A stretch of DNA of 64,000 nucleotides from Punctularia strigosozonata HHB-11173 SS5 (lineage: Eukaryota > Basidiomycota > Agaricomycetes > Corticiales > Punctulariaceae). The notes beneath the pieces are model-generated. The model was given only the letters and a program-made list of their open reading frames with translations. It was not told where the DNA came from and did no database searches. Numbering within the stretch: position 1 is the first letter of the stretch; each line of letters begins with the position of its first letter. The DNA is taken from the NCBI RefSeq assembly GCF_000264995.1, contig NW_006767434.1:1568349-1632348 (forward strand). Direction: 5' to 3'. A program made the translations under genes and the position numbers. Positions 1-64,000 of this stretch are shown piece after piece.

Positions 1-3000
1 TCCCTGCACAGCCATCCGCAAGGTACCCCACGGCGCCCAGGAATCCCCGTAACAGGTCGCGGTTGGTGGGAACGTTCCACGTTCGAATGCGCTCAACCTT
101 GACGGGGTCGAGCCGAATCCCGCGGTGCGATACTATCTGCCCTAACAGTTTGATCTCATCCGCTAAAAAGTGCATCTTCTTTTCTGACAAGTAGAACTTG
201 TTCTCCTTCAGGATGTCGATAACGAGCTTCACACATCGCACATGGTCGTCAAGGTCGTCGGTGTGCACGATCAAATCATCAAGATAGATCTCAAGCCAAG
301 CACCGATGTACGGCGAGAATAGGTCAGTCATTACCGCCATGAACGTCGCAATCGCGTTGCAGTCCCCCTGCTGAAGGACGTGACTAACCATTGTTCCATC
401 AGGAGTTGCCATTAAAGTGTACGGCACATCTTCAGGCTCCACGCGCACCTGCTCGTACGCGCCCTCCACGTCCATCGCCGTAAAATAGCGACTGGCCGCC
501 ACCCGACGCCGGATGGCATCCTGATCGGGCAAGGGCGACGACATTTTGCGAGTATTGTCATTCCGCGCCCGTAAGTCGACCGTGTTGCGCATTCCTCCGG
601 ATGGTTTGCTCAAGAACATGATTGGCACAGCGTTCGTCCCGCTCGCGTACTCCCATCGTCCGGAGTTCAAGAAAATGTCGCGCTTGGTGTTCCACTGCTC
701 CCGGAACCCTTCAGGACAACGGGAAGCGCGAAATGGATATCGTTTATCCTTGTCAATGATAGGGATACGATGGTTCACGCGTCGTAACGGAGGTAGCGTC
801 GTTTCTGCCGCTTTCTGGTATAAGGGAGACGCATACTGATGAAGCTCCTTTCGAATATCCTCCAAAGATCGCTCCCTGATCCTCGTCGCCCTGGATGCCA
901 GGATACTAACGTCTTCGCCAGCGCGAAGACCTTCAGGCGTCTCACAACCGACAATTACCCTCAACGGATTCAATCCGACCATAATCTTGTGCTGCCATAT
1001 AAACGGCGTCCCCAAGATCAGGTCGTACCCGTCGATATTCATAATATCGAACGTACGTTTACACGCGATGCGTGCATAACTTAATTCGACCTCGGTGTAG
1101 TAATTCACTTTGGTCTTCGACCCTTGAGCGGCCAGCTGCACAGTCAGTTGGGTATCCACAGGCACCTTCACAACCTTCAGCTGCTCCGCAAGTGTGCTCG
1201 ACATAAAGTCACCGAGCGACCCAGAATCAAGTAAGGCGCGGCATTCATGCCCATTAACCTTGACTTTCAGCACGATAGGCCGAGGTATCTTCCGTCCGGC
1301 CGATTTCACTCGCGCTGCGGTTCGCTGCAGAGAGGCGAAGCTCCCCTCAGGCGGCTGCTTTACCTTCGCCATATACGCTCGAGGCGCCCGATCAGGCTCG
1401 ACGTCAGTATCCGGAACAGTGAGCCCGACGCTAGCGGCCCGGAACCATAGCGTGTCATTGGCGCCAACAGCGTATAGGACACCGTCAACGAGGAACACCT
1501 CGCCCTCCGGAGTGCCATCTGTGGAGCCCTCATCCTCATCGGATGAGGGAATATTGAACCGCGCCCCAGGTGGGTATTCTCCCATTTCTGATTCGGATCC
1601 TTCACTACTGTCAGGGTCCTCAGTGGCGAACGGAGCCTGCGTGTCATCATTCGCCCCCCGAGGTTCACCCCAATTCCACTCCTGGAAGAAGTCGACGTCT
1701 TCCATCCCAAGCTCGTCGTGCTCGAACCGTCGTGCAATATCAACAAATTCAAGCATGCGGGCTCGATACCAACCAACGAAGTCGAAACTTCGCCGCGCCA
1801 GGAGTTCTTGGGGGACTTCAAGCGACGTACTGAGGTACGGCTCATTCATTACCCACGGCGTGTATCCGTCCTCAGAGAGCACCATGTAGGAATCGATAGC
1901 AAACTCTTGTGTCCAGATTTCCCAAAGGTGCGGCAGCCGGTCAATCTGCGCTTCAACGACCATCCCCATATGGTTAGCGACTGGGTCACCGAACCGCGAA
2001 GATCCCTCGATGAAAGCGTCACGTTCCAGCCTATGCGCCCGTACGGCATCCGGACATACAAAGGTACTGTCGAATCCGTGCCTCTCATAAGCTTCACAAG
2101 TTTGACGTACACGGTGCGTCATGCCCCGAGTTTCTAGATAGTCAATGGTCCAACGATACCAGCGCTGTTGATACCTCCGGTACCAGGCATGTGCATCGTA
2201 GACCTCCGTTCGAGGCTCCTCATACGGTGGAGGGTTCCCAAACGGGTCTAGACCGTCGTCCTGTACAAAAGCCGTGTCGGCTCCAGCGCCCTCTTCCTGG
2301 TCGCCCTCTTCCAATCGGAACCGCACTGACCCACAGGGTAACTCGTCTAGCACCTCGGGTTCGTTGCCATCAGTTACCTGGATATCATCATTGGCCGGTT
2401 CACTACTGTCGGCATACCGAACGGCATAGCTGGTCTTCGACCCCGGAGCTTTATCTCGCGTGCTACTGATGACCTGCTGTCCTTCAGGGCAATTCCGACT
2501 CATATGTCCGGCTTTGTGACACTTGAAGCACAAGTTATTTTCCAGGTGCTCTTTCATCTGGGCCTCGGACAATGGTGAGTCCGATTTAGGGTTACGATCC
2601 CGTCGTCGAGAGTGATCACTATTCCGCTGCGCGCCAGGACCAGTCTCCTTGACCTGCGCGTTCGACTTCGCCGCCGACACCCCAGACTGATTGCCACTAT
2701 TATCATTCCGCCCGAATTGGCCACCGTTACCGCCGCCCCGTCGGCCCCTGCCATTACCCGTCTTCTCAAGCCCGGAGCGAGGGGATCCGAAAGCGGCACC
2801 ACCACGGTGCAAGCTATTGTTGATCACCCGTTCGGCGATCAAAGCGCTCTCAAGTACGTCTTCGTACGTATCGATATCGGGATGAAGACGGTCGCGATAC
2901 AGTTCCTGACTGATCTCATCGTTTAGGCCTTGCCAGAACCGATGAACGAACTGGCGATCAGAGATCTCCCCACCAAGATCATCGCGAAACCCTTCCATTG

Positions 3001-4786
3001 TTGCCGCGTACACCTTTACTGATGATCCCTTCTGCATCCAGGTGTTCCATCGCGCCCTAATGGCATTCATGAAGCCATCGGGGAAACAGTAGTTGAATAG
3101 CTCGTCAAAAAACCGTTCCGCCGTCCATTCCTCAGGGCTCTTCACCACCCGGTTGAAGAACTGCAGCGCATCCTTTTCAAGGAAGTGGCCGATCTTCGAC
3201 ACATGTCTTTCTCTCATAATCATGCCATCGATTAGGTACTCTACGCTCTGCTCAACGTATCTTTGGAACGCATCAAGATCGCTCCAACCGTCGTAGGTTT
3301 TCGGCGGCTCAGGCTTGATATTCGGTTTGATTACCGAAGACCCCGACTGCTCCAGGGTAAGCATAGCATCCTCTAGCTGTCGGAGTTTTCGTTTCAGTGT
3401 TTGTCCTAACGAACTGGCAGATGATATGAATCTCGATGGAGGCGCGACCGACGTTCGCCCTCCTCGTTTCGATATAGCGGACGCGCTGCCGGCCATCACG
3501 CCAGGGCGGGCGGTACTCAAGCTATGGATGCCAGTCTGATCGCCCGCAGCGCGGCTCCCTGGTTCCGGTGACCCCACACGATGAGGTGGGTGGTCGCGTC
3601 TTTGTATGTCTTCTCTACGATGACAGACGCCTGAACCACGGTCGCGCTTCAGTGCAGCAACCTCAGCCGCCTGGGCATCAACCGTGGTAACCAGTCTATC
3701 GAGTTTATCCATCATCTCGGCCAACCGTTTCTCGGCATCGACCCGGGCTCGTTCAGCTTCTAGCCTGGCCCGTTCCGCCTCCAGCAGGGCAAGGCGCACG
3801 GTATCGCGTTCCCGTTTAGCCCCGCGGACCTCTCGCTCACATCCGTTCTTAAACACTTCAGCGGATTTTTGTGTGCGCTCGAACAGATCCTCCCAGGGTT
3901 CTTGTGACGATGTCACCGACGTGTCGCGGTCAGCAACAGTGCCGATAGCTCCAGCCGATTGTAATGAGGCCAGCGCCGCTCTCTGAGCTCCAACGTCAAG
4001 CTCTTCTTCACCAATGCCGGCGTACCTCAACTCTGTCGAGGCGTCCTTGCCGGGGTTACCAGAGGGAGGCGTGTCCTTGCTTTGAACGTTACCTGCCCCC
4101 CTTCGCTCGGCAGTTTTACCCTTATCCACCGGGGTAGGCGTCTCTAGTAACGCATCGAACTCTGCGTCACTCATCGTTCTGTTCTCAGAGGCCAGCCGCT
4201 TGCTGTTAGGCTTCTTCGGTGTACAAGGCTCTTCGATCACGACCGGAGAACCTACCATCTCGTCGCCATCCTCCTGGTCGACGAGAGACGTGTCATGTAA
4301 ACTAGTCAGCGACGCGAAACTACTGTTATTGCTTATCACGCTACACTTGGACAGTACGGGAGACGCACTCCGACGTCTACGAGGTACTCTAGACCACGAT
4401 CCAGTGTCGTCGCTCGACGCCCCACCGAATCCACCAATGACGAACGGAGACGGGCTGCGTGGCTCGTCCTTGAGCGCCAACCCTGTCGTGCTCACCAACC
4501 GCGATCCTTCGCGATGCGCGGGAGCATCAAGGTAAGCGGGCAGCAGACCTTGAGGTATAACGGCCCCGAGGCTCGATCCTGCATGATCGCCGGCCATCGG
4601 GGCATCTCCGCAGTGCGTAGCTCCAGTCTCGCCCGCCAACGGAGATGAGTCAACGGGGTCAGAGGCAACCGCCTCGCCCGCGTTGATATTGATATCCGAC
4701 TCGGGTCGGGGGACTCTGTCTAGTCCGCCGACCCTACGGTCATTGCGAGTCCAGCGACCCGTGAGCTCATCCCTAGACACAGGCAT
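1..4786 (-). CDS. Gag-Pol of the Ty3/Gypsy element (partial)
   Basis: The frame starts at an ATG at 4786 and stays open to the window edge as far as I could follow it. In order it has a charged N-terminal region with a coiled-coil-like Glu/Arg-rich stretch (about 3650-3860), the Gag core (about 2850-3300) and a CCHC zinc knuckle CFKCHKAGHMSRNC (about 2490-2530). An aspartic protease with LLDSGS follows near 1220-1240, then LILGTPF near 1010. The RT begins about 800 and carries FTAMDVEGAYEQV and YLDDLIV (about 280). These are the standard parts of the family and give capsid, protease and polymerase activities. Treated here as a resident element, not as a host gene. Confidence 0.9.
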   Translation of the reverse strand, partial: MPVSRDELTGRWTRNDRRVGGLDRVPRPESDININAGEAVASDPVDSSPLAGETGATHCGDAPMAGDHAGSSLGAVIPQGLLPAYLDAPAHREGSRLVSTTGLALKDEPRSPSPFVIGGFGGASSDDTGSWSRVPRRRRSASPVLSKCSVISNNSSFASLTSLHDTSLVDQEDGDEMVGSPVVIEEPCTPKKPNSKRLASENRTMSDAEFDALLETPTPVDKGKTAERRGAGNVQSKDTPPSGNPGKDASTELRYAGIGEEELDVGAQRAALASLQSAGAIGTVADRDTSVTSSQEPWEDLFERTQKSAEVFKNGCEREVRGAKRERDTVRLALLEAERARLEAERARVDAEKRLAEMMDKLDRLVTTVDAQAAEVAALKRDRGSGVCHRREDIQRRDHPPHRVGSPEPGSRAAGDQTGIHSLSTARPGVMAGSASAISKRGGRTSVAPPSRFISSASSLGQTLKRKLRQLEDAMLTLEQSGSSVIKPNIKPEPPKTYDGWSDLDAFQRYVEQSVEYLIDGMIMRERHVSKIGHFLEKDALQFFNRVVKSPEEWTAERFFDELFNYCFPDGFMNAIRARWNTWMQKGSSVKVYAATMEGFRDDLGGEISDRQFVHRFWQGLNDEISQELYRDRLHPDIDTYEDVLESALIAERVINNSLHRGGAAFGSPRSGLEKTGNGRGRRGGGNGGQFGRNDNSGNQSGVSAAKSNAQVKETGPGAQRNSDHSRRRDRNPKSDSPLSEAQMKEHLENNLCFKCHKAGHMSRNCPEGQQVISSTRDKAPGSKTSYAVRYADSSEPANDDIQVTDGNEPEVLDELPCGSVRFRLEEGDQEEGAGADTAFVQDDGLDPFGNPPPYEEPRTEVYDAHAWYRRYQQRWYRWTIDYLETRGMTHRVRQTCEAYERHGFDSTFVCPDAVRAHRLERDAFIEGSSRFGDPVANHMGMVVEAQIDRLPHLWEIWTQEFAIDSYMVLSEDGYTPWVMNEPYLSTSLEVPQELLARRSFDFVGWYRARMLEFVDIARRFEHDELGMEDVDFFQEWNWGEPRGANDDTQAPFATEDPDSSEGSESEMGEYPPGARFNIPSSDEDEGSTDGTPEGEVFLVDGVLYAVGANDTLWFRAASVGLTVPDTDVEPDRAPRAYMAKVKQPPEGSFASLQRTAARVKSAGRKIPRPIVLKVKVNGHECRALLDSGSLGDFMSSTLAEQLKVVKVPVDTQLTVQLAAQGSKTKVNYYTEVELSYARIACKRTFDIMNIDGYDLILGTPFIWQHKIMVGLNPLRVIVGCETPEGLRAGEDVSILASRATRIRERSLEDIRKELHQYASPLYQKAAETTLPPLRRVNHRIPIIDKDKRYPFRASRCPEGFREQWNTKRDIFLNSGRWEYASGTNAVPIMFLSKPSGGMRNTVDLRARNDNTRKMSSPLPDQDAIRRRVAASRYFTAMDVEGAYEQVRVEPEDVPYTLMATPDGTMVSHVLQQGDCNAIATFMAVMTDLFSPYIGAWLEIYLDDLIVHTDDLDDHVRCVKLVIDILKENKFYLSEKKMHFLADEIKLLGQIVSHRGIRLDPVKVERIRTWNVPTNRDLLRGFLGAVGYLADGCAG

Positions 4787-4953
4787 ACTCAGCGTGTAGG
4801 GATAATGAAAAAGGACACGTAGCTAGGAGTGCTCGCAGTCACTGTGTCCTCAGCAAAGGTGTACCCGGGTGATCAAGCCGGATAGTGTCCTATCGAAGAG
4901 GGGTTAGCAACGACGAGCGATAACAGATTACTCACGAAACACTCTCAAAAATA

Positions 4954-5243
4954 TGTGACGCGGGCAAAGCCGAATAAGGCTAAGGTGCGTTCACACGGTA
5001 AGGTTCTCGAGCGGCACAACAAGAGAGAGTTCACGTCTCGATTGAGCAACTCGAGGTAAGATATAAAACCAAAAGGTGAAGGTCCTCGCGACGAGGCTGC
5101 TTGTCTTTTATACCTCGTCGCGAGCCCTTGAGCATATGGAAGTGGAGCAAAAGGATCAAACAGTCAAAAGGCGCATCAGCGCCGGATGCTAGAAAAGGAA
5201 AGAAGTTCTCGGTCTCAGCCTTCGGCAGAACCGGCACGTAACA
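4954..5243 (-). repeat. 5' LTR of the Ty3/Gypsy element
   Basis: About 290 bases bounded by short inverted ends: TGTGACG on the left of the plus strand and CGTAACA on the right. Read in the element's direction the LTR starts TGTTACG and ends CGTCACA. A TATA-like sequence for minus-strand transcription lies near 5105-5113, close to the short palindromes at 5084-5096 and 5113-5124. The leader between the LTR and the Gag start spans 4787-4953. Boundaries are inferred from one LTR only, so either end could shift by a few bases. Confidence 0.7.
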
Positions 5244-5269
5244 GTAGGCTTGCTTGCGTGTGTTTGCTA

Positions 5270-5433
5270 GAACCTTCCACGGAAGATGCCGAATTTTCTA
5301 CGAGACTTCGAGCTTTCCTCTCCAGCTCAAGATCGTGAAAGCAATTGTGACGCAAGGTTCCTCGTGACTGTTCTGGCCATTTCTCGGCCTCTCTGAAAGA
5401 ACTCGCTAGAAATGCAAGAATTAGTGTATAAAA
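5270..5433 (+). promoter_or_regulatory. Heat-shock promoter: HSF-type repeats plus TATA box
   Basis: Heat-shock elements are built from GAA/TTC units. Here GAAccTTC lies at 5270-5277, an overlapping TTC..GAA at 5275-5284 and GAAttTTC at 5291-5298. A second cluster of TTC and GAA units runs from about 5371 to 5420. A TATAAAA box follows at 5427-5433, about 95 bases before the Hsp20 start codon. This arrangement fits heat-shock factor control. The upstream edge is only about 27 bases from the retrotransposon LTR. Confidence 0.75.
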
Positions 5434-5527
5434 GCCATGGCTATCCGACTCAGCTCTACAGCATTCATCAATACCTGACTTTCAACTTCGCGACATCTGA
5501 CCACTCGATTAATATTCTTTCATCACC

Positions 5528-6209
5528 ATGTCTCTTACTCGGCAGTTCCTTCAGGAGGTAAGCTAAGTTTCAATGCTCGTTTCTGTTTGCAGAAAGGCTG
5601 ACGCGCGTTGTGCTGCAGTTCCGCCCCCTCTTCCGCATGCTGGAGGAGCCTCTTTCAAGGTCACCATCATATTTCGCTGGCCCAGGCCGCTCCATACTTG
5701 AAGACTCCTTCTTCAACAATCCCGGACGATTGCGCCCTGCAGTCGACGTATCGGAAGAGGGCAACTCATATGTAGTCGAAGCTGAACTTCCCGGCGTTAA
5801 GAAGGAGAACGTTGAAGTCAGCATCGGGGAAGGCGGCAGAGCCGTCACCATCGAAGGCAGGATACAAAGCCGACGCCCTGAAATCGAGCAAGCCTCGAGC
5901 ACGGAAGCGAATGCCGCTCCCTCAGCCGAAGCCTCCGATAGTGAGTACTCAAAACAATACGTTCCCCATGTTTACTAGTTACTGACAGCTGGCTATGTAG
6001 GTACGACTGCAGTAACCAAGTCCGATCAGTCGTCGTCGCAGCTGTCCACCGAACGCGCCTTCACGGGCAGCGCCACCTTCTCGCGCACGGTCTGGCTACC
6101 ACGGCCAGTCGACGCAGCAGGGGTGACCGCTCAGTTGACGGATGGTGTGCTAACGGTAAAGATACCGAAGGCGGAGGACAAGGCCAGCGTGAAGATCCCA
6201 GTCGCATGA
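5528..6209 (+). CDS. hsp20: Small heat-shock protein, Hsp20/alpha-crystallin family
   Basis: This is an ATP-independent chaperone that holds unfolding proteins during stress and usually forms large oligomers. Three exons, 5528-5557, 5619-5940 and 6001-6209, join in frame to 186 residues. After a short N-terminal arm, the alpha-crystallin domain starts near residue 53 (LRPAVDVSEEGNSYVVEAEL) and ends with the VLTVKIPK strand. The family's A-x-x-x-n-G-v-L signature reads AQLTDGVLTV near residue 165. A Ser/Ala/Glu-rich insertion of about 40 residues splits the domain, and the second intron falls inside it. The promoter carries heat-shock elements and a TATA box. The first exon codes for only ten residues; its start is supported by the splice frame and TATA spacing. 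Confidence 0.92.
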
Positions 6210-6616
6210 GCGGCCGCGCGCAAACGGCTGTCGCGTTTTCGCGGCTCGAGTTTGATTGCCTTTCGCAGCCATTATTCCCAGATCGTTACCTGCAACAACT
6301 TTCTTCTGTATTTGTAGCACCACCGCTCCTTGTATCGATATCATAATAATCACTGGTTTGCTTGCTACATGGTCTGTTTTCCACCGGGAGCGCGAGCGGA
6401 GGGCGCGAACCGTCGGTCGGCAAATGAGGCACCCCTTTGTGCACGCCCCCTTCCTGGCCCAGGCATCCGCTGTTCCGATGTGTGCGTCGACGCGGTTCGG
6501 TTCTCCTCACGCACGACCTGCCAACGGATTGACTGGCGCTCTCATCACTTTTTGTCCTCCCCCTCATCTCCACCGTACCCGGCCTCTGTCCTCACCTCCC
6601 TCAGCCTCCCCGACCG

Positions 6617-8112
6617 ATGGCTCACGTCCCCGACCGATTGTCGTCATACGCCGCTTCCACCGGGAAATCGCCATCAGAGGAAGTGGACGAGCTCGACATG
6701 GTGGACGCCGACGAAGACGTCGATATCGACGATGAGGAAGTCGACCAGCTTGACTCGGACACTGAAGAGGACGTCGGATCGTCTGCATCCGCCCATGGCC
6801 CCAGAAAGTCGCGCTCAAAGCAGGCTCGACAACCGCGTGTGCCCGGTCAGACCAGCATCCCTCAAGAACGACTTGAAAGCATCCTGAACGCGGAGGGTGC
6901 GCGTCACGTCAACGCTCACGAATGAAAATCTCACTATGCGAGCATCTTAGACCTCGCGGGTTCCATGTCGAAGGACGCGTTCTTTCTCGTGTCGGCTGCC
7001 GCTGTTCGTGTCCAAATTACTATGACTCCAATCGTCCATTGATCAATGTCCAGGAGGAATTCCTTCGCAAGCTAACAGAAGCTGGACATCGTCAAGCTGG
7101 CGCCGAAGGTCGCTCAGACATAGCATATCATCACCTGGGTGCGTCTGCTACTCGCTTCGCGCCACTTATCTCTAACCTTTGCGATCCAAGTGGCGGCGAC
7201 CCGACAATACCAGGAACTGATGTTCCTCAAGGGTGCGCGTCTCCCATTCCACACCGTTCCAAGCCACTATTGCTCATTCACGCCACAGACACCATCCCCG
7301 AACCCATAAGTATCGTCGATGCTCTTGAGCGCCGAGCGGAGAAGATGAAAGAAGGCCCCTTGGAGCCAGTGGTCATGTCCACGCCCGTAGTCGGCTCCAT
7401 CGCGTCCGGCGTCTCCCAGCATCAGCCAAACATTAAAACAAAGGGCATGTCCCGCACCAGGAGCAACAAGTCGAACGGGGACCCGACCTACAAAAAGCCG
7501 CGCACGCGCGACACCAAAGGCCGCTACGGCGGTGCCGGCGCCGACTCGACCGCCAGCTCGTCCGTCGACGGACCCACGCGCGTCTCGCGCCCGCGCCGCA
7601 GTCGGACGCGGCAGACCTCGCCGGAGGGCGCGCCGTACGCCAACGGAGGGCCTTCCTCCCTGTCCCCTCCGCATTCGCATTCGCACGGGCACGCATACGC
7701 GAACGGGCGTCAGCACGCGCCCTGGGACGGTCCCCCGCTGCAACTGCCCCTCGCCCCGATGGCGGTCGGCGCGCACCCCCACCCGCTCCAGTCGCCGCCG
7801 GTCCCGGGCGAGGCCGACCATCGCTGGACGAGCGGCGGGCCGCACTACATCGCGGCGCACTTTGTGCAGGAGGAGCCTTGGCAGCACGCGAACGCGCAAC
7901 GGTCTCACCTGCACCCGATGCATGCGGACGAGCGGCGGAGGGAGCGCGGTTCGCAGGAGAGGCACCATGCACACGCGAGCTCGTCACACAGCCCAAGGCA
8001 GGCGCGCCGGGAGAATCGTACATCGGGTACCCCTCCTGTACAAGACGAGCGGGGACGAGCGCACTTCGGAGGCGAACGAGCTGGGAGAACCATTTACTCT
8101 CAGAACTCATAA
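6617..8112 (+). CDS. CBF/NF-Y-type histone-fold protein, Dpb3/CHRAC1/POLE4-like
   Basis: Histone-fold proteins of this class pair with a Dpb4/POLE3-type partner in DNA polymerase epsilon or CHRAC/ISW2 remodellers in the nucleus. Five exons, 6617-6896, 6951-7003, 7054-7138, 7191-7232 and 7289-8112, join in frame to 427 residues. An acidic N-terminus (residues 20-55) precedes the fold at about 78-155. It starts IPQERLESILN, continues SKDAFFLVSAAAEEFLRKL, and ends with a QYQELMFLKDTIP motif typical of the Dpb3/NF-YC side. The remaining 270 residues are low-complexity, rich in Arg, His, Pro and Ser, and far longer than in yeast Dpb3. The exact complex (Pol epsilon, CHRAC or another) cannot be decided from sequence. 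Confidence 0.82.
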
Positions 8113-8455
8113 GCACCGGCCCACATCCTTCTCACTATCTTCCTATACCCCAGAGCTGGACCGCGAACAAGTATGTCCGCGTAGTCACAATCTGGATACC
8201 AATGTTCAAACCAGTTTTGTTACGACCATTGATTCCTGTGTTGGTTCGACTGCTGTACACTGGCCTACAATCGTGCAGAAAAGTTCTTGTTCCCAACATC
8301 AGATCATGTTATACATTTTCAATAAACGTACAGCTTCAGTGTTGCTCCAGGGTTCGTTCATAAGAGTCCCGCGATACATCAGATATATATACCAGCTTCT
8401 ATTCCTTCCCTTTTCCTCTGTTCGTGAGTACTATACGTGTTGTCCCTTGCCCCGC
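8113..8455. other. Intergenic, shared 3' flank of two convergent genes
   Basis: No coding signal. An AATAAA-like sequence near 8320 could be the polyadenylation signal of the upstream histone-fold gene. The oxygenase on the other strand ends at 8456. Confidence 0.6.
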
Positions 8456-10136
8456 CTAATCGTACTTGCCCTTGCCGGTTGCGAAGTTATTTCCGACCTG
8501 AATAGCTGCGTGATCAGCGCGCCGACCATGTTTAAGAGGTATGCCATACTTGCCTTCTTCAAGAGGAAGTCACCATACACCACCGGTTCATACTTTTTCT
8601 GCTCCGCGTGAGCGTCGTCATCCGCGCTCTGAATACGCAGGGCGGCGGCGAGCGGCTTCACTTCGGCGTTGAAATTGGGCTCGAAGAAGAACGGAATACT
8701 GAGGCACATGAGCCGCGATCTATGATGAGAAGCAGATGAAGATCTCACGAGACTCTGCAAGAAAAGGGGATGAATACGAGGTTGAGTAGGCGGAAAAAAG
8801 AGTTACTGACCGGTAGTTAGCTCCCCTATGTACTACGCGATGCAATGTGCTCTTGTACAATCCATTCGTCCAGACCTCCCACACTGAGCGCGTTTGGTCA
8901 AACAGATGGGATCCGATAGAAGCATAAAAACTGACTCTCGCCGATGTTGCACACAACGCAGCCTGGTATAGGATCTGCGTCAATCCAAACACCTTCCGCT
9001 AGCTCTTCGCTCGGTAGTCCTGTTTGCATGGCGCCTCAGCTGCCGCCAAGAGCTATAAGAGGAGAGTGACGATACCGGATATATTCCCTTCCGCATCGGT
9101 CTCTACAACCTCCGAGTTCTCTAACCAAACCTGCAGCGCAGACTTGGTGTCGTCTTGATACAAGAAGCTTGGGGCAATTCAGCACACCTCAGCTTTACGA
9201 CAACATGGTGGAAGCGACAGACGTTAGGCATCCGTAGTCCCTGAAAACAGCTTAAGTGGGACATGAAGAGAGATAGCTTCGAGTAATCTTACTTATGAGC
9301 ACCGCAGGAGAAACCGTCATAGTTATTCGGAAGAGGGGGATATCCGATGACGCGCATCACCCAGAACGACTCGTCGACTTGTGACTTGAGCTGCTCCCAT
9401 TCTTCGTGGGTCATGCCAAGGCCCACTGCCATTCTAACGTTTCATTGTGACTTTTCAGAACCTTGTACAATAAGCATGAAGAGAACGATGAACGAACGCT
9501 TCCATAACCACCACGCCCAACTTCTTCATCTTTTCTGTCCAGGCTTCGAACTTCTCGCGAAACTGGGGAGGATCTTCTGGCCACTACCACGCACGCAAGG
9601 TTCATACGCTCCGTAATATTGATGTGGGCAGGTGCGAACCTGGTTTTCTCCCCATAACGGACGGGACTTGTCAGGATTGTCCACAGGTCGGTAGAAATCG
9701 ATGCCTTCATGGTTGTCTGCCTTCCCGTTCGTCACATTCTCCTTCAGCCGTTGATAGCCTATCAAATTGGCGTAAGTATAGGTCATACAAGCACACATGC
9801 TTATCGTAGACTCACCTCTCGCTCCATCCTGGTGAGCTAACCCTATCTTGTCCTTCTCCTCCTGAGGCTTCGCAAAAAACTCCCTGGCAAGCTTTTGCAG
9901 CTCCTCAGGCTCACCGGGTTCGATGAAGGAGCCAAGGTCAAGGTAGAAAAATCCAAATTCGAGACATGCAGAGTGCAGCTGCGCAGCGACGGAAAGGCGG
10001 CCAGGGTGGTCGTCCGTGTGTAGGTAGGGGCCTATGCTTCAACAAAACGCAGACTTCAGTCAGATGTCTGGGTATCTCGACGCCGTTCTCACTTGATTAT
10101 TGGAAGCGTCCCGGGTTTAACGTGGATATCCCCCAT
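8456..10136 (-). CDS. 2-oxoglutarate/Fe(II)-dependent oxygenase, isopenicillin N synthase-like
   Basis: This is a non-haem iron oxygenase that would couple 2-oxoglutarate decarboxylation to oxidation of an unknown small substrate. Eleven exons give about 352 residues: 10093-10136, 9816-10036, 9640-9758, 9498-9583, 9293-9433, 9223-9240, 9076-9167, 8936-8992, 8811-8883, 8554-8719 and 8456-8497. The iron ligands are visible as His and Asp in CGAHKDYG and the distal His in LHRVVHRG. The family ending IPFFFEPNF is present. Exon 6 is only 18 bases, and the last intron (8498-8553) needs a GC donor to reach the family-like end GNNFATGKGKYD. The acceptor before exon 10 has two in-frame options 21 bases apart. 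Divergent from the Arc1-like gene. The substrate cannot be named. Confidence 0.9.
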
Positions 10137-10431
10137 CGCAAGTTAGGCCGCGACAGGCTTGACGCAACCGAGGGGCCAGAGATAAGATGGGGAAGAGGAG
10201 TACAGCCACCAGCACCGGAGAGTCATGCTCTCGAGGAGTCTCCATCGATCGTTTGAGAGATCTTCTTCCGTTCTCTGCACCTTGTTCGCGAGGCGTCTAC
10301 GTCCTACTCCTTTCAGATCTATCTCTTTCGGAGTTGCTTCCAATTCGAGGGACTTGTTTGCTTCTAGTTCCCCACGTCACACGATACGCTACGCGTTGTG
10401 CAGCAGAACTTTGGCTACGAGCGTTGCAGAC
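10137..10431. promoter_or_regulatory. Shared divergent promoter, oxygenase / Arc1-like gene
   Basis: The two divergent start codons at 10136 and 10432 are 295 bases apart, so both promoters must lie here or inside the genes. If the Arc1-like protein starts at the upstream ATG (10225), only 88 bases separate them. Pyrimidine-rich runs occur at about 10260-10340. No clear TATA box was seen. Confidence 0.5.
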
Positions 10432-11992
10432 ATGGCTGCACCTGCTTCTTTGAATCCTCTACCTGAGAACGTGAAATCTCTCGTTCTCGTTCTTGATGCT
10501 GCAAAAGCCGACGGATCGTCTATCTTTGGCATTTCGGAAAAGGACAAGGCAGACGTCTCTGCTTGGCTTGAGAAAATCGCAGCGGGCGATCTCGTCAAGC
10601 CCCAGTCATTCGACGTAAGTCCCCCCGCAAGACAATCATTTAATCAGGAGCTTATATTGTACTGCGCACTCAGGAACTTAACACTACACTGACACCCCTC
10701 ACCTACCTCGTCTCGACCTATCCGACAGCCGCCGACCTCGCCCTGTACGCCCTCCTCCATCCGACGTTCTCCCAGCTCCAGCCTGAGCAATACTACACCC
10801 ACCCCGCACTCACGCGCTACTTTGACCACATTCAAAATCTCCCCGCCGTCCGCTCCTCGTCGTCCGCCTCATCCTTCCCTCTTGTCACGTTCGACCTCGA
10901 GAACGCTCCCAAGCTCGAGCGCAAGGCTGACCCTCCGAAGGAGAAGAAGAAGAAGGCTGCTGACGGAGCGCCAGAGCCGGTAAAGGAGGGTGGATCGGCC
11001 AAGGCCGTGAAGGAGAAGGCGAAGAAGGGGGCGGAGGCCGTGAAGGAAGCCGTGCAGGGTGCGGTGGCTGCCGTTGCATCGGGATCGGGCGAGGGAAAGC
11101 AGCCGAAGGAGAAGAAGGAGAAGAAAGAAAAGAAAGAGAAACCAGCTGCGGCGCCGAAGGCTGCTGCTGAAGATAGCGGCGAGCCCGTGCCTAGTATGAT
11201 TGATCTGCGGGTGGGACATATCGTGGACATCATGAAGCACCCTGACGCGGATGGCTTGTACGTTGAGGTGAAGTTATATCCTCCGTGGGTCATCAAATGA
11301 TGGTTAATGACATGCATCAATGGGCACGTTGTAGCAAATTGACTTCGGAGAAGAAACCGGTCCTCGAACGGTCGTCTCCGGTTTGGTACACTATATTCCC
11401 ATCGAGCAGATGCGGGACAAGTACCTCGTCGGCGTGGTATGTACCCATCCCAATCATTCGCTCAGTCCACTCACTGCTCCGCCATCCAGTGCAACCTCAA
11501 GCCAGCGAACATGCGTGGTGTCAAGAGTTTTGCTATGGTGCTTTGCGTCCGTGGTCCACTTTTCCCCCGTCTCACCAAAACTAATCAACGAACCGGAACA
11601 GGCAACGTCGAAGGATGGCAAAGAAGCTGGGATCGAACTCATCCAGCCCCCGCCAGGCAGCAAACCCGGCGACCGGGTTTACTTCGAGGGCAGCGAGTTT
11701 GAGGGTGCGTTTGCCTTCGCTGTTAATCCGTTTTTGCATGACCTTACGTTGCACAAGGCGCCACCCCGCTTTCGCAGCTGAACCCCAAGAAGAAAATATT
11801 CGAGACAGTCCAACCAGGCATGTCGTCATAATTCGCTGTCTGATAACCGATGCTTATGCTTGTGTAGGTTTCACGACGCTAGAGACGCGCGAGGCGGCAT
11901 GGGTAAACCCTGCAACGAAGAGTATACATCGCATCAGGACGCAGGCGGGTATCTGTCTTGCACCGACACTGGTTGGAGCTTCCTTGTCGTAG
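10432..11992 (+). CDS. ARC1: Arc1/AIMP1-like tRNA-binding cofactor of aminoacyl-tRNA synthetases
   Basis: In yeast Arc1p docks methionyl- and glutamyl-tRNA synthetases and delivers tRNA to them in the cytosol. Seven exons, 10432-10614, 10674-11267, 11335-11436, 11490-11546, 11602-11704, 11758-11817 and 11868-11992, join in frame to 407 residues. Residues 1-130 resemble a GST-C-type helical domain (YLVSTYPTAADLALYALL). Residues 145-230 are Lys/Ala/Glu-rich, the usual tRNA-grabbing linker. Residues 235-407 form a tRNA-binding OB fold (IDLRVGHIVDIMKHPDADGL, ANMRGVKSFAMVLC, end VGASLS). The intron at 11818-11867 keeps frame only with a GC donor. An in-frame upstream ATG at 10225 would add 69 residues that look like a mitochondrial presequence. 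Confidence 0.93.
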
Positions 11993-12155
11993 ATGCATAC
12001 AGTCGTGTTCTCATCCTGGAGAGCACCCCAAAGAGACTTGCTTCTGTTGCCGTGCGATGTTGCGGTCGACCGGTGTATCAGATCTCTCAAATGTTGCTGA
12101 GCGCGGACAATGTTCTACGAAAAGCAGCGTGCAAGAATGGTATTAGGGGAATAGT

Positions 12156-12884
12156 CTACTTCTTCTTGATGGCCCGGATGCGGATCGTTTCATTCCCAAG
12201 GAAAATACCCTACGCCGGATAAGTAAGCTTGCATGTCCAGTCAACAGGACAGCTTGGACGTACCTTTCCCTTATAAGGTTCTGGCGGTCTCCATTTCTTG
12301 ACCTCCGCCGCGAACAGCCCCAACTTCTGCTTGTCGGTGCAGCTCAGCACGATCTTCGTCGGCATCGGCACCTCCGCCTTGATGTGCGGCGGTATGGGCA
12401 CGTACACCGAGTGCGAAAAACCGACTTTCATGTTCAGCCGGATGCCGCTCCCGCCCTCGGACGTCCCGCGCGGGTCCTCCTCCAACGCGGCCCTGTATCC
12501 GACGCCGACGAGGTAAAGCGGGACCGAGAATCCCTCGGACATGCCCGTGACCGCGTTCGCGATGAGCGAGCGCGTCGTGCCCCACATCGTCCGCTGCTGC
12601 TTCACGCTCGGGTCGTCCACGCGCACCTCGAGCACCTTCGGATGCCCGCCCTGGGCCTCGGGCTGGGTTAGTCGCACGAAGGGCTCGCACGGGACGCGGG
12701 CGGTGCCATTGGGCCCGGAGACGGCGAGCACGTTCTCGTCCGGGAGGCGGGTGAGGGTGATGGAGGGCGGGAGCGGGATGGGTTTCTTGCCGATGTTAGA
12801 CTGGAAGGGCGGCCCTCGCGGCGCGGAGGAGCTGAAGGCCCTGTGGGCGGCCTGCACGGCCTGGCGGTGCGTCCGCGGTAGCAT
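12156..12884 (-). CDS. MRPL6: Mitochondrial large-subunit ribosomal protein uL6m
   Basis: This is a structural protein of the mitochondrial large ribosomal subunit. Two exons, 12264-12884 and 12156-12209, give 224 residues. The first residues, with RTHRQAVQAAHRAFSSSAPR, look like a cleavable mitochondrial presequence. The body follows the L6 fold: IGKKPIPLPPSI, then TMWGTTRSLIANAVTGMSEG, GVGYRAALE and KKWRPPEPYKGKG, ending IRIRAIKKK. Without the intron the protein would end in an unrelated tail, so splicing is well supported. I start at 12884 rather than the more distal in-frame ATG at 12998 because the presequence begins there. Divergent from the zinc-knuckle gene 93 bases away. Confidence 0.95.
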
Positions 12885-12977
12885 GCTGGAAGGGATACGG
12901 GCGCCTAAATTTCGGGACGCGACTGGCTTTGTGCACAGCCGCTGGTCCCGGTCAACCGCCCTTCTGCTTCGTTCACC

Positions 12978-13672
12978 ATGTCGAAATACGCACCTCATCG
13001 TCGCTCAGTCAACACGCAACCCCGCGCTACGTCGTCAACGATCTGCCAGAAATGTCTCGGAACAGGACACTACATCTTTGAGTGCAAGAGCACTAGGCCA
13101 TATCTGGCGAGGCCCAGCCGAACGCAACAGCTTGAGAATCCCAAGCTCTTGGCAAAGCTGAAGAAGGAGGGAAAGCCCAGCGTGGAGGTTCCAGAGGAGT
13201 TTAAAAACAAGTGAGTATATAGTGCCTGCATCCCTGCGATCATGACCGGAAATTAACGCCACCATGACCTTGTCAGGAAGGGGACGGCTAATCGTATCCT
13301 GGAAGCTAAGGAGAAAGACCGGGCGAAAGGAGAGGGCAAAGGAGAGGGCTCTTCGCGAAGGAAACGGTACGATCTTCAGTCTGAACTTCTTCTCTCCCCA
13401 AGACAAGCTGACCATTTACGTCCCGACCCAGGTCCCGCTCATCTTCGTCATCGTCATCCGGCTCAGATTCGGACTCGGACTCCGACTCGCATAGCAGCTC
13501 GTCTGACTCTGATTCTGATTCAAGTTCGGACTCGGACTCAGAGTCGGATTCTGGTTCCGGCTCCTCGCGGTCGGACTCGAGGTCGCGATCCAGATCTCCA
13601 GCCCACAAGCGTTCACGAAGACGGTCGCGCTCGTCCTCATCGGAAGAGGACGATAGGAGGGGTCGACGATGA
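12978..13672 (+). CDS. ZCCHC10-like zinc-knuckle protein with Ser/Asp and RS-rich tail
   Basis: A small nuclear-type protein with one CCHC zinc knuckle, probably binding RNA; family members are linked to pre-mRNA handling, but the role here is not established. Three exons, 12978-13210, 13277-13366 and 13432-13672, join to 187 residues. The knuckle reads CQKCLGTGHYIFEC at about residues 24-37, followed by the conserved SRTQQLENP segment. The C-terminal third is an almost pure run of Ser-Asp repeats, then Arg-Ser repeats ending GRR. It shares a promoter region of about 93 bases with the uL6m gene. Confidence 0.85.
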
Positions 13673-13857
13673 TTGCGCAGTAGGAGATTGTGCAAGCGTT
13701 GCCTAATATGCTCCCAGAACCCGTGCCGCAGTCATGCAAAGCTGGCGGCAGAAGGAGACGTTGATGAGAGGTGCTCCCTTATGGACCCGTAGCATCGGGA
13801 AAGCAGTTCGATTATGGGCGGCAGTATACAGTATAGTCCATGTCAACCTTGTCATCT

Positions 13858-14682
13858 TTACGAACATGTAGCCTCAGTAGCCCGAGTGTTCATGATGAGC
13901 GCGACGATGAGACTAGATTTTGATATCAGATATAGGCATTGGTGTAGTCGTGAGCGGCCCGTACCCGTAAAGACCCAACACCTCGGCGAAGATGAGGATG
14001 AGCACCATCGACACGAAAATCTTCGATTCGTAGACGTATGCGCGCACACACTGCATCGAACGTCAGCGCCAGCGCAAACGTACTCCATGGTATTTGCGCT
14101 TACCGCGTCCCCAACATGACCTATCGCATATCCTGCTGCCAAACCCGTGAAGCCGCACGCGAGCCCTGCTCCGAGGTGGATGAAGCCGGCGAAGAGAGGG
14201 TAGTCACCAGTGGGGCTCACTGTCCCGTTATATGAGCCAAGGGATACACAGAACGAACAGGTTGACGTACGTGAGCCGGCTATTAGAACAGACACGACAA
14301 GCCCGTAGACGGCGATGATACCGGACATGACGACCGGAATGAGGGACTTCGGTAGAAGCGTCAGATCATACGAGCGAGTGGCAGCAAACACAAGAACGAA
14401 CCTTCATGATGAGTTCTGGCTTGAAAGTACCCAAGCCAGCGATACCGATGCCTGCTTTCGAAGTACCGAACGCGGCACCGATGGCTGAGTGGCACGCACA
14501 CAGGCGGTAAGCTCACGCAGTATTGTCAGGAAACGCTGCAACGCACTGCTGAAGATCATCTGTATTGGCAGCGATGGTTCAGCATCTATGCCTTACGTCT
14601 ATAACAAGGTGACGCTTACAGCGGACGCTACGCCAGCGAAGCCAAAGAACGAAGCGAACGGTGGGCACACGTCTGTCGACAT
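13858..14682 (-). CDS. VMA3: V-type ATPase proteolipid subunit c
   Basis: This membrane subunit forms the proton-carrying ring of the vacuolar ATPase. Seven exons, 14620-14682, 14547-14559, 14402-14484, 14271-14346, 14104-14219, 13965-14050 and 13858-13912, join to 163 residues, the normal length for subunit c. Four membrane helices are visible. The fourth, [15 protein letters not shown], carries the proton-binding Glu. [13 protein letters not shown] and [20 protein letters not shown] match the family closely. Exon 2 is only 13 bases (ATGATCTTCAGCA) and is needed to make MIFSTIGAAFG. The gene converges on the zinc-knuckle gene (185 bases between stops) and diverges from the GH71 gene. The closest alternatives are subunits c' and c''; length and helix pattern favour c. 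Confidence 0.95.
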
Positions 14683-15282
14683 TGTGAGATGGCGTCAAAG
14701 TCAGAAGGCGGCCAGCGGTTGACGATGCGTGGAGTTGACGCGCAACGGACGTGCACGCAGTGACAGTCGGCGACTCGGGCGTAGCGTCACAATGTGATGC
14801 AAGTGACAATAGAGGTGTGACGTCGGCTATTCCCTTTTTGGGCGTGCCGCCGGAAAGTCTCTGCCGCGAACGACGACGACCGCACAATAACCGATATAAC
14901 CCCGGTCAAATCCATGGACCTCTGAAGACGCATGCAACTCTTCTTATGCACATGAGACTGAGACTGAAGGAACACGCGCCCAAGACGATAGGACACCTCA
15001 TTGTACTGGCCTCCATTGTTCTTTCGCGTGCTCCCGTTCCCACCTTCCGCTTGAGCCGATCCCAGGGGACACCTCCGGAGCCGCTCGAACGACAATGACC
15101 CGCTGTCAACAAAGTTATTGTACTGTGTCCGGCATAAGTACGTCTCCTGTGGCCCCATCCACCCTCCGTTGGTCCCGCACCTTCTCCCCTTGGATACTCT
15201 ACCCCTACGCCCGTGCCTAGTGCACTTCGCGTCTCCGACAAGCGTTGAACGCTTTGATTGACATCCACTCTCTCAATTTAAT
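14683..15282. promoter_or_regulatory. Divergent intergenic region, VMA3 / GH71
   Basis: About 600 bases between two divergent start codons, with no gene recognised. The right half has pyrimidine-rich stretches before the GH71 ATG. No clear TATA box was found. Confidence 0.5.
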
Positions 15283-17026
15283 ATGTACTCTGCGAAGTTG
15301 CTCACGATCCTGGCTGCAGTGCACGCCATCCAGTCGCTGCCGATCCTTCGACGACAAGACCCTAACGCTAGCGCAACGTCTTCCCTCTCTCCATCCTCAT
15401 CGACCACGACACCGACGTCTACAGACACGACACCGGTCGCTTCATCCTCTACTTCAGCATCACCCACTCCCTCATCATCCGTCGCGGTCTCCTCTTCATC
15501 CTCCTCCGACACTCCCAAATATGTCGTTGCCCACCACATGGTGGGCAACACCTTCCCGTATACTGTCGACAACTGGGTCGCAGACATCGAACTCGCATCT
15601 CGCTCCGGTATCGATGCCTTCGCTCTCAACATCGGCTCGGACTCATGGCAACCCGGGCACGTCGCCGACGCCTACTCGGCAGCCCAAAAGGCCAACACCA
15701 CCGAACCCTTCAAACTCTTCATCTCCTTCGACATGTCCGTCTTGCCGTGCTCATCTGCGGATGACGCGGCGACGTTAAGGCAATACATTACCACTTACGC
15801 GACCCATCCGAACCAGTTGACGTACGGTAATCCGCCGAGGGTGTTTGCCAGCACGTTCGCGGGAGAGAGCTGCACGTTCGGCCAGGGAAGCGTGGCGGAT
15901 GGGTGGAAGTCACAGTTCACGAGGCATCCCGACCTGACCGGCCAGAACGCCGTGTACTTTGTTCCGAGCTTCTTCGTCGACCCTGCGACCTTCTCTACCT
16001 ACGCCGATGTCATGGACGGCGACTTCAACGTATGTGGCCTCACCTCTGTTCGCGTTCTATGGAACACTAACAACGTGTTTTTTATGCAGTTCAACTCCGG
16101 TTGGCCGATCAGCCTCACGGATGACACCGCGAACTCTGCCTTGTCTTCGGTCGGCGCATCGCTCTCATCACTCGTCAGCGGCGTGGCGAGCGTTGCCACG
16201 AACGTCCTCTCCAAGTTCATCGGGGCAACGGACACAGACACACAGCACCTTAATGCGTTAGGTACAATGCCCACTCCGATTGATGCTTCGGGTCAGCGCG
16301 CATATATGGCAGCTGTGAGCCCCTGGTTCTTCACGCATTACAGCCCACAAACGTTCAATAAAAACGTGAGTTGATGCCTCCTGTTGTGCGAAAAATTCAG
16401 CTGACTCACATTTATAGTTCATCTACCTCGCCGACTCGCACCTGTACCCTACTCGCTGGGAGAACATCATCAAGGAGCGGGACAACATCGCCCTCGCAGA
16501 GGTCGTCACCTGGAACGACTACGGCGAATCACACTATCTCGGCCCGATCGAGGGCGCGCAGCCCAACTCGCAAGCTTGGGTTGACGGCCTGAACCACACA
16601 GGCTGGCTCGACATGACCTCCTATTACTCCACCGCCTTCAAGACGGGCTCCTACCCCGCCATCACGGAGGACAAGCTCTACATGTGGGCGCGCACGCACC
16701 CCGCGAACGCCGACGCGCCCGATCCGGTCGGCAAGCCGTCCAACTTCGCGCTGACCCAGGACACGCTATGGGCTGTGGTGATGATGAGCGCGCCGGGTAC
16801 GGTCACGCTCGACACCAGCTCGGACGGGAGCGGTGTTAAGAGCTTCGACGTCCCCGCGGGCGTGAGCAAGCTGAGCGTGCCGCTCACAGTTGGCGGAGGG
16901 ATGCACGGCACGATCCAGAGGGCCGGCCAGACCGTCGTCGACGTGAAGCCCGACGGATACACCTTCCAGCAGAATATACAAACATACAACTACAACGCCT
17001 TCGTGGCATTCAATGGCCAGGACTGA
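15283..17026 (+). CDS. Glycoside hydrolase family 71, alpha-1,3-glucanase (mutanase)
   Basis: This is a secreted enzyme that hydrolyses alpha-1,3-glucan of fungal cell walls, used in wall remodelling or attack on other fungi. Three exons, 15283-16029, 16090-16365 and 16418-17026, give 543 residues. Residues 1-18 are a signal peptide, followed by a possible Kex2-type site (LRRQ) and a Ser/Thr-rich linker (about 25-80) likely to be O-glycosylated. The catalytic domain starts KYVVAHHMVGNTF. It contains GIDAFALNIGSDSWQ and, near residue 365, VTWNDYGESHYLGP, a hallmark of GH71. A beta-rich C-terminal domain follows. Both introns restore conserved segments (FNSGWP and FIYLADSHLYPTRWENI). Confidence 0.95.
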
Positions 17027-18653
17027 GGGGCTTAGTATTCCTTCTGAAGTGGCAGGGCCCGGCTGCCCTACCACTTTCTTCGACTTCTACCTTACCACAA
17101 TTCGGCATGGCCATGTTTCAATGTACCGCTAGATGTACTTTATTCTTCACAGTAGTGTCACCTGCAATCAATGTATCGTTAGCCTCCGTCAAACGTTGAA
17201 ATTGTTGCGCAAACCGTTGCGCGACGGGAGCATGGTGCCTTGACCCTTAGGTAGAACAGTTCAAAGATAGCCAATCGGGTTCGTTCCCGATGTCCACACC
17301 GGAGTGTAGGGCTGTTCCTTTTTAGGGATCGTGCCCGGTAATATATCTGCTAACGCTGTCCCGGAGACCCGGACAGCCTGTCCGCGTGCGGTCTATGACG
17401 TATGGGGAAGGCACGGAGCGTTGCAACCTCCGTTGCTTCCAATCATCCTACGGCATTGCACGTACTCCGCAAAGGCGTCAAGGTTATCCTCATTCTACAT
17501 CTGTCAGTGTTCGATGACACTTGCTCGCGGATACCCGACATCGGCGCTTCTTCGATGCCGCTTGCCTTGAGACCGGGTTCGACGGGAACGACCTTAGTCC
17601 TTCGGATATCGCCTTCACGCGCGTGTACACATCGTCAAGGAAGACAATGCAGAATTTCAAGCGCAAGTCATATGTATTCAGTCAACTCGGGTGAGTCCCC
17701 GTTGCGGCCTGTGTGATCCTGCTCCAGGCTGCTCACGAGGAATGTCATAGACTCGGTGCCTCCTGAGATTAACGGTAATTCATTGGACATTAGAGGTTAT
17801 TCGCAACGCCTGATGGCTGACTTTCGTAGTCAGTCACGCAAGCGAGACGGGGCTCCACAGAAATTAATGCGAAGCTGCACTGCAACGGGGCAAGATCACC
17901 GCGGGATAGCTGCGGTCGGGCGCACGTTTCGCCGATGCAGCAACTGGTACTCTTTGCAGCAGCAAAAGCGTACGCTGTAGATCATCTTTGACCTCGAAAA
18001 AAATCATGTAGCCTCATGGGCGTATAATCTACGCTTTGGCGTGTTTTTTTCTATATCTATATTTGCATATTGTGTCGCTTTTCAACTATGAACTCTGCAG
18101 AAGGGTTAGCTGCAGCTCCCTTCGACGGGCTCCACAACAGTGGAGCACAAGGAACGTAGGATGGTCTCCGAAGCCTTTGGCGGTGCTCGAAGGCTGCGGA
18201 TGGAGGGCAAGAAGCATCCGGCGTTAGTCGTAGTCAAAGTCGACAACGGCTTTCCGTGCGTTGCGAATAACCTCTATTGCTGGCGTCGTGACAAGATAGT
18301 GACTTAGTTCCCAGGACTGACGATATGAAGATCCGTCACTCGGCGAGCTACGTATGACCCGATATTCGTATAACATGCCGGACACAAGACACGTCCGAGT
18401 GTATCCACCGTAATGTGTCCGCCACGATGTCTTCTCATCTTGCGGGTTTATTCGAGCTGTCAAACTCGAAGCGTGCCTTTGCTTCTTACCCCCAACTGTA
18501 CGTATGGGGTCGGAGCGCTCAGGTCATGCCTGTGATCGCTCAACGGATCACGATGTCCCTGTCAATTCAAGTGAGGCGGATGCGACTGCATACATAAACA
18601 CGAGCAAGACCCAGGCAACCTTCGGCTCACTCGCCTGTCCTGCCCCTTCATCA
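17027..18653. other. Intergenic, no gene recognised
   Basis: About 1.6 kb with only short, unconvincing reading frames on both strands. The right end probably holds the promoter of the amino acid oxidase gene; ACATAAAC near 18591 is a possible TATA-like site 63 bases before the first ATG. No RNA gene or repeat was seen. Confidence 0.5.
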
Positions 18654-20864
18654 ATGCCCCATTCTTCCAACATGAACAGCCCTGATGTCTTCGCAAGCCG
18701 TGCCCGCGTCTCCATGCAGCTGTATCACAATCAGCACAAAGAGGAACTCGAAAGGCTTGATCTGCACAAGATGATTGATCGTTTGAAGCTGGCGCTACCA
18801 GCTTCGGTCCCCGGCCAGGCTTCTTCAATGTCCGGCGGTCCAGCGATCACCTCCGGTAAACCGGTCTGCATCATCGGTGCAGGGGTAGCGGGTCTCTATA
18901 CCGCGATGATATTGAAGTCTCTCAACATTCCGTATGAGATCCTGGAGCTCAGCGGGGATGTTGGAGGTGATTCGATCCGTTCTCTTTTGTTAGAAACTGG
19001 TCCCTCAAACCACCTTTTAGGTCGACTGTACACATACGATTTCCCAAACAATGGCGACGGCTACCAGTACTATGTAAAACCTGCACTTTGTGAATGATGG
19101 TCGCCTCGTTGATCCCTTTTGCCTAGGACGTCGGCGCCATGCGCTTTCCCAAGACACCGTTCATGAAACGCACCTTTGACTTGGTCGATCGTATTAACGA
19201 AGCCTCGCCCGACAGGTTGAAGTGGATCAAGTACATTTTCAAGGCAGACAACACCTTCTCCTACTTCAACGGCGTCCGACTGGTTCCATCGTCGAATGAC
19301 TGGGTTGCGAATCCTGATCCATACCGCATCAATGATTACACGCCGCATTACATTCCAAATCAATATGCGAGCTTGCTCCGACCCATGGAGCTTCAGCAGG
19401 CGTTGAATGGAATCATGCAACGACTGAAAGCTGACTTCGTCACGATGGACATCGACACCGCGATGAGGAAGCTCATCCAGAACTACGACCAGTATTCGAT
19501 GCGCTCATATCTGAGCCTCGGTCCTGATCGGTATCCATCGGAAGTCATAGACCTCTTTGAAGCTTTTGATAAATCAACGGGTTGGTATGATCGCGCGCTC
19601 GTCGAAACCGTGTGCGAGTCTCTGGCCTTCAGCTGGACCGATACTACAACCTTGCCAGACTATTACTGCCTGGAGTACGTCCTCTTAGACAGCCTCACAA
19701 CATGTGGACTAATGACACGCTCGCTCACAGCAAGGGGTCGTCGCAGCTGCCGCACGCCATGAAGGAGCAGATCGACGTTAAGCGAATCCAGTTCAACACG
19801 CGCGTGACCTCCGTCTCCTATATCAATCCGGACGATCCGGCCTCTGGTCTTCACGTCGAGAGCAGCCAAGGTACCTGGACCGCCCAGCAGGACTTCGGCG
19901 CCGTGATATGCACGACACCAGTCTCAACATTGAACCTCATCGACCTCACCGGATGCGGGATCAACGAGAACTACGCGCAATACAGCGCGATTCGCGAGTT
20001 GCAGTATGGTCCCGCCATCAAGGTTGGGATACAGTTCTCGAAGAACTGGTGGGAGCCGCTGGGTATCGTTGGTGGACAGAGGTAGGCATCATTCCCTGTG
20101 ATTTCAGCAACGGGATGCACGTTGAGGTCATCTTTCGCAGTTATACTGACCTACCAGTGCGCACCGTGTACGTAAAACGAACGCGGTTGAGATTGTTGCA
20201 TTTACCGAATACCGACAGAGTGTACCCGTCCTATCCGGAGTCGGGCACAAAGTCGGCCACCCTCATTGCGAGTTACTGCTGGACGCAAGATGCCGAACGT
20301 CTCGGTGCGCTCATAGAGAATGGCAAAATGAGCCCGCTTCTCCGGTCCTTGGTCTTGAAAGACCTGGCTACGATTCACGGAATCGACGTTAAAGAACTCG
20401 AAGGCTTGGTCGTCGACTCCTACGCCTTCAATTGGTTGCATAACCCCGCAACCCAAGGTTCGCAGTCACGTCAATGCGCTTCAGCAAGCGCTAAAGCAGT
20501 CTCATACAGGTGGCTTCGCGTTCTTCGGCCCTCAGCAATTTAGCAACAAGACGTACACCGAGCTGACCCAGCCTGCTGCCCAGGGCCAACTGTACTTCGC
20601 TGGAGAAGCGACCAGCGCCTGTCATGCGTACGTGTCTGCCGTTAGAACTCCCGGCTCTGTCAATAAACAACATCTTATAGATGGGTTGCTGGAGCGCTCG
20701 ATAGCGCGTGGAACTCGATCGAGCAGTTTTTGATCACCTACAACTACCCGCAAAGCATCAGAGACTCGTTCCATGAGCAGTGGGGCTCGTCCGAGTATTG
20801 GGACGAACAGAAGACCAAGAATCAGATCAAGCTGGGTCTTGCGCGCTCGGGCGTGAGGGCCTAG
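18654..20864 (+). CDS. Flavin amine oxidase, L-amino acid oxidase type
   Basis: This is an FAD enzyme that would oxidatively deaminate L-amino acids (or a related amine), giving a keto acid, ammonia and hydrogen peroxide. Eight exons, 18654-18966, 19021-19073, 19127-19674, 19731-20081, 20141-20167, 20219-20457, 20510-20627 and 20681-20864, join in frame to 610 residues. The dinucleotide-binding motif VCIIGAGVAGLYTA is at about residues 69-82. The conserved second contact GGRLYTY follows, then DVGAMRFP. Near the C-terminus GQLYFAGEATSACHAWVAGA contacts FAD. Exon 5 is only 27 bases. No signal peptide is obvious, so it is probably intracellular. The start could instead be the in-frame ATG at 18672. 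Confidence 0.92.
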
Positions 20865-21757
20865 CACGCAAGTTCTGGTCTGGTCTTCGACGTACGCGCC
20901 AGGCCCTCGAACCTTCGCAACACGTCTTTGTGATGACAAGAAGTCGCAGCTTTGAATTGAGACCATGTAGTCGCATTGCTCCTTTGCCTTTAATGACATT
21001 CCCTGTACGGTAAAATTTTACCTAGATCGGAATCTGTAGTTATCACTACATTGCATATACTCAGCTTAACATCTGCGTCGGAGCGGTGCGTCGGCTTCGG
21101 CTCACTAGAACCGCCGAGACTGGAGGCTCGTTCAGATACGGAGTTTTTCTTTGCCAAGCCGCCCAAGCGACCTTGGTCTTTCGGCGAACAGATGTGAACT
21201 TGGCTACACAGCGCCATGCTGTATTCATTGGCAATTGTAAGGCTACTCCTATCACTCTCCCAAGGCCATGCATACTTGAACTCGTGGTAGGTAGTAGGTA
21301 GGTAGGTAGGTAGGTAGGTAGGTAGGTAGGTAGGTAGGTAGGTAGGTAGGTAGGTGAATCAACGCACCATGCATACTTGAACTCGTGGTAGGTAGCAGGT
21401 AGGTAGGTAGGTAGGTAGGTAGGTAGGTAGGTGAATCAACGCACCTGGTCCCTGAACAGGAACGGTCGCGCATGCCACGGACATCCACATTTACCTTTCA
21501 GTGGGCGTAGGATGCCGACAACACCGTTTCACCCCGCACGTACACCATGGTATCCGCAGCATCAGCGCAGCGCGCTGCAAGCATCGCCGCCTGATCTGAT
21601 GACCGGTGCATGACTGCCTGGCGCCTATCATCCATCGTCCGCAGGCTTCAGGCAGAGCCAACCGCAGCCACAAGAATCTCCAGACCTCTCCGGATCATGC
21701 TATAAGAACGATCTACTTACATTGGGCCATGCCGTCATTCTACGATTCGTTTGAACG
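20865..21757. other. Intergenic region with microsatellite block
   Basis: No gene recognised. It holds the duplicated GGTA repeat described separately and, to its right, the upstream region of the arrestin-like gene. A TATAAGA-like sequence near 21700 could serve that gene. Confidence 0.5.
21266..21445. repeat. GGTA tetranucleotide microsatellite within a tandemly duplicated unit
   Basis: Two GGTA arrays, about 21295-21355 (roughly 15 copies) and 21392-21432 (roughly 10 copies), each lie between the same flanks. The left flank begins CCATGCATACTTGAACTCG and the right flank reads GAATCAACGCACC. The whole cassette is therefore duplicated head to tail (from 21266 and from 21367), and the copies differ in repeat number and one TAG/CAG change. 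Confidence 0.95.
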
Positions 21758-23268
21758 ATGTCTACTGGGATTGTTCTGCACTTGCGCGACCAACACGTAC
21801 TTCCTGGTGAAAGGTTGGCTGGGACTGTTGACGTCGATTTCGACAAGGGGTTGCTGGAGGATATCGAACAGATCAAAGTGAAGATCAGGGGTTCAATCCA
21901 GACGTAAGTCTTGTCACGTCTCCTTGCTAGATGTCTGTTTTAATCTCTACTTGACAGCGTCGTGTACAACTCGACTGGTGTAGGCACGAATACCTACCCC
22001 ACGCGAGTCGAGCTCATTCGTGCCGACATTCCCCTGTGGGAACGTGACCAGACGTCACCACAAACGGGCACGCTCACCTTTCCGTTCGACTACCAACTGC
22101 CATCCAGACTTCTGCCCTCCTTCCATGCGAAAGGTGGCAACGGATACGGAAATATCACTTACTTCGTGGAGGTAGTCGGCTCGAGGCCAGGCTTGCTGCA
22201 TCGAAGTCGACGCGTTCGATCGCTTTTCTCGGTACTTCCTGTTGGCTCGCGTGAGCATGACGAGGTTCGTCGGTCTTTGACCCGGGGCTGGGGCGCCGCC
22301 ATGCCGTGGAAGGCATGTACGCGATCCAAGTCCATACGCGAAGGAGTGTGGGGAGGCTATTCGCAAGTGGACGTCAATGTGCGCTACTGGCACGGTTTCC
22401 TTCTTATGATGTGTCATTGATTCGAAACCGATATAGTTGCGCGTTCCGGACGTCCTTGCATTCCCCTTGGGCACGCCTATACCGATCAAGCTGGATATCA
22501 TCACCACGACAAAATCCTACAAAGCGTCAGAGCCAGGCGACGAAAAGGACGGTGAACCCATGTTTCCGGCACCTCCGATGGATCCCACATCTCTGAAGCT
22601 TCGTGTTGACCGCGAGACCACTGTGAACTCGAAGGAACAGTGGACTACTGTAAAGGCCAGAATTACTGACCTTGTGTGTTATGCCGTTGGATTTGGGCCC
22701 GAGGGCAAGAACAATGTCTCTTGCAACCGTCTCCGTGTTTGGCAGGATGCACCGGAGTGGATACCTGCTCCTGATCAGTCAAAGGGTCAACTTCTTGGAC
22801 GCAACAAGGAACGACAAGTTTGCAGACGTGCCAGCCACTTTGAGACGGTCATCGAACTCGCATGCCCACCCTCCTTCAAGACCGACACTCTCGAAGCAGC
22901 GGTGAGCATACATCATCACCTTGGATTATCCCGGCTCAACTCTTCCGTGGAATCCAGTACTTCCTTCGTCTACGGGTGCCTTTTCCCGGAGTTGGGAACG
23001 ACGTCAAGTGTGAGATACCTTTAAACATCGTCGCCGGCTCCATGCGGTCTCGGACGAGCATTGCGGACAGTGATACGGATAAGGCCGGATTTGTTGCGCG
23101 GAACGCAGACGAGAGGTCGCTACCTCCGTACTTCGAGACGACAACCGTGCTGGATTTGCCACCGTATGTTCCTCTCTTTGACCTGGTACGTCTAGATTGC
23201 TCAATCCAAACTCCAGGGCGTATTGGTCGGCCGAGGACTACATCTTCGAGGCAGATGAAAAGGACTGA
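21758..23268 (+). CDS. Arrestin-like (N- and C-domain) protein
   Basis: Fungal alpha-arrestin-like proteins act as adaptors in membrane-protein trafficking; the target here is unknown. Five exons, 21758-21903, 21958-22378, 22437-22901, 22958-23163 and 23217-23268, join to 429 residues. The N-terminal arrestin sandwich opens with VLHLRDQHVLPGERLAGTV and includes FPFDYQLPSRLLPSFH, GNGYGNITYFVEV and RPGLLHRSRRVRSLFSVLP. The C-domain contains RVPDVLAFPLGTPIPIKL and VPFPGVGNDVKCEIP. The end LPPAYWSAEDYIFEADEKD needs the GTATGT donor at 23164. The start at 21758 was chosen because the nearer upstream ATG (21729) is out of frame. No PPxY motif for Rsp5 binding was noticed. Confidence 0.85.
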
Positions 23269-23756
23269 GGCTCAGATCTTCTCCGCCTAGCTTTCCGTGC
23301 ATCTCACCCTGTATGAATGCACTGGCAGTGATCGAAACATCCATGTGTATTATGCTACCGCTGTTGAAGCCTTGCCGATGTTATACGGTCCCTTCAGGAG
23401 CTGGACTGCTTGAATCTTTCCTTCAGCCTGTGATCCTTCCGGCCGCCAACGGAGTGCATACGGCCATCAAACTCCAAACGTTGACGCGTGAAATTGAGCA
23501 TATGCGACGACGATATGTGCGAGAGTAAGCACCCTCGTTGACCGATGCGCATTCAATCACACGGACTTATGAACTTCGGTGTAGCGTTCCTCGATGCCAC
23601 TATGATCAACGTAATGACAACAAGATAACGTTCGAGTTGGAACGCAGCAAAATACATTCGATTGCACGCTCTGAGTGATACATCATCATGCCCATATATT
23701 TTGCTTAGAAGACCCATCAACTGAAATCAACAACCCAAAATCCCGATGGATGACTA
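23269..23756. other. Intergenic, no gene recognised
   Basis: About 490 bases between the arrestin-like gene and a possible LURP-one-like remnant. A short plus-strand frame at 23313-23528 has no recognisable domain. Confidence 0.4.
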
Positions 23757-24282
23757 GTATGCGACTTCTTCGGTGTACTGCTGCTCCTCCACCACAACAT
23801 CGCCATCAGGCTCGACGTATTCTTCTTCAGCGGTGTATTGCTGCTCCTCGACGACCTCTTCTTGGCCGTATTGGTTTTCGTAGACATCCGTCTGCTCGGT
23901 GTATTGCTCCTCGGCGGCGTATCCACCGTTGTCAACGACAACCTCCTCGCTATATTGCTCTTCGGAGTACTGTCGGTCTCCGTAAGCTCTGGTTTCGTGA
24001 GACCATCAGCAAAGGCGCAGGACTACCAACCATTATATGACGATAGATTCGAAAGGATGAGAGGAGTGCAAGAGGGATCGAGTACGATGCAAGGTATGTC
24101 TCTGAGTCTAATGCAATAGCTGGCAATAGCATGGTCATATATACGTTTAGAGGCGCAGGCTTTTGGAAATTACGGTACTGGACTGCAAGGTGTCCTTCGA
24201 CAGCAGCGCCCATCAAGATCACTTCCAATTCGCGCTCGCGACAACGCCGTTTCAGAGAACTCACGGAACTAGCGCTATACAC
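23757..24282 (-). pseudogene. Possible LURP-one-like remnant or divergent gene with Tyr/Glu-rich tail
   Basis: Read on the minus strand, a segment near 24190-24250 (RERELEVILMGAAVEGHLAV) resembles the GREMELSLKGDFFAREATI strand of the intact LURP-one-like gene next door. A segment near 24070-24110 resembles its membrane-like end. A striking Tyr/Glu/Gln-rich tail, with repeats of EEQQYTEE type, ends at a stop at 23757, but in a different frame. An intron could connect the two parts, yet I could not build a convincing N-terminal half between 24300 and 25000. It may be a partial duplicate, a decayed copy or a gene whose introns I failed to find. Confidence 0.35.
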
Positions 24283-25014
24283 GGCTATTCATAACGCTGC
24301 ATCAGGAGGTCCTCAATCCCAGGATATGTGGAAGGCCATTGGGGAGATGGGCACGCCGTTGGGACCGCCTCAACTGCGCCGCCGCAAAATACCTGATTGA
24401 AGCTAAGGCGATGATGGAAGGAAGCGACATATACATCGAGAAGGTTCGGGTTGGTACCGAACTCGTGTGGTCGGTAGATCGCCTGGCCTGAGATACCGGA
24501 CGCCCACTAGTGAATAGCTTTTGCCGCCGTTCTCTTCGCACTGTCCTCACGTATAGCGTCGCTATGCTGATAGTACGGGACAATGGACCAGACTTCTTCT
24601 CAGAGCAGCTTTGGCCCCGCTCCGGGCTGGATCGTGTCAGTAATCGCACCCTGTTCAAGATCGCAGCTGCTGAATGAAATCTTCACATAAACAATATGTC
24701 GCGCCATGCTGGTCCTGGGATTCGCACGGATGATATAGTGACGGAAGTATGAACCCCGACTTCGCAGAATGCGATGGATTTGACATTGGTCACCATACGA
24801 GCCGGCACAATGATCAGACCAAAATCAGGAAGACGAGACCATGTAAAGCGCACTCCCAAACCATATGGCTTTTCCCTCTACTGCAACACTGGTATTGTGT
24901 TTGTCGGGTACATTTTGCGTCAGCATGAGTCCCTAAGTATATCATATTCGACCTTCTCATTCACAGTTAGACGCTTGAGATGGCCAACTTTCCGGTGAGG
25001 AAGATCATTGCAGG
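24283..25014. other. Unresolved stretch between two LURP-one-like sequences
   Basis: Reading frames of about 70-120 codons occur on both strands, but none shows a recognisable domain. It may contain the missing 5' half of the possible duplicate to its left. Confidence 0.35.
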
Positions 25015-25965
25015 TTACAACGCAAGGTCAATCACTGCGCCGACGCCGTTCGCAGGCGCGCCGCCATCGTCACGCAATTGGTCTAGGCATAGACAAAGAG
25101 CTACCATGAATGCAATATCCACTGACCAATCACAGATCAGCATCTCCCGTTCGGCTATGTTCGTGTTCAAGGCTCACCGCCGGGTCCGACGGTCAGTATA
25201 TAGGACTGTTGATCGAAGATGAACTGCCGCGAATTCCAGAATTTGCGATCTATTCGCGCGATGACTGCTCCATCGTATTGTATCGTCGCTTCGCGTGCAA
25301 AGAAGTCGCCCTTGAGAGAGAGCTCCATCTCGCGTCCTGCGTACGGGCCGCACTTGTTCTGGAACGTGATAATTAGGTTCGCGCCGAAGGAGACCTTGGA
25401 GCGAATTCTGAAGAGCCGCTCTTTGGTAACAGGATCATGTCCGTTGAATACTGAATGCACAAAATGCATAGGCTCGAACGAGATATCCATGAGTGGAGCG
25501 CCTTGGGCATCGACGAGCTCTTTCCAAGGTTTCAATATGTAAAATCAAGGCCTCCGACGTTGGAGTGCACTCACGTTGCCGCCCATGCCATGTAAATGTC
25601 TTGCCATTTACGCGAAATATAGGAGTTTCTGTCATCGCATCACGGATCGTGAAGTCGTCACCGCTCCATGATAACCGCTTCTCTTTGATCTTCAGGGCTA
25701 GTTCTGTCGGATGTCGAGTATAGTTTGGTAGGACACCAAGCGGATATCCCATGTTGCTGACAGTTGGTGCATTCACGAATTGCACCGGTGATGTCCAAAT
25801 TGGAGCGGCCATTCCCTGACCGACGGGTTGCGCGGGTTGCCATTGGTATTGATTCTGAGGATGTGCCTGAGGCTGCCATTGAGCCTGATGCTGAGGGTAC
25901 GCATGGGGATGCCAGCTTGCGCCGCGGTGAGTTTGTTGTTGGGCTTCGAGCGGAGGCCAGCTCAT
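25015..25965 (-). CDS. LURP-one-related / tubby-C-terminal-like domain protein
   Basis: The domain (formerly DUF567) has a beta-barrel with a central hydrophobic helix, related to tubby and scramblase folds. Its function in fungi is not established. Three exons, 25575-25965, 25178-25519 and 25015-25121, join in frame to 279 residues. Residues 10-55 are a Gln/Pro/His/Trp-rich low-complexity arm with repeated QWQP-like units. The barrel follows: LALKIKEKRLSWSGDDFTI, then RLFRIRSKVSFGANLII, GREMELSLKGDF and IARIDRKFW. The C-terminal helix is GVDIAFMVALCLCLDQLRDD. The last intron is needed to reach this helix. A related degraded or divergent sequence lies just downstream on the same strand, suggesting tandem duplication. 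Confidence 0.85.
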
Positions 25966-27741
25966 CGTATAAGCCCGTCACACTGTGGAGAAACAAGGGA
26001 AAAGATAGAAGTGACCGGATCGATGCAAAGTATAGGAGAGGCCGTACCATGGATCGTGTGCGGGTCATGAGAGCGTTGACGTGATGAGAAAGCGATCAAA
26101 TATGGCGGAGTGATGGTGGAACAGATGGTGGTCGTAAATAAATCAATGAAGCTCAAGAGCAGCAAATCCAAAAGATGCGAACAGCCATGAGAACTCCGAG
26201 TGAAAGGAGAGCGATCATTAGCAGTCATTTTGTACAAGGCTGTGTGTGATGAAGTATCGTCATGTCGAACTCGAACGAGTGTATGGCGGCGGGCGGCAGC
26301 GTACAAACATGCAATAACAGCGCTTAACAACGCGTACATAACGCGTCAAGCTGTTTCCAACGTTTTCGAGCTCTGCCCTATTCGTCAAGCCTATGCAGTT
26401 GGCCGCTCCGCTCGCTGTGTCCTCTAGCTCACATCATAATGCTGACCTACTGCGGACTTCGTCTCCATCGAAAAAATGACCCGTCTAAGAAACCCATCTT
26501 GGCCTTGCACTCGTCCACCGACGACCCTGAGCTTACCAGTTGCTCAGGGGACGACTCAACTGATACCTTTAATGATGTTTCAATCTCTCCCAAGTCACAC
26601 AATCATACTGTTAATGCCAATGAAACTGAGCCTAGCTTTTGTCGTCTTCTACCTGAAGTCAGATTCAAGGTCGAACACAGGGTCTTTGGGAGCAAGACAG
26701 TCTGAACATGCCGTTCTATGGCGTAAGCAATGCGCACAACTCCCTAAACACAGTTATAGGTCTTGCCTCCGAAACCTACGTCACATGGCGATCCTTCAGC
26801 AACTTCTCCCGTGGACAATCCCGCTATTCAGATCACTTGACAGCCTCTCCTCCTCTAATGCGTTACCGGCACCTTTCAGATCTGGTGCTTTCATCCGGCA
26901 GAACGCCATCTTCTCCTCTGCCTCTCCATCTGGTTTCAAAGTCTCTGTCACCGCGGGGTCCACGCATAGTAATGACGCGCACGCTGGCAGTGCCGAGTGC
27001 ACACGCGAACAGAACTCTCGCATCGCTCGCGAGGTGCAGAGGACCAGGCAGGTGCTTGCCGAAATCAAGAACGGTCTTCCTGGCCCTCGACCGGCTCAAC
27101 ACACTTCGGCTCCGAAAAGTGCAGGTGGCCATGACGAACGGGCGGCGCTCTGTACGCTAGCTCTACCGCTTCTCAATAGCCTGGAGGCCTGGAGCACACC
27201 GCCTCCGCGAACATGCATGGGCACATCAGGAAAAATCTGACTATCGAAAGAGTCACTTATTGGGTACCGAAACCCTCTAAAGCTACTAAATGAGCACGTT
27301 TTAGTACGTTTTAGGAGGTTTTGAGCAAATCCGGTTTTTCCTGATGCATGCCACTGCAATACCCTACTTCGTGGACAGCTGGGCCGGTAATGGAGACCTT
27401 CCCGTTCCAGCTGTTCGGTCCTTCGAGCGAACTCGGCTTCCAACCCTTCCGGTTCTTCCGCGATGGTACCGGACTCACCCTAAGGTCCTCGCATTGTCGC
27501 CGTGTTTGCGCTATTGGGGAGGTCTGCTATGCGTGCAGCTGCATACGCGGCGAAACGGCGTTCAAGAAACTGCATGCGCGCGCCGTGGAGCGGGTATTTC
27601 CCTTTTCAGAACTGGCCCACTGTCACCATCGCCAGCTTCGAGGGCTCATCCGTACTAGTGAAGAGGACAACGTGCGGTCGCGAAGCAGGGTTCGTTGACC
27701 AACCCGTGAACTCACTGTACATTAGCTTATCTTGATGACAG
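25966..27741. other. About 1.8 kb without a confident gene; may hold 5' exons of the Cys-rich gene
   Basis: Several plus-strand frames (26439-26705, 26708-27160, 27502-27735) have no recognised domain. The frame around 27560-27700 reads plausibly as protein (NWPTVTIASFEGSSVLVKR) and could splice into the Cys-rich gene at 27739, but the implied intron would be only 36 bases. A 123-base imperfect palindrome at 27224-27346 is listed separately. Confidence 0.4.
27224..27346. repeat. Imperfect 123-base palindrome (MITE-like or hairpin RNA)
   Basis: The ends are exact 12-base inverted repeats, CATCAGGAAAAA and TTTTTCCTGATG. Inside, AAACCCTCTAAA pairs imperfectly with TTTTAGGAGGTTT, and ACTAAA with TTTAGT around a short loop. 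The nested pairing makes a long hairpin on either strand. No clear target duplication was found beside it. Confidence 0.6.
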
Positions 27742-28545
27742 GTGCGCAGTATGAACGCGCAGCTGGACCGCCATCATGCGCCTGCCGCGGCACCCCGCGA
27801 ATACACCCTGTTGGCGCCCGATGCGGGCGATGTGTCCGAGGCATACGGCGGTAAGGTGCATTGCTTCCAGTGCACTGCGCCGCTTGATCCGGCTGAAGCG
27901 CGTGCACACGTTGGCGCGCACATCCTTCGCTGTCAGTTCGGAGTGATTGGCGAGCGTCTGCAGGGGCGGGTGAGTGGCCGAATGCCGTATATGCGGTGGA
28001 ACGCTTACCGAAGCACGACGAAGGCCCGATTCCCGAACTCGTGTCGATTCTGCGGTCGCTCTGGCACCTGCACGCTCGCGCTCATGAAGCTCGCGGGGGA
28101 AGTGTCTGACTTAACCGCAGGGAAGGTCGAGACGAACTGTCCTCGTGCTCACACATTCTCCATAGCATGGGCCAAGAAAGCATCCAAGAGCAAACCATCT
28201 ACCAACGTACCCATCGCCTGTCCTTTCTGCCCCGCCAACCCGGTAACAAAACAGTGGCCTGCGTTCTGGAAGTATAACATGTACAGTCACATCCGAAACG
28301 AGCACCCGGATCACTGGAATTTCGCAAAGGAACATCCGACGAATCTTTCCGCCAACCTCGCAAAGGAACATCCGACGAATCTTTCCGCCAACCTCACTGA
28401 CATTATCTTCCTTACCGCGGACGAGCTTGAATTCTTGGGCATTCCGTTGCCATCTGGCAAAGAGGACGAGTTAGACGCCATTTGTGTCCCGCCCTATCCA
28501 CTATATGTTGCCTCTGACCATTCCCATAGCGAAGACCGCATCTGA
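27742..28545 (+). CDS. Cys/His-rich protein of unknown function (possible zinc-binding modules)
   Basis: I do not recognise this family. The frame encodes 267 residues with three paired-cysteine clusters that could bind zinc. They are CFQCTAPLDPAEARAHVGAH at about 46-65, CRFCGRSGTC near 100, and CPFCPANP followed by HIRNEHPDH near 155-195. The spacing C-x2-C...H-x4-H in the last resembles a C2H2-type finger. Residues 195-218 are a perfect 12-residue tandem duplication (AKEHPTNLSANL twice). The start is uncertain: an ATG at 27742 or 27751 fits, but the protein may extend upstream through an intron. It could be a DNA-binding protein or part of a mobile-element-related family. Confidence 0.55.
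   Translation: MRSMNAQLDRHHAPAAAPREYTLLAPDAGDVSEAYGGKVHCFQCTAPLDPAEARAHVGAHILRCQFGVIGERLQGRVSGRMPYMRWNAYRSTTKARFPNSCRFCGRSGTCTLALMKLAGEVSDLTAGKVETNCPRAHTFSIAWAKKASKSKPSTNVPIACPFCPANPVTKQWPAFWKYNMYSHIRNEHPDHWNFAKEHPTNLSANLAKEHPTNLSANLTDIIFLTADELEFLGIPLPSGKEDELDAICVPPYPLYVASDHSHSEDRI
28324..28395 (+). repeat. Perfect 36-base tandem duplication inside the Cys-rich gene
   Basis: The unit beginning GCAAAGGAACATCCGACG occurs twice in a row (28324-28359 and 28360-28395) with no mismatch. It keeps frame and repeats 12 residues. Confidence 0.97.
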
Positions 28546-28803
28546 GCTAAATCATGTAGACAGCGCCTCGAATGAGCTATAGCTGGCGGCATCATGCAGA
28601 TGTTAAACACTGCTATGTATGCGTACTACCTCTCAACTTCTTGAACGCGTGGCGTGAAGGAAGGCGCCCAAACAGGTGTAAGCGTGACGCAATCACGCAC
28701 TTGTCATGCAGAAGTCACAAGATTGCGTCATATTCACCGGCACCGCCACCTCAGAAAGTGAATAAGCCTTCTGTTCTTGGTCCCTTGCAGGTCTGCAGCC
28801 AAG

Positions 28804-29172
28804 ATGCTCGAGAAAGTTGCATGCTTGTATCGTCCTCGGTGTGCTTGTGCTCATAGCTATCTTCCAGGTTACCTCATGGTGGTCGTCTTCTTCAGCTCCT
28901 GCTCAGGCAACAGCGAAGGGGTTTGACCCAACAGACCCGAAGCAGAACCCGTTGAATCCCGAGGGACTCAAGCCGTGCGTCTGCAGTTCGTTCGGACCCG
29001 TTCCGAGATTTTCTGACACCTCGATGTTATTAGATGCTGCGCATGTCCACAGACAAAGTCTGCTAGGGACGACTGCTTCATGCGCTTTGACCCCGCGGAG
29101 GCTGACGAAAAGTGCAAGATCCTCGTGCAGCAACATCTTGCGTGCATGCGGGGGTACGGCTTCAAGGTCTGA
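28804..29172 (+). CDS. COX17: Cox17, copper chaperone for cytochrome c oxidase
   Basis: Cox17 carries Cu(I) in the mitochondrial intermembrane space to Sco1 and Cox11 for cytochrome oxidase assembly. Three exons, 28804-28815, 28868-28974 and 29034-29172, give 85 residues. The copper-binding pair is in KPCCACP, and the twin CX9C motifs are C-ACPQTKSARDD-C and C-KILVQQHLA-C, ending MRGYGFKV. The spacer KGFDPTDPKQNPLNPEGLKP is typical of fungal Cox17. The second intron is certain because it restores the CC motif. The 12-base first exon (MLEK) is the best fit I found, but a different first exon cannot be excluded. Confidence 0.9.
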
Positions 29173-29381
29173 AAACTGGATGCAAACGAAGACCTCGCTG
29201 GGTGACGCCACGTCAGGCACTCGTCCCGTCATAGACGCATTCATGCGTTCATCACATCTTATTCTCTATCTGTATCCATAGCCATGCTATAATATTTCCG
29301 CGATTCTCGCCTCATATTGACCCAGCCTCCGTTCTCACACATCTCCTTCGCCTGCTGGTCCTCGCCTGCTCATATTTACTG

Positions 29382-30321
29382 TCATAGACTCGGAATTTCC
29401 CCAGGCCAGAAGGCAGGCCCGCCCTTGTTGGTCGCGTACCATTCTCTATCGTGAGCTAGAAGAACTCTGACCCGGTCCTTCTTCTCTAACGCTGCGATAC
29501 GTTGAATGTGGGCCTTCGCCTTGTCCATGTCCTTGTGCATGATGGCCTTGACGCTGCCGTCTTCGTTTGTTCTTATGGCCATGCTCGCTTCTCCGGTGAG
29601 GAGCCGTCGGTCGTGCGCGCTGTCACCCGCGAAGTAAATCCATGCCCCGTCTGCGGATGTCCGCACCAGCAGATTGGTGTGCCCATGGCAATGACCTTGT
29701 GCATCAACGAGGTATGCGCTTCCGTCACCGAAGACATCGAGTGCTAGGGGAAATGGCCCTAGAGGCTGCCATGTCTCCCGGCCTTCGAAACGTGTACGGT
29801 CCTGTGGAAGGCCGGAAGCCGGTACGGCGTTCACATCCTCCGTGTTGCTCTCGGTCATGTGGCAACTGTCTGCGCCCACGATGAACGTCGCGTTCGTGAA
29901 AGGCCTGGGGTCTCCTGCATGATCTACTCTCTTCTGGTCAGATGCCACTCAAGGTAAACTCAGCAGTTGAAGCACTCGCACCCCAGTGCAGATGGCTGAT
30001 AATCACGTAGTTCACATCAGATGGCTCGATGCCCCCTATCTGGAGCGACTCAGCCACACTCTGTTGGACAGTAGGGACCCAGTGTTTCTTGATGCCTTCG
30101 TAAGGCAGCGGAGGGTACGCTTCCAGGTCCCGGCGAATGCCCAGGTCGAACACCACGGTTTTGCCGGACGACGAGTGCCTCAGCAGGAAGGATAAAGATG
30201 GGACATCGATTGGGTCTTTATACCCAGCCAGGATGAGTTCAAGAGGAAGTTGCAGCATGCCCGCCTCCAGCGCGGAGACACGGAAGAAGGGCTGATCTTT
30301 CGCGGGCAGCGGCAGCGTCAT
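29382..30321 (-). CDS. Metallo-beta-lactamase-fold hydrolase, tandem copy 1
   Basis: A cytosolic-looking metal hydrolase of the MBL superfamily (lactonase/AHL-lactonase-like subgroup); the substrate is unknown. Two exons, 29982-30321 and 29382-29923, give 293 residues. The metal site HxHxDH reads SHLHWDHAGD at about residues 109-118, and the intron splits the codon of its Asp. Further ligands are the His in VDAQGHCHGHTNL and the Asp in YFAGDSAHDRR. I chose the start at 30321 because it aligns with the N-termini of copies 2 and 3 (M-x-LP-x-P...VSALE). No signal peptide. First of three same-strand copies. Confidence 0.9.
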
Positions 30322-30580
30322 AGGTGAGTAATCGTCCTGGGAGTAAATCAAGCGATGACTGGGATCTTTTGTATTTCTATTTGTATCCTCAAGGATTATA
30401 TCACAGGCTATTCGGGGATAATCAAAGCATGAAATATAAGTAGGTTGTTTGGAGCATCATTCCCAGGTTCGTGCTTCTAACTAAACATAAACCCATGTAG
30501 GCACGGTCGATGCATGACGTGCTACGAAGTCCAGGGTCAGCTGATGACCATCCGGTGTACCCAGAGACACGTACTCAGCT

Positions 30581-31530
30581 CTAAAGAGCAGGAATCGTCC
30601 CCGGCCAAAACGCATTCCCATCCTTGTTGGCTGCGTACCAGTCTGTGTCATGCGAGAGGAGCACGAGCACACGGTCTTGACTGCGAAGTTCTGCAATGCA
30701 TCGGATGTGCGCTTCCGCCTTATCCTTGTCGTGGTGCATCCGCGCCTTCACAACACCATCCGAGCTCGTTGTAGTGGCCATTGTTGCTTTCCCGGTGAGG
30801 ATGTGTCTGTGGTGTGCACTATCTCCAGCGAGGTAGAGCCAACCTCCGTCTGCGGATGTGCGCATGAGCAGGTTGATATGGCCGGGACAATGGCCCTGCG
30901 CGTCGACGACGTAAACGCTCCCGTCATCGAATAGGTCGAGGGCGAGTGGGAAAGGTCCTAACGGCTTCCAAGCGTCGCGGCTCATGAACTTGGTCCGATC
31001 CTTGGGGAGAAGCTCCGAGGGTACCATCGCGCTGGGGTCTTCTGGATAACCCGGTGAACAGATGTGCTTACTGTCTGCACCGACCATTATCGTCGCCTTT
31101 GTGAACGGTCGTGGATCCCCCGAATGATCTAGTGTTGTGAACTTATCAGCTTGACCGATCGGTTGTAAAATGGACTTATCACCCACTCACCCCAGTGTAG
31201 ATGGCTGATGATGACATAATCCACAGCAGATGGGTCAAGACCACCTTTACGGAGTGACTCCTCGATTGACTGAGGCACCCAAGGCTTGAAGTGCTCGTTG
31301 ATAAACGAAATCACATGCGGTGGATAGCCCTTCAACTCTCGCTCTATACCCAGGTCAAAGACGATAGTCTTCCCAGACGACGAGTGACGTAACAGGAATG
31401 ATAGCACGGGGGTGTCAGGAGCGCCCTCGCCATTTGCTAGAACCATCTCCATCGGCAGTGTGAGCATACCGGATTCGAGTGCGGATACGTGACAATAATT
31501 TTGGTTTGCGCCGGGTTTGGGTAGCAACAT
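30581..31530 (-). CDS. Metallo-beta-lactamase-fold hydrolase, tandem copy 2
   Basis: Paralogue of the flanking copies. Two exons, 31191-31530 and 30581-31128, give 295 residues. The metal-binding motif is SHLHWDHSGD, again with the intron inside the Asp codon. It is followed by VDAQGHCPGHINL and YLAGDSAHHRH. Exon lengths (340 and 548 bases) nearly match those of the other copies, so the array arose by tandem duplication. Catalytic residues are intact. About 260 bases separate it from copy 1 and 319 from copy 3. Confidence 0.9.
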
Positions 31531-31849
31531 GCTGAATATGTGCCGCGGTGCTGGACCGATTGAGGGAAAGGACGACGTAAGTCAGTTCATATACGAGATT
31601 TAGACGATGAGCTGCCGATCACTGCGTAAGCTCTCCGGCCCATCGTGATCTTCGAATTCCCATCTTGTGTGGTGGTGGGCAGGTAGGTATATCTCCGGCC
31701 CGGTCCTATAGCGGAATAACCGGTTGCTGCCCCGCATAATCCCTTGAATCTGATGCCAGAAGATGAAACCGACCAAGAGAAGCACGATCATATCCTCTGA
31801 ACAATCGTTACATCATTACCATTGTCGAATGCACGGGCGTATTCTTTCT
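31531..31849. other. Spacer between MBL copies 2 and 3, with a short possible ORF
   Basis: The minus-strand frame 31600-31791 encodes 63 residues starting MIVLLLVGFIFWHQIQ, a possible membrane helix followed by a charged tail. It may be a small membrane peptide gene or chance. No conserved neighbour supports it. Confidence 0.3.
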
Positions 31850-32797
31850 TCATTCGACCACAGGATCGAATTGTCCTGGCCAGAACGCACTCCCACCTCG
31901 ATTCGCGGCGAACCATTCTTTGTCGTGCGCGAAGATGACCTTCACCTTATATCCCTCGGCGAACTCTTTTACGCGCTTGATGTGGAGCTGTGCAAAATCC
32001 TTGTCATCGTGCATGAGGCCTGCAGTGCCCCCATTCGATATGCGTTCAACAGCCATCTTCCCCTCTCCAGTAAAGAGCCGCCTGTCATGGACGGTGTCTC
32101 CAGCGAGGAGAAGCCATGCGCCATCGGGTGATGTGCGCACCAGCAAATTGAGGTGGCCCGGGCAATGGCCTGGAGCGTCGATGATGTAGACACTGCCGTC
32201 CCCAAGCATGTCGGTCGACAAAGGAAATGGCCCCAGCGGACTCCATTCGTTTCTCGACGCGAACTTAGTTCGATCTTCGGGAAGCAAGTCGGACGCGACG
32301 TATGCGTGCTGGTCGTGAGGATAGCCAGGAGGACAAAAGCCACCTTCGCCGACAATGAAGGTTGCCTTAGTAAATGGCTTAGTATCGCCTATGTGGTCTT
32401 CAAGATCACAATCAGTCTGAACCCACAAAAAAAGAAGTTATGAAGCCAACCTACCGAAATGCAAGTGACTGTAGATCACGTAGTCCACCGCTGCGGGGTC
32501 CAGGCCACCTTCCTGCAGCGATTCGCTGACTGTTCGTGGTACGTTCACGGGCAGAAAGTATTGTTTGATATCTTCCACGACCGCCGGTGGATATTGGTGT
32601 ATGTCTCGCAAGAGGCCTAAGTCGAAGACGATTGTCTGTCCTGTGGATGAATGCCGTAGCAGGAACGCCAAAGACGGCACGAGAACTCTGTCGTGGGCTC
32701 CCTCAAGGACTTGATCGAGAGGCATAGTGAATTCGCCCCCTTCTAGAGCAGATACATGACAGAAATTCTGCTGTTCAGCTGGCGCAGGTAGTGCCAT
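31850..32797 (-). CDS. Metallo-beta-lactamase-fold hydrolase, tandem copy 3
   Basis: The most upstream copy of the array. Two exons, 32455-32797 and 31850-32397, give 296 residues. The metal motif SHLHFDHIGD is interrupted by the intron at the same Asp codon. IDAPGHCPGHLNL and LLAGDTVHDRR supply later ligands. It differs from copies 1 and 2 at several motif positions (F for W before the Asp, V for A in GDxxH), suggesting it is the most diverged. The MBL superfamily includes lactonases, glyoxalases and nucleases; the short, compact form here favours a small-molecule hydrolase. Confidence 0.9.
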
Positions 32798-33033
32798 CCT
32801 TTAAGAGATGGAGGAGAAACACGACAACCAGTTGCGCGATATAATTTGCGTAACTCAGGACCGCCCGCGGGAAACACCCTTTTATAGCCCCATTTCCGTA
32901 CCACAGTCAGCTAGGTAGGGGTAGGTGCAAAACAAGTGGCCCGATGTCGCCGACGTTGAAACTGATGTCAGAGCTATGTAGTCTTGGAGGCTAGGTTATC
33001 CCACAACTCTCCGCACCTGGCCAGGCTTTCAAC

Positions 33034-34985
33034 ATGGCGGAATTCTCGACAAAACGGGGTCTCCTGAATCCCAGCTTCGAGGGCTACAAGTTTGCTGCGT
33101 TAGATCAAGAGACCGTAGCGACCCAGTACGCTCTCGAATATAAAGCGACGCAAGCTGCTCTGTCTGGTCGATCATCGTTGTCGTTCCAGGAAGTTCAAAG
33201 CCGGATCCGACACAATCATCTTGTGGTCCATGAGTCCGGGCGCGCGCTATATATCGATGAGTCTCTGAGGCTGATCGTAGTGGAGCTGGAGAAGGTGTGT
33301 ACGGACATCATCGAAGGCTGATTGTGACTAACGGCGAACCGAAGTAGGATACCCTTCAACCGTTGTTCAGGATCGCATACGAACTACCGAGCCCTATACA
33401 GACCGACTCGCAGCATGATATTCAAAGGGAATATCCGTCGGCTGCGTTCCTGACCGACTCTGTCTGTGCTGTCGCAGATGGATATGGTTATCTCTACGTC
33501 GTGCAAATACCAGCTCAGGGCGGAGCAACACTACTTGGGACGCTGGAGCTGCCAGACAACACCGTTCCATTCAGGATCCATCAAGGCGCCCTCGTGTCGC
33601 CATCCGAAGCAACGCTCATCTTATCTTCATGCACCCATATCGACCGCCCCGTGGACGCCGAACGTCCTACACGACCCGCGATCACGAAAGTCGAGTACGA
33701 CATCCGGTGCATTCGTTTTAGCGTGCCTGTGTTATTGCCTCAGGACAGGGTGCAGGCAATGGATGTCATCTGGCACCGGAAAGGCGAGGATGTCCCGCTC
33801 TACACGTATCATGACTCCGCAAGACACGCTTGGCTGCTGGTGGGCAGCTCCATCTATCGTCCTGCATCCGCACCATCGAGCGCGTACGAGCCGTCCGCAG
33901 ACGAGCTGGCACCCGTGCCTCGGAAAGATGAAAACTTGGAGGCCGCTGTAGAAAACAAAGAACCGCCACCACCCCCTCCCTACTCGTGGACGCAGACCGG
34001 TGACACGGTCAGCGTTGCGTTTGCCCTCCCAAGGTCAACCCCCAAGTCCGATATCAAAGTCGCATTCTCACCCAAGTCACTGACCGTTTTCGTCTCCGGC
34101 GAGACTACGCTGTCGGCGCCACTCCCTCGCTTCTCCAAGACGCTATGGGACGGCATACAGCCGACCTCCAGCGTCTGGACGTGGGACCGCGAGGCAGAAA
34201 AGGCACTCGGACTACTCACCGTTCATCTCGATAAGCAGCATGAGGGCACGCGGTGGCCACAGGTATTCACCAGCACTGGCAGCGCATCCGAGGACCCATA
34301 TGACGTGGAGGTACCCGAAACGCTGGACCCATCTGAGCTCGCCAACATCCTGGAGAGCATGGAGAAATTCACGATCGCCGCCCGAACCGGCGAAGACGCG
34401 AGTGGCTTAGGGCTGGGAACAGGCGTGCCCAGCTTCGCGAAGGGAGAAATGGACGATGAAGTGGATGTGTCCGTAGGCAGCGCTGCGTGCGTGACATGGG
34501 TCTCCGACTCTGGAGATACCCTGCCCATGTCAACGAAAAACGGGGACGGCACGCTGCAGCTGCTCTCTACGCCCATTCCCGGCATATCCGAGCCTTCACT
34601 CATCGGCAAAAACGGCGTGGACGGTGTCGTCTTCACTCTATCACCCGCTTCCAGCCCGGATGGCCCAGCTGCATGGTCCCATACGTCAACGTTCTCGGCG
34701 CTCGCCTTCGTGTTAGCATCGAAGCGCGACGTCCGCTTTACGTATCATGTTCCTTCAAAAGCTGTCCTGGCATTTGAAAGCGGCAGCGGCGCGGGCTATG
34801 GTGGAAACCTCTATCTGTATCGCAGCACCAAGCCCAAGGACACCTCTGGCCAGCAGTCGATCCTGCGCGTAGGTGGTGGTGCTGCCGGCTCGTTGCTGGG
34901 TGTTGGGGGGTTAAAAAACGATGGGCAACTCATCATCCTCTGTCTTTGTGAGGAGGGACTGTTCGTTTTGCGGGGGCTGTTATGA
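33034..34985 (+). CDS. NudC domain-containing protein 1 (NUDCD1/CML66-like)
   Basis: NudC-domain proteins are Hsp90-linked co-chaperones; animal NUDCD1 helps beta-propeller proteins fold. Two exons, 33034-33294 and 33348-34985, give 632 residues. The first part (about 1-215) is a beta-rich region. The CS/p23-like NudC domain is at about 225-330, marked by YSWTQTGDTVSVAFALP, DIKVAFSPKSLTV and LWDGIQPTSSVWTWD. A long C-terminal region (about 340-632) follows, with a beta-rich end. The order and the length of about 600 residues fit NUDCD1 rather than the short NudC proteins. The intron restores LEKDTLQPLFRIAYE. Confidence 0.85.
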
Positions 34986-35224
34986 CTAGCTTGACAGAAG
35001 AACAAGAGCGATATGTACTGTAATCACAAACCTTGGATAACCACAGATAAATGCTACACGATGCCAGGGACACTGAGAAGCGGAATCCTATGCCTATGAT
35101 GCTACATCTGTCGTGATACATATGTACAATACGCAGAGTTTGAACGGCGGGCTAGGAGGAAAAACGAAGCCAAAGGGAGCAGCAGACGAGATTATGTGAC
35201 AAAGGAATCGAAAAGCAAGATGAA
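34986..35224. other. Short convergent intergenic region
   Basis: The NUDCD1-like gene and the PP2C gene end toward each other with about 240 bases between stops. Nothing else was seen. Confidence 0.5.
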
Positions 35225-37239
35225 TTACGTGGAGGCCTTGATGGGATCCTCGCTCTTGTCCAGAAGGCCTTCGGCCTTTACCGCGGGATGGGGTTCGTCT
35301 CCGCCAGGCTCGGACTCAAGCTGCTTTGCGTCGCCATTCGGCAGCGATTTGGGCGGCGGCGGGGCTTCGCCTTGCAGGACGTGGTCAACGTTGCCAATCG
35401 GGATGGGCGTCGTCGCATCTGGGTTAGGGGTATCCTGCGGTTGTCCGGACCTCGAGAATGTGCCGACACCGGCTTCCTCTGCTTCCTCCTCGTTCATGTC
35501 CGAATCCGAGTCCTTCTCAAGATCCGCGAGTTGCTCCCTCAAGCTCTTCGTCCCATCAGGCGCACCGGTGCCGAAGGTCTCGCTGAAGAACGACCTGCTG
35601 CCGTTCGCACCATCAACGTCCATGTCCTCGTCCGTGTCATCTTCATCACTGTCGTCATACTTCTCGAACATGAGCCCTGAGTCGGACACGATACCAGACC
35701 CAGGGTGGAAGGTGATGCCACCGGTGCTTCCGAGGACACGCGCGAACCCACCGAGCCCACCCGCACTGAGCAAGCCGCCGAGGTTTCCTGCGGGACCATT
35801 CTGTCGTCCATCCTGATCCTGGTTGCGCTCTGCCAAGGCTTGCCTCCGCGCCCGGAACGCCATCAATCGGCTTTGGGCGAAGAGCTGCGGAATCTCTTCG
35901 GGGGTATCGTAGCCGTACTTGTTCTCGACGCGATCCTTGATCCACGCATACCACTCCTCCTTCGTCTTGCCGTGGAGCAATGCGACTATGAGGATCGTCA
36001 TGTTGTCGCAGCCGATCCCAGCACCCGAGGTGGTGTCCGGGGCCAAACAGTGCTCGCAAATCTGCTCGCAAATTTCACCGAGTTCCTTGCCTTCCGCCAC
36101 CCATCGTCTTACGATGTTGACGACTTGCTGGGAAGAAAGGCAGTCCCAGATACCTGTGCGGACCCGATGAGACGATCCTACACATGATGGTCCTCAACTC
36201 TACGTACCGTCGCACGCCAGCACGAGGAACTCGTCGTCGTCGGTGATGTCATGCGTCATAATATCCGGATCGCATGTGATGATCTGGTTTTCAGCGCTAA
36301 GGGAAAGGTTCTTCTTATATTCGAAGTCACCAAGCGCACGAGAGAGTGCAAGGTTTCCTAAGCTACGGTCAGTCCCACTCAATGTCCAGAAGCGAGGCAG
36401 TCTCACCGTTGACGCGACCGTATTCGACGTAACCTCCGGCCGCCACTATCCGGGACTTCTCGCCTATGGACTTGTGTGAGATCTGCAAAGTGAGAGCATG
36501 CACATATGACGCACTCTCGTTCTGTGGCTTGTGGTCGTAACTCATAGCTTTGACCTCTCCTTTAACGCTCAAAACCGATCGGGAGTCGCCGGCATTCGCC
36601 TGTATCAGATTCAGCAACATATGCAGGTGCAAATGCATGCACATACCACAAGGAGTTTGTTATCATGTGTGATGAGTGCAGCGACAGCGGTGCAACCCGA
36701 CGGATCCCGGAGATGCGATGGATCTGGAAAAGAGTAAGAACCATAGATGATAAAGCCTGCGTGTATGCAGGCGTACCTTTAATCATCTCCTCATCCGTGT
36801 GCAAGAACGCCTGTTTCATTGCCTGCTCCCACTGCTCTGACCGGTACGACTCTTCTTGCTGAAGGAGCTGATGTACACGCTCACCCGCAAACTTCGCAGC
36901 GGCCGCGCCTGTCGAGCCATATCGCACTCGGAGGTTCACAGAGAGGGTAACGGTACACACCGCCATGGCCATCATATACGGCAAAGAAGCTGTTGTGCTT
37001 GTCCGTGCCCTCTTCTTCCAGTTGCAACGCCACAGTATGCGCATCCTCCATACCTGACAACAAAGACCAGTTCAGCGGCCGCACAGATGACTTGCATGGA
37101 ACATCGCATGGCGTTCCATGGACCCGATCTAACCAGAACTTGCTGAAAAACATTCACTTACTTATTCTCCATCCTTGCATCTCCGAAACGGCGTATAGAA
37201 ACCGCGCATCGCCTCCACTTTCGGTCTTCTTCTCAGTCG
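35225..37239 (-). CDS. PP2C-type protein serine/threonine phosphatase (Ptc2/Ptc3-like)
   Basis: This is a metal-dependent phosphatase that reverses stress-kinase and checkpoint phosphorylation in fungi. Exons are many and short, with pieces at 37162-37239, up to 37053, about 36780-36950, 36600-36740, 36490-36600, 36410-36460 and 36200-36360, and a long last exon from about 36160 to 35225. Motifs in order are [80 protein letters not shown] and [10 protein letters not shown]. All metal-binding Asp residues are present. The acidic C-terminal tail of about 250 residues is longer than in yeast Ptc2. The first exon, expected to encode an MGQTLS-like myristoylated start, was not found with certainty upstream of 37239. 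Confidence 0.9.
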
Positions 37240-39907
37240 CTATTCAGGAGGACAAGATAAGACTATGTCTTGGCTTTCCTACGGGATGAACGAACCTGGT
37301 TGTGATAATGTTTGACCCTAACACGCCCAGCATGAGCTCGCGCCGTGAAACGAACATGTAAGCGCTCACCATGACTCGGCGATATGGGTGGAGCTAGTGT
37401 GGTAAGGGTTTCGGATCGTTCGGTTGTTTTCCTGATCGCTGTGTCTTCCTGCAGTACGGACGCGAGCGACGAAAAAATACGCGGGCAAGTCGTGTGGACG
37501 GGGTTCGGGGACGAGAGAAGGCAATGAAGAGAGCGGGCGTGCGGGATCTGGGCCTGAGTTTCGTGCCAGACAGCTGCGTATGCCGTTTCGGGAAATGGGC
37601 CGTAATCTGGTGGAGCACAGCACCTTGCTCATCGGTTTAGCCCCGAATAGCAAAATTGCAGCAGCACAGTGGGGCTTTGGGACGGGATTGGTGACCCGTT
37701 CGAGTATTAACGGACAGCTTCAGGCCCATGCTGCTCACATCCTACACCAGCTGCAGGATCTCGCTGAGCTCGGAGCTGTCGTACATGAAGATGCGATCTC
37801 GAGACCGTCTACAGCATTCCGGAGCTACAATGTTCGCGCCGTTCTCAGCCATCTCGTTGCATTGCCCTCCGAAGATGCGTCGATATGGCTACGGATCTCC
37901 AGAAACATACGCTCGATCCGCGCACGATTCTAGGACGATGACCTCGATACTCGTGGTTGCAAGGAGGCCGCAATCCTTCGAAATCGATGAGCTCATTGGC
38001 TGCATCTCGAGAGGAATCATATTTTCGAACTACAATAGACAAGTCCCAACGAGAGGACTAGCTACTATGGTCTACGGACATGGCGGCGGTCTTCAGACCG
38101 CTGTTGAGATAGTTCGGCAACAGCCGACGAACGGAGCCGCTCTGGTGTACTATGGTTCGTTTCAGCATGAGCATTGAGGCAACCCATTAGCAATGGACAA
38201 GAATGGACGAGACACCAGTAATCGTAAACCGAGTACTGGTGTTGTACAAGAATACAGCTACGAATCGAGCGCTAACGTTAACGCTCTTTCGCGGTGTTCT
38301 GGCCGGATTCGGGAATGTAATAGCATGTAGCGCAGGATACATAGCTCACTATTCACATCTCCCGAGGTTGGCGATGTAGAAATTGGAACGAGGACCCTAC
38401 GTAGTTATAGAATGAGATCCCGATCAGGGCATGAACGGCAGTAGCGCACCTTATGATTAGAAAGGGGTACAACGCGCCGGCGAACAAGCAAACGTACGCG
38501 CCTGGATTGAGATAGCATCTAGGAGTATATGTACGCCGGTGAGTCATCAATGTGCTAACCTTGAGTACTCATAAACAAAGAAGCTTTATACATGGCTATC
38601 CTATCTGCATATGCGCTCGGACGTGTTTCGAGACGGCATGCGCGCTTGTATTTGCTAGCAATGCGGTTTCCCATTGCATGCATGTGAATGATGATGAGGA
38701 AGCACGTTCGAGTTCGTCGAAATAATGCAATACGATGACGACCAATTGCCAGATCCGTGACGCATGAGGCATTCATTTGGAACCCTCGTCGCGCAAGTAT
38801 GAGTGTTTGGGTGATTTCGAAACAGCGTGTGCGCTTCAGCCAGGTCGTCAGACCTCTGCATCGATGCTTCGCGAGCAAACCAGTTCATCTGGCCTCAGCC
38901 ACAATGGAGATCCATATCGGCCGAAGGTAACTTTTCACCGATTGCGAAAGGGCAGGGACACACGTTAATGAATAGATGTACGTGATCTAACCCTTTGGCA
39001 GGTCTTACCGGGGGCCCGCAAGGCCGTCAAGCTTGGGGTCACACGACCACCAATTACAGTGCTAACGTGTCGATCGCGGCTGCGCGAAAGGACCACATAA
39101 GTAAGATAGGGCTCATTCAGTTTCAACAGGTCCCACGGGTCTTGCTAGTCGAATAAAATAATCTACACTCAAAATTCACAGAAATCGCCGCCACAGATCT
39201 CAAGATAATGTACATCCAAAGAGAATTGTGGTTTTAGATTTAGAGAGTGTGCCCCGTAGCGAGTGGAATTCGCTGCGCAGCACGTATCACACCTGTTGAA
39301 ACTGAATGAGCCCTATCTTACCAGTATAGGTGAGAATATGTAGACGATGCGAAGCGGGCTTCTTGATTGAGATCGATGCAAGCAACAACCCACGGGTTGC
39401 GAGCAAGATAAGGAGGAGCAGGGGCAAACGGTCAAAGGCACCAACACCACAAGTCTCCCGAGAGTGTGTTGTTGGAAGAACACTACGGTGTTCGGTAGTT
39501 CCATTGTGGATAATCCTGGGCCCAGCGAAAGCTTCATGACGACGGAAGTAAACAAGGGGGAGATGGTTTTTTGTCGCGGAGTCTGGGCGGAGCCCCACTG
39601 CCCCCGCTACACAGCCCTGGAAGCCGAGACCGTCAGATCGCCGGCGCCCGAAAAATAAAATTATAAGACCCCTGAACATAAGTAAGCATCCTTCCGACCC
39701 TCGCATCGTACTACAACCACCTCTGCAATCTTGTCTGAAGCAGCAACAGCGTATCAACGTTCAATCTACTGCTAGCATCTCATTTCAACACAGATCCAGC
39801 AGGGTCCACCTCGTGTGCTAAGTGTAGCGTCAGCAGTGGTGCGTCATGTGATTTCGCGAAGGGCAGTTCTTCTGGCCCGCTGCCTTCACACCGTACTGAT
39901 GTCTAAT
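37240..39907. other. Gene-poor stretch left of the DNA transposon
   Basis: About 2.7 kb in which I recognise no gene. It should hold the first exon and promoter of the PP2C gene at its left end. Scattered frames (37580-37933 plus, 39287-39757 minus) lack known motifs and may be decayed. A perfect 31-bp inverted repeat at 39101-39321 is listed separately. Confidence 0.5.
39101..39321. repeat. Perfect 31-bp inverted repeat with 159-bp spacer (fold-back or MITE-like)
   Basis: The arm starting GTAAGATAGGGCTCATTCAG at 39101-39131 is matched exactly, in reverse complement, at 39291-39321. The spacer of 159 bases shows no reading frame of note. No target duplication is visible at the outer edges, so this could be a fold-back element, a non-autonomous transposon or the trace of a local inversion. 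Confidence 0.9.
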
Positions 39908-39912
39908 ACTTA

Positions 39913-39953
39913 ATGGGTACGGGCAACGCCCGCCAGAACCGTGAAATCGAGAA
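39913..39953 (+). repeat. Left terminal inverted repeat of the DNA transposon
   Basis: The first 41 bases, beginning ATGGGTACGGGC, carry an internal small palindrome GGGCAACGCCC and end CGAGAA. They match the right end in reverse complement except at one position (C versus T after CCAGAA). The target duplication ACTTA precedes it at 39908-39912. Confidence 0.95.
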
Positions 39954-40236
39954 TGTGTGGCGCTGGATGATCCCACGCCACCCCTCCCAACGGGATTAAC
40001 GATTCATCGTCCGAACAGCAAGTGTTCGGGCAGGAACACTGGGGCCATAGTTGTACAGGAGAAAGTGTTCATAATAATAGTCGCATGTAATCTCACTTCC
40101 GGAAATATGATAAGATTGGCTGTACCTCTCGCAATGGCACTCGAAGGGGTCATTGTAGGCTCTGGAGAAAGGTCTCAGAGATAAATTCAAGGCCAAACTG
40201 ATACTGTGTAGGCGAAGATTATTTGAAGATTTAATC

Positions 40237-43200
40237 GTGAGTTTAGTCCGAGCCTGGGCAGTGATACTACACTGCGAAGCAAAGGCCTGCAAAATGCTTG
40301 ACAGTACTCTTCTCACGCCTCGATGCATGTCCGGAAGAGACGACGGTGTCGCAAAATACATCTTTGTTACTCGTGCGATGGCTCCTACCGCTGCCCAAAC
40401 AGCCTCTCGTCGACTCAACTGTGCTATAGCCCGTGCATCGAGGGTGGAGGCCGTGTCTGGAGCGGCAACTGCTGCTATCATCACCGATCTGCGCGGAAAA
40501 CTCTCACAGGCTGAGATAACGATATCGGCTCTCAGGCTCAACCTCAAGGCCCAGAAGCAGAAGACCCGGTGGAACCTCGAGGCCAAAAAGGTCCTCAGAG
40601 CACGCCTACATGCCTCAAAACACACAGAGAGACAACAGGTTGCTATCCTCGAGATGCAGGAAAGCCGGATCTTGTTGATGTCTTCCCGAGAGATGGATCT
40701 GATTCTTCAGCTGGAGACAACGTCTGATCGCAACCAGGTTCTCTTTCGTCAAGTTGTGGCTGTAAAGAATGAGATCCGATGCTGCCAGACTCTGTGTCAA
40801 AGAGAAACACGCCGTATAACTTTGCTTCGAGTCCAGGTGTCAGATGCTGTGAGTTCTCTGGATGCTAGCCAACGGACTGTCTCCAAGCTTCGAGGAAAGC
40901 TGTCCGCTACTGCCAAGGATCGGCAAATACTTCGGGTGCAGCTCTCGCGTCTCCGAACTCGTGCCTATCAGGCTGGGAAGGCACAGGAGATCATCTCTCG
41001 CGCGCAGTGCCTCAAAAATCGGGGAACCATCACGGAATCGGCAAGATTTCTCGTACACGAGTTGACCCGACTTGGATTGCCATCTGCACACGTGGGAGAG
41101 GCATTGACTATCATTGCCGAGATATGGGGAATTGCTATCTTGGGCTCAATAAGCCGCCGTAGTGTCTCTCGCATAGTACTCGAAGGCCTTACTGCTGCGA
41201 AGCTGCAGATTGTCGAGGCTGTACATGCGGCAGAAGGTATCTTGCCAACTCATTGCGGTAAGAAGAGTAATGACACTCATCGTAGGTATCTCTCTCTCGG
41301 CGGATGGGACATCACACAAGAATCGGCATTACGAAAGCAAGCATATCCATACAATCTCAAGTCAGTCTAGTATGACAGATGTTGATGCACCGTCTGGTCT
41401 GCTCGGCGATACCTCCTCACTCGCAGGATCCTCATCTATTTCGACGTTCATGCTCCCGATCATGAACGCTCCGAATCACCAGGCTGTGACGCAGCTTCGT
41501 GGCTGGGAAGAACTTGTTGCAGATGACTTATTTGGTGTATGGAATGCAAGTCCTCTGTCGTCGTCGACTGCCGTCAGTGCACTGGAGTTTCCCAGTAAGG
41601 TGACAATCTATGGCTCCGATCACTCCAGTGACAATACTGCCGTCGCACGCGGAATCAAAGCATGGAAGGAAACATCGGATAGGCTGCTCCGGGGCGAGAA
41701 ATGTCTTCTCGAGAAAGACTCGGCGCAGCTATGTGCAATTGTCTGGGCCGAAGTCAGTCACAAAATCGTGTCCCTCGGTGGTGTGAGATTCTGGACAGAC
41801 CTGTCGGCGACGGAGCGCGGGCGACATCTTGATACTGCATGGAAGACTGTCTGCCGCCGGTCTGGAGAAGAGGGCTATGAAATGCTTGGTGACTCCGATA
41901 AACTCAATATCGACTTTTTTGCCCAAGTCGGCTGCTGTATGCACAAGGAGATGAATGGCTTCAAGGGAGGATGCTCGTCTATGGCGCTTACTTGGGGAAA
42001 TAACCACTTGCCCCTACCGATATCTCTCATGAATGCTGCCAATGCTCAGTCGTATCATCATGCTCCCACCGACGCTGAACGCGAGCGCCTAGATTCAGTT
42101 TCACCACGCGGAGGTGTAAAGGCGGCATGGCTTGCTGGGGAGGTTTATAACAACAAAGACTCGAAGAAAGGTCAGCATGATATCTATCGCATCCACTTCG
42201 AAGATGGCCTCTCCTACGCCGTACCATTTCCCGAAACAAGTTCCAACCGTTATGGTTCCTACGGAGAAGCTGCCATTCACTTGATTTTACGGCTCGTCAA
42301 ACATAGGACTTTCCTCGAAGACATACGTGACAAGAAACAAGATCGTACGTTCACGAACATCGAAAAGAATCTATACACTGCTCTCAATGACACGGCAACA
42401 CTGACCGAGCTCGCTGCCATGGCGCTGTACCAGATTTCCGTTGGCCATCAATATACGAGCATTATTCGCACATCGGAGAGCGCCGGAGTCAATCATCTCA
42501 CTCTCGGTCCACTACATTCTCGCCTTCTCTCCCATGTCACCAACCTCGCCAACAACATCTCGCTTCTAACTGGCTCAGATGCAACATATGGTAGCGCCTG
42601 CTTTGAACAGCAGCCATTCAGCTACCCTGAAGTCTGGTACCGGATTCAACAACTTGTGCCGGAATTGCCTCATCTCGATATCGTCCTGTCGGGGCTCTTC
42701 AAAGGAGTCGCTGATACACTTCCTCGGTTTCTCAAGGAGTTCGCACCAGACAGTCCTGTAACGACCGTTTTTGCCTCGACCCGGACTAACGCGCAAGGCC
42801 CAGCAGCGTACGCAAAACCCACAAACGATGATAACGAAGGTGCGTCGCCATGTCACCGTGCATCATGAAAATATGCTAACATGGGCACAGGCTCTTTGGG
42901 ATCGTTCCGTCAAGCGAAGCGACGTGCGCCAAATATGACCCTCGATCAATACAACGGACGTGCGATGTACAAGCGCAATCGCGTACGACACTATATCCGC
43001 ACACTCCATCCTGGTACTTACTCATTCATCCGGCGACACGCACGAGACCTTTCCGCCAGTCAATCAGAAAAACGAAGACGGGATGCGATAGCACAATACG
43101 ACCACGAAATTATTGCAGACCACCGACGCATCGATGCCGACAAGCTCGCGAAGATCTGTGCGGAGCAAGCACGTCTTGCCCAGCTGACGCTCGTTCTCGA

Positions 43201-43465
43201 AGCGGACAAGGTTGCCAAGCTCTCAGTTAAGGAACTCGACGACCAATTGGACTGGCACCGGGCTTTCACGGACGCCGCGATACCCTCTCGTGGCCGCAAG
43301 GGCCGTGGACTAAAGATCAGCAAACAACAGACCCTCGTTACTGCTCTCACCAAATACCATGAGCTTCGCAGTCCCCGCGGCACTCAACAACCACCTCCCA
43401 CCCCAAGCCTTGCCATGGGTCGACCGCAGGACGATGGAGGGTCAGACACGGAGGTGGATGAATAG
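40237..43465 (+). CDS. Putative RNase H-fold transposase of the DNA transposon
   Basis: I do not know a named family for this protein. Three exons, 40237-41236, 41286-42839 and 42891-43465, join in frame to about 1,042 residues; both introns restore motifs. Residues 60-270 are a long Arg/Gln/Leu-rich coiled coil. A helix-turn-helix-like segment (SISRRSVSRIVLEGLTAAKL) lies near 305-325. SLSADGTSHKNRHYESKHI follows at about 336-355. Later come DFFAQVGCCMHKEMNGFKGG (about 543-562), SPRGGVKAAWLAGEVYNNKD (about 610) and TNDDNEGSLGSFR (about 848-861). The C-terminus is basic. By analogy with hAT-like enzymes I infer catalytic Asp near 340, Asp just before a C-x2-H motif near 543, and Glu near 853. 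The start could also be a downstream ATG such as 40378. Confidence 0.75.
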
Positions 43466-43679
43466 AATGCTCTGAGCATCCTATTGTAACTTCGGTATGT
43501 GATTCCCCAGTATCGAACATTGCCGAATACAACTTGCTATGACTGTACAGTGTTCTTCCGTCGTCGCGTTCAGTGTATCGTCAAATATATTTCGTGTCAT
43601 GATCGTCAGCATTGCTCGTCGGACGATAAATTTTAGAGAGAGGACGGCGACGCGGCTGTGTAATGTCACGTGTCGCGAT

Positions 43680-43720
43680 TTCTCGATTTCACGATTCTGG
43701 CGGGCGTTGCCCGTACCCAT
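43680..43720 (-). repeat. Right terminal inverted repeat of the DNA transposon
   Basis: The last 41 bases, ending GCCCGTACCCAT, are the reverse complement of the left end with one mismatch. The target duplication ACTTA follows at 43721-43725. The start codon of the MYND-finger gene is about 100 bases downstream. Confidence 0.95.
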
Positions 43721-43821
43721 ACTTAACCCCTGGATATGCAGTCAAACCTTGGAAAAGCCTCGGTCGCCCGACACACTAGCCCTATCATCCTCCCCGACGT
43801 TCTCGGCAACCCCTCATCAAC

Positions 43822-44706
43822 ATGCTAGACGTATCTCTCTATCCTCAGCAGCGACCCAACCGTCACCAGGTTAGACCCACACCGCACATGACTATCCATA
43901 GATTACCCCCTAAAGCGCTGACCGCTCAACAGCTTCCACACTCCGACCTCGACGTCGGTCATCACACCCTTATCGTCGACGATGCCGCTTGGGCTTCGGT
44001 ATCGGTATGTCCCTAGGTCATCTCTGAACTATAGATCGCTCTTACCCTCACTCTACAGGACAAACGTCCGTCTCATCATCAGCGGCACGCGACCTGGACA
44101 GGTCCCATGAACCCGCGTCGTTCCTGCGCGTCACCATCTCCATCCGAACGGGGTACACCCAAAACAACATGTACTATTGCTCTTAGCAAGGATCATCACA
44201 CCTTGGGCTCGTTCACAACCGTCAACCCCGCCAGTGATGCTCTGCGGTATATCCACGCTAGCGTTCGCAGACCTTTGTGGAAACGGATGCTTCCATCCTC
44301 GCGCCCCGTCCCTCCTCCCGAATGGGACGAGCCCATCGCTCCGGGGTCGCCAGTGCCGACCATGTCTTCCATACCCTCCATTAGCCGTACCCATTCGTAC
44401 TCAGGCTCGGCCGATACGTCCATGCCGGCGACCCCATCCTCGTCCACCGCTGGGTCGCCGCCACGACACACCCGCAGACTGCGAGAACTATCTCCTTCGC
44501 CTATGCGGTGCGCAGCCAGGATTGACCCCGCGCTCGCTGCCCTTGAAGAGTCCTCCAAACTGAGCACCGCCTCCGTCTGCTCCCACTGTACCAAGAGGGG
44601 AGCCAACTTCCCTCGTTGTCCGAGATGCGACGAGACGTGGTGCTCGCGTGACTGCCGGATTTCTAGCAATAACGGCAAGAAACACATCTGTACCAATAGA
44701 AAGTAG
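43822..44706 (+). CDS. MYND-type zinc-finger protein
   Basis: MYND fingers bind two zincs and mediate protein contacts, often with proline-rich partners; the role of this protein is unknown. Two exons, 43822-44004 and 44059-44706, give 276 residues. The finger is at the very C-terminus, with Cys pairs in CSHC, CPRCDETWC and SRDC, then HIC. The N-terminal 230 residues are Pro/Ser-rich and lack a SET domain, so it is not a SMYD-type methyltransferase. The short DDAAWASVSDKRPSHHQR segment at the splice confirms the intron. A DNA transposon has inserted about 100 bases upstream of the start codon, so its promoter may be altered or lie within the transposon. Confidence 0.8.
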
Positions 44707-44971
44707 GACGCGTACTGTTCAAAAGGCGCGAAGGGCAGGGTAAAACTGACGGCGGAGGATTGCTACCATCTCGCATTCTGATTGTCTTAATCAATGTACA
44801 CACCATTAAGAGGATAGGTCATATGTATCATATTATCACCATGTAGCCACGAACACGACTATAGACATGGCTTCTGCGATACTTCGACCTCAGCTGAGAG
44901 CAAGTTGAGAAGCTGACATGGACACCACGATGAGTGGCCCGTTCGCAGCTGAATGCACCGATCCCGCCTGC

Positions 44972-46666
44972 TCAGAACTTGATCTTCGTACCCTGTGCGG
45001 GCACGATTCCCATGCTCTGCTTCTCCTTGAGTCTCTTTTTCGCCTCCCATGACGGATGTAAAGGACGGTCCTGATTGCGCTTCGGCGGTTTCGCGCCGGC
45101 GTCCGCAGTCGCATGGGCAGCCTGCGCTCCTGAAGTTGTCGAGCCTGTTTGCGTTGCCGTAAAGCCTCTGCGATGTTGACTCTGAATTTGATTGGCCCCT
45201 GACGCAAGCTTCCTGTCGTTCCCGTGGAAGGCCATCCTAGGCGCGTCGTTATTCCGCTGAGGGCCTGGTCGTCCCGGTCCTGCTCGCGGGGCCCTCCTAT
45301 CCCGGCTTCCCTTCGCTGCGATTTCTTCACGTTGCTTCTTGACGTGATTAGCGTTGCGGCCAAATTTCTTCTCCCATATACTGGGGAAGGACGGCCATCA
45401 GAAACGGGCAGGGTAAAGGTCAATCATTCTCGTGAACGTACGCTCTACGAGCGCGCTGTCCACGCCTGTTTTTCTTCACTCCGTCTGCGAACTTCGCCTC
45501 GCTGTCACTGAATTCCGAGTCAGAGTCTCCGCGCGTGAAGCCGACGGCAAGGGAAGGGAGGAATGTCGATTCGCCGGCTTTAATTGACGCCTTGGCTTTT
45601 GCGGGCGGACGTTCTGGCCGTGCAGGCTTCTTTTCGGTTTCTCCAGCCTCCTCGTTGCTTTGATCTTCCACTTCATCTGAGTGGTCGCTGCTGACGGTGC
45701 CCGACTCCCATCCGCCCTCACCATCGTCCACAGAGCCAGATTCCCACCCAGCATCGTCAGCGGCCACATCGCCATCGTCATCTGAAACGAGCTCTCGAGC
45801 ATCGCTTTCATCTCCGTCCTCGTCTGAGCCCTCTCCAGAGTCAGAGACCTTCGCATCTCGTAAGGCGGGAGAGATATGTGGAGCCAATTCTTTGGGTTTG
45901 GTCTTCGACTTCTTGGGTGGAGGCTCAGACCACTCAGCTGACGCCTCGTCAGCGGACGAAGGGCTGAGAGCCGGCTGCAGTATAGTGCGCAGGGCATTCA
46001 CGACAAGGTTAATCTGTGTGGCAAGAACCTTCGAGCTGAGGAGCCTGCCGTGCACTTTTGCGGCAGGCGTGCCGGGTGGTTCTGGAGCGAGACCGGTCGA
46101 AGACAATTCCGCCTGGACTGCGTCCCGTACGGCATCGTTTGAAGACAGCAGTTTATCCTTCATGATTTTCGTCTTCAGAGCGGTCTCTGCTACGATGTCG
46201 AAGTCCACGGCCTGAAAAACCGTGAGTGAACGAAACACGGAAAAAGATACAGTGGCAGAACCTTCAGTATCTCAAGCTGCTTTTCGAGATCTACAATTTC
46301 AGGTGACATTTCATCTTTCTTCCTAGAAATCGTGTTTATGTGAAGTCGTTGCACCAATGGCAAATAGGGTAACGTACTTCAATCCCTTGAGCTTTTTCAC
46401 AATCCTCTGCGTATCGAACGCCTTCGCTTTCTTGGACGCGTGTCGTACTTCCTTGAGTTCATGGTGCTTTCATCTATCAAGATCAATCCAAGGAGCTCAA
46501 AAGCAGTCTCGAACACCTCACCAGTTTGCCCTTCAGTTTTCGTCCGGCATCTTCTACCTGCTGGTCCCGAATTGAGGTACGCCAATATAGGGCGGAAAAG
46601 CCTCACCTCCGGAACAGCTGGATCCCGTTTGCGTTTGAGGGTCTGTCTATCGGCTGTTGGAGGCAT
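44972..46666 (-). CDS. BUD22: Bud22-like ribosome biogenesis factor
   Basis: Bud22 is a nucleolar factor needed for 18S rRNA maturation and small-subunit assembly in yeast. Six exons, 46607-46666, 46522-46557, 46378-46466, 46262-46322, 45442-46211 and 44972-45380, join in frame to 474 residues. The N-terminal part has the family pattern ELKEVRHASKKAKAFDTQRI and VKKLKGLK, likely a coiled coil. The middle is strongly acidic with Asp/Ser-rich tracts. The C-terminal Bud22 signature includes RRGQRARRA, IWEKKFGRNANH and LHPSWEAKKRLKEKQ, ending GTKIKF. Exon 2 is a 36-base microexon. The promoter (157 bases) is shared with the TBCD gene. Confidence 0.9.
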
Positions 46667-46822
46667 GTTGCGGGCAGATCAAGGGGGGCGGGAGCAATGT
46701 AGTGGCCACAGAGCATCTCGAGGCCTGTGGCCATGGTCGGCGCCTATTTTGGCGCTGGGTTGCACCTCCACCTTTCACCACGACCCCGGTGGTTCGACCC
46801 GTAACTCGGTGATCTGCTGGCT

Positions 46823-49800
46823 ATGGAAACGGACGCATCGGACGCCCGACTGTTGAGCACGTTTGAAAAACATGGCGAGTTCGTTGGACTACAAGACCGA
46901 TTCCTGGCAAGCGATCTTTGGGCGTTGCCTTCACCCGAGGATGATCACAAAGACACTGTGACCCTGGTTGGGATGTTGAGAATTGTAAGCCTACAGTGCA
47001 TATGTCGTTACGGCTCTTCTCAGTCGGCGTAGTTCAATGAATATCAAGAACAACCATACTTGCTCGATCCCTTCCTGGAGTCGCTCGTGACACCTGTGGT
47101 GCAGAAGCTTAGATCGTATGCCAGACAACGCGTTCGATCGCCGAATGCTCCGCGGTCTCTTGAACGAGTAAACCGACTGGCAACACTCATCTACAATTAC
47201 ACGAAGTTTCGCGGCTATAAGACCATCAGTCAGTAAACGCAAGCCAGTCGTGTGTCCCGTCTCTACAGCATGCCTACGCAGTTAGGTTTTTCCCCCATGA
47301 AGTGGCCGATCTCTCTGTCGCTATTGGCTATATGCGCCTGCATGACGAGACGCAAGGTCCGAACGAGTGGGCTCTACGCTACGTCGTGCTGTTGTGGTTG
47401 TCGCTTGTGTGTATGATCCCGTTTGACCTGGCTCAGTTCGATGAGGATGGTCAATCCGGGAAGACCGCACGCACCGTTGAGTCCATAGGAAAAGATTACT
47501 TGGGAAAGGCCGGAATAGATCGAGATGCCGCGGCTTTGCTGCTTTCAAGACTGTACATGAGGTGCGTTCTGGCCTGGCATGATCTCGTGATGGGCTCTCA
47601 GCAAACGTAGGAAGGATACGCGTTCCATGTTCTCCGAGTTCCTACAATGGGCAGGAGAAGGTCTCGCTGGCTCGACCGATGCGTTCATGGTGCGTGGTGA
47701 TGACTGCCCGGTGGTGTTCACGTTAAGGTTCCCGCAGTGCACCGGCATCCTGAGGACTGTCTGCGAAATCGGCAAGTCCGGACCTGTCGAAGAGATCCGA
47801 GAAAAAACTTCGGAGTTGCTTGACCTGGCGCGTGTCGTGCAAGGGCGTTCCAGTGCCATGGCAAACACCATCATCAGGAAGTTGAGGGTGAAGTTGCTAT
47901 CTCGAATTGCCCTACGAACATTACCAGGCAAAGCACGCAGAAATCGGAATAAAGGTAGCTCACATTTGAATATCATGGGGTTTTCTATCTCATGGGCTGC
48001 TATCAGGACGGGTTCTTGTCGCTCTTGAGGATGATGCCACTGCCGCCGGAGACGTGGAGCTTCTCGAAGATCCGGACACAATGGATATCGTCGAAAGCGT
48101 TCTCGATGACCATTTCAGCGCACTGCAGGACAAGGTGGGCGTATTGGCACGTTGAAATCAGCATGATCCAATATTTTTCAGGACACAATCGTTCGATGGT
48201 CAGCAGCGAAGGGCGTTGCTCGTATATCAGAACGACTCCCGACCGACTTCTCGGATCAGGTCTTGCGCAACATCCTTGGCCTGTTCGAGATCCACTCAAT
48301 GGCGGCGGCGACTATCTATGACATGTCTTCGATTGCGGAGGCTACATGGCACGGTGCATGTCTTGCGAGCGCAGAGATGGCTCGCAGAGGTTGCGTAGCA
48401 GACTACAATGTCGGCGAGCTCATAGAATGGATGTTCAAGGTGACGTATTGACGACAGACCGGCTTGGCGTCCACTGATGGTAGTTCAGGCCCTTTACTTT
48501 GATATACGAAAGGGTGCACATTCAGTCGGCTCTAACGTTCGGGATGCGGCCTGCTACGTTATATGGTCGCTGGCGAGAACTCAAGACACCTTGACGCTGA
48601 GGGCACATTGCAATGCACTTGCCTTTGCCCTGGTGCAAGTTGCTCTGTTCGACCGCGAGGTACATATCCGACGTGCGGCTAGCGCGGCTTTCCAGGAGCA
48701 TGTCGGTAGAACGGCAAGTTTATCTATCCACATGATACCATTCGTTTCTGAGAGTCGTCACAGGGCCTCTTTCCACACGGCATAGATGTGCTCCGAAAGA
48801 CTGACTTTTATGCTGTTGGCATTCGGAGAAATGCGTTTCTTGTTGCTGCACCCGAGGTCGCCGAGTGAGCTATACTGCATCCTTCTACATACCGAGCGGC
48901 CCTGACAAGGTGGTAGACACTCTGAGTATAGGCCGAGTCTTATTAATCACCTGCACGCTGTCACGCTGCGACACTGGGACCCCGCGATGCGCGTCCTAGG
49001 AGCCCGAGCCTTGCGTATAATCTGCGAGGTCGATCTACCGACGGATGGGCCAAGTTCACGTCGTCGGGCGGTAAGGATCTCTCATCGCTCAATCTCGCTG
49101 CTCTTCTCATCGGAATCCAGGCGGAGCTACTAGATTCTCCCGATAATACGGACGTGCATGGAGGACTCTTGGCGTTGGCAGAGCTGGCAGCAGCGTTTGA
49201 CCAAGCAGGCTTGTTCGATGAGAAGCGCGAGGTGAGCATGGTAGTGCTGTACGATCACTGTGGCCTAACGGTGATTTAACCAGACGTTTGCATGCCTGGC
49301 GTTGGCGCCCGCAGACAGGATCATGTCCTCTAGACATGAGGATCTTACAGCTGCAGCCTGCACTTTGATCGGAAGCAGCATATCCATTGATGAAATCCAA
49401 CTCGGGCAAGCAACGAGAGTGCCGCACTGGCGTAAAATCCTCGATTTCGGTCTTAAGCACAGGAGCGTCGCTGTTCAAGAGGAGTCTGCGCGTGCGATGG
49501 CCTCCGTCAGCCATCTCGTGGATTGTTCGGCGATTGTGACAAGATGAGTACCGTCGATCTATTCGACAAGACCTTATCTAATAACCCCACACGTTGATAG
49601 AAGATTGCAAGCGGGGTTCTCCCACTACCACGGAAGGCGTGACCCGGTTGATGGGCTTCCTCGACTATGAAGCATATTCGCACTCACTCCTGAAGGTCGT
49701 TCAGTTCTTATTGAACGTAGTCAGCCCTGTAAGTGCGCGCAGAACCCTAGCAAGCTGAAACCTCGTTATTCGTGGCCTATTGACTTAACTCCAGAACCCC

Positions 49801-51218
49801 CAGGAAAACGCCTCCACTGTAGAAGCCAGACGCAATGCGTTCACCTCGATGCATCAGCTGCTTTCCAAGGTCTCCCCGTGCCTCGCTGAATGTACGTATT
49901 CATCAATCGGGGACTTATCTCTTGGATCGAAGCTAACATATAGACTAGCTCTCGGGCCATCCATAACCCGTCGCATGTTTGATGCCCTCTATGCGGGACT
50001 CGATGACTACACTATCGACGAGCGTGGAGACGTCGGATCCTGGATTCGGATGGCATGTATGGACGGCCTTACAGCGTTCGCCGAGAGCTTGATGGCCAAA
50101 GGGCTTGCCAAGGATGAACTGGAGCAGTATCTTCCGCCTGATCGGTACCATCTCGCCGTTGCAGGTATCTTGAAACAGGGCATGGAGCGATTAGACAACG
50201 TCCGTGCATGCGCGGGTGCCGATATAGTGAAGTTGCTGAATATACCCGTCCCGTCCGTCCTTGACGGAGAGGCGTGGCGACTGAAAGGGGAGCAGCTAAT
50301 GAAGGAGTTATTCTTAGGGTGAGTTAGCTTGATCGTGAACACGCTGCCTGAATTTGACAGCCTTGCAGTGATGAGGAGAACGTCCGGTGGAGCGATGGCG
50401 AATGGCTTTACCCTCGGGCCGTGCAACTGCTACAAATCAAGGAATATCGGAGTGCTATTCTCGACGGCCTCGTGGTCAGCATCGCGAGCAGAACGGACAG
50501 CACGGTATGTCCGCATGTTTATAGACACTTATCCCGATTGACTGACAGAATGCAAGCAACGCACCGCGGCGCTAAGTCTAAGGACATACGTTCAGCGACT
50601 ACCGGTCACTGCCTCAGATCCAGATTCATGCGACATCTGTGGCCTATGCGAGAGACTGGCCGAGAAAGCGAAGCAAAACGCTACATCGAACCTTATCGTG
50701 ATACCGCTGCTACAGACGTTTCAAGTCCTATTTGAAGCGGACGTGCTTGTTGCCGTGGCACAGTCCGCTCGTGGCCTGCGCAGGTGTGTTATGGAACTAT
50801 CCGACGGAAATGTGTGTTTAAACCGGATCTAGCCTACAAACCTTGCTTGACTTAGTAACCAAGAACGTTTCCCGGCTTAAAAGCATACAGCGCATCATCA
50901 TGTCAATGAAGACGTGAGTTTCGGTTCGTATGGAGGTCACTAATAGCACTGAACAGCCACGAATCATCACTAGAACCGTAAACCTTCTCACCGTCCCTGC
51001 GATCTTTGATGCTTGCGTCGCTCTTTTACCCAGATTCCTTTCTCATCCGGTTCCCAAGGTAGTAGCGGCACGTCACTCTATTCTATTGGCCGAAGCTGAC
51101 ATAGCTTTGTAAGGTGCGCGCTGATACGGCGGAATATTTGTACCTGTTCCTGCAAAGCAACGACGTTCAGGGTGATACTGAGGAGATCGAAAACCTCCTG
51201 CTCGAAACCGAATGGTGA
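46823..51218 (+). CDS. TBCD: Tubulin-folding cofactor D (TBCD/Alp1-like)
   Basis: Cofactor D captures beta-tubulin and, with cofactors C and E, assembles alpha/beta-tubulin dimers in the cytosol. The gene is broken into many exons, mostly of 60-330 bases, from METDASDARLLSTFEKHGEF to the stop after LLLETEW. Recognisable pieces include YARQRVRSPNAP, IYNYTKFRGYK, RFFPHEVADL, GPNEWALRYVVLLWLSLVCMIPFDL, DTIVRWSAAKGVARISERLP, NVRDAACYVIWSLAR, HIRRAASAAFQEHVGR and GIDVLRKTDFYAVGIR. These are classic TBCD HEAT/ARM segments. I did not resolve every splice site, so the total length is uncertain, but about 1,150-1,200 residues is expected. Divergent from BUD22. Confidence 0.92.
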
Positions 51219-52660
51219 GTTTTAATATAACATTTTGACTTTGTCAGATCGAAAAGTTCGAAACTGATCGGCATAACAAGGACGCTAGCCGATATGTCAG
51301 TCACGCGAGATACTTCCGAGAAGATAGTTGCGTTACTATCGGGGGATCCCTGAACCTTTTCCACCGGTGCCGAGTCCACACGAGGTTGCTCCGGGAAAGG
51401 GCTCACATGTATAGTAACGTTCAATACAAGAAGTGTGAAATGCCGCTGCAGGACCAGAGACTGACGAAGATGGAAGGACGGCAATAGTTGAGTTGCGTCG
51501 AAATGCTGTGAACAAAATGCCGGAGAGAGAAAAGTAACGTATTCACTTGGATCTATAGTTCGTTAACGGTATGGATGGTCAGCAGCGAACCCCGGGGATT
51601 ACCCGCGGTGCTCATGGCCTGCAGAAGGGCCAAGAAAGCCAACGGAGATGCGACCGTCTACGTGAACAATGGCAGACGGTGGCGGAGTCACGAGAGATAA
51701 CCGGCAGTTCAAGAAACATGCTGATCCAGGTAAGTCGCCGGCAGTCCTCGATTGGCGAACACGCCGACATCCGTCCGTGGAGTGAGGGCGCGATAGAGAT
51801 TGCGTTTCCCATGTCGTGGATCCAAATGAACTTCGCACTGTCGTGTAACTTCGTGGCGACGGTCCGACTTTACGTACGGATGTGTCTTTGCGCACCCTGG
51901 GCGAACGTCCGTGGAGCGTACTACTGGATGGATCACATATGGGGACGGATGAGATACTCGCGACCGGGGTGTGATGAGATCATTTGGCGGGCATATCTTC
52001 TTGATCATGGAATCGTGATAAAAAGACCTCGCGTTTCTCAGCCCCTGGTCGTCAGCCGGTCAATAGGAGGATGTCGTCAACAAAGGGACGGGACGGCGGT
52101 CGCATGTTCTCGAGCGTGGACGCGTGGCCGGCTCGCATGGCGATTGCGGTCATAGGAGGCGAGGGGGCGCGGGCCGTGGCAAGCGGAGCTGAGAACTGTG
52201 CCGACTTGAGTTTCCGAAATCGCAAAGCTTGGGCGGTTGAGACGTGAGAGGGGTGCTCCGAGATGGCGAAACGAGACACAAGAGGAAATTTTTATCCTCG
52301 TGGCATTTGCATGATGGGCTGCATTGGGCTGGGACGCTGCCTGATGGAAATCTGTGGTATCTTTGCTGATCATGCTGGGTGTTGCAACAGGGGCCATTAA
52401 TGGCCTGTGGTGGGCGGGTGACCGCGCTGTATAATGAGAAATATCGGACGCGATCATCGTGAGGTGGGCGTGGCGTTGGAAGAAGAAGTCGGGACCGGGA
52501 GGATGCACCGAACTGTGCTAGAAAGGGAGGACGGCTCGTTGGCAGCTGGGAGGCATGCGTAAAACACGCCCGTCGCTTGGTTTCGCCAATATATAGTCTT
52601 CCCCCATGCAACCATCGGCACCCGCTTCCTGACCGCCACCCCCGGTCCACGGCCGATCTC
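51219..52660. other. Intergenic, no confident gene
   Basis: About 1.4 kb. A plus-strand frame of 194 codons at 51571-52155 has no recognisable domain and no clear start context. The right end is the promoter of the Tcp11-family gene, with CCAAT and TATATA at about 52586-52595, some 65 bases before the start codon. Confidence 0.5.
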
Positions 52661-55142
52661 ATGGACGACCCTCTCAGCCCCCTCGCCCGAAAGCGCAAGC
52701 TCCCCGACGTCGACGACCGCCGCTCCGCCCCCGCCGGCGTCCAGGACCCGTCCTCGTCCTCCGCCGCCGCCGCCGCCGACCAGCTCCTCGGCGAACCGAC
52801 CGCCCCGACGCTCGAGGCCCCCAGGCGGACGTCCAGCACATGCTGGTCGGACGGGAACGCGCTCTGGCAGGCGGCCTCCTCGGCGTCGTCCTCCACCGTG
52901 CCGCCACCGACCCTCGTAGCGGAGCCCCCGAGCCCCTCTAGCCCCAAGCGTCCGAGGACCGAGTCTGGAGCCTCGATCCCGCTGTCTCCAAGCACATCGC
53001 CGTCGCCGTCCCGCAAGCGCACAAGACCCACGCAGCGCGGGTCCGCAAGCGTGCCCCGGCGGATGCAGCGCCACGCATCCGCACCCGCAGCCGTCGCTCG
53101 CAGCCACTCGCCCATCTCGCCTGTTCCGGTCGACCTCAGCAGCCCATACATTCCTTGCCTGCAGCCGTTGATCAACCGGGAGACGCTGAAGGAGCTTGAT
53201 CTAGAGCAGATTCTGAGGAACCCTCAGCTGCGTGAGTTCCTTGTTCTCTTCTTCACCACGGTCATATCTATGACGGGCGTCATATCTGATCCATTAACGC
53301 TCTTGCCTCTATCGGTTTAGGGCACGATCTGCTCTTCGACTCCAACCTCCAGTTCCGTCCGACGTCCGGCCGTCGGAAGCGCGATCTCGTGGACAACTAT
53401 TGGCGTTCCGTCCTTCAGGAGCTCGAAAACGGCTGTACATGCATCACGTTGGATTATGGCAGCCGCATCGTCGACCTCAAATGTGCATGCAAGCGTATTC
53501 CTCGCGCAGGGTCGCAGCCGCTTCTGGTGCTCTTTGAGTCGGATCGGGTGATGACCGTCCGCATGCCCTCTCGTTTACGTCCTCTGCTATCCGAGCTGCT
53601 GGAGGTCCTCCTTTCGGTGATCCAGCCTCTGCCGTCGACCTCATCTGGCTTCTACATGCAGCATCCCACGACCGGGGTCTCCGGGCAGCAGCACCAGGCC
53701 GAGCAGCACGCCGCGCAGGCCGCGCTGCTGCGTTCCGTCCTAGATTCGGACCTGATCGAGCAAGAACTCAAGCACGGGCTGTTTGATCCATCAGGTCTGT
53801 TCCGCGTCATCGGCGAGACGCTGAAGTGCCACTGCGCCCCGATGCGGGACCGGGCGGTGGAGAGCATGGTTCAGATCGCGCAAACCTGCGCCTCCGGCGG
53901 CAGTGGCACCAAAGCCGACGCCGTGAAAGCTCTGCGAATGTGTTTCGAGGTGCTCGAGTTCATGAAATTGGTAAGCCGCCCATGAAGCCTATCGTCGTCC
54001 ACCCACATGATGAACATTTCATTTCCCAGGACATTGCGAACCATCAGCTGCAGACCCTGAGACCGTTTCTGGTGCAATCATCCGCGGAGTTTGAGCTGAA
54101 GACGTTCCAAGAACGTCGAGTCCACGGTCATCTCGCGTTGACGACCACACGGCAATGGATTGAGGCTGCGCACCAGCAACTGCTCTCGGTACCTTCCCCG
54201 CTACCGTACTTTGCTGCGTCACCTCCTTCCGTGCAGCTACGGCTGATCGCCCTCCGCGCTATCGCCGATCTTATCTTCGTTCCCCCATCGACGGCGCCCT
54301 TAACTCCTTTACCTCCGCCGACGACTACCCCGACCCACCGCCCACCGCCGGCGATCGCGCCGCTTCCCGGTTACCCAGAAACGTTGTACTTGGACCATTC
54401 GAGGATGGTCGTCCTTAGCGCCGATGCGGCCGACCTGACGTCATTATATATGCTCCTCATGCTGTATCGTCAGCTCGTCTTCTCGTCATCCTCAAAGGCT
54501 GTGCCCAAGGTTGCTGTCACTGACGCGGAGCTGCAGCGCGTGAAGAAGGAAATCTGGGAGGTCGGCCCGTCAAGAGTAGGCTATTGTTTCTCACAGGGAC
54601 GCAGTAGACGGCCTAGGGAACGAGACGAGAGGACCGAGGAGGAGAAAGAGAAGGATAGGTTGCGTTATGAAGAGAAAGAGAAGAAGGAGTGGAAGAAGTG
54701 GCATACGAGCATGCGGGACGTGCTGCTGCAGATTGCACTGCGGGCGACGACGGCGCGTATACCCGGAGCTGCCGCGACTTCATCTCCGCTCGCGACGCCT
54801 GCCACGACGCCAGCACCGGACGAAGCGACCGTCAAGCTCGTCGAACGCTGGGCGGATACTAACCTTCGGTATGGCTCACCGCTGAGCACGCTCCTTCGAG
54901 ATCGATTGCGGAACGCGGTTCTGGATGTGGTCATAGAGAACGTGCTGAAGCTACCCCCGAAGAAATCGACGCATCCAGATGCGACCGCGCCGTCTCCGGC
55001 GGCGACGATGTCCGGCTTGGAGCCACTTACATCGGAAATCAAGCACCTCGGCGAACGCATCGCGAAGCTGGCCACGATACACCTCAACGTATACGGACCC
55101 TTGTACGAGCAAAACGGATTTATGGACGCCGCGGCGTGTTAG
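52661..55142 (+). CDS. Tcp11/Sok1-family protein
   Basis: The family includes yeast Sok1, a suppressor of cAMP-dependent kinase loss, and mammalian Tcp11; the biochemical role is unclear, with links to cAMP/PKA signalling. Three exons, 52661-53231, 53321-53970 and 54030-55142, give 777 residues. Residues 1-165 are low-complexity (Ser/Pro/Ala-rich). The Tcp11 domain starts at about 180 with LRHDLLFDSNLQFRPTSGRR and runs on through DNYWRSVLQELENGC, DRAVESMVQ and HQLQTLRPFLVQSSAEFE. A Lys/Glu-rich segment (about 590-625) looks like a coiled coil. The start was chosen over the in-frame upstream ATG at 52577 because a TATA box lies between them. Confidence 0.88.
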
Positions 55143-55508
55143 GTGGGCGAACTGGGGACTCGGGCTTTTCGAACCAGTCGCCATTTCCACTCGTTTTCGG
55201 AGCGTGTGCAGAGTTACTCTATTCATATGCATGGCGCGCCTCGTTCCACACCGACGACTTACATTGCTTCCCGGGTCTCAACTAATACGTTACCACTCTA
55301 CCGTATTATTCTTCTATTTGTAAATAACGAACGTGAATGCCCCATAGAACGAAACCCAGTCCTTTCCGCGCTCTTAAATACTTGCGACTATCTGCCCGAA
55401 CAAGAGGATATGTTGAGCGAGGACCCCGACACGCGCGGGTGACCCCGGACACCTTGAATGTAGCTCGCACGCGTCGCGTCGCGGCTTGCCACTCTGCAGT
55501 TGACTGCG
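55143..55508. other. Intergenic, tandem genes
   Basis: About 365 bases between the Tcp11-family stop and the Scm3 start, on the same strand. No distinct signal was recognised. Confidence 0.5.
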
Positions 55509-58500
55509 ATGAATGAGTCTACTCAACACTCTGACCTTGTGACCTCTACGACAAAGTATGCCGTGCCGAAGACTGCGCTCATTACTCCCTCAGCGTCTCC
55601 TCCTCGCCTTGTACCTACGGTGTCAGCATTGTCAAGGACTGCAGATCCTCGACCACCAGCGAAACGCGCCAGGTTAACTGCAACACCGTCATCGTCGTTC
55701 TCTGCGTCAAGGGCTTCTTCATCCACCGCGCCGGATCCGTATGCTGAACTCGACAAGGCCAGACGAGACTCATCGATGCGCGTACTTGACATCTGGTCGC
55801 AACTGGCCGAGCGCTACAGCCGAAGCGTGGACGAAGACGACATCGTCGACATCACCACCGGGAAAGTCATCAAAGACAGGGGGGTGTTGCGATCTCTGCA
55901 ACATAACTTCAACTTTGGAGACATCACGAAGTCACAGGACGTCCCGGACGACGACCAGGACCACGAGGTCAGCAGCGAAGGCGCCGGTCCAGACTTGGAA
56001 GATGACGCCGACGAGTTGGACATATTGGACCCTGAGGCGGATCTACGGGAGGAGATGTCGAACGCTGTGCGTGTGATGCCACCCGTTCGCGAAGTGGATC
56101 CAGCGGATGCGGCCGATTTGAAGGAGTTTCTGGAACAAAACTCGAAGTGGAAGGAGCAATTCGGAGATCCTGACGAAGGAGCGTGGACTTCAGACGGACC
56201 CGCATTCGACGTTCCAAGAAGGAGTTTGTCTCGAAGCAGCACGGTGTATGACGATTTAGAGGATGTCTCGGACGGCGAACTGAGCGAAGGTGGAAGCAGA
56301 GCAAGGTATGTCGCCCCGTTTTCAGCCAGGCCGATGATCTGACAAAATCGCATATAGTCACAATAGCCGGTCAAGTCATGACTCTGATGATGAATTCGGT
56401 GCATGGCAGCTAGACGAAGCTAGTACGCTCTACCGTGCACCGGATAGTGAGGACGGCAGCTTCACAGTACCACTCGGAGAAGCCAGTCCACCGCTGAACG
56501 ACAACTACTCGATTGAACTTCCTGATACGCCACCTCCTTCTTCCTCCCCTGTCCGTTCAGCAATTGACTTGACTGATTCATCGCCATCTCCTAACCGAAA
56601 ACCTACACCCCGCGCGCAGTCGCCGAAGGCGGCAGTGAACAAAGCACGTCATGCTAGTATATCCCCTCAAAAATTTACCGCGTCTGCGATATCCGGGTCG
56701 TTTAGTTCCAAAGTTTCGCCCACGCACGGACTGGCCTCTCCCACAAGCAGTCAGAAGCTCGTGCGCCGCGCGTCACAGGCACCGAAGAGCAAGCTCACGA
56801 CGTCCGTGGTGCAGTTGCAGACACCACCTCGGTCGACGTCCTTGCCTTCGATCGACTCTGTGTCTCGCTCGGAGTCTGTATCCCTGGGACCTCAAATGAG
56901 AACAATGCCTCGGACCGAAATTGCGACATGGACTAAAGTCCCAAAGAAGGCGCAGCAACCCGTTCGGGCGTCAGGGTCCTCGACTCCATTCCATGCGTCC
57001 AAAACCATGCCCCATACGGCATCAGAACCTTCGAATGCCGTACCTTCCGAAGCTCCGTCGGGTTCGCGTAGGAAACAAAAAGAACGGTCCCAGAGCCATG
57101 CGATCGGCGTACCTAGCCCGGACGCCCCAATTTCCAAGCCGTTCACTTCCGTGAAGATACCCAAGAGATCTGCTGCGGAACATGTAGAGTCTGAAAAGGC
57201 AGCCAAATCAAAAGCCCAAGTTAGGGATCGCAGGAACGAAGAAGACCCCGTTGGTGGCGTTCATACACCCAGCTCGGCGTCACCTACGAAAGCCGTAAGA
57301 GAACAAGTCCTATAGACAGCGCATACTGATTAAACGCCGTCTAGGAACGTGTCCTTACTTCGAAATCGCGACCGCGATCTCCTGCGCTGCACTCGGGAAA
57401 AGAGCGGCAGAAGCTTTCCCTAGAGTCAAAGGGGAAACATTCGTTAGGCGGCTTTACGACGCCCCGTGGTCAACGAACACCTAGTAACTCTCCAGTTGCC
57501 ATCGATCCAAAGCCAACCAGGGCAGGTCGGAACCGGTGGAAGTCGCTACCACCGTCCTCCCCTGAAACCAGTCCGATCAGAACGCCACGGACCGGGAAAC
57601 GCAAGCGCGCAATCTTGTCCTTATCGCCTGAGATTGAACCTCCGGATCCCTCTCGCAGACAGAAAAGTGAAGGGCCAAAGGTGCCGCCGGCACTATCCTT
57701 TCGGTCGCCATCGGCTGAGATATCCCATACAAAATATCATGACGATGGCGACACAGAGGGTGGTTGGTCGGATCGCAAACTTACCGATCGTTCGCAGGAT
57801 GTTGGGTCCAAGCTCAAGGAACGATCGCGTTCACGGAGTCGCGCTCGCTCCCAGTCACAACCCCGCTTCAGTCAACAGCCTATCAACGTTCCTTCCACCT
57901 CCTCCCCGGGTGAAGGACCCGGTAGAAGCCCTTCTATACCGCTGATTCCCGCCGCCATCCCTCAAGGGCCGCATCCTCCGATAGTATCACTTGAGGACCC
58001 CCAAGCGCAATACGTGCTTGCGCAGACCGTGCACAACCTCAACTATCTGATGACTGTCATGGGATATTCTTCTCCCATCCAACCACCACACGTGCAGAAC
58101 GCGAGCGGTCATTCGTCCACAAGCTTCCCTCAATACCCTCAACCACCGTGGCCACCCCACACACCCACGCACTCCCGCCACTACAACGCGCATCTTACGG
58201 AAGGCTCAATTTCCGCGTCTTCTTCCTCCAGCGCCTTCAGGACACCCACCCATTCACATACCTATCCTTATCCTCACATGGTAGATCCGACCTACTCATC
58301 TGGGACCTTGCCCCCGTCTTCTCCACCCGAGCCGTCCTCACCTATCCTTGCCAGCTCGTTCCGCTCGAAGTCACGAGGCAGAAGCAAGTCGCGGGGCAGA
58401 CGCGTGTCGTTCAAGCTAGATGAGGACCATCTAGACCGGCACCGCGATGAAGACGTTCCGGACGACCGCGCCGACATCCACGATTCGCCACGTTCTGCAG

Positions 58501-58823
58501 CTAGTGACGGCGGTGGCGCCCTTTCTCATAGGACACCGGTGTACGTGCAACCACCCCGCCGAGCCGGAGGCCATTCCAGCCCTGTCTCCAAGCAAGGTTC
58601 AAGAGGCAAACCCGCGCCCCGTAGGAGCATGAGCCGCGCGCTGTCCCCGGCCGAGGTTGTCAGCGACAGCGAACCTGGATCAGAAGGGCTCTCAGATAAT
58701 GAATCTCCCTCCCGCGGTCGCAGGCTCGTCCGCGGACGAACTCCTGGCCCCTCGATTCCTGTCGCAGGCGCGCGAGGTGGAAGCGAGTCTGCAAGGACAC
58801 GCAGGACCGGACTGCCGTCGTAG
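55509..58823 (+). CDS. SCM3: Scm3-like CENP-A (Cse4) histone chaperone
   Basis: Scm3 (HJURP in animals) deposits the centromeric histone H3 variant. Three exons, 55509-56305, 56358-57294 and 57345-58823, join in frame to 1,070 residues. The Scm3 domain is at about residues 79-130. It reads ELDKARRDSSMRVLDIWSQL, then AERYSRSVDEDDIVDITTGKV and IKDRGVLRSL, with the conserved helix and the D-E-D-D-I-V-D signature. The rest is predicted disordered: acidic patches (about 145-185), then long Ser/Pro/Arg-rich stretches with RSRSRARSQSQ, RSKSRGRSKSRGRR and many SP/TP sites. Yeast Scm3 has 223 residues, so this protein is several times larger. The splice joins keep one continuous low-complexity frame. 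Confidence 0.85.
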
Positions 58824-59643
58824 GACTGAATTGTGAAAATTTGCCCATGTATCGCTACTCGTATCATTATTTTTCTCTGTACCTGAACTCCCTGTATTTT
58901 GTTGCGAATGCGGTAGGAAAAGGAATTCGGTGCGCGAACCACCACAAGGCTTCTTGCGAGCCGCAGCAATTCTCAGCCTTCCAGACTCAATCACGGACGC
59001 GATAGGCCATCTGCTCGGGACATTTCTTCGTGACATTCCTATCTAACTTTGTGTGCGAGTTTATTCACTCTTGATGACTGCCAACGCTTGTAAACATGAG
59101 GTCGTATGTACTCTACTTGTAGGTTATGTTGAACCTGTTGCTTGACCCAGCGCAAGGGCATTGCTGGCCAAATTCATATTCAGATTGCCCTGATCGTGTA
59201 TCAAGTCATGTCTATATTGGAGTGAGCGTGAGCGTGTCATAATACCAGCCGATCAAGGCGTTCCATGCAGGTATCTCGCAGATGAATCACGTCCTCACCG
59301 CCGTGATCGAGCGCCACGACGGATATTTCTAGAGTTCGTCGCGGGTCTAGACAGATCACGTCGAGGGTTGGCGTGCATAATGAACGTGTCAAATCGGTGT
59401 ACACAGTCCATTTGCTCCATCCTTCTTCCCCTACAAACGCTACATAACACCGCTTCTCTATGACGTGAGTTGCTTGCGGTTTATTCGTCGTTGATGGTCA
59501 TGTGTACGCGTTCGTGATATACAGTCGGGCCATTATGTGCGCAATCTCATTATGTCCGCCGCACAACATTTATCTTACCGCTTGCCTTGCCCACAAACGA
59601 CCGCACGGGCAATGACATGCAGCCCCAGCGAGCCGCGCGACAC
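58824..59643. other. Convergent intergenic region, nothing recognised
   Basis: About 820 bases between the Scm3 gene and the V-ATPase B gene, which end toward each other. Only short frames without domains are present. An inert 3' region is likely. Confidence 0.5.
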
Positions 59644-61923
<2,280 letters not shown>

Positions 61924-62132
61924 CGTTGTCCTCAACGGTGGCAGGAAATGTAACAATAATCGGCGGAAGGGCTTTGCAGCGAGCAGAGGAGAGCCTGCTT
62001 ACGTCATCCCACCTGCACAGCGTGCGCATATCCTGCGATATTATTCCTCCTTCGCTACTGCGCCGATCAGCTCGGGGCTGCGGGTCATTCTCCTCATCGT
62101 CTGCGACGGACAGGACCGTGCTTGTTGCCGCC
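61924..62132. promoter_or_regulatory. Shared divergent promoter, VMA2 / single-pass membrane protein
   Basis: 209 bases separate the two start codons. The stretch contains several pyrimidine-rich blocks but no obvious TATA box, as is common for housekeeping fungal genes. Confidence 0.45.
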
Positions 62133-63171
62133 ATGAGCGCATCGTCTACAGCCACGCCTACGGCGTCGACCACCGATACGGCAACAGGGACTATCACCTC
62201 ACAACTCACGGCCAGCCAAGTGACCAGCACGGGCAACCAGGGCAATACCGGTAACGGCGGCAACGGCGGCGCGGGCTCGAGCCTATACCTGTTCGTATCT
62301 TTGCACCACCCATACCTCTCTTCGTTCTCATTTATAGGTTTGCCACCATTTACCGCGGGATTGTCACTGGTGCACACACAGATTCACGTTCCTGGCGACG
62401 CTATTCCTACTCCTTTTCGTATCATGTGCGATTGTACTCCGGTCCTTCTTCCTGAGACGCCGCTTCAGAAGGCGTATCGAGGAGGCGATCGCCGCTGGTG
62501 TGCTGCTCCCGCCCGCCTCCGGCCATGGCCGACGGCGTGATTTTGGGGAGAAGCCGAAGATCTGGGATGCATGGGCGGCACCATCGGGCGAGGAATGGAG
62601 TGACATTGTGGTACGCTCCACTTCCTTCGTTCACCCCTGCGCCTCCGAGAGATCCTTATTTATTCCCATGTAACAGCCTGTATCTGCGAAGAAGACGTAC
62701 GCTTCCTCCCACTTAAGTTCTGCCCCTGCACAGGGCAAACTCACTGGGCGATCCGAGCCGAATATCGGGAGTCGCATGCACGTTATGTTCGGTCGACGCC
62801 TACCCCTCTTTGCGGACCGCAACAACATGAACGCATCGCTGACCACCTCACCATCTTCCGCCTCGACACCCTCCCGCTTCCTCTCTCGCACGAACTCATC
62901 TGCAGACGTTGATGCTGCTGTTAACGACGCCGAGAACGACGAAGAATCACTGGCCCAAGGCATGGAGAAGAAGCGGCTACAGGTATCCGTGCTCATCGCG
63001 ATGCCGTCGCCCCATGGATCGGTGAAGGGCAAGGAGCGGAGTATCAGCGTTGGTCATGATGATTGGGATGAGGAGTTTCCTGACGTGCTCATCGGCACAA
63101 CCGAGGTTCCTTTCCGCAAAACGACCCCGACAACGCCTTTACCCGTGCCGGTGTCTACGCCATCGTCTTAG
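62133..63171 (+). CDS. Single-pass membrane protein with Ser/Thr-rich N-terminus, function unknown
   Basis: I do not recognise a named family. Three exons, 62133-62290, 62382-62610 and 62677-63171, join in frame to 293 residues. Residues 1-50 are Ser/Thr/Gly/Asn-rich and probably extracytosolic. One membrane helix (FLATLFLLLFVSCAIVL) lies at about 55-71, followed at once by a strongly basic segment (RSFFLRRRFRRRIEE), which fixes the tail on the cytosolic side. The tail has DFGEKPKIWDAW and an acidic, Ser-rich end. No signal peptide is seen, so it would insert through the single helix. The topology resembles fungal mid1/WSC-like or RING-anchor proteins, but no such domain was found. Confidence 0.7.
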
Positions 63172-63368
63172 TGATCGCTGAGAGGAGGTTTTGGTTAATA
63201 TGCTATGCAGATGAAGATGTGCAAAGGACGATTCGAGTGCGCTAGGCACTGCGAACCCGACATAGACCCTTGCTTTTGTATCACTAGTGTACAGTATATT
63301 GCGTTTATTATAATTTGTGGTTACTCCGCCCGTCTCCCATTACCCTCTGCTGATACAGAATAGAAGCA

Positions 63369-64000
63369 TCACGCTTCATCCACCCACTCATCGTCATCCC
63401 CGGCCGCTTCCACGACCTCCACATCCTGTTGCATATCCTGCTCCTCCTCGCTTTCGTCAAAGACGCTTTCCATATCCACCACCTCGACAACGTCGTCGTC
63501 GTCCTCGCTCCCGCTGAAGTAGTCGAACGCCTGCGTATTCTCACGCAACCATTCCTCGTCGTCCGTCTCGATATCATCTTCCTTGTTCATGTACACGCGC
63601 TTCAGGGGCGCGCCGTTCCTACTCCGTGCCGCCACGAATGCGCGCATCTTCGTCCCGTCGAGACCACTGACGTATATCTGCTCGAGGAGCGGGCAGTACA
63701 TTCCCGTCACCTGTCGCGATTCTTCTGCCGGGCCGCTGCTAGGAGTATTGGAGGACGTGGAAGGTTTGGAAAGGGAAGCGGGATTGGGAGCGACCACTGT
63801 GGGTTCGCCTTGCGGATGCAGGAGCTGGAACGTCGTGCCGATCGGATGGCCCAACGCGAGGATCCAGAATATGTCAAGGTGCTCCAGGTTGAGGTTGATG
63901 CTCTTCAGGTTCCGCAGCTCGGAAAGCGTCGCACGTATCGCGGCCTCGTTCGCGTTCAACCCGCTCAGTTTGAGCTGTTCCAATCCGCTTAGCAGACTAC
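63369..64000 (-). CDS. Leucine-rich-repeat/F-box-type protein, C-terminal part (runs off the right edge)
   Basis: Only the end of the gene is visible. The minus-strand frame is open from the window edge to a stop at 63369, at least 210 residues. Segments such as LEQLKLSGLNANEAAIRATL and LRNLKSINLNLEHLDI have leucine-rich-repeat spacing, and LLEQIYVSGLDGTKMRAFV resembles another repeat. The last 60 residues are very acidic (SGSEDDDDVVEVVDMES and similar), which may be disordered. Basidiomycete F-box proteins often end in such repeats, but the F-box itself would be outside the window. The stop of the neighbouring membrane-protein gene is about 200 bases away, convergent. Confidence 0.65.
   Translation of the reverse strand, partial: SLLSGLEQLKLSGLNANEAAIRATLSELRNLKSINLNLEHLDIFWILALGHPIGTTFQLLHPQGEPTVVAPNPASLSKPSTSSNTPSSGPAEESRQVTGMYCPLLEQIYVSGLDGTKMRAFVAARSRNGAPLKRVYMNKEDDIETDDEEWLRENTQAFDYFSGSEDDDDVVEVVDMESVFDESEEEQDMQQDVEVVEAAGDDDEWVDEA

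Follow-up and report, generated by a model that had tools for sequence, protein, structure and literature searches.

Structure of the element

The window, a stretch of 64,000 nt from the genome of Punctularia strigosozonata HHB-11173 SS5, contains an element of 3806 bp with a single three-exon gene between its terminal inverted repeats (TIRs). Each TIR is 40 bp long and starts with TGGGTACGGG, and the two arms differ by one mismatch (Table 1). Exact inverted 18-mers no more than 20 kb apart were found at three sites in the window; only the arms of this element are spaced by kilobases, while those of the other two sites lie a few hundred bases apart. Hairpin formation within the TIR was no better than in shuffled sequences (z -0.56).

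The reading frame is intact, in agreement with a sequence-only reading of the locus that had described one intact three-exon gene. The first splice is supported by a relative at C3, in which the frame runs on, without an intron, across the site of intron 1. Translation from the first ATG gives a protein of 1023 aa, and from ATG 40378 one of 995 aa. Since the C3 protein aligns from residue 29 (MAPTAAQ/MALTAAQ) and thus starts opposite ATG 40378, the protein probably has 995 aa. The length of 1042 residues given earlier was in error, as it needs a GTG start at 40237.

Table 1. Coordinates of the element and its gene within the window
Feature	Position	Strand	Remarks
Left TSD TACTTAA (7 bp)	39907..39913	.	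exact match to 43720-43726
Left TIR, 40 bp	39914..39953	+	one mismatch to right arm
5' subterminal region with ACGCCACC stretch	39954..40060	+	common to C3, C4 and C7 5'-type ends (end alignment)
Exon 1	40294..41236	+	first ATG 40294, likely start ATG 40378; coiled-coil-like N-terminus and lead-in to putative catalytic region
Intron 1 (49 bp)	41237..41285	+	GT/AG; C3 relative intronless and in frame here
Exon 2	41286..42839	+	putative DDE core: D321 (ADGTSHKN), D426 (GSDHS), CxxH 531-534 (CCMH)
Intron 2 (51 bp)	42840..42890	+	GT/AG and CTAAC branch-like motif only; covered by no relative
Exon 3	42891..43465	+	mildly basic C-terminal region; stop codon 43463-43465
Right TIR, 40 bp	43680..43719	-	inverted match to left arm
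Right TSD TACTTAA (7 bp)	43720..43726	.	exact match to 39907-39913

Length of the target-site duplication

The inverted arms 39913-39953 and 43680-43720 are complementary at 40 of 41 positions, and the junctions of the window copy read TACTTAA/TGGG and CCCA/TACTTAA. Because the first and last bases of TACTTAA are complementary, the assignment of one base per side to the TIR or to the target-site duplication (TSD) is ambiguous, and the copy in the window cannot decide the length. The copy at C4 can. It has the ends TGGG...CCCA with AGAACAC (7 bp) on both flanks, and the base before its TGGG is C where a 5-bp reading needs A. The TSD is therefore 7 bp, TACTTAA, instead of the 5-bp ACTTA claimed at first. 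By the same correction the near-perfect ends with one mismatch are confirmed, but their length is 40 bp rather than 41 bp, the outermost A/T pair belonging to the TSD. The lesson is a general one, since the length of any TSD with complementary first and last bases is unreadable from one insertion and a single copy can mislead.

An exact 7-bp TSD flanks all three two-ended copies (window, C4 and C5); inverted ends with a duplication of constant length at several loci are typical of class II TIR elements. The three duplications, TACTTAA, AGAACAC and CTCTGAG, have no common target sequence. When the flanks of the element were joined and compared with this one assembly, they matched their own locus only, with no empty site.

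Relatives in the genome

The genome was searched with a 21-bp TIR core, allowing up to three mismatches, with the reversed pattern as a control. Ten sites were found, compared with two for the control: two each at the window copy and C4, and one each at C3, C13, C7, C5, C1 and C8. The C1 and C8 sites have three mismatches and were treated as chance, since the reversed control also gave two. In addition to the copy in the window, the genome has relatives with both ends at C4 and C5 and single ends at C3, C7 and C13, all diverged. The left TIR core is also present at the C3, C4, C7 and C13 ends and, with changes, at C5. The expectation of many copies with the same ends and different duplications is borne out only in part: C4 and C5 have unlike 7-bp TSDs, and C3, C7 and C13 offer single ends.

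When the ends are aligned, window left, C3, C4 right and C7 form a 5' type, which carries the ACGCCACC stretch, and window right and C4 left form a 3' type that C5 fits more weakly. The two ends of the element hence differ consistently. The C13 end fits neither type beyond its first two dozen bases. The single ends at C13:774194 (stretch L021) and C7:1736572 (L022) have 20-26 bp of the TIR core; that at C7 retains the 5'-type subterminal stretch and that at C13 is without one. No convincing second end was found within about 10 kb of either.

The C4 relative (C4:900932-901907, 976 bp) matches the C3 element in its ends and inner parts, and it keeps a 5' gene remnant in which 46 residues align with the beginning of the C3 protein at 80% identity. 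Judged by this structure, it is a deletion derivative. The C5 relative (C5:708407-709070, 664 bp) is decayed; it lies between two copies of CTCTGAG and begins with TGAGTACAGGCAATGCCC. At the right end CTGGCGGGCGTTG is retained, but about 9 bp of the TIR are missing. In the 9.95 kb downstream of the C5 left end the flanking 7-mer occurs exactly twice and a 13-base TIR core once, and the two adjoin but for one base; as the right end was located via its flanking 7-mer, this confirmation is not wholly blind.

The protein of the C3 relative, encoded behind the same kind of end, is 55% identical to the window protein. Over 471 codons a simple counting script gave a pN of 0.283 versus a pS of 0.725, with silent sites near saturation, which indicates purifying selection while the window and C3 lineages diverged. 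The C3 gene ends after about residue 521 at inserted sequence (stretch L008, from about 3590), and the adjoining 9.9 kb, as far as it could be read, showed no second end. Two pieces of the insert have further copies in the following stretch, L020, one of about 210 bp (92% identity) and one of about 320 bp (82% identity).

Protein searches of the genome at E<=10 returned C2 (the window), C3 and C4 only. There is one intact copy in this genome and no near-identical sister copy, which agrees with a low copy number. The intact frame, the perfect TSD and the single TIR mismatch agree with a fairly recent insertion, and the element may be active at present.

A single intact copy is also what a domesticated host gene, or a chance pair of repeats, might present. 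We consider it most improbable that the locus is either of these instead of a mobile element: the TIRs lie directly against a perfect TSD of 7 bp, such ends are also flanked by 7-bp TSDs at two other loci, and when the flanks are joined, any frame across the insertion point spans at most 53 codons. The TIRs, the exact flanking duplication, the intact gene and the same ends at other loci bear out the original description of a complete DNA transposon.

The encoded protein

The gene product is most likely a transposase that uses DDE chemistry. The likely catalytic stretch runs from ISLSADGTSHKN (D321) through KVTIYGSDHS (D426) to GCCMHKEMN (CxxH at 531-534), with the spacing D321-105-D426-105-C531. 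D321 and D426, candidates for two of the three acidic residues of a DDE/D triad in an RNase H fold, are invariant between the window and C3 proteins (two sequences). The CxxH was read in the window protein alone, the C-terminal half being missing from the C3 relative. The composition of the protein (1023 residues, among them 14 Cys and 33 His) predicts about 0.45 chance occurrences of CxxH, so that the motif is a hint only. The entire protein contains this one CxxH and no CxxC; there is no Hx3-4H after residue 334, and one Cys lies in the last 200 residues. Residues 820-1023 contain 37 K/R versus 27 D/E. According to published accounts, transposases of the hAT, Kolobok, MuDR, P and Dada superfamilies carry a C/DxxH motif (PMC8869645, PMC3706591). 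D321, D426 and the single CxxH hint weakly at a place in the hAT/P/MULE/Kolobok/Dada group. AlphaFold models from two sequences, with a mean pLDDT of 38.9 for the whole protein and 34.6 for the core, were both too poor to use, although residues 111-220 (approximately) form a block of pLDDT 66-78 inside the otherwise poor model.

Searches for a known family

No transposase match was obtained in Pfam at E<=10, a threshold at which the HMMER filters drop most matches above about 0.1. The Pfam matches were all weak and below the cut-offs, and nearly all of them were to coiled-coil families and fell on the N-terminus; residues 227-805 and 806-1023 gave none. Neither BED nor other zinc-finger profiles of Pfam matched, nor did its P-element/THAP profiles at E<=10. 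NCBIfam gave no match to the protein. Against PDB sequences, a single-sequence search gave no match and a two-sequence profile one weak match to Mis12 (E 0.48).

As controls, profiles of known families were run on the same genome. PF18758 (KDZ) matched at least 48 stretches, PF05699 (hAT) at least seven and PF10551 (MULE) at least three, counts that are lower bounds since these searches score the best candidates only. The element was not among the matches reported for any of the three. Since these profiles find other loci in this genome, the silence at the element does not reflect a dead tool; the profiles do not place the element in KDZ, hAT or MULE/Mutator.

No relative was found in viral_contigs (protein and alignment scans) or genome_contigs, collections of viruses and prokaryotes that are silent on fungi. 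A CCMHKxxN-type DNA pattern occurred at five loci, where tblastn found nothing beyond the pattern itself (best E 0.66). The TIR core string was present in none of the viral contigs and in none of the papers, and the text available to our literature search held no description of a matching element. Presumably, many similar unnamed hypothetical proteins exist in mushroom-forming fungi.

Comparison with known superfamilies

With its defined ends, 7-bp TSDs at three sites, an intact gene, a related gene under purifying selection and a deletion derivative, the element is very probably a complete, apparently autonomous cut-and-paste (class II, TIR) DNA transposon of unassigned superfamily. The sequence-only reading had assigned it to no known superfamily. 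The absence of a profile match, with working controls, supports this, but the argument from a 5-bp TSD fails, as the TSD is 7 bp and this length is known elsewhere. It has been reported for hAT7 of rust fungi and two Laccaria Kyakuja families (PMC12730594), for Dada, with 6 or 7 bp (extract of PMC8869645), and, by implication of the available text, for Galileo of the P superfamily (PMC3573991). TSD length therefore no longer singles the element out.

A likeness to Transib had also been drawn from the 5-bp duplication, and ACTTA does make up five of the seven duplicated bases. Transib-like and other CMCT elements are, like this one, cut-and-paste DDE elements, but in CMCT transposases C(2)C and H(3-4)H motifs lie between the second D and the E, and the TSDs measure 2-5 bp (PMC12730594); both the C(2)C and such a TSD are missing here. 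The 7-bp duplications at C4 and C5, together with a protein without any CxxC, rule out the 5-bp reading and make membership in this group extremely unlikely. Kolobok uses a TTAA target duplication, and the TSDs TACTTAA, AGAACAC and CTCTGAG do not conform to it.

The Kyakuja families of Laccaria share with the element a fungal host and a 7-bp TSD, but they have CA..TG ends without TIRs (PMC12730594), and PF18758 misses the element. Dada is a member of the C/DxxH group with a TSD of 6 or 7 bp (extracts of PMC3706591 and PMC8869645). According to the same extracts, its transposases have N-terminal CCCC and C-terminal CCHC zinc fingers (PMC3706591, PMC8869645), Dada-U6 and Dada-U1 are without TIRs, and Dada elements with definable ends sit in small RNA genes (PMC3706591). 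The element differs in its 40-bp TIRs, its three unlike TSDs and a protein that has no CxxC and lacks the zinc fingers of Dada. A tRNA search of the window, and of the three insertion sites with their flanks joined, gave nothing, and Rfam had no match in the window or at the C4 and C5 loci, where a gene split by the element could escape it. Galileo has TIRs and 7-bp flanking duplications, but its TIRs measure about 300-1200 bp in the available text (PMC3573991) compared with 40 bp here, and no P-element profile matches.

By TSD range and CxxH, hAT remains the closest candidate. Both are cut-and-paste elements; the hAT TSD is 8 bp, or 5, 6 and 7 bp in hAT5, hAT6 and hAT7, and a CxxH occurs between the second D and the E of hAT transposases. 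At the element, however, neither a hAT profile nor the hAT dimerisation domain matched, and the spacing D321-105-D426-105-C531 is unlike that of the hAT protein Kat1 (D310, D377 and C402 in an extract of PMC4763223). For these reasons we file it under an unassigned superfamily.

Two sub-readings of this assignment can be weighed. By the first, the element belongs to a named C/DxxH superfamily, most likely hAT including its 7-bp-TSD forms, next P or MULE, but has diverged so strongly that profiles do not reach it. The NRYGSYGEAAIHL stretch after the CxxH, which may resemble the RW..S segment of hAT, favours this. So do the 7-bp TSDs of hAT7 (PMC12730594) and, apparently, of Galileo (available text of PMC3573991). 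Against it stand the spacing unlike Kat1, the missing BED or other zinc-finger match, and the failure of Pfam to return any transposase at E<=10 in a genome where the hAT and MULE profiles do detect members elsewhere. We regard it as a strong possibility that falls somewhat short of probable.

By the second, the element represents an unnamed lineage of fungal TIR transposons that is separate at the level of a superfamily, which we regard as a tentative possibility. It is suggested by the absence of a family match despite working controls in the same genome and by the combination of a 40-bp TGGGTACGGGC TIR, a 7-bp TSD, a coiled-coil-like N-terminus and no CxxC. Profile silence is, however, weak evidence, the comparison having covered Pfam, NCBIfam and PDB sequences, and an alignment of two sequences is too thin for remote comparison. 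More tentative still is our full definition of such a lineage, namely a superfamily-level fungal group with a 7-bp TSD, a conserved 40-bp TIR beginning with TGGGTACGGGC, distinct 5' and 3' subterminal signals, a transposase with coiled-coil and DDE-like parts that the public profiles searched have missed, and short derivatives of its own. If the lineage is distinct, some of the unannotated repeats and hypothetical proteins in fungal genomes could be recognised as a single transposon group whose ends are defined, and the intact copy would offer a direct assay.

Proposed mechanism

Under either sub-reading of the cut-and-paste assignment, transposition most likely proceeds as follows. The protein would bind asymmetric ends, each made of the common 40-bp TIR and a different 5' or 3' subterminal stretch. 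The putative transposase would then excise the element and join it to target strands staggered by 7 bp, so that 7 bp, whatever their sequence, would be duplicated at each insertion. Relatives that are shortened but keep these ends were probably mobilised in trans; the short C4 and C5 derivatives imply that the ends alone suffice when transposase is supplied.

Other mobile sequences

The genome is rich in KDZ sequences, and many of the stretches matched by PF18758 (at least 48) are without stop codons inside the match. Just upstream of the element, at 39101-39321 of the window, lies a MITE of about 220 bp with perfect inverted ends of about 31 bp. It has 15 further copies in the genome (211-225 bp, 75-99% identity). 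In all 10 loci viewed, including that of the window, the ends read TAAGAT...ATCTTA, which fits a TA target duplication. At C7:1200902-1203897 (L045) both MITE ends lie about 3 kb apart around an ORF of 678 aa, and this locus is likely an autonomous Tc1/mariner-like partner of the MITE. The ORF has a match to DDE_3 just below the cut-off (E 2e-6, 28.2 versus 28.6 bits).
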